From positions 1-24,170 of IMG/VR virus record IMGVR_UViG_3300031787_000818: a DNA stretch of 24,170 nucleotides. One strand, written 5' to 3'. Below the pieces are notes generated by a model, which saw only the letters and a program-made list of their open reading frames with translations, ran no database searches and was not told where the DNA came from. The position numbers and the translations under genes are program-made. Position 1 is the first letter of the stretch, and each line of letters starts with the position of its first letter. Shown here piece by piece: positions 1 through 24,170 of this stretch. Source of the DNA: a virus.

Positions 1-219
1 GCACGGCGAGCGGTAACTCGCCCTGCGGCCTACGGCGTCCGCGCCGAAATGGTCATCACCCTCCACCCCGGAGGAATCATCGGCATCCGCGAAGTCGGAC
101 GCCGCAGCAAGAGCGAGGTTTGCTTTGAAGCAGCCGAGCTATACGTCGATGGAGTCCGCCGCCGCATAGCCAAAGAGCGAGCGGAAAAACGCAAAGCGCG
201 TAAAGCGCGGAGGAAGTAA
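1..219 (+). CDS. Hypothetical phage protein, 5' end outside the window
   Basis: The reading frame is open from base 1 and stops at TAA 217-219, so only the last 72 residues are visible. The visible part has a compact segment (VITLHPGGIIGIREVGRR) followed by a very basic tail rich in Lys and Arg after about residue 58. The segment resembles short phage-encoded proteins of unknown role that contain a TRPAAYGVRAEMV-like motif. The basic tail would suit nucleic acid contact, but this is inference. The next gene starts one base after the stop, so the two are probably co-transcribed. I do not recognise a function. Confidence 0.6.
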   Translation, partial: ARRAVTRPAAYGVRAEMVITLHPGGIIGIREVGRRSKSEVCFEAAELYVDGVRRRIAKERAEKRKARKARRK

Positions 220-220
220 C

Positions 221-571
221 ATGACCACCGCAGCTTTATTCAAGCCCGCGCAGCGTAAGCAAATCCTCGCGCTGCTCGACCAGATCGGCGGGGACGGCCA
301 CGGGGTCTATGATCCATCGATGCTCTCCGAGTTCCCGGTCGCGCTGCAGAAGCGTTTCACTAGGAACATAAAGAGCGACACAAGCTCTTGGAAGTCCACG
401 CTGTTCGATAGCAGCGGCAACGTCATCGAGCAGATCAAAGCAATCTACGCTTTGACCGTGCAGGAGTGCATCTGCTCCGACCTCGGTATTGAGGCGGGCA
501 GATACAACGGAAGGGGATTCCAAGCGCAAGCCTGCGCCTCGGCAATCCGCAAGTTCTTCGGAAAGGACTGA
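221..571 (+). CDS. Hypothetical protein, 116 aa
   Basis: The ATG at 221 is preceded by a good Shine-Dalgarno sequence (GGAGGA, about 7 nt upstream), which fixes the start, and the gene follows the previous stop by one base. The product looks like a soluble alpha-helical protein with no membrane segment or signal peptide. Two cysteines lie close together near the middle (motif ECICSD), and the C-terminus ends in a short basic helix. No known domain is recognisable. Its place among small, SD-led genes fits an early or accessory phage gene cluster. Reverse-strand frames here are shadows of this gene and the next. Confidence 0.6.
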   Translation: MTTAALFKPAQRKQILALLDQIGGDGHGVYDPSMLSEFPVALQKRFTRNIKSDTSSWKSTLFDSSGNVIEQIKAIYALTVQECICSDLGIEAGRYNGRGFQAQACASAIRKFFGKD

Positions 572-581
572 CGCACCGACA

Positions 582-606
582 TCCGCCCCCGCACGCCGGG
601 GGCGGA
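582..606 (+). other. GC-rich intergenic hairpin without a T-tract
   Basis: CCGCCCCC (583-590) pairs perfectly with GGGGGCGG (598-605) around a 7-nt loop, and T582-A606 extends it to 9 bp. No T-run follows, so a standard intrinsic terminator is unlikely. It lies in the 106-base gap between two genes and may stabilise or punctuate the transcript. Nothing else convincing is visible in the gap. Confidence 0.5.
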
Positions 607-677
607 ACGGTGAGCCAGACGGCGAACCACGACAGCGGCGGCAACCGCTGAACAACAACGAAAGAACACAGAACAAA

Positions 678-1040
678 ATGAAAGAGACGCTTACACCAAA
701 CGAAATCGCGCTGCGCTTGCTTCGCGACGATAACGCCAACTGGACACCCGCAGGAGCCTTGGCAATGGCCGAGTCCCTCGTCGAATACGAGGAAGGCTCC
801 GGCGAGGAAATGGAGTTCGACGCCGTGGCGATTCGCTGCGACTTCTCCGAATACGAGTCCCTGCAAGAATGGGCAAAGGATTACTTCGGAACCGACCGGG
901 ACGGGCGGGGCTGGAAGTATCGCCTCAACGTCAGCGATGACGCCGACGAGGACGAGATCGAAACGACGATTCGCGGCTACGTCACAGATCGCGGACAACT
1001 GATTGAGTTCGACGGCGGAATCATCGTCAGCAGTTTCTAA
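678..1040 (+). CDS. Small acidic phage protein, 120 aa
   Basis: The frame is open further upstream to 489, but the only ATG giving a sensible N-terminus is at 678; upstream codons overlap the preceding gene and the hairpin. No Shine-Dalgarno sequence is seen; the leader is A-rich. The protein is strongly acidic, with a segment reading IRCDFSEYESLQEWAKDYFG and a C-terminal end with repeated Asp/Glu and the motif VTDRGQLIEFDGGIIVSSF. I recognise this general layout from a widespread family of small acidic phage proteins of unknown role. Acidity would allow DNA mimicry, as in ArdA-type anti-restriction proteins, but there is no direct sign of that. Confidence 0.6.
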   Translation: MKETLTPNEIALRLLRDDNANWTPAGALAMAESLVEYEEGSGEEMEFDAVAIRCDFSEYESLQEWAKDYFGTDRDGRGWKYRLNVSDDADEDEIETTIRGYVTDRGQLIEFDGGIIVSSF

Positions 1041-1045
1041 CGGCA

Positions 1046-1558
1046 ATGATTACCTCAACATCACCCACGCAGCGCAAGCTGCTTTTCGAGAACACGACCT
1101 GCTCCCGCTGCGGCGGGGGCGGTCGGATGCCGTATTCTGTCCACAACGGAGTTTGCTTCAAGTGCCACGGGCGCGGGGCCGCGCTAACCAAGCGCGGGCG
1201 CGCAGCGCAGGAATGGCTCAACGCACAGCGCGAGAAGCCGCTGGAGGACTTCAAGCCCGGAGACTTGATTTATTCCGAGGGCGTGCCGTGCATCGGTCAG
1301 CGCAGCCAATGGCATCGCGTGTCCCACGTGAAGCTGCTCAACGGCGCGGAGGCCGGGCATCCGAATCATCCCGACCTCAAGTGCGTCCAAGTGCACTGCC
1401 ACAAATACATGATGGGCGGATTCGTCGGCTCATCCAAGGCGCGCTTCGGAATGACGGGGCCGGAGAAAGCCGACCTGCGCGCCCGCGCCTTGGCCTATCA
1501 AGCTACGCTCACCAAGGGCGGCAAGGTCGCCAAGCGCGCAGCAAAGGAGGTCGCATGA
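1046..1558 (+). CDS. Zinc-ribbon protein, 170 aa
   Basis: The start at ATG 1046 lies five bases after the previous stop and has no Shine-Dalgarno sequence. Residues 19-40 hold two CxxC knuckles (C19, C22 and C37, C40) separated by 14 residues, each followed by glycines (CGGGGR and CHGRG), as in the zinc ribbons of DnaJ and related proteins. The middle (about 65-135) contains a further Cys and His cluster (CVQVHCHKY), possibly a second metal site. The C-terminus is basic. Zinc binding is well supported by the motif; the biological role, perhaps binding nucleic acid or protein, is not known. The last four bases overlap the next start in an ATGA junction. Confidence 0.65.
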   Translation: MITSTSPTQRKLLFENTTCSRCGGGGRMPYSVHNGVCFKCHGRGAALTKRGRAAQEWLNAQREKPLEDFKPGDLIYSEGVPCIGQRSQWHRVSHVKLLNGAEAGHPNHPDLKCVQVHCHKYMMGGFVGSSKARFGMTGPEKADLRARALAYQATLTKGGKVAKRAAKEVA

Positions 1559-1740
1559 ACATCAATGAAATCGCCATCGCCGCCGCAAACTTCAACGCGG
1601 CCCACGACTACGATCTGCCGTCCGCGCTCAAGCTGACCGAGATCATCATTCGCCACGCGCACACCGTGCAACTGGCCCGCATCCAAGCCGCCGATCCGCA
1701 ACTTGAGTTGCCCATCGACTTACACGGGGAGGCGGCATGA
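1555..1740 (+). CDS. Hypothetical protein, 61 aa
   Basis: The start at ATG 1555 is fixed by a near-perfect Shine-Dalgarno sequence (AAAGGAGGT) 4 nt upstream and by ATGA overlap with the previous stop. The same frame is open much further upstream, but that part lies inside the zinc-ribbon gene and is a shadow. The product is a short helical protein beginning MNINEIAIAAANFNAAHDYD, with a second helix rich in Ile and His and a C-terminal stretch of acidic and Leu residues. No domain is recognised. Translation is probably coupled to both neighbours. Confidence 0.6.
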   Translation: MNINEIAIAAANFNAAHDYDLPSALKLTEIIIRHAHTVQLARIQAADPQLELPIDLHGEAA

Positions 1741-2105
1741 ACGATTGGAAAGCTGCGGAGCTTATCAACACCGCAAAAAACGACTGCATTAATATTGCGT
1801 GGACAGACGCTTACTGGTGCGATGGCTTTACGTTCCGGCGTATGCTGGATGGTCGCCTCACTCCATTTGCCGCTGTTTACTGGAACCCCGGCTCGCGGCT
1901 TTGGGATGTTTACAATGCTGCGGACGAGGAAGACGAAACGCTCGTTCGTCGGCGCTGCAATCACTTCCAAGCCATCAACGAAGTGCGGAAATTGCAGGCC
2001 GAGCTATTCGGATGGGAAGACGCCTACGGCAAGCCCGTTGTCGAGGTCACGCAGGGCTACGCTCGCCGCGAGTATTCGCACACTTGCTGGAGGTTGGCAC
2101 AATGA
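1737..2105 (+). CDS. Hypothetical protein rich in aromatic residues, 122 aa
   Basis: ATG 1737 overlaps the preceding stop (ATGA) and follows a GGGGAGG Shine-Dalgarno sequence. The product is soluble, with many Trp, Tyr and Phe residues in its first 60 residues (for example AYWCDGFTFRRML and YWNPGSRLWDVYNA), an acidic patch EEDE, then a helical segment. This composition suggests a compact fold with a hydrophobic core, but I cannot assign a family. It is part of the SD-led operon of small genes. Two other + strand frames across this region are shadows, since they lack start signals and would break the overlapping gene chain. Confidence 0.6.
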   Translation: MNDWKAAELINTAKNDCINIAWTDAYWCDGFTFRRMLDGRLTPFAAVYWNPGSRLWDVYNAADEEDETLVRRRCNHFQAINEVRKLQAELFGWEDAYGKPVVEVTQGYARREYSHTCWRLAQ

Positions 2106-2245
2106 AACCCGACAAGATCATTCCCTTCCCGATCAAGCCCGCCGCCCCCAAGCCCGTGCTTGACGAGGCCGAGCCGCAGAACATCATCGTGGTCGAGTTC
2201 GACCGGGACGAGTATATCGTGACCGCTAGCCCTTACGCCGTATGA
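2102..2245 (+). CDS. Hypothetical small protein, 47 aa
   Basis: ATG 2102 overlaps the previous TGA by four bases and is preceded by TGGAGGT as a Shine-Dalgarno sequence. The 47-residue product starts with a proline-rich segment (KIIPFPIKPAAPKP) and ends in a short beta-prone stretch (IIVVEFDRDEYIVTASPY). It is too short for a firm family call. The upstream part of this frame belongs to a shadow of the preceding gene. The ribosome-binding site and exact overlap chain make it likely to be real. Confidence 0.5.
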   Translation: MKPDKIIPFPIKPAAPKPVLDEAEPQNIIVVEFDRDEYIVTASPYAV

Positions 2246-2415
2246 GCAAATCTACCGACATCAGCAAAGCCGCCGCCGCCCTCGGCAAGAGGGGCGGGCA
2301 GGCAGGCACAGGCAAGGCCAAGGCCCGCAGCAAGGCGCATTACTCCGAGGCGGGGAAGAAGTCCGGGGAGGTTCGCCGCCTCAAGGCGCTTCAGCGCAAG
2401 GGGGCGACAGGGTAA
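2242..2415 (+). CDS. Small basic protein, 57 aa
   Basis: The start at ATG 2242 overlaps the previous stop as ATGA; no Shine-Dalgarno sequence is seen, so translational coupling is likely. The product is very basic, with regularly spaced Lys and Arg among Ala and Gly (for example AALGKRGGQAGTGKAKARSK), and its second half contains SEAGKKSGEVRRLKALQRKG. Such composition is common in small phage or chromosomal nucleic-acid-binding proteins, but the link is only by composition. It is the last gene of the left operon: the stop codon lies within the operator-like palindrome that follows. Confidence 0.5.
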   Translation: MSKSTDISKAAAALGKRGGQAGTGKAKARSKAHYSEAGKKSGEVRRLKALQRKGATG

Positions 2416-2443
2416 ATACCCTGTTTTCAAGGGGTTACAGGGG
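2407..2443. promoter_or_regulatory. Operator-like palindrome with a third half-site
   Basis: ACAGGGTA (2407-2414) and TACCCTGT (2417-2424) form a perfect 8-bp dyad with a 2-bp centre. A third half-site, ACAGGGG, follows at 2437-2443 in the same orientation as the first. The dyad overlaps the stop codon of the preceding gene and lies upstream of the promoter-like sequence at 2479. This arrangement fits a site for a dimeric repressor or activator. No cognate regulator can be assigned from the window. Confidence 0.4.
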
Positions 2444-2444
2444 C

Positions 2445-2470
2445 TAAAAAAAAGATGAAAAAAAGATGAA
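2445..2470 (+). repeat. Short A-rich tandem duplication
   Basis: Two copies of an A-run followed by GATGA lie back to back. They form the most AT-rich patch of this gap, just upstream of the promoter-like hexamers. The patch could act as an UP-like or easily melted element, or be simple slippage. Confidence 0.45.
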
Positions 2471-2478
2471 TTTTTCCC

Positions 2479-2507
2479 TTTACAAACACAAGCGGTTGCC
2501 TTAACTT
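2479..2507 (+). promoter_or_regulatory. Weak sigma70-like promoter candidate
   Basis: TTTACA (2479-2484) and TAACTT (2502-2507) are separated by 17 bp. The -35 is a good match and the -10 a poor one. Transcription would start within a few bases of ATG 2517, giving an almost leaderless message. The position after an operator-like dyad and an A-rich patch supports a control region. Confidence 0.35.
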
Positions 2508-2516
2508 GATCGCGTA

Positions 2517-2861
2517 ATGAAAACACAGAACACACCAACGGGCGCGGGGAACACCACCGCCGCGCAAGTCATTCGCCTCCCGCGCTTGTTCATCGACGAT
2601 CACATCGAGCGCGATTGCGACACGCCCGACATCATCAAAGAAAACAGCCGCTTCTATTGGATGCGCGCCGACGATCAGCACATGGGCGAGTTGCTTTCCG
2701 ACGCGGCCCACTACGCCAGCGAGACGATGTGCGGTGCTGGCGGATGGGACGATCGCGTGATGCGCTTCGCCCGCTCGGCGCAGCGACTCATCGCGGCTTA
2801 CGAGCGGCAGACCGGAACGGTCATCGACGAGTATGGACGCGTTCGCTTAGTCGTTAAATAA
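2517..2861 (+). CDS. Hypothetical phage protein, 114 aa
   Basis: ATG 2517 is the first start after a 101-base control region; there is no Shine-Dalgarno sequence, and the nearest promoter candidate would place the 5' end only a few bases upstream. The protein has a disordered Thr/Ala-rich N-terminus (about 1-17), then a polar domain with motifs FIDDHIERD and RFYWMRADDQH, and ends with a helix and a short beta tail (IDEYGRVRLVVK). No known domain is identified. It is followed after 14 bases by another small gene and then a terminator, so these two form a short transcription unit. Confidence 0.6.
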   Translation: MKTQNTPTGAGNTTAAQVIRLPRLFIDDHIERDCDTPDIIKENSRFYWMRADDQHMGELLSDAAHYASETMCGAGGWDDRVMRFARSAQRLIAAYERQTGTVIDEYGRVRLVVK

Positions 2862-2875
2862 CCGGAGGACACGCA

Positions 2876-3271
2876 ATGATCATCAAGCTAACCAACAACG
2901 AGTGGGAAATCATCGAGCACCGTCTGTCGCTTTCGGATGCGATTGCGGAGGCTTTAACGGATGACCTCGACGCCTGCCGCACGCAGGAGGCCGAGGCCAA
3001 GATCATCTACAACGAGGTCGAGCGCCAAGTTGAGGAACTGCGCGCCAGCATCGAAGCGACCAAGACCATCGACATCGATTCGCTGCGGCACTATCAGCGC
3101 GAAGCCCTCAAGGATTGCATGGAGGGCAGCACGTTCTTTGCCGACATCGACGATGCCGTCTTTGAGGGCGAAATGACCAAGGGCAAGGTCATGGCTCTCC
3201 GCAAGGCTGGTCACTCGTTGCAGCGCAAACTCAACGAGGCGGGCATCGAAGGCGAGATGTGCTGGGACTAA
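2876..3271 (+). CDS. Hypothetical coiled-coil protein, 131 aa
   Basis: ATG 2876 has a GGAGGA Shine-Dalgarno sequence, which sets the start. Residues about 20-62 form a long amphipathic helix with heptad-like hydrophobic spacing (through EAEAKIIYNEVERQVEELRA), so a coiled coil and self-association are likely. The rest is mixed and acidic, ending in a second helix (KVMALRKAGHSLQRKL) and the tail EGEMCWD. I do not recognise a family. It is the last gene before the strong terminator at 3291 and probably shares a transcript with the preceding gene. Confidence 0.6.
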   Translation: MIIKLTNNEWEIIEHRLSLSDAIAEALTDDLDACRTQEAEAKIIYNEVERQVEELRASIEATKTIDIDSLRHYQREALKDCMEGSTFFADIDDAVFEGEMTKGKVMALRKAGHSLQRKLNEAGIEGEMCWD

Positions 3272-3290
3272 TCGCTACGCCGCTCAAAGA

Positions 3291-3318
3291 AGCCCCGCCG
3301 AAAGGCGGGGTTTTCTTT
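3291..3318 (+). terminator. Intrinsic terminator
   Basis: CCCCGCC (3293-3299) pairs with GGCGGGG (3304-3310) around a GAAA tetraloop and is followed by TTTTCTTTT. The stem can extend by a wobble and an A-T pair. It closes the left block of small genes. Confidence 0.85.
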
Positions 3319-3326
3319 TGCCCCAT

Positions 3327-3354
3327 TTGACCGATTCCCGCTTTGTGCTAATCT
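3327..3354 (+). promoter_or_regulatory. Promoter candidate with extended -10
   Basis: TTGACC (3327-3332) is followed after 16 bp by TAATCT (3349-3354), with TGC directly before it, which matches an extended -10 (TGn). It sits immediately after the terminator, as expected for a new transcription unit. The predicted start is about 3361, only about 12 bases before the GTG at 3373. Confidence 0.5.
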
Positions 3355-3372
3355 CCGCACCCATGAGCCTAC

Positions 3373-3996
3373 GTGCCGCCCGGAGTCGTGATAACCCACG
3401 ACTCCAAACACGCTGACCCCGCTGACTACAACGAAGCATCCTGCGGCCCCGAACTGCCGCATGATACGGCGGAAGATTTATTTCTCGACGCTCGCTGCCG
3501 CGTAGCCGCTCCCGCGCAGCTTGCGTCCTTCCGCGCCCTGCTTGATTGGTGGTCGCTGGAAGTCTTCAAGGAATTTTGGAAGGACTACGAGGCGCAGGAG
3601 GGCGGGGGCCAAGCCTCGCGCACCTTCGGGGATGAAGCGGCAATCCGCCTCCTGCAAGCGTTGACCAATTCGCAGACACGGCAGACCGCGATGAAGGCGG
3701 AATGTTATCTGGCGGTCATAAACAGGAAACCGGAAAGCCAGACCGAGATTGCCAAGAAATACGGTGTGACCCGTGCCGCCGTCTCCAAGGTCATCGTTTC
3801 CATCAAGGACGATTTGGATTTGCCCACCGCGCGGCACATGAAGTCTGACACCGCCCGCGAATCATATCGAACGCGCGCCTTGCGGGTTCACAAAGAACGA
3901 AAATCAAATCTATGCAAAACACCGACCTACAACTCGTATCACCGTCTCTCGATCTCACGCTCTGCCTTGATGCAGACGCTTGCGCCCGTGAGCTAA
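3373..3996 (+). CDS. Helix-turn-helix DNA-binding protein, 207 aa
   Basis: Residues about 121-146 form a clear helix-turn-helix (SQTEIAKKYGVTRAAVSKVI), of the kind found in sigma-like regulators and some small terminase subunits. Residues about 45-110 are helical with several aromatic residues (ALLDWWSLEVFKEFWKDY). The start is uncertain: GTG 3373 is the first start in frame, and the nearby ATG 3363 is in another frame and stops after 17 codons. The gene opens the second operon, directly after a promoter candidate, and overlaps the next gene by 85 bases, which is unusually long. A late-gene regulator or a small terminase subunit are both possible; the absence of a large terminase nearby weakens the second. 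Confidence 0.55.
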   Translation: MPPGVVITHDSKHADPADYNEASCGPELPHDTAEDLFLDARCRVAAPAQLASFRALLDWWSLEVFKEFWKDYEAQEGGGQASRTFGDEAAIRLLQALTNSQTRQTAMKAECYLAVINRKPESQTEIAKKYGVTRAAVSKVIVSIKDDLDLPTARHMKSDTARESYRTRALRVHKERKSNLCKTPTYNSYHRLSISRSALMQTLAPVS

Positions 3997-4463
3997 CCCG
4001 CTGCGCCGACGAAGCTGACCGCTGCGCTGCCCTTGCTCAAGCCGGGGCAGAGCTTGCCATCCGTCACGCATGGAACGCGGGCGCGGTTTGCTTGAAGGCC
4101 AAGGAGATTGTGCCGCATGGCGAGTTCCAAGCATGGCTGGAGGCCAACGCTGGCGAGCGCGGCTACCGCACCCTCGCCAAGTGGATGAAGCTGGCAAAAG
4201 TGAATCTCGATGCACTTTTGGCTGAGAACCCCACGCTCAAAGGATTGCAAGATGCCTACGTTGCCGCTGGCGTCCTGCCCGAACCGGAGCCAAAACAGGA
4301 CAGCGGGGAAGGCGACAAGGAGAAGCCGCCCTTTGTCCTTAACTTCAAGACGCAATATCATCACCCGTCCGAGTGGAACCGCGATGCCGCCCGCGACTTT
4401 CTTTATGAGTTTGAGCGGTTGGCGAAACTCGCCGTGCAACTCAAGACGGAGTTTGGCCTGTGA
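3912..4463 (+). CDS. DUF3102-like protein, 183 aa
   Basis: The region at about residues 45-100 (helices around LAIRHAWNAGAVCLKAKEIV, then HGEFQAWLEANAGERGYRTL and WMKLAK) matches the layout of DUF3102-type proteins seen in phages and plasmids: a helix ending in LKAKEIVPHGEF, then a W-containing helix and a turn that could bind DNA. The function of that family is not established. The C-terminal third contains a Pro/Glu/Lys linker and a final helix rich in Leu and Lys. ATG 3912 is used although it lies 85 bases inside the previous gene, since no later start in frame keeps the domain. Its stop overlaps the GTG start of a tiny membrane protein. Confidence 0.55.
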   Translation: MQNTDLQLVSPSLDLTLCLDADACARELTRCADEADRCAALAQAGAELAIRHAWNAGAVCLKAKEIVPHGEFQAWLEANAGERGYRTLAKWMKLAKVNLDALLAENPTLKGLQDAYVAAGVLPEPEPKQDSGEGDKEKPPFVLNFKTQYHHPSEWNRDAARDFLYEFERLAKLAVQLKTEFGL

Positions 4464-4579
4464 ACGAGCAACGCCCTTCGTCCGCTATTCCTGCGCTGCT
4501 CTTTTGCTTCGCCGCTCTTGGCTTTGTCTGGTCGGTCGAGGCCACGGCTCGCGTCCTCATGCGATTGCTTGGCCTTTGA
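4460..4579 (+). CDS. Tiny single-pass membrane protein, 39 aa
   Basis: A GTG at 4460 overlaps the previous TGA (GTGA), and the frame runs to TGA 4577-4579. The product starts MNEQRPSSAIPALLF and has one clear hydrophobic helix (about residues 9-28), followed by an Arg-containing end (ARVLMRLLGL). This is the shape of a small phage membrane protein. Candidates are an accessory lysis or superinfection-exclusion protein, but nothing identifies one. Its stop codon is embedded in the TTGACAG element that precedes the gpW-like gene. The short length means this call rests on the overlap and hydrophobicity. Confidence 0.45.
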   Translation: MNEQRPSSAIPALLFCFAALGFVWSVEATARVLMRLLGL

Positions 4580-4582
4580 CAG
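4576..4582 (+). promoter_or_regulatory. TTGACAG start-proximal element, copy 1
   Basis: TTGACAG begins 19 nt before the ATG at 4595. The usual Shine-Dalgarno sequence is missing and no -10 box lies at the right distance for a sigma70 promoter. Confidence 0.5.
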
Positions 4583-4594
4583 TTTAGCAACTGC

Positions 4595-4840
4595 ATGGCG
4601 CGTTCCGACTTTTTCGGCTTACCCGTTGCGACCCTTGAGGAGCTTCGGGACGAATACGTTGCCGCGATCAAAGCCGTTGCGACTAACGGCGTGAGCTACT
4701 CCATCGGGGGCCGCTCGCTCTCCCGCGCCAATCTGACCGAGATGCGAAACACGCTTGGCGACATTCAAGCCGCCTTGACCCGTGCCTCCGGTAGTCGCCG
4801 CCGCACGCTCTACGCCGACTTCTCTGGCGTCCGCTCATGA
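4595..4840 (+). CDS. gpW-like head-tail connector, 81 aa
   Basis: The product is close in size to lambda gpW (68 aa) and has the same plan: an N-terminal helix (TLEELRDEYVAAIKAV), a short beta hairpin with glycines (VSYSIGGRSLSRANL), and a second helix (LTEMRNTLGDIQAAL). In lambda, gpW joins the filled head and completes it for tail attachment; that is family knowledge. Placement just upstream of the portal is common for this family. ATG 4595 lies 19 nt after the start of a TTGACAG element and has no Shine-Dalgarno sequence. The stop overlaps the portal start (ATGA), so the two are probably translationally coupled. Confidence 0.7.
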   Translation: MARSDFFGLPVATLEELRDEYVAAIKAVATNGVSYSIGGRSLSRANLTEMRNTLGDIQAALTRASGSRRRTLYADFSGVRS

Positions 4841-6699
4841 ATCTGATCGACCAGACGATTGCTTTGTTTAGCCCCCGCGCAGCCCTGCGCCGGGAGGTTG
4901 CCCGCCAGAAGCTAACCGCCTTCAGCCGCTTCGACGCTGCCAAGGTCACCCGCAACCGCCCGATGGCGCGGATGAATATGCCCGCCGAACAGCTTGGCGG
5001 CACAACTGAGCGCATCCGGTTGATGAATCGCGCTCGCGATCTCGACGACAATTTCTCTACCGTCCGGGCGATCCTCACGCACTTCGTCGTTCACGTTGCA
5101 GGCAGTCTTTCCTACCAAGCCCGCACGGGCGACACCGCCCTCGACCAAGACGTTGAGGCGTATCTGAACGCATGGTTCAATGACTGCGACATCACTGACA
5201 GACACTCCCTCCTTTCCCTCACCCAACTGGTTCTTCGCGCTACTTTGGTCGATGGCGATTGCGGCGTGGTTATTGCGCGGGATGGCGGCTCGCTGAAGCT
5301 ACAACCCATCACCGCCGACCGCATCGGGCGGGACATCGACCTTCAGCAAAACGACCCGCGCTATATCGGCGGCATTACGCTCGACGCGCTGGGCCGTCCG
5401 GTCAGCTACCGCATTTACGAGCGCGACCGCTCCGGGCGTTACGGCAACTTTGAGGAAGTCGCCGCCGAGAACTTCTGCCATGTCTTTGTCCCGACTCGCC
5501 TTGACGAATATCGGGGCCGCTCGGTCATGGCTCCGATCCTTGATGACGCACAGGACGTAGCCGACTTGATCGAATACGAAAAGCTCGCCGCTCGTTGGGC
5601 ATCCTCGCAGGCAGGCGTGGTCAAGACGGAATACGGCGCGGATGAGGAAATGGCGTCTGTCCTTCGCGGCGACCGCGACCAATTCGGCAACGACATCAAG
5701 CTCACCGCGCTGGAGCCGGGGCGGATTAACTACCTTTCGACGGGCGAGAGCATGGAGGTTTTCAAGAACGACAACCGCCCTGCCGCCGCCTTCGCCAACT
5801 TTGTGCAATACTTGGAGAACCGGATGTGCCGCGCCCTTGGCACTTCGGCTCGCGTGATCCTTGACCGCCCAAGCGCGGGGCCAGAGTCACGCAAAGACCT
5901 TCGCCAAGCCGAGCGCACGTTTGAGTTTTGGCGCAAGCAACTGGAAATGTCCTTCCTTAACAAAGTCGTGCGCCTTGCGCTCATGGACGGCGCAGCCAAG
6001 GGACTCTTGCCCAACGCGCCCGAAGTCGCACAGGGTCAATGGCAATGGCCGGGATCGGTCAGCATCGACGCAGGCCGCGATGCTCGCGCCGACATTGAAC
6101 TCTGGCGCATGGGTCTTGCTACCGCCGCCGATCTTTACGGCGAGGTTGGTCTGGATTGGCAGGCAAGCATCCGCCAACGCGCCAAGGAAGCGGCCTACAT
6201 TAAAGAAATGGCCGATGAAATGGACGTTAGCCCTGCCGAGATTAGCGGTGGCAAAGAGTCTATCGCTACCGATCCGAACCGCGCCCCCGTCACCGCGCCG
6301 ATACCCGCCGCACCGGAGCAGGAGCTATCGCAAACCAACTTCGCTATCCCCGCAAAATACGCGCACATCAATTTCAAGCCGACCGCCGCACTTGCCGTCG
6401 AAGCCGAGAAGGGGCTGAAGTGGCGCGAGGAGTTTAATCGCGGCGGCACGGAAGTCGGAGTCGCTCGCGCCCGCGATCTGAAGAACCGCGCCAATCTTTC
6501 TGTCAGCACCGTGCGCCGTATGCACAGCTATTTTTCTCGTCACGAAGTCGATAAGCAGGGCCAAGGCTTTAAGCCCGGAGAGGACGGCTATCCGTCTGCG
6601 GGTCGCATTGCTTGGGCCTTGTGGGGCGGCGATGCGGGTCAATCGTGGGCCGCAGCGCGAGTCGCGCAGATGGACGCTGCCGACGATGACGAGGGCTGA
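4837..6699 (+). CDS. Portal protein (lambda gpB-like) with extra C-terminal module
   Basis: Residues about 1-470 fit the lambda-type portal family: an early segment with MARMNMPAEQLGGTTERIRL, central motifs such as VDGDCGVVIARDGGSLKLQP and ITADRIGRDI, and a late segment with AGPESRKDLRQAERTFEFWR. The portal forms the ring at the unique head vertex through which DNA enters and leaves. At 620 residues it is longer than a minimal portal. After a Pro/Ala linker (about 480-505), residues about 510-620 form another module, with the signature SYFSRHEVDK and PGEDGYPSAGRIAWALWGGD. I associate that signature with several phage proteins outside portals, so this looks like a fusion. The start overlaps the gpW-like gene; the next gene follows the tmRNA-like element. 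Confidence 0.85.
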   Translation: MNLIDQTIALFSPRAALRREVARQKLTAFSRFDAAKVTRNRPMARMNMPAEQLGGTTERIRLMNRARDLDDNFSTVRAILTHFVVHVAGSLSYQARTGDTALDQDVEAYLNAWFNDCDITDRHSLLSLTQLVLRATLVDGDCGVVIARDGGSLKLQPITADRIGRDIDLQQNDPRYIGGITLDALGRPVSYRIYERDRSGRYGNFEEVAAENFCHVFVPTRLDEYRGRSVMAPILDDAQDVADLIEYEKLAARWASSQAGVVKTEYGADEEMASVLRGDRDQFGNDIKLTALEPGRINYLSTGESMEVFKNDNRPAAAFANFVQYLENRMCRALGTSARVILDRPSAGPESRKDLRQAERTFEFWRKQLEMSFLNKVVRLALMDGAAKGLLPNAPEVAQGQWQWPGSVSIDAGRDARADIELWRMGLATAADLYGEVGLDWQASIRQRAKEAAYIKEMADEMDVSPAEISGGKESIATDPNRAPVTAPIPAAPEQELSQTNFAIPAKYAHINFKPTAALAVEAEKGLKWREEFNRGGTEVGVARARDLKNRANLSVSTVRRMHSYFSRHEVDKQGQGFKPGEDGYPSAGRIAWALWGGDAGQSWAAARVAQMDAADDDEG

Positions 6700-6728
6700 T
6701 GCAGTGAAAAATCCTTACAGCATTTAAC

Positions 6729-6793
6729 GGGGGCGATTGCTTCGACCGTGGCTGCGGCCACTGGCACGGGGGTTCAAGCCCCCCGCCTCCACC
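6729..6793 (+). ncRNA. tmRNA-like minimal tRNA-like domain (no mRNA-like part)
   Basis: The sequence starts GGGGGCG (6729-6735) and ends GCCTCC plus ACC (6785-6793), which pair as an acceptor stem with a G-U at the third position, the alanine identity signal also used by tmRNA. A T-arm is clear: GGGGG (6768-6772), loop TTCAAGC, CCCCC (6780-6784). The T-stem and acceptor together give 11 or 12 bp depending on how one C is assigned. The 5' part (GATTGCTTCGACC) resembles the tmRNA D-like region with its TTCGAC motif. Between them is only a 14-base hairpin (GTGGC TGCG GCCAC, 6748-6761), where a real tmRNA would carry pseudoknots and a tag reading frame. The 3' end is ACCTT, not CCA. It may be a functional RNA, a processing site or a relic. 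Confidence 0.6.
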
Positions 6794-6799
6794 TTCGCT

Positions 6800-6806
6800 T
6801 TGACAG
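6800..6806 (+). promoter_or_regulatory. TTGACAG start-proximal element, copy 2
   Basis: TTGACAG begins 19 nt before ATG 6819, just downstream of the tmRNA-like element. It is followed by CGGC at the same offset as in copies 5 and 6. Confidence 0.5.
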
Positions 6807-6818
6807 TCGCGGCAAGTC

Positions 6819-7742
6819 ATGACCAAGACTGACTTCGCCGTTCTCGACGGAACCATCGACGCGCAGGCCGCAACGATTGCAGGCGTAAGCGTGATTACTA
6901 TTGGCGAGGCCAAGGGTCACGGGATGCTGATCGACGCGCAAACCCTCCTGCAAGTGAAGGAAGCCGCCGAGACTTACAGCGGCGGGCTGAAGGTCAAGAC
7001 CGACCACTACACCGGATTCAACGAGATTGTCGGCACGCTGAAGAACTTCGTCATCGACGGCGATCAGCTACGCGCCGACCTCTACTTGCTAAAGAATCAC
7101 GATGCGACTCCGCGCATCTTGGAGATGGCCGAACTGATGCCCGACACCTTCGGTCTTTCGATCAGCTTCAGCGGTCAGCATGAGGAACAAGGCGAGACTG
7201 TCTTTGCGCGTTGCTCCGAGATTTATTCCGCCGATCTGGTCGATGCGCCCGCCGCAAATCCGACCGGACTCTTTAGCGCAAAGGTTGACAGCGGAAAAAA
7301 GGCTATGGACGAAAAGCAATTTGCCGAGGCTCTCGCAGCCGCCCTCGCTCCGATCAACGACAAGCTCTCCGCTTTTGAGGCTTTCATGACCGAAGCCTCC
7401 ACGAAGTTCGCCGCTCTGGAAATGAAACCGGAGGACGAGAAGGAGATGTCCGAAGACGAAATTGTTATTGTTGAAGACGAGGACAAAGAAGACATGAGCG
7501 CGAAACTCGCCGCTGAAGTCGCTGAACTCAAAGCCCTCGTTGCCAATTTCGGCGCAAAGCCCGTGGCCGTTGCCGTTGCCACCGAAGTCAAGGCCGAGCC
7601 GAAAGCTCCGACTACTTTCAACGAAGCCCTTGAGGTCGTTAAGGCCGAAGGCTTGAGCGGCAGCGCGGCCACAAAAGCCGTCATCGCTCGCTATCCCGAA
7701 CTTTTCATCGCTGCACGCAACAGCGGAATCCGCACTCTCTAA
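6819..7742 (+). CDS. Prohead protease fused to scaffold, 307 aa
   Basis: Residues about 1-155 look like a phage prohead serine protease: a possible catalytic His at 63 (KTDHYTGFNEIVG), a Ser-rich strand at 111-119 (FGLSISFSG) that would hold the nucleophile, and the closing motif SADLVDAPAANPTGLFS. This resembles the protease-scaffold fusions of P2 gpO or Mu gpI type, more than HK97 gp4; which clan is uncertain. Residues about 160-307 are helical and acidic (around EDEKEMSEDEIVIVEDED) with Ala-rich repeats, typical of a scaffold removed on maturation. The genes for decoration and capsid follow directly. ATG 6819 is preceded by TTGACAG at 19 nt. An internal ATG at 7305 may also be used. Confidence 0.75.
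   Translation: MTKTDFAVLDGTIDAQAATIAGVSVITIGEAKGHGMLIDAQTLLQVKEAAETYSGGLKVKTDHYTGFNEIVGTLKNFVIDGDQLRADLYLLKNHDATPRILEMAELMPDTFGLSISFSGQHEEQGETVFARCSEIYSADLVDAPAANPTGLFSAKVDSGKKAMDEKQFAEALAAALAPINDKLSAFEAFMTEASTKFAALEMKPEDEKEMSEDEIVIVEDEDKEDMSAKLAAEVAELKALVANFGAKPVAVAVATEVKAEPKAPTTFNEALEVVKAEGLSGSAATKAVIARYPELFIAARNSGIRTL
7285..7291 (+). promoter_or_regulatory. TTGACAG start-proximal element inside the protease gene, copy 3
   Basis: TTGACAG lies within the protease reading frame (codons for Val-Asp-Ser) and begins 20 nt before an in-frame ATG at 7305, also followed by CGG and an A/G-rich run. Confidence 0.45.
7305..7742 (+). CDS. Nested scaffold protein (candidate internal start), 145 aa
   Basis: An in-frame ATG at codon 163 of the protease gene would make a separate scaffold protein of 145 residues, beginning MDEKQFAEALAAALAPINDK. 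It starts right where the protease domain ends (after PTGLFSAK), and a TTGACAG element precedes it by 20 nt; a purine-rich GGAAAAAAGG lies between them. Nested scaffold genes in the same frame are known, for example lambda nu3 inside C. The product would be helical with an acidic centre. This is inferred from position and motif; the same residues are also made as the C-terminal part of the full protein. Confidence 0.45.
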   Translation: MDEKQFAEALAAALAPINDKLSAFEAFMTEASTKFAALEMKPEDEKEMSEDEIVIVEDEDKEDMSAKLAAEVAELKALVANFGAKPVAVAVATEVKAEPKAPTTFNEALEVVKAEGLSGSAATKAVIARYPELFIAARNSGIRTL

Positions 7743-7756
7743 TCGAATAAAACACT

Positions 7757-8110
7757 ATGGCCTCACAAGTTGACTCCACTAATCGCTCGTTCGTCGCTAC
7801 CAGCGCGATCAGCGCGTTCCGTCTCGTCAAACTCGACTCGACGGAAAATCAAGTTGTTGCCGCCACAAACGGCGCAGCTATCGGCATGACGCAGGATGAC
7901 GCTTCGGCGGCTCAGACTGTGAACGTAAAACTTTTCAACCCCACCTACCTCGCCACCGTTTCGGGCGCAGGCGTTGCCGCAGGCTCCGCTGTTCACGCGA
8001 TTGCGGATGGCAAGGTTGCTTCTGCTGGCGGCGTGACCGTGGGTTACGCGATCAACAGCGGAACGACCAGCGACATCATCGAAATCGCTGTTCCTCTCAA
8101 GAGCTTCTAA
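7757..8110 (+). CDS. DUF2190-like capsid decoration protein, 117 aa
   Basis: The sequence fits the DUF2190 family of phage head decoration proteins: small, Ala/Gly/Val-rich, beta-prone, with the segments AAIGMTQDDASAAQTVNVKL, GVAAGSAVHAIADGKV and VTVGYAINSGTTSDIIEIAV. Decoration proteins bind the outside of the expanded capsid and stabilise it; that is family knowledge. The gene lies between the protease/scaffold gene and the major capsid gene, the usual place. ATG 7757 follows the previous stop by 14 bases; there is no Shine-Dalgarno or TTGACAG sequence, only an A-rich leader similar to that of the capsid gene. A Thr/Ser-rich N-terminus could be the contact arm. Confidence 0.7.
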   Translation: MASQVDSTNRSFVATSAISAFRLVKLDSTENQVVAATNGAAIGMTQDDASAAQTVNVKLFNPTYLATVSGAGVAAGSAVHAIADGKVASAGGVTVGYAINSGTTSDIIEIAVPLKSF

Positions 8111-8122
8111 CCGGACAAAACT

Positions 8123-9085
8123 ATGGCATACGCTAACAGCAACGCACTTCCCCGCGCCGAAATCTCGCAAGCAGTTTTCGAGGCGGCTTCCAACAGCAAC
8201 GCGCTTCCCCTTATCGGGCTTGAAGTGCTTCCGATCTACTCGGTTGCCGCAAGGTCGGGCGAGTATGTGAAGATCGAACTCGGCGGCGGTGAGGCTTATA
8301 ACCTCGACGCGCTCAAGACCGATCCGGGAACAAATCGCAGCCGCGTCACCCGCCGCTTCACCACCGACAACTACGCGACCACCAGCTACGAACTCGAAGA
8401 GCTTCTGCCCGACGAGACTTCCGCTGACCTTGGCCGCTACTTCGACGTTGAAGTGTCCAGCGCGACCTTCCTCAACAACAGCCTGTTGCTCTCGCATGAG
8501 CAGCGCGTTGCCGACCTCGTTTTCGGTAGCAGCATCAGCGCGATCTCGGCTTCGGCTGCTTACACCGCTGGCTCGGTCGATACCCTCGACCTCGCCAAAG
8601 ACATTGATGACGCGCAGACTGAACTCGCGAAGAAAAACGTGGTTGCCGACACGGTGATCATGTCCCTCCCGGTGTTCAATCGCGTTCGCCGCACGACCAA
8701 GCTCCTCAACAACATCTTCGGCCCCGTCAAGAACGTGTCGCAGGCTCGCCCCGCGACCGCCGAGGAAGTTGCCGCCGCCCTCAATGTGTCGCGCGTCCTT
8801 ATCGGGCGCGCTGCCAAGAACGGCGCGAAGAAAGGTCAGAGCTACTCTGGCAGCTTCATCTGGGGCAACAGCAAGATCGTCCTCGCCAAACTCGGCGCGG
8901 GTGAGTTCACGGCTGGCGGCCTTGGCCGCACTCTCCTCTGGAACGAGGATAGCCCGACACCGCTGGTCACCGAGACTTATCGCGACGAAGCCCGCCGCAG
9001 CAACGTCATCCGCTGCCGCCACAACACGGCGGAGAAGCTGATCGACACCTCCTGCGCCATCGGTATCGACACAAGCTACGCCTAA
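8123..9085 (+). CDS. Major capsid protein (HK97 fold), 320 aa
   Basis: The 320-residue product shows the features of HK97-fold major capsid proteins in this position: a helical N-terminal arm (about 1-60), an E-loop-like beta region with SRVTRRFTTDNYATTSYELE, a spine-helix region (LAKDIDDAQTELAKKN), and a late peripheral region (FIWGNSKIVLAKLGAGEF, then TLLWNEDSPTPLVTETYRDE). Similar capsid proteins are known from phages with a DUF2190-type decoration gene just upstream. It assembles into the icosahedral head around the scaffold. It follows the decoration gene by 12 bases and is followed by a strong terminator, which suits its need for high expression. A 616-codon antisense frame covers it but is a compositional shadow. 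Confidence 0.8.
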   Translation: MAYANSNALPRAEISQAVFEAASNSNALPLIGLEVLPIYSVAARSGEYVKIELGGGEAYNLDALKTDPGTNRSRVTRRFTTDNYATTSYELEELLPDETSADLGRYFDVEVSSATFLNNSLLLSHEQRVADLVFGSSISAISASAAYTAGSVDTLDLAKDIDDAQTELAKKNVVADTVIMSLPVFNRVRRTTKLLNNIFGPVKNVSQARPATAEEVAAALNVSRVLIGRAAKNGAKKGQSYSGSFIWGNSKIVLAKLGAGEFTAGGLGRTLLWNEDSPTPLVTETYRDEARRSNVIRCRHNTAEKLIDTSCAIGIDTSYA

Positions 9086-9108
9086 AAAACTGTTCTGTGT
9101 GTTCACTG

Positions 9109-9140
9109 AAACCCCGCCGGGAGGCGGGGTTTCTGCTTTT
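9109..9140 (+). terminator. Intrinsic terminator after the capsid gene
   Basis: AAACCCCGCC (9109-9118) pairs perfectly over 10 bp with GGCGGGGTTT (9123-9132) around a GGGA loop, followed by CTGCTTTTT. It should end much of the head-gene transcript before the glycosyltransferase cassette. Confidence 0.85.
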
Positions 9141-9146
9141 TGACTC

Positions 9147-9184
9147 AATCTTCGAACATTAGCGCGCTGAGGTTTTCGAAGATT
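9147..9184. promoter_or_regulatory. 38-bp dyad with palindromic centre
   Basis: AATCTTCGAA (9147-9156) is mirrored perfectly by TTCGAAGATT (9175-9184), and the spacer contains the palindrome AGCGCGCT (9161-9168). It could be a DNA operator or an RNA stem-loop. A second inverted repeat, CAAAAG-N5-CTTTTG (9189-9205), follows and overlaps the TTGACAG element. The region lies between the terminator and the glycosyltransferase gene. Confidence 0.5.
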
Positions 9185-9202
9185 TTGGCAAAAGAAGTCC
9201 TT

Positions 9203-9209
9203 TTGACAG
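9203..9209 (+). promoter_or_regulatory. TTGACAG start-proximal element, copy 4
   Basis: TTGACAG begins 21 nt before ATG 9224. It overlaps the right arm of the CAAAAG/CTTTTG inverted repeat. Confidence 0.45.
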
Positions 9210-9223
9210 ACAGGGCAGGGCAG

Positions 9224-10909
9224 ATGAAAATTGCCGTCTGCTTGATTGCAGGCAACGAGGAAGCCGTCATTGACCGTGCCCTCGACTCTGCCTTCTCCGT
9301 CACCGACACCGTTGTTGTAGTCCGCGCCATCGGGGGCCAGACACCCGATCCTACGCTCGCAATCGCCCGTGAGCGCGGGTGCATTGTCGGGGAATACCAC
9401 AACAGCCCTGCGACCGCATCGTGGCCTTTCGTGGATGATTTTGCCGCCGCTCGCAACGAAGCCTTCCGCCTTGGCGCGGATACAGGGGCGGATTGGCTGA
9501 TGTGGATGGATTGTGACGATACGCTGCCAGAAGGCATGGGCGAGACGATCCGCAAAGCCTGCGCCGAGACACAAGAGGATTGGATTCTGGCCGAGTATGT
9601 CCTTCCCAATCACGGGAAGTCTGTGTGGCGCGAGCGACTATTCCGCACCGGAACGGCGGCATGGTTTCACGGATGCCATGAAAAGTGTGTTCCAGTATCT
9701 GGCGACAAGGACAAGGAATCGCTGAAGGTGCGGGTGCGCCGAGACATTAAAGTGGTGCATGAGCCGATTGCCGACAAAAGCGGATCGCAGGAGCGAAACA
9801 TCAACATCCTGCGCTGGCGTTACCAAGAAGCGCAGCACTTGGCGTTCTACCTTCATTACGAGTATTACCTTTTAGGCCAGCGCGAGGAAGCCGTGCGCTA
9901 CGGGCTAGAAGCCTTGCGGATGCAAGACCTCGACGGAGTCTATCGCTACGAGGTCTTTCTTAACCTCGCCTTGCTCGCCGGGGAGAACGCGCACGGGCAA
10001 GACCTTTGCCAGCGAGCGATCAAGCTGAACCCGCAACGCCGCGAGGCCCACAACATCCTCGCCCTCCTGCAAATGGACGCAGGGCAGACCGGGGACGCGC
10101 TGCAGACCGCCGAGCATACGCTGACCATCCCGCTGCCTAAGATACCGGAATGGACGCACCGACCCGATTGCTACGGATGGAAGGGCTACGCAACCCTCGC
10201 ATGGGCGCATCGCCTTGAGCGCAACGAAACCAAGGCGCGCGAGGTAGAGTCCAAGATGCTTGAGGACGGCGGCAAGCCCCGCATTTCGCTCCTACACGCC
10301 ACCCGTGGCCGCTGGGCGCAAGCAATACAGGCAATGAACCTGTGGATGTCTCGCGCAGAGAACCCGCTGGCCGTTGAACACATCTTCGCCATCGACGCCG
10401 ATGACGAGGAATCCCGCGACAAGCTGCGGCGATTCCGCAACGTAATCTCCGCAGGGGATTGCTCCGTTGCCGCGTGGAACTCGGCAGCGGCATGGGCTAC
10501 TGGCGATGTGTTAGTGCAGCTTGCCGACGACTTTGAACCGCCCGCAGGCTGGGATCGCCTCATTGTCGAGGCGTTAGGAGAAAACATCTTTGCGCCCCAA
10601 GTCCTGCGCGTCTCGGACGGCAACCGCACGGATGGGCTAATCACGTGCGCCATCGTCACTCGCCGCTGGTATGAGCAGAACGGATTGTTCCACGGGGAAT
10701 ATCGCAACGTGTATTCCGACAACGATCTGACCGTGACCGCGACCAAGGCAGGGGCAATCATCGACGCCCCCCAAATCGTCATTCGCCATCATCATCCGTT
10801 CTTCAACGACAAAGTGAAGATGGACGCGACCTACGAGCGCGGCAACGACCCGCAGGAATACACCCGCGCCAAAGCAATCTTTCAAACCAGACATCCCGAA
10901 CACCCATGA
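9224..10909 (+). CDS. Double glycosyltransferase (GT2-like) with TPR-like middle, 561 aa
   Basis: Residues about 1-200 form a family 2 glycosyltransferase domain: the N-terminal strand (KIAVCLIAGNEEAVIDRALD) and an acidic metal-binding motif (MDCDD, residues 95-99), which would bind the nucleotide sugar. Residues about 200-310 are helical with TPR-like pairs (for example LLGQREEAVRYGLEALRMQ). From about 350 a second GT-A-like domain follows (ISLLHATRGRW, later AAAWATGDVLVQLADDFEP), where ADD may replace the DxD. The frame is open to TTG 9140 at the edge of the terminator, but ATG 9224, preceded by TTGACAG, is the better start. The stop overlaps a second glycosyltransferase gene. The acceptor is unknown: virion protein, host surface sugar or phage DNA are possible. 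Confidence 0.75.
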   Translation: MKIAVCLIAGNEEAVIDRALDSAFSVTDTVVVVRAIGGQTPDPTLAIARERGCIVGEYHNSPATASWPFVDDFAAARNEAFRLGADTGADWLMWMDCDDTLPEGMGETIRKACAETQEDWILAEYVLPNHGKSVWRERLFRTGTAAWFHGCHEKCVPVSGDKDKESLKVRVRRDIKVVHEPIADKSGSQERNINILRWRYQEAQHLAFYLHYEYYLLGQREEAVRYGLEALRMQDLDGVYRYEVFLNLALLAGENAHGQDLCQRAIKLNPQRREAHNILALLQMDAGQTGDALQTAEHTLTIPLPKIPEWTHRPDCYGWKGYATLAWAHRLERNETKAREVESKMLEDGGKPRISLLHATRGRWAQAIQAMNLWMSRAENPLAVEHIFAIDADDEESRDKLRRFRNVISAGDCSVAAWNSAAAWATGDVLVQLADDFEPPAGWDRLIVEALGENIFAPQVLRVSDGNRTDGLITCAIVTRRWYEQNGLFHGEYRNVYSDNDLTVTATKAGAIIDAPQIVIRHHHPFFNDKVKMDATYERGNDPQEYTRAKAIFQTRHPEHP

Positions 10910-11511
10910 AACGCGCCAAGCTATCTATCCTCATCCCGACCATTACCCGCCGCTCTGACGTAGCCGAGCGGCTATTCCGCAGCCTTGAGAACCGCATAGG
11001 CGACCGCCCCGTGGAGTTGCTTATGCTGCGCGACAATCGCTGGCAGAACATCGGGGAGAAGCGCAACCAGCTTCTACGTGCGGCCACGGGCGACTATATC
11101 GCCTTCCTTGATGATGATGACCTTCTGCTGGAGGGCTACTTTGAGCTTGTTCTGCAAAACGTGGATCACGGCGCGGACGTTATTACCTACGATCAGTGGG
11201 CTGTGGTTGATGATATGCAGGGGCGGATCAACTGCCGCCTTGGCAATGAGATGGAACCCTTCCGCCCCGGTAGCGTGACCAAGCGCCCGCCGTGGTTCTG
11301 GTGCGCTTGGAAGCGCGACCTTGCCGCCGCTTATCGCGTCCCCGAATCTTTCGTCGATGCCAACGGCGTGACGCATCACGAAGACGTTTTGTGGCTGCGC
11401 CATCTATGGGTCGAGGCCAAGACCGAGGCGCACATCCCGCAAGTCCTGCACCGCTACCAGTTCGACAGCGCTAAAACGACCCTTCAGAAACCCTTGACAG
11501 AGGCGGCATAG
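10906..11511 (+). CDS. Glycosyltransferase family 2 protein, 201 aa
   Basis: The start at ATG 10906 overlaps the previous TGA (ATGA), so it is probably translated together with the larger glycosyltransferase. The N-terminus (LSILIPTITRRSDVAERLFR) is the typical GT2 nucleotide-binding strand, and GEKRNQLLRAATGDYIAFLD followed by DDD carries the acidic metal-binding run, with His-Glu-Asp later (HHEDVLWLRHLW). It is shorter than many GT2 enzymes but holds the core motifs. Together the two genes form a cassette with its own leader between capsid and connector genes. The TTGACAG element of the next gene lies inside its last codons. Confidence 0.8.
   Translation: MKRAKLSILIPTITRRSDVAERLFRSLENRIGDRPVELLMLRDNRWQNIGEKRNQLLRAATGDYIAFLDDDDLLLEGYFELVLQNVDHGADVITYDQWAVVDDMQGRINCRLGNEMEPFRPGSVTKRPPWFWCAWKRDLAAAYRVPESFVDANGVTHHEDVLWLRHLWVEAKTEAHIPQVLHRYQFDSAKTTLQKPLTEAA
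11494..11500 (+). promoter_or_regulatory. TTGACAG start-proximal element, copy 5
   Basis: TTGACAG begins 19 nt before ATG 11513, within the last codons of the upstream glycosyltransferase gene. CGGC follows at the same offset as in copies 2 and 6. Confidence 0.5.
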
Positions 11512-11512
11512 C

Positions 11513-11836
11513 ATGGCGCTGGACACTACACGGCTCGCCGCCGAGTTTGATTCTATCATCGCGGACTTGCCCGCGACCGTGACCTTTGGCGAGGCGACCT
11601 TCAGTGCCGCCGTGACGATGGCGACGACGGGTGCGGACATCGAAGAAGGTGGTTTTATGCCCTCGCGCGATGTCGGCCTGCACGTAAAGGCCACCGCCAC
11701 GACCCGCTCGGTCAAGGTCGGCAGCAAGCTCTCTGTCTTGTCGGGCGGGGTTACGACGATTTATCGGGTCATCAGCATTGAACGCTCGCAGGACGGGCAA
11801 GAACTCATCTTCTCATGCCAGAGTCACCGCCGCTAA
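11513..11836 (+). CDS. Probable head-closure or connector protein, 107 aa
   Basis: The product is a small beta-rich protein with the segments TVTFGEATFSAAVTM and VKVGSKLSVLSGGVTTIYRV, ending in an ISIERSQDGQELIFSCQS strand. Small beta-barrel stoppers or connectors of about this size lie between the capsid gene and the tail tube gene in siphophages, so position and fold suggest a head-closure role; I do not see a decisive motif. The start is fixed by the stop of the previous gene one base upstream and by a TTGACAG element 19 nt before. The last 22 bases overlap the next gene. Confidence 0.5.
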   Translation: MALDTTRLAAEFDSIIADLPATVTFGEATFSAAVTMATTGADIEEGGFMPSRDVGLHVKATATTRSVKVGSKLSVLSGGVTTIYRVISIERSQDGQELIFSCQSHRR

Positions 11837-12318
11837 GTTATCAGACGCTCCGCCGCCGCGCTCCGGAACCGCTGGAAGAAGCGGTCGAGAAGGCTGTCAC
11901 TGATTTGCTGTCCTTCAACCTTCGGGCCTATAGCGGTCTGTCCAACCTTGCCGTGACCCGCGCCGATGTCGGCACCGACCTTGAGCTTCCCGCCGTAGTG
12001 GTTCGCGCCTCCCGCCTGCGCGAGTCGATCCCCACGGGCGATGTCTATGAAGTCGAGGTTGCCGTGTCCGCAATGACCTTAATGGACAAGCTTAACGACA
12101 GCGACCCCGCGCCGTCCGAATACACCGATCAGCTATGGTCAGCGGTCGTGGCCGTAGTCGAAGACCCGTCCTTCTTTACCGTCCTCTCCGACTCCCGCGC
12201 CTCGGTGCGCTGGCACGGCATTGTTCGCCAAGGGACGATGGAGTTTTCCCGCGAGGAGCGGCACGCCGTCCGCACGATGCGCTTCGCCGTTCACGTTTCG
12301 CGCCTCTACGTCGAGTAG
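11815..12318 (+). CDS. Probable tail terminator or tail completion protein, 167 aa
   Basis: The gene starts at ATG 11815, 22 bases inside the previous gene, and ends just before the tail tube gene. The product has an N-terminal basic helix (LEEAVEKAVTDLLSF), then an alpha/beta domain with strands such as ELPAVVVRASRLRE and VYEVEVAVSAMTLMDKL, and a C-terminal strand pair (MRFAVHVSRLYVE). This layout, a ferredoxin-like fold of about 130-170 residues next to the tube gene, is typical of tail terminators, which cap the tail tube at the head end. The assignment is by position and predicted fold. Confidence 0.5.
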   Translation: MPESPPLSYQTLRRRAPEPLEEAVEKAVTDLLSFNLRAYSGLSNLAVTRADVGTDLELPAVVVRASRLRESIPTGDVYEVEVAVSAMTLMDKLNDSDPAPSEYTDQLWSAVVAVVEDPSFFTVLSDSRASVRWHGIVRQGTMEFSREERHAVRTMRFAVHVSRLYVE

Positions 12319-12319
12319 G

Positions 12320-12326
12320 TTGACAG
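12320..12326 (+). promoter_or_regulatory. TTGACAG start-proximal element, copy 6
   Basis: TTGACAG begins 19 nt before ATG 12339 and one base after the previous stop codon. CGGC follows at the shared offset. Confidence 0.5.
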
Positions 12327-12338
12327 AAGCGGCTTGGC

Positions 12339-12710
12339 ATGGCCGCAACAGTCATTTCTTCCTCTGCCGCAGCGTCGGTCGTTTTTGGTTGCACCGCAGA
12401 GACGGGCATCATCATCAACAATTTCAGTTACACGACTCAGCGCGAAAAAGCCGAGGTCATGGACGAAGACGGTGACGTAATCGCAGTGTCTTACTATAAG
12501 CCCACTGCGACTATCTCGCTTGATGGCGTCATCAATGGCACGACCGGAGTTGCCGCCGCCGCTCCCGGCGTAGCCCTCTCGCTTAACAGCACGGTCAGCG
12601 GCAACGGCATTACGGGCGGCTCGGTCATCGTGGACAGCACGACCCGCACCCAAACAAGCGAAGGTTTCACCACGTTTGCCGTCGAAGGGACGAAATACCC
12701 GCTGCTCTAA
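12339..12710 (+). CDS. Probable major tail tube protein, 123 aa
   Basis: A beta-rich protein with little charge: strands around IIINNFSYTTQREKAEVMD, DVIAVSYYKPTATISLDGVI and FTTFAVEGTKYPLL. The pattern of an N-terminal strand, a loop with an acidic run (EDGDV), and a sandwich that ends in a short C-terminal arm fits tail tube proteins, which stack as hexameric rings. It lies between the probable terminator and the assembly chaperone, which is where the tube gene is found in siphophages. At 123 residues it is small for the family. ATG 12339 is preceded by TTGACAG at 19 nt, in line with the need for many copies. Confidence 0.55.
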   Translation: MAATVISSSAAASVVFGCTAETGIIINNFSYTTQREKAEVMDEDGDVIAVSYYKPTATISLDGVINGTTGVAAAAPGVALSLNSTVSGNGITGGSVIVDSTTRTQTSEGFTTFAVEGTKYPLL

Positions 12711-12726
12711 CATTCTAAAACGCGAT

Positions 12727-12750
12727 GCGGGGAGCGCGTAATCTCCCCGC
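12727..12750 (+). other. Hairpin after the tail tube gene, no T-tract
   Basis: GCGGGGAG (12727-12734) pairs perfectly with CTCCCCGC (12743-12750) around an 8-nt loop. There is no T-run, so it is more likely a weak attenuator or 3' stabiliser of the tube message than a full terminator. It also argues against the upstream ATG at 12725 as a start. Confidence 0.55.
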
Positions 12751-12763
12751 CCGAAATTCACAA

Positions 12764-13228
12764 ATGAAAATTGAAGCCGACAAACGGGACGAAGTATTTT
12801 TGACCAGCAGCACGCGCCTTGCGACGATGCTGCTTTTTTGCGGTCACACGCTGCGCCGACCGCCCTGCACCCGCCAAGTCCGCAAAGACGGGCGCACTAT
12901 CGTCACCTTCCTTTTTAATCCTGCCTCGGAGCAATCGCTGGAAACGTGCAACAAGCTGGCGGCAAGATGGGTCGAGATCGAAGCGCGTGATCCGGGCGAT
13001 GAGTCCGAAACCGCCCTGCGCGAGCGTCTTGTCTTTGCCGCCGAGCTTGCCAAGTCCGAGGACATCGTAGCGCAGTGCTACGCAAATTCCGTCTGGCGCG
13101 ATGTTGCGCTTTCCATCGTCAAGGCCACGCCGCGCATGGTCGAGGTCGGGGAGTCCGAGCAGCGCATGGGTTATTTCCGCGAGGACGCCTCGCCCGATGA
13201 AGTCAAAAAGATGAGCCGCTATCTATGA
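12764..13228 (+). CDS. DUF5659-like phage protein, 154 aa
   Basis: The frame is open from ATG 12725, but that codon lies at the foot of a hairpin; ATG 12764 is the better start. Residues about 8-70 fit the DUF5659-type pattern found in small phage proteins: VFLTSSTRLATMLLFCGHTL, a variable loop, then GRTIVTFLFNPASEQSLETC and a helix with KLAARW. The role of that family is not known. The second half is helical and acidic, ending in VKKMSRYL. The stop overlaps the next start (ATGA). Its place between tube and assembly chaperone suggests a minor or assembly role. Confidence 0.5.
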   Translation: MKIEADKRDEVFLTSSTRLATMLLFCGHTLRRPPCTRQVRKDGRTIVTFLFNPASEQSLETCNKLAARWVEIEARDPGDESETALRERLVFAAELAKSEDIVAQCYANSVWRDVALSIVKATPRMVEVGESEQRMGYFREDASPDEVKKMSRYL

Positions 13229-13716
13229 AAGACACCGACCTTCACACCGACGAAGAAATCTTGGAAACCGCAACCCGCGAGGAATTGCTGACCAGCGGGG
13301 CGCTGGGAAAGCCGCGCACGTTCCGGGGCATGACCCTCCGCGCCCCGACAATGGAGTCGATGAGCTACCTTTGGGAGCTTAAAAACTACTTCGTCTTTCG
13401 TGACGAGAAGGGGCGCATCGTCCGCAATAACCCCGTCCTTGGCGTGGCCGAATTTATCTACGTTCACTCTGCCGACATTGACGAGGTGGCCGACAACATG
13501 ACGGACAAGGCCGCGCTGCGCGAACGCCTGCGTGAGCTTATGAATGGACCATTGGCGGGGCTTTCCACGCTTGAGGAAGTCATGCCCGTCATCGAAGCTA
13601 TGCTCAACGAGTATATGGCCGCGCAGAGCGAGATCGACGCCACGGCCAAGGGAGCGGGGGCGGCAATGCCGGGAAAAGGCCAAGCCCGTGCTGGCAAGCG
13701 GCGTATATCGCGCTGA
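13225..13716 (+). CDS. Tail assembly chaperone, short form (gpG-like), 163 aa
   Basis: ATG 13225 overlaps the previous stop. The product is acidic and helical, with the segments EEILETATREELLTSGALGK, FRGMTLRAPTMESMSYLWEL and LSTLEEVMPVIEAMLNEYM, then an Ala/Gly-rich linker ending in the out-of-frame basic tail KRRISR. It lies between the tail tube gene and the tape measure, as lambda gpG does. gpG and its frameshifted form gpGT coat the tape measure before tube assembly; that is established for lambda. A slippery site close to its 3' end produces a longer form. The function is supported by position and by the frameshift. Confidence 0.7.
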   Translation: MKDTDLHTDEEILETATREELLTSGALGKPRTFRGMTLRAPTMESMSYLWELKNYFVFRDEKGRIVRNNPVLGVAEFIYVHSADIDEVADNMTDKAALRERLRELMNGPLAGLSTLEEVMPVIEAMLNEYMAAQSEIDATAKGAGAAMPGKGQARAGKRRISR

Positions 13717-13934
13717 TCGCCAAACACACGGGCTGGTCGCACGACTACATAGCACGGCGACTACCGTTGGCCTTGGGCCTGCAAATCATCCTGTTTCACA
13801 ATCTGCGCGAGGGTCTGCCCGTGCGCTGGTCTGTGCCGATGCGCGGCGAGGATAGTGTCGGGGCGGTGGACATTCTGGCACAGATGAGAAAAAGCCTTGC
13901 TCATGCAGATTCAAGCCATCGCCAACACAAGTGA
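13225..13934 (+). CDS. Tail assembly chaperone, frameshifted form (gpGT-like), 236 aa
   Basis: After a -1 shift at 13671-13677, translation leaves the short frame and runs to TGA 13932-13934. The added C-terminal domain reads AYIALIAKHTGWSHDYIARR, then PLALGLQIILFHNLREG and VRWSVPMRGEDSVGAVDILA, a helical domain with no sensible start codon of its own and with the usual T-domain position. The long form has about 236 residues, 151 before the shift and 85 after. In lambda the G part binds the tape measure and the T part binds the tail tube; this is family knowledge. The end overlaps the next gene by 32 bases. No strong downstream pseudoknot is evident, only a weak bulged hairpin at 13679-13695. 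Confidence 0.7.
13671..13677 (+). promoter_or_regulatory. -1 frameshift slippery site GGGAAAA
   Basis: The heptamer is in the exact X XXY YYZ phase: the zero-frame codons are CCG GGA AAA GGC, so G GGA AAA slips to GGG AAA. Lambda uses the near-identical GGGAAAG. It joins the two halves of the tail assembly chaperone, and both frames are open through the site. Confidence 0.8.
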
Positions 13935-14781
13935 CCTTCGCGGGAGGTTGCGTCACTTTGAGCGCATTATGAAGCGCGACTCGCAGGAGACGTTGTTTCA
14001 GTTTGCGCGGGTGGCTTGCGTGAATCTGGCGCACAACACGCAGCCCTATGGAAAAGACAAGGGAGCAAAGGCGCTTGGCGAGCGAGCCATTGCCTCTGAC
14101 ATTGGCAAGGTGTTTTACACACCGGAACCCTACGGCGGCTTTGTTGAAGCGTTGACTGAGGCCGCGCAGGATAGCTATCGCGCCAAGGAGCGCAAAAGCA
14201 GGCGAGGATTTAACTCTGACGAGGCTACGCTCAAGTTTTACAATCGCGTGAACGGATACGCGGCGGCGGGAAATTTCAAGGCGCTTCGCAAGCTTGCTAA
14301 CGATTTTAATTGGAAGGGCGTCTTGGAGGACATTGATCCGGTAATACATCAAGAAGCTCGGCGCGGGCCGCGCATGAGAATTAAGGAACGCGCCTTTCAG
14401 TCGCATCTTGTTCTAAAGCCCAAGCGACGACTCGACCGCTACATTGCCAGCATTCAAAAAAAAGTCGGCTTTACTAAGGCAGGATGGTCGAAATGCGCGA
14501 CAGAGGTTCCGGTCAAAATGGCCTCGGTTCGCACGCGCGGCATACCGCAGTGGGTTACGCGGCACACCAACCGCGCCCTTGGCCGCACCGAGGTTCAGTA
14601 TGCCCCTACGCGCATCGACACAAAGGTCATCATGACCAATCTCACGCCTTGGGCCTCGCAGTGTATTACGCCGCGACAGGTTAAGTCCGCCCTCGACATC
14701 GCCAAGCGCAAGTTCGTCGAATACATGAACCGCACCGTCATGGCCGAGTTGAGAAGTCAGCTCAAAGCAAAGGCAGCATAG
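13903..14781 (+). CDS. Hypothetical tail protein, 292 aa
   Basis: A TTG at 13897 would also be in frame, but ATG 13903 is preferred. The gene begins inside the end of the frameshifted chaperone and ends one base before the tape measure. The product is helical and basic, with FERIMKRDSQETLFQFARVA early, GEFVEAL-like loops (YGGFVEALTEAAQDSY), and a C-terminal half with ARGPRM-type basic segments, RGIPQWVTRHTNRALG and a final helix before KAKAA. Its N-terminal part could be related to HK97 gp10-like tail completion proteins, but this is weak. A gene between chaperone and tape measure is not the usual arrangement. Confidence 0.5.
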   Translation: MQIQAIANTSDLRGRLRHFERIMKRDSQETLFQFARVACVNLAHNTQPYGKDKGAKALGERAIASDIGKVFYTPEPYGGFVEALTEAAQDSYRAKERKSRRGFNSDEATLKFYNRVNGYAAAGNFKALRKLANDFNWKGVLEDIDPVIHQEARRGPRMRIKERAFQSHLVLKPKRRLDRYIASIQKKVGFTKAGWSKCATEVPVKMASVRTRGIPQWVTRHTNRALGRTEVQYAPTRIDTKVIMTNLTPWASQCITPRQVKSALDIAKRKFVEYMNRTVMAELRSQLKAKAA

Positions 14782-14782
14782 A

Positions 14783-16477
14783 ATGGCAGATGTAACAGCA
14801 ACATTCGCAGCGAAAGATCAAGGCGTTGCGGCGATGATTCAGCGGCTTGAGAACAAGCTGTCTGGATTTCAAACGCGCATGGGTGCGGTTTCCGCCTCGG
14901 CCAAGCGGATGCAAAGCTCGTTTTCTAACCTCGGCCGCAGCGTTATAGGCCTTGCCGCCGCTTATGTTGGAGTTACGCAAGCCATTTCGGCCTTTAACAA
15001 AGCAATGGACTTTGGCGGCAGGATGAATGACCTCTCCGAAATCACCGGAGAATCGGCGGGCAACCTTGCCGTGCTGGAACGCGCCTTTGATAATACCGGA
15101 GTTGGCGGGGAAAAGATGATGCCGATGCTGGCCAAGATGACCGAGTTTATTCAGCAGCTTGAAAAGGGACAAGGCGAGGCAGTGGCAACAGCCAGCAAGC
15201 TCGGAGTTACCTTCGCCGATCTAAAGAACAAGACGCCGATTGAGCGTTTTCAGACGCTCTTGCGCGCTGTTGCTGGGCTTACTAACGAGAACAACCGCCT
15301 TAATGCTTCGCAAGATGTCTTTGGCACGCGAATAGGCGGGCGACTTATTCCACTCATCAATAACTTTAGCGCCGAAATGGCAGCAGCGTCCAAGCAGCTT
15401 GGCAGCGTTGTTGAGATCCTAAACCGCAATTCTAGCGGAATTGATGAGTTTGGCGACCGAGTGCAGAAGGCTATCGCAGCGAAGCCGATGGAGTTCATGC
15501 TTGGCTTTTTGGATGAAATGACCGGACGCACGCAGAACTTGGCTAAAGCTATTTCTGAGATTGATACAGCAGCGGCGGGTCAAAACTTTGCCAAAATGTT
15601 TAGCGGGGCGATGAAAGATCCGGGGATAGCTTTTACTGCCTTTGGAGAAAAATTGTTAGTCTATGCAATGAAAGCCGGAAATATGCTGGTTGATGCGGTT
15701 GTGCATGCTGGCACTGTATGGCAAAAATATTTAACCGACCCCGGCACTCAAAAAGACCTGACGCGCGGATTTATTCTTGCGATGGAAGCGATGATAAATT
15801 GGGGCAACAAGGCTTTTTACAGCACGCTCAAAACGGCTATTGGCCTTATTAATCAAGTCACAGGCGGAATGGTTCCTTTTGCAAAAGAAACTATGGCCGA
15901 ACTTGATAAGCTCGGCGAGCAACTTGGGTCGCAGTCAGCAAGGATTCGGGAAGACATGAGCAGTGCGATGGGCAACAATCCCAATCGCTTCTTAGATATT
16001 GCTCGCAACACGCCAAAGCAACAGCTTCAGACATTTGACGTTGCCGCTCAAGAACAGGAAGCGACCGCTGCTTTTAATCGCTTGCGTCAGCTTGCAGAAC
16101 CGGAGAGCAAGGCAGACCAGTTTTTTAAGCAACTCAATCAAATTTATCAAAACGAAGTTGAAGCAATCCATGCTTCTACTCAAGAAAGGGTCGAGCAGCT
16201 TCGTCGTCTCGAAACGCTGCAAGCGCAGTATAAAGAAAAAGCCGCAGAAGCAATTCGCGCCCTCGGCGAGCCATCAACCAATTTAGCCCCTCCGCAGTTG
16301 CAAATGCAGCAAAACGCCATGCCACAAGCAACCCGCGAGGAAATGGCACGGCAATCCTCGGCCTCCTTCATGCCCGCCACGGCGCAGGAGGAAGTGGCCT
16401 CCGAGCCGACCCTTCAAAAAGCCGTTGATTTGCTGGCCGAACTAAACACCAAACTCCCGCAACCCGTCCTCGCTTAA
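14783..16477 (+). CDS. Tape measure protein, 564 aa
   Basis: The product starts with a coiled-coil region (QRLENKLSGFQTRMGAVSAS), then a Gly/Ala-rich hydrophobic segment (GRSVIGLAAAYVGVTQAISA), and a conserved tape-measure block (GGRMNDLSEITGESAGNLAV, then GGRLIPLINNF). Long helices continue (ALLRAV, QLRQLAEPE-type regions) to a Gln/Ala-rich end. Tape measure proteins set tail length and are ejected with the DNA. At about 1.5 Angstrom per residue, 564 residues imply a tail of about 85 nm, rather short. ATG 14783 follows the previous stop by one base. From about 15.6 kb the codon use becomes more AT-rich. Confidence 0.8.
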   Translation: MADVTATFAAKDQGVAAMIQRLENKLSGFQTRMGAVSASAKRMQSSFSNLGRSVIGLAAAYVGVTQAISAFNKAMDFGGRMNDLSEITGESAGNLAVLERAFDNTGVGGEKMMPMLAKMTEFIQQLEKGQGEAVATASKLGVTFADLKNKTPIERFQTLLRAVAGLTNENNRLNASQDVFGTRIGGRLIPLINNFSAEMAAASKQLGSVVEILNRNSSGIDEFGDRVQKAIAAKPMEFMLGFLDEMTGRTQNLAKAISEIDTAAAGQNFAKMFSGAMKDPGIAFTAFGEKLLVYAMKAGNMLVDAVVHAGTVWQKYLTDPGTQKDLTRGFILAMEAMINWGNKAFYSTLKTAIGLINQVTGGMVPFAKETMAELDKLGEQLGSQSARIREDMSSAMGNNPNRFLDIARNTPKQQLQTFDVAAQEQEATAAFNRLRQLAEPESKADQFFKQLNQIYQNEVEAIHASTQERVEQLRRLETLQAQYKEKAAEAIRALGEPSTNLAPPQLQMQQNAMPQATREEMARQSSASFMPATAQEEVASEPTLQKAVDLLAELNTKLPQPVLA

Positions 16478-16478
16478 A

Positions 16479-17255
16479 ATGGCCTCAATAGTCAAAGCCA
16501 ACGCCAATCTGACCGCCGGAGGGCTTGCCGTCCTCAAGCGGGACTTTGCCACAACGGATCGCGGGCAAGTCACTTATACGGCCAGCTACGTTTGCCTGTC
16601 GCAGTTTGCCAACACGCACGCGCCAAAGTTTCAAAGCGGCGGCGCGCCACCGACGCCGATATTGCCGCAACTGCTCCTGCTTAATTTAACTAAAACGCCA
16701 ACATTGATTGACCTGCAAAGCGAAACAGTCAACGGACTTACCTACTTTACGGCAACTTATTCGGCTGGGGTGGAGACAGACTATGTAGTTACAACAGCGA
16801 CGGACCAGCGGAACATTACTTGGATACGAGACTACCAAGGGGCCGAAGAAAATCCCATTGTCGCATCGTTTGATTATATGTCGATCAGCGTCACAGTAGA
16901 AGGAACCAATAGAGAGATCACAATCATCCCCGGCAGCATTGGAGACATTTTTAATTTGCGAAACATTACTCTGGAGCAAATCAACAGCACCACCCCGCGA
17001 ATTGACGGCGCGACATTAACGCGAAAGACCGTGCAGTCTACACGCCAAACTCGCAATCAACGAGGCGAAACAACAAACAGCGTGACATCAACTGGCATTT
17101 TTGAGGCTCAAGACGCCCAACAGGACGCGGGCTGGTCGTTGTCGTCCGGTGGCGCAACAGGACAAAGCAACACGCCAACAAAAGCTACTTTTTCAAGAAA
17201 TTACGACTATCAAATTGGTCATCAAGAGTCTTACTCGCACGTTGTTTTTAGCTAA
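16479..17255 (+). CDS. Probable tail tip protein, 258 aa
   Basis: ATG 16479 follows the tape measure stop by one base, where the distal tail (Dit) gene is usually found. The product is beta-rich: GGLAVLKRDFATTDRGQVTY and TYTASYVCLSQFANT near the N-terminus, then TYFTATYSAGVETDYVV, and a Gly/Thr-rich C-terminal part (RNQRGETTNSVTSTGI) ending in SHVVFS. I cannot match it to a known Dit or Tal family. The DNA is visibly more AT-rich than the head genes. The stop and next start share bases (TAATG), so the following gene is coupled. Confidence 0.5.
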   Translation: MASIVKANANLTAGGLAVLKRDFATTDRGQVTYTASYVCLSQFANTHAPKFQSGGAPPTPILPQLLLLNLTKTPTLIDLQSETVNGLTYFTATYSAGVETDYVVTTATDQRNITWIRDYQGAEENPIVASFDYMSISVTVEGTNREITIIPGSIGDIFNLRNITLEQINSTTPRIDGATLTRKTVQSTRQTRNQRGETTNSVTSTGIFEAQDAQQDAGWSLSSGGATGQSNTPTKATFSRNYDYQIGHQESYSHVVFS

Positions 17256-17680
17256 TGCAACTTCACGAATTTAAAAACGACAAAGGCGCTTCAACGATTT
17301 CGTCAGAGATGTTGGATTCAAATTTTCGACGGGTGCGCCCTTTGGCAACCGATGGACCCTCGCGCCAGTATGCTGTAACCGAAACGCCCGAAGGTTGGCA
17401 ATTGACGCTGTTCTTGGACAAAATGCTGACTGCTCCAACCAATTTAGAAGCGGTTCGGGAAGTCATAACCAAGGAAATCATTACGGGAGACGGCGCGCTC
17501 ACTGTTCAAGGTTCTGTGCTAACTCAAGCAATCAGTCCGGGGCTTGACGGGTCACTAATGACAACAGTGGGCGGCTCAACGCAATGGTCGACACCTCCAC
17601 CAAGCGGAACCCCCGAATGGCGACAGGTCGAGCGATGCGACGGCCAAACAATGTATGTCTGGGGAACGGAGTGGGAGTAA
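17255..17680 (+). CDS. Hypothetical tail-associated protein, 141 aa
   Basis: Starts at ATG 17255, overlapping the previous stop by one base. The N-terminal half is mixed alpha/beta (ISSEMLDSNFRRVRPLATD, TETPEGWQLTLFLDKMLT); residues about 70-125 hold short repeats like those in fibre linkers (GDGALTVQGSVLTQAISPGL and GGSTQWSTPPPSG); the end has PEWRQVERCDGQTMYVWGTE. No family is recognised. Its place in the tail tip block and linker-like centre suggest a small structural protein. It abuts the next gene with no gap, and a weak GGGAG lies just upstream of that start. Confidence 0.5.
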   Translation: MQLHEFKNDKGASTISSEMLDSNFRRVRPLATDGPSRQYAVTETPEGWQLTLFLDKMLTAPTNLEAVREVITKEIITGDGALTVQGSVLTQAISPGLDGSLMTTVGGSTQWSTPPPSGTPEWRQVERCDGQTMYVWGTEWE

Positions 17681-18385
17681 ATGGCGGCGAGCCACATAGT
17701 GCCGTGGACTAATCCGGGCGGGGTTCCGTGCTGCTGTGAAGATGAGCCAGTTGTCTTTTGTCCCTTACTCGGCACTGGCAATGGCAATCAATTTATTAAC
17801 GCTTACCGCATAAGCATCACTTCAAGCGAATACGCAGCGTTTTATGCGGGCGGAATCATGGCCGTTTCGTTTACAGGGTCGGCGTCAGCAACGGCAGTCA
17901 GCCTTTTCAATGACGCCCAAGGAAAACCATTGTGGACATGCCAAGCCGCAGGGACTGTTCAGACGACAATAAACGTAAGTTCACCAGCCAATCGTTGCAC
18001 AACTTCAAACTCTCCAATCTCAAATAATCAAGCAACAGTTGCATACAATCATTATCTTGAAGGAGACCCGGCCACCGACACATACAGTATTTTTTTTGAT
18101 ATTATCGCGTCCGGAGGCGTTGAACAAAGCTGCGGCATAGGCAGGCAGGCTTCCGCTTCTTCGTGGGCCAGAACCTACATCGGCGATGTTCCGCCAATAG
18201 TAAATGCTGGCGGGGGCTTGGGACAGCAAACAGGTATCAGCATACCTGTTAGTTTTGGCAACGGAAACGGTGCTACGATACCGGCATACAGCGAACAATT
18301 TACGGGCGTGTTGTTTTTTAGCAAATATACATCGATTTCTGGCACATCTTCAGCGTCAGCAGTGTGGTCATCAAGCGCCCCATGA
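17681..18385 (+). CDS. Hypothetical cysteine-containing tail protein, 234 aa
   Basis: ATG 17681 follows the previous TAA directly. The N-terminus has a Cys cluster (PGGVPCCCEDEPVVFC, residues 13-27) that could bind metal or form disulfides, and more single Cys follow in the middle. The rest is Ser/Thr/Ala/Gly-rich and beta-prone, with runs such as TGSASATAVSLFNDAQGK and SGTSSASAVWSSSAP at the end. There is no signal peptide. This looks like an exposed tail or receptor-contact protein, but no family is known to me. The surrounding DNA contains the most AT-rich coding stretch of the window (around 18001-18060). Confidence 0.5.
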   Translation: MAASHIVPWTNPGGVPCCCEDEPVVFCPLLGTGNGNQFINAYRISITSSEYAAFYAGGIMAVSFTGSASATAVSLFNDAQGKPLWTCQAAGTVQTTINVSSPANRCTTSNSPISNNQATVAYNHYLEGDPATDTYSIFFDIIASGGVEQSCGIGRQASASSWARTYIGDVPPIVNAGGGLGQQTGISIPVSFGNGNGATIPAYSEQFTGVLFFSKYTSISGTSSASAVWSSSAP

Positions 18386-18618
18386 TTTGCGTTTCCGCCG
18401 AAACCATTTACGCCAAAGCCACGAAAATGCCACTGGCTTATCTGGCCGAATGCAAGGCAGTGGCGCAAATCCGCACAGCCGATCAGTTCTGGTGCTTTGC
18501 TCCTTCTGACTTTTTCCGCATTCGCCAGAAATATCGCGGCTATGCCGTCAGCGAATCCGACCAGTTCCGCGAGGGCGAGATCATTTCGGGGTGCTGCGAC
18601 CGCGCCGATCAATACTAA
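18382..18618 (+). CDS. Hypothetical protein, 78 aa
   Basis: ATG 18382 overlaps the previous TGA (ATGA); a GTG at 18364 is also in frame but would overlap the upstream gene. The product starts MICVSAETIYAKATKMPLAY and has a helix with LAECKAVAQIRTADQFWCFA, then a basic patch (RIRQKYRGYAVSESD) and a final CCDRADQY. No transmembrane segment or known domain is seen. GC content returns to the usual level here, after the AT-rich patch. It could be a small tail assembly factor, but this is a guess. Confidence 0.5.
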   Translation: MICVSAETIYAKATKMPLAYLAECKAVAQIRTADQFWCFAPSDFFRIRQKYRGYAVSESDQFREGEIISGCCDRADQY

Positions 18619-18625
18619 CACCCCT

Positions 18626-18632
18626 TTGACAC
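18626..18632 (+). promoter_or_regulatory. TTGACAC start-proximal element, copy 7
   Basis: TTGACA followed by C begins 22 nt before the GTG at 18648 and 8 bases after the previous stop. It is the only copy not followed by G and the least certain because the start of the next gene is also uncertain. Confidence 0.35.
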
Positions 18633-18647
18633 GCGCCTTTGCCCAAG

Positions 18648-20225
18648 GTGCAGGCTCGGCGTTTCTTCATCGACATTCAAGCAAGGCAGTTTGTGGCGGG
18701 CTTCGGCACGACACTTCCCGCCTCGTCTGCCGCATTTACGCGAGCCGACTCAGAGTCGATTGAGCTTTATTTCCTCAAGCCCTCGACAAGTGCGCTGCGC
18801 CCCTACGATTTTGCCGATTACTCGGCCAATACAGTCACGCTCGCCATCGGCAACACGGGCAACGCGACCAGCGGCACTTTCAAGATTTCAGACGGCACCG
18901 GGACAAGCTCGGCCTTGGCGCACTCGGTCACTGCCGCCCAGCTAAAAACCGCCCTCGACGCACTCAACGCCAATGCGGGCTTGTTTAGCGGTGGGGCTTG
19001 CACCGTCACCGGGGAAATGCCGCGCTTCATCGTCACGGTCGGAGCGGACAACACCGGAAGCGTGAGTAGCCTAGCCAGCGACGACAATCAATTAGCCCCT
19101 GCCGCAAATATCCGCTTTATCCAGCGACAGGCCGCTGCGGCAACCAAGCCGCTCATTTTTGATCTTGTCTTTGAGCGCCAGCCCGCCGTCCTCGCCAGCA
19201 CTTTCTCGGCCCTGCCCACCGCTGTTACCGCCACTGTCAGCACGGAAGTCGCGGGCGGGGCGGGGACTTCCGAGCAGCAAAAATACATATTTAACCGCGA
19301 GCCAGCCGAGGGCACTTACTCAATCAAATTCCCGTCTCGCTCCGTCAGCGTCAGCACGGTAAGCGCGGGCGTCTTTACCGCCGCCGCGCACGGTTTTTAC
19401 AACGGGCAACAAGTCGCGCTTTCGGCGTTTACCATTTCGGCGTCGAGCTTTGCCAATGCGACTTACTATGTGGTCAATCGGACCAACGACACGTTTGGCA
19501 TTTCGACAACGGCAGGCGGCACAGCCATTACGGCCAACGCCACCACGGGCGGCACAGCAACCATTGCCGACATTACGACGCAAGAAATACCCTTCGACTC
19601 TTCAGCCTTTGAGGCTTCGCAAACTATTGCCGCCGCAGGGTTTAACAACAGCGGGCTTCCGCAAATCGTTGTCAGCGGCGTTCCGCGTCAGTTCTTCACG
19701 CTGACTTACGCCAACGGCTCAACGGGCCGCGACTATCCGCAGATTGAAATTGTCGCCAGCACTCTTGCCGCCGCCAAAGGATTGGTTGGCACGCTTGATT
19801 TCAACACGATGGGCGTGCGCGACCTTATCAGCGCAGGGGAAAACGCTTCGCTTACAATGGAAGTTGAAGCAACCGCCAGCGGATCAAGCACGCAGACCTA
19901 CACCACGCAGGCGTCGATTGCCTCGGACATTATTACCGCCGCCACTCAGCCGACTCCTCCGGTTGCGACCTACAACGCGGGATTCATGCGCGTAGAAACT
20001 GGCATAGCAGGACTGCAGGGCGGCGGCGGAACAAACCTCGATGGCCTCGTTACGGCTAACGGCACCTACCCAACGGGCATTGTGGTGTTTATTGTAGTCA
20101 ATGGCGTTCCCGAAATGTGGCAACTGACAAGCGGAACACAAGCAACAGATGTCGCAAATGGCATCCTTCGCCCCGCTGACTACGCAACAACTACCAATCA
20201 AAAAGTATGGCTGCAAAGAATGTAA
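18648..20225 (+). CDS. Large tail or baseplate structural protein, 525 aa
   Basis: No ATG gives the full reading; GTG 18648 (MVQARRFFIDIQARQFVAGF) is likelier than TTG 18639. The protein is a long chain of beta-rich domains of Ala/Thr/Ser. Residues about 235-300 contain a segment (HGFYNGQQVALSAF, then FANATYYVVNRTNDTFGIST) that resembles the short repeats found in many phage tail and surface proteins. Other segments include ELYFLKPSTSALRPYDF and MGVRDLISAGENASLTMEVE. The C-terminus (VPEMWQLTSGTQATD, KVWLQRM) overlaps the next gene by 19 bases. A baseplate or upper tail-tip protein is probable; there is no enzymatic motif. Confidence 0.6.
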   Translation: MQARRFFIDIQARQFVAGFGTTLPASSAAFTRADSESIELYFLKPSTSALRPYDFADYSANTVTLAIGNTGNATSGTFKISDGTGTSSALAHSVTAAQLKTALDALNANAGLFSGGACTVTGEMPRFIVTVGADNTGSVSSLASDDNQLAPAANIRFIQRQAAAATKPLIFDLVFERQPAVLASTFSALPTAVTATVSTEVAGGAGTSEQQKYIFNREPAEGTYSIKFPSRSVSVSTVSAGVFTAAAHGFYNGQQVALSAFTISASSFANATYYVVNRTNDTFGISTTAGGTAITANATTGGTATIADITTQEIPFDSSAFEASQTIAAAGFNNSGLPQIVVSGVPRQFFTLTYANGSTGRDYPQIEIVASTLAAAKGLVGTLDFNTMGVRDLISAGENASLTMEVEATASGSSTQTYTTQASIASDIITAATQPTPPVATYNAGFMRVETGIAGLQGGGGTNLDGLVTANGTYPTGIVVFIVVNGVPEMWQLTSGTQATDVANGILRPADYATTTNQKVWLQRM

Positions 20226-21976
20226 TCATCGCGCTGCTGGCGCTCTGTTCGTTTGCTTACGGGCAGACGCGCGCCCTAATCGTCACTACTAATGGCACGG
20301 TTCAATGGGGATCTGCGCTGCGTTTTGACGGGCCGCTTGAGTTTACGACCAACGGGTATGCCGCCACGACCCGCAGCAACCTTTTGCTTGGCCTGCCCGC
20401 GCTGACTAACAGCAGCAACGCTGGCTTAATGTCGGAGCTTGGCGCCTTAACTACCAACGGCAGCGCGGTTAATCTTACTAACTTCCCTACAAGCCTGCTT
20501 CGCACAAACGGAGATGCGGCGGGACTAACCAATTTCCCTGCATCTTTGCTCCGCACCAACGGAGACGGCAGCGGCTTGACCAACTTGCCCAACGCCAATT
20601 TGAGCAATGCCATCGGCGTTCTTCCGCTTGCCAACGGCGGAACCGGGGCGACCAATGCCAGCAACGCACGCACTGCGCTTGGCCTCGGAACGGCGGCGAC
20701 TAATGACGCCACGGCGTTTCAGCCCGCCAACACCAACTTGACTGCGCTGGCGGGCGGGGACGGGTCTTCGCTAACGAACGTGACGATCACGGATGCCTCG
20801 ACGCTGACTAACTTCCCCGCCGAATTGCTTCGCACCAACGGCAATGCTGGCGGTCTAACCAACTTCCCCGCCGAACTTTTGCGGACAAACGGAAACGGCA
20901 GCGGCTTGACCGGAGTGGCGACTTATCCCGCCTTCAGCAACAACGCGGGTCGGGTGCTTGCCGTGACGACTAACGAAGCGGGCGTTGAGTGGTTGCCTGT
21001 GAGCAACACCGTCACAGATGCTTCGCTATTGACCAACTTCCCTGCATCGTTACTGACCACAAACGGAAATGCGGCAGGCCTGACGAACTTCCCGGCAGAA
21101 CTTCTTCGCACAAACGGCAATGCTGCTGCGCTGACTAATTTTCCGACCTTTAACCAAAACACCACGGGAACAGCCAGCAACGTCACGGGCGTTGTCGCCA
21201 TTGCCAACGGCGGCAGCGGACAGACTACAGCAGCAGCCGCCATCGAAGCCTTTTTACCTGCATACAGCGGAAACGCTAACCGCATCCTTGCTCTCAACAG
21301 CAACGCCACTGGTCTTGTTTGGACAACCAATGCAGGCGGTGGGGGTGGCAGCGGCACCGTGACATCAGTTGCCATGAGCGTTCCGACCTTCTTGTCAGTT
21401 AGTGGCTCACCGATTACTACCAATGGAACTCTGGCCGTTACACTAAGCGGCACCGCCCTGCCTCTGGCTAACGGCGGCACCGGGGGCACAAATTATTTGT
21501 CCTCGCTCAGTGGCATTGGCGTTCTTTTGGTGGGAACAGGAGCGGCGGGCAGCGTTGTTCTGGGCGAAGGAGCAAGCGCGGGTTTGGCCGCGAGCGGAAA
21601 CACCGCAATCGGCCCCGATGCAAAAACTCAAACCACAACGGCGGCAGCCAACTCGGTTGCAGTTGGCCGAGATGCAACCACAACCAACGCCAACACGGTT
21701 GCGTTAGGAGCCAATGCTCGGGCGGCGGCGGCATCTGCCGCGCAAATCGGAGCGGGGACAAATACCAATTCCAGCACTATTCAGTTTTTAAGCGGCGGCT
21801 CGGTTAACGCAACCGAATGGGGCTATCTTGCCAGCGCATCAGCACAAGGCGGCTACGCGATGACCAACACCGCGGGTATCAGCGGCAGCAAGACCTTTGT
21901 TGCCTACGATGGCACGAACTATTCGACAAACACGGTGACGTTTTCAAACGGCATTATTACAGCATGGACACCATGA
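20207..21976 (+). CDS. Tail fibre or adhesin-like protein with signal peptide, 589 aa
   Basis: The first 20 residues (AAKNVIIALLALCSFAYG) form a good Sec-type signal peptide, with likely cleavage after AYG. The middle holds six full copies of a 17-residue repeat (LTNFPAELLRTNGN type) in three tandem pairs, linked by phage fibre segments such as GVLPLANGGTGATNASNART. Residues about 460-520 contain YadA-like head repeats (NTAIG, NSVAVG and NTVALG, spaced by about 14-16 residues), which usually form trimeric left-handed beta structures. A signal peptide is unusual for a phage fibre. The start lies 19 bases inside the previous gene; the stop overlaps the small membrane protein gene. Either a fibre or a secreted host-like adhesin is possible. 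Confidence 0.7.
   Translation: MAAKNVIIALLALCSFAYGQTRALIVTTNGTVQWGSALRFDGPLEFTTNGYAATTRSNLLLGLPALTNSSNAGLMSELGALTTNGSAVNLTNFPTSLLRTNGDAAGLTNFPASLLRTNGDGSGLTNLPNANLSNAIGVLPLANGGTGATNASNARTALGLGTAATNDATAFQPANTNLTALAGGDGSSLTNVTITDASTLTNFPAELLRTNGNAGGLTNFPAELLRTNGNGSGLTGVATYPAFSNNAGRVLAVTTNEAGVEWLPVSNTVTDASLLTNFPASLLTTNGNAAGLTNFPAELLRTNGNAAALTNFPTFNQNTTGTASNVTGVVAIANGGSGQTTAAAAIEAFLPAYSGNANRILALNSNATGLVWTTNAGGGGGSGTVTSVAMSVPTFLSVSGSPITTNGTLAVTLSGTALPLANGGTGGTNYLSSLSGIGVLLVGTGAAGSVVLGEGASAGLAASGNTAIGPDAKTQTTTAAANSVAVGRDATTTNANTVALGANARAAAASAAQIGAGTNTNSSTIQFLSGGSVNATEWGYLASASAQGGYAMTNTAGISGSKTFVAYDGTNYSTNTVTFSNGIITAWTP
20474..21130 (+). repeat. Three tandem pairs of a 51-bp coding repeat
   Basis: Each 51-bp unit encodes LTNFP(A/T)(S/E)LLRTNG(D/N) plus three small residues. 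The pairs lie at 20474-20575, 20804-20905 and 21029-21130, separated by unique sequence. The copies differ mostly at synonymous or conservative positions. Such repeats usually extend a fibre shaft and can expand or contract by recombination. Confidence 0.75.
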
Positions 21977-22158
21977 GCTTTCACGACCCTCTCGATTTTC
22001 TCTCGCGACCCGTCATCGGTGTGACCACTTCGCTTGGCTCGGTGCTGGTTAGCCTGCTACCGCATTTAGAGACGGGCATGAGGGTGTCCGCTTTAGCCTT
22101 GGGGCTTTTCATTGCCGTTGTCTCGGCGCGCAAGACTTGGAGGGACCGCAACAAATGA
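21973..22158 (+). CDS. Small two-helix membrane protein, holin candidate, 61 aa
   Basis: ATG 21973 overlaps the fibre stop (ATGA); an ATG at 21964 is also in frame but lies inside the upstream gene. The product has two hydrophobic helices, about residues 13-30 (VIGVTTSLGSVLVSLLPHL) and 36-52 (MRVSALALGLFIAVVSAR), and a charged C-terminal tail (RKTWRDRNK). This is the form of class II holins, which open the inner membrane for endolysin. No endolysin gene lies nearby within the window, which weakens the call; a fibre-associated membrane protein is an alternative. The stop overlaps the next start (ATGA). Confidence 0.5.
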   Translation: MSFHDPLDFLSRPVIGVTTSLGSVLVSLLPHLETGMRVSALALGLFIAVVSARKTWRDRNK

Positions 22159-22520
22159 GCAGCGAACTCTACGGCAAATGCCCCGCCGAGGTTGATCTGT
22201 GTCTGCCGCAAGGCCAGACATGGGACACCTCGATTGTCTGGGAGGCGGACGGCGCACCCGTTGACCTTACGGGCTACATCGCCCGCATGATGCTTCGCGC
22301 CACGGCAGAGGCTGCATCGCCCACCGTTTCGCTTTCCACGGCGACCAGCACGATGACGGCCTTGAGTAATGGCACAATCGGCTTGTCCTACTCGGCCATT
22401 TCCAGCGCAGCAATCACGGCGGCGACCTACCTTTACGACCTCGAAGTGCAATCGCCTTCGGGCAACGTGCGCCGCCTCATGGAAGGCCGCGCCGTGGTGT
22501 CCCGCGAAATCACCCGCTAA
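22155..22520 (+). CDS. BppU N-terminal-like tail protein, 121 aa
   Basis: ATG 22155 overlaps the previous stop (ATGA). The product fits a known phage tail family of about 110-130 residues: LPQGQTWDTSIVWEADGAPV, then DLTGYIARMMLRATAEA, a beta segment with IGLSYSAISSAAITAATYLY and DLEVQSPSGNVRRLMEGRAV, and a final strand VVSREITR. The pattern resembles the N-terminal domain of the lactococcal baseplate protein BppU, an adaptor that holds receptor-binding proteins. The gene sits next to a fibre gene, which agrees with an adaptor role. The following gene starts one base after this stop. Confidence 0.65.
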   Translation: MSSELYGKCPAEVDLCLPQGQTWDTSIVWEADGAPVDLTGYIARMMLRATAEAASPTVSLSTATSTMTALSNGTIGLSYSAISSAAITAATYLYDLEVQSPSGNVRRLMEGRAVVSREITR

Positions 22521-22521
22521 C

Positions 22522-24170
22522 ATGGCCGAGACGCTCACCATCCGCACGGCCAGCAGCACGGAGGTCATCCAGATTGCCGTGCCGGGGCCGCAGGGCGCGA
22601 CAGGCCAAGGCGTCCCGGTCGGCGGCACTACAGGCCAAGTGTTACGCAAGGCAAGCGCCACAAACTACGATACCGAGTGGGCAGCGGCAGGATCGGGCAG
22701 CGGTTCGGTGACGAGCGTTGCGCTGGCATCGACGGATCTTACGATTTCCGGCTCGCCCATTACGGACAGCGGCACAATCACGGCGAACATCGCGGCCAAT
22801 GCCGTGACGCTGGAAAAGCTGCAAACCATTTCAAGCGAGCATCTCCTCGGACGCCACGGCAGCGGCAACGGCGGGGTGCAGCAAATCGGCCTTGGCACAG
22901 GGCTGGCGATTAGTGGGAGCAATGTCGGCGTGACGTTTGGATCATCCGCAGGCACGGCTTGCCAAGGCAATGACGCAAGATTAAGCGACTCCCGCACCCC
23001 GACTGCCCACGCGGCAAGCCACGCCTCGGGGGGGAGTGATCCGATAACGCCGCAATCGATCGGCGCACAAAGCCTGTTTTCTTTTGAGCCTGTCACTATC
23101 ACTGGCAACACCACTTTAGGCAACGCTCGCGCGAAAATCTTTGAAATATCTGCAACAAGTGGGACGCCTTATTTTGTGACGCTTCCAACCACGGGAAGCG
23201 AAGTCGGAGACATTTTTATTCTTAGGCAGGGCTATATCAGCAGCAGCAGCGTCATTACATTGCGCCAGACTGACGGTTCAGTGCGCGGAACACTTGGCGA
23301 TGGCTTTACTCGCATTTATCGCTTTGTTTACGAAGGCAACGGAGTGTGGTCGCCTGACGGCGTTCCTATTCACCGCCAAAAACTTAACGACCCAGAAGCC
23401 GTGGATGGCACTTTGCCCGTGTTCAACCTTCCTGTCGGCACGACAAGTTCTCATGTGGCCGCAGGCGACCACACTCACGGCAACATCAATTCTTCGGGGC
23501 AAGTCGGCTCCGATTCTGGCCGCGTCCTCGTCACCACCACAGCAGGCGCAGTCACGACTCTCGCGCTCGGAACGGCCAACCAAGTGCTCCGCACGAAGTC
23601 GGACTTGAGCGGCGTCGAGTTTGCTGACCCCGCAGCCGCAGGCGTCACCAGCGTCACAGGAACCGCACCCATCGTTTCAAGCGGCGGAACCACGCCTGCG
23701 ATTTCGGTAACAGTCGGCACAGGGGCCAACACGGTTGCGGCTGGCGACGATTCGCGCTTCCACACTCGCAGCCACGCGATGACAGGAACCAGCGACCACA
23801 CGGCGTCCAACTGGTCGGTCTTCTACTCCAACGGCAGCGGCCAAGTGACCGAGCTTGCCCTTGGCGCGGCCAACACGGTGCTGACTTCCAACGGCGCATC
23901 GTCGGCTCCTTCGTTTGCAGCGGCGAGCGGCGGATCAGGCGGCGCAACAAACCTCTGGATTCCAGCCTCGGCATGGATACCGCGCACAACAGGCGGATGC
24001 GGCGTGGACAGCCGCGAAATCGGCGCGACTAACCGCGCCAACGTGGACGAGCTACTCTTCGACACAGGCACGGAGGAGTTTGCCCAAGCCCTTGTTGTAA
24101 TGCCGTCCAATTACAACAACGGCACCGTTACCGCCCGCTTTTACTGGAGTGCATCTTCGGGATCGGGCGG
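22522..24170 (+). CDS. Tail fibre protein, 3' end outside the window
   Basis: The frame is open from ATG 22522 to the last base, giving 549 residues without a stop. It has a short collagen-like stretch (PGPQGATGQG, about 21-30), then several copies of a GQVLRKAS-type fibre repeat (GTTGQVLRKASATNYDTEW, later GTANQVLRTKSDLSGVEF and GAANTVLTSNGASSAPSF). Typical fibre motifs HAASHASGGSDPITPQSIGA and HVAAGDHTHG appear in the middle. From about residue 479 a domain starting LWIPASAWIPRTTGGC resembles a beta-sandwich domain found at the ends of many phage tail proteins. It follows the BppU-like gene by one base. This is a probable receptor-binding or side fibre. Confidence 0.75.
   Translation, partial: MAETLTIRTASSTEVIQIAVPGPQGATGQGVPVGGTTGQVLRKASATNYDTEWAAAGSGSGSVTSVALASTDLTISGSPITDSGTITANIAANAVTLEKLQTISSEHLLGRHGSGNGGVQQIGLGTGLAISGSNVGVTFGSSAGTACQGNDARLSDSRTPTAHAASHASGGSDPITPQSIGAQSLFSFEPVTITGNTTLGNARAKIFEISATSGTPYFVTLPTTGSEVGDIFILRQGYISSSSVITLRQTDGSVRGTLGDGFTRIYRFVYEGNGVWSPDGVPIHRQKLNDPEAVDGTLPVFNLPVGTTSSHVAAGDHTHGNINSSGQVGSDSGRVLVTTTAGAVTTLALGTANQVLRTKSDLSGVEFADPAAAGVTSVTGTAPIVSSGGTTPAISVTVGTGANTVAAGDDSRFHTRSHAMTGTSDHTASNWSVFYSNGSGQVTELALGAANTVLTSNGASSAPSFAAASGGSGGATNLWIPASAWIPRTTGGCGVDSREIGATNRANVDELLFDTGTEEFAQALVVMPSNYNNGTVTARFYWSASSGSG

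Follow-up and report, generated by a model that had tools for sequence, protein, structure and literature searches.

Does the 65-nt stretch that follows the portal gene in this phage encode an RNA derived from tmRNA, and if so, what could a phage gain from it? For the window analysed here, a 24,170-base virus record from IMG/VR, an initial annotation had proposed that both ends of a tmRNA are present, that is, a tRNA-like domain (TLD) without an mRNA-like domain. Below we refer to the element as a mini-tmRNA, and its parts and neighbours are listed in Table 1.

Identity and fold of the element

The Rfam tmRNA model RF00023 matches positions 6729-6794 from end to end (model 1 to 374, E 5e-11), with a score of 35.5 bits that lies below the Rfam gathering score of 47. 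In this alignment 13 nt stand for 318, and the mRNA-like domain with its tag frame and stop is absent, in agreement with the initial annotation. Of the two covariance model searches that it had suggested, only the tmRNA search succeeded, as the tRNA model RF00005 gave no match to the element at E<=10. ARAGORN made no tRNA or tmRNA call at the element either, and with no cloverleaf bearing an anticodon arm, a tRNA identity was rejected. When we searched 301 kb with R1, a covariance model built from 23 elements of the wider family described below and none of the window's clade, the window element was found at 41.4 bits (E 5.5e-5).

The minimum free energy fold is the proposed structure (-35.2 kcal/mol, z -2.0). 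It has a 7-bp acceptor stem with G3-U70, the alanine signal noted at the outset, and a TTCGAC-bearing D-like loop without a D stem, in which the window has GC where tmRNA usually has GG ahead of TTCGAC. The four pseudoknots (PK1-PK4) and the tag frame are replaced by a single H2 hairpin, which is not 14 nt long as first described, but a 19-nt hairpin of 7 bp with U6762 bulged and the loop UGCG (6753-6756), a UNCG tetraloop. Reading the T loop as the 7-nt TTCAAGC, the length of the tmRNA loop TTCRANY, costs one acceptor pair, whereas the 6-nt loop TTCAAG keeps all 12 acceptor and T-stem pairs. The 3' end also needs correcting: the DNA encodes ACC followed by T, leaving CCA incomplete, so that A76 would need to be added.

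Table 1. Positions of the mini-tmRNA, its parts and neighbouring genes in the window, and of mini-tmRNAs in Verrucomicrobiota metagenome-assembled genomes (MAGs)
Sequence	Feature	Position	Strand	Basis
Window	Mini-tmRNA (tRNA-like domain of tmRNA, without mRNA-like domain), 65 nt	6729-6793	+	Rfam tmRNA match, model R1, clade covariation
Window	Acceptor stem 5' strand GGGGGCG, G3 = 6731	6729-6735	+	MFE fold, G3-U70 conservation
Window	D-like loop ATTGCTTCGA, 10 nt; tmRNA hallmark TTCGAC at 6741-6746	6736-6745	+	Sequence, alignments
Window	H2 hairpin, 19 nt, 7 bp: 6746-6752 with 6757-6764	6746-6764	+	Compensatory double changes, 13 relatives
Window	T arm GGGGG / TTCAAG / CCCCC	6768-6783	+	MFE fold, alignments
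Window	Acceptor stem 3' strand CGCCTCC, U70 = 6788	6784-6790	+	MFE fold, conservation
Window	Discriminator A73 with C74 C75	6791-6793	+	Sequence
Window	Upstream gene, lambda-family portal protein	4837-6699	+	Pfam PF05136 E 1.8e-46; PHROG 21
Window	Downstream gene at the head maturation protease position, 307 aa	6819-7742	+	ORF
Window	Gene-start motif TTGACAG-N12-ATG of downstream gene	6800-6821	+	Motif common to other genes of this phage
L312	Mini-tmRNA	6453-6532	-	
L313	Mini-tmRNA	1984-2063		
L316	Mini-tmRNA	105-184		
L325	Mini-tmRNA	4393-4472		
L325	Mini-tmRNA	5098-5177		
L325	Mini-tmRNA	9765-9844		
L327	Mini-tmRNA	5958-6029		
L328	Mini-tmRNA	5793-5872		

Of the two neighbours originally named, portal and protease, the portal is borne out by its family match, whereas the downstream ORF occupies the protease position but has no family match in Pfam or PHROG. 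Verrucomicrobiota encode relatives of the portal protein, about 30% identical to it, which do not settle the host of the phage. No promoter-like site was found near the element, and one weak terminator-like site lies within the portal gene. The motif TTGACAG-N12-14-ATG heads several late genes of the window (4576-4597, 9203-9226, 11494-11515 and 12320-12341, besides the copy in Table 1); with a further match at 7285, the motif occurs six times compared with 0.25 expected. Just 3' of the major head gene is a strong 13-pair hairpin (9106-9139, minus strand) with a weak match to a Brucella sRNA, perhaps a terminator.

Conservation in the clade and in other phages

Related loci were collected with the first 18 letters of the element, which matched 30 IMG/VR stretches, and with a looser pattern that added two further members. 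Within the phage clade of the window, 32 other IMG/VR loci were found to have the element, far more than chance would give; in one of them it is cut by a contig end. Counting the window, 32 records contain it whole, and these represent 13 different versions. Exactly one copy was found in 14 of the 15 records searched; the fifteenth (L032) has a D loop 1 nt shorter and was missed by the search pattern. The element lies between the portal gene and the next head gene, with the same neighbours in most clade loci, and the same downstream gene begins 20-28 nt after it in 27 of 32, the other five having an inserted gene or spacer. Inserted stretches in two relatives, L024 and L016, are flanked by copies of TTTTGACAG.

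Across these versions, base pairing holds in 98.4% of the pair cells, and G3-U70 is always present. Both partners change together at three H2 pairs (18 cells versus 5.1 after shuffling), a signal that is lost when the partner is slid. Copies of the element match that of the window at 85-100% identity, whereas the beginning of the following gene matches at 62-88% in every relative except one. The comparison with related phages that had been called for thus bears out both the constant position and the covariation of the stems, and the conserved stems and compensatory changes agree with the original view that the element is intact and not decayed. It is almost certainly a conserved, TLD-only tmRNA encoded by the phage. 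The elbow of this clade differs from that of the wider family, with GG changed to GC in the D loop and a 6-nt T loop that is mostly of the TGAAA type: the variants are TTCAAG/A/T and TGAAAG/A, and TGAAA replaces TTCAA in 23 of 32 copies.

Beyond the clade, we searched IMG/VR with a loose pattern (TTCGAC, a short gap, a T arm and CTCCACC), in which U70 was fixed and the 5' acceptor strand was not demanded; the spacing from TTCRA to CTCCACC is 10 nt in canonical tmRNA and 9 in the window. At least 120 stretches matched, mostly complete elements, and the matches listed include about 80 further distinct complete mini-tmRNAs, 61-84 nt long, from unrelated phages. A perfect 7-pair acceptor is found in 94 of the 95 distinct viral matches listed (window clade included), and in 75 of the 95 viral elements among the matches listed the next base is A, so that CCA is encoded. 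When 78 diverse elements were aligned, pairing was preserved in 98% of cells and the covariation score was 0.712 (0.146 when shuffled, at most 0.101 when slid); this alignment was structure-fitted, and a plain MAFFT alignment of 23 elements gives 0.759 versus 0.163. Many pair types occur at acceptor pairs 5 and 6, in H2 and in the T stem, while TTCGAC is invariant in alignments for which the wider search had demanded it. The Rfam tmRNA gathering score was exceeded by 14 of 15 other phage loci tested, all with the mRNA part wholly absent.

Other family members adjoin terminase genes or small genes of unknown function, and those of a second lineage (L034-L037) lie just ahead of a gene start. One of these phage contigs, L035, has two different mini-tmRNAs (1563-1638 and 5109-5183), each shortly 5' of a gene start. 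In many of the larger members (e.g. L049, L116 and L136), two H2 stems enclose a purine-rich internal loop, TAARRCC ... GGAR; it is absent from the window's clade and may be a binding site, or what is left of the internal loop in H2 of tmRNA. ARAGORN is silent on some mini-tmRNAs and on others invents a full tmRNA with a tag (L044 and L085) or a tRNA-Glu (L100), and errors of this kind may be frequent in phage annotations. Several candidates were discarded, including the cr10_1 and RpAliso regions, which are not mini-tmRNAs, and L057, a chance match. When individual elements were compared with named phages by BLAST, the only matches were to att sites and to the T arms of tRNAs.

The initial annotation knew of no phage example, which was mistaken: mycobacteriophage DS6A carries a TLD-only tmRNA (Mao 2009; PMC4131195; PMC11915505). 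In the searched literature it is the only phage case, and we liken it to the window by its published description rather than by sequence. In the window, too, a short hairpin joins both tmRNA ends among phage genes, but here the element lies in a head operon, has an altered elbow, belongs to a phage with relatives of about 39 kb and has many counterparts in unrelated phages. Compared with bacterial tmRNA (RF00023), it shares the G3-U70 acceptor, the TTCGAC D-like loop, the T arm and the base of H2, and lacks pseudoknots, resume codon and tag (65 versus about 350 nt). CDS-less mitochondrial and plastid tmRNAs (jakobids, oomycetes and Mallomonadaceae; PMC11915505) likewise have both tmRNA ends and no mRNA-like domain, but are organelle genes evolving by reduction, whereas the mini-tmRNA is a viral gene that keeps G3-U70 and often CCA. 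One-piece and two-piece phage tmRNAs (e.g. in Melnitz) are also phage-encoded but keep the tag-coding part that mini-tmRNAs lack, and could perform full trans-translation (PMC9004378). The TLD-only kind is therefore already known from one phage. Judged by the searched literature, novelty lies in this particular element, in how large and varied the family is, in the constancy of G3-U70, in copies situated within tRNA arrays and in the TerY-P association described below.

Function and rival explanations

The most telling feature for function is G3-U70, which is present in all 78 of the wider-family elements. Since the original search had fixed U70, we ran a similar, slightly stricter IMG/VR search in which this position had to be A, C or G; it returned 13 stretches, none of them a mini-tmRNA, and their best model score, 31 bits, is what ordinary tRNAs reach. 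Alanyl-tRNA synthetase (AlaRS) recognises G3-U70 together with A73 (PMC3968760), and neither folding nor cutting by RNase P and RNase Z has any need of this pair. These results therefore point to selection for alanine charging, beyond folding alone. A same-strand phage tRNA gene lies 1-6 nt away for 7 of 63 elements (0.15 expected within 10 nt), and a tRNA gene lies within 200 nt for 13 of 63 (1.6 expected), suggesting that some mini-tmRNAs are made within tRNA precursors. In 50 carrier phage records, many of them fragments, we detected no SmpB gene, so host SmpB would be used.

Among the roles proposed at the outset, a charged decoy acting against host trans-translation is the best supported, and we consider it reasonably probable as the explanation of the element. 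Host tRNA-processing enzymes would cut the head-operon transcript at both ends of the element to give a 65-nt RNA, whose 3' end would be completed to CCA and which host AlaRS would, judging by the invariance of G3-U70, charge with alanine. The Ala-mini-tmRNA could then bind host SmpB and EF-Tu like a genuine tRNA-like domain, and either enter ribosomes stalled on broken messages or titrate SmpB. Without a resume codon or tag, trans-translation cannot be completed, and tagging and rescue by host tmRNA would be blocked late in infection, during virion protein synthesis. Published work on the isolated domain is consistent with these steps: TLD and SmpB together mimic a whole tRNA (PMC3968760, PMC3985003), alanyl-TLD-SmpB-EF-Tu binds the stalled ribosome (PMC3968760), and the TLD crystallised with SmpB, its H2 closed by a UUCG loop (PMC3985003), is almost the same RNA as the window element. 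According to PMC4131195, which cites Mao 2009, a DS6A-like TLD-only molecule strongly inhibits tmRNA in Escherichia coli, perhaps by titrating SmpB. The same paper describes this inhibition as independent of charging, and inhibition alone thus does not explain the invariant G3-U70. Other points also speak against a decoy: CCA is incomplete in the window; the OM43 phages MEP401 and MEP402, isolated relatives of the carrier L047, still grow without the element; and the elbow of the window's clade is altered where SmpB binds, which makes decoy action less sure for the window copy than for the rest of the family.

The processing mark that had also been suggested is a weaker rival, and we think it rather unlikely. 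Here the fold would act in cis as a cleavage site for RNase P and RNase Z, which would split the head message between the portal and the next gene, giving its two halves separate stability or translation and releasing the RNA as waste. Any tRNA-like fold would be cut, the element lies within a co-directional head operon throughout the clade, and the second-lineage copies also lie just 5' of a gene start; however, a mark of this kind leaves the invariant G3-U70 and the tmRNA-specific TTCGAC region unexplained, and other members are found in tRNA arrays and outside head operons. The alanine signal would suit a productive use of the charged RNA, in which it takes the nascent chain with SmpB and frees stalled ribosomes for the phage without tagging. 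Such tagless rescue has been proposed for mitochondrial tmRNAs without the mRNA-like part, and CDS-less organellar tmRNAs have the same anatomy (PMC11915505), but chain release without a stop codon has no known route, and the TLD-only molecule tested in E. coli inhibits tmRNA (PMC4131195); we give this reading a small chance, slightly below that of the processing mark.

A role confined to the downstream gene, as a structured 5' leader controlling its translation, would fit a very stable fold that ends about 25 nt 5' of a start codon with no clear Shine-Dalgarno sequence. The same RNA is found in numerous unrelated settings, some of them next to tRNA genes, however, and in three clade members another gene comes after it, so we judge a leader to be very improbable. 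tmRNA genes are common phage integration sites, and the attachment-site relic proposed earlier, captured from a host tmRNA gene, would be in keeping with this. A tyrosine integrase is encoded in 3 of 15 clade records (L002, L027 and L024; G434, G881 and G437), two of them below the Pfam cut-off, and the clade may thus be partly temperate. On the other hand, integrases are either absent or 18-24 kb away, not next to the element as expected of an attachment-site core; such a core contains a single end of the gene, while here both ends are present and pair; and the compensatory changes mark selection on the RNA. An attachment-site relic is accordingly the least credible of these readings, with hardly any probability left to it.

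Mini-tmRNAs in cellular genomes

Most matches in cellular genomes (genome_contigs) were ordinary tmRNA 3' ends with a chance TTCGAC upstream, and failed acceptor pairing. Apart from the genomes used as centres, no strong match was found in 193 cyanobacterial or 245 actinobacterial genomes, and a match in an acidimicrobial MAG shares its contig with terminase and portal genes, indicating a phage. In Verrucomicrobiota, by comparison, 5 of 289 genomes match, three of them strongly, and one class has ten copies across 6 of 198 genomes. Six of the seven Verrucomicrobiota loci examined are in TerY-P-like clusters, one only partly preserved on its contig. The mini-tmRNAs of L312, L313, L316, L325, L327 and L328 (Table 1) are within such clusters, which contain a VWA protein fused to a Zc3h12a-like NYN ribonuclease, a kinase, a second VWA protein, a PP2C and a Gly-zipper/zinc-ribbon protein. 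We found no paper on mini-tmRNAs in TerY-P-like clusters, and a link to defence is possible.

In the searched literature TLD-only phage tmRNAs were formerly known from one isolate; they now turn out to be common and diverse in environmental phages, where ARAGORN misses or misnames them, and are natural counterparts of the engineered TLD behind the SmpB structures. Probably, a large and scarcely noticed family of phage RNAs jams the host ribosome-rescue system. If trans-translation is indeed blocked, ribosome rescue would be a front of phage-host conflict on which phages fight with RNA and not with protein. More tentatively, and with the balance still against it, phage mini-tmRNAs may be widespread anti-trans-translation RNAs, serving as alanine-chargeable dead-end substrates, with ribosome rescue as the object of an arms race in which the Verrucomicrobiota copies in TerY-P-like clusters take part or act as sensors.

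A cyanobacterial contig from Pseudanabaenaceae (L315; the same element as L165) has a mini-tmRNA at 6384-6466 between genes for a TPR and a VWA protein; the contig also carries a nitrate-transporter-like gene, and no phage hallmark was seen on it. Among the Verrucomicrobiota, L312 also has a Cmr1-like gene, and one genome (G364) contains five mini-tmRNA copies.
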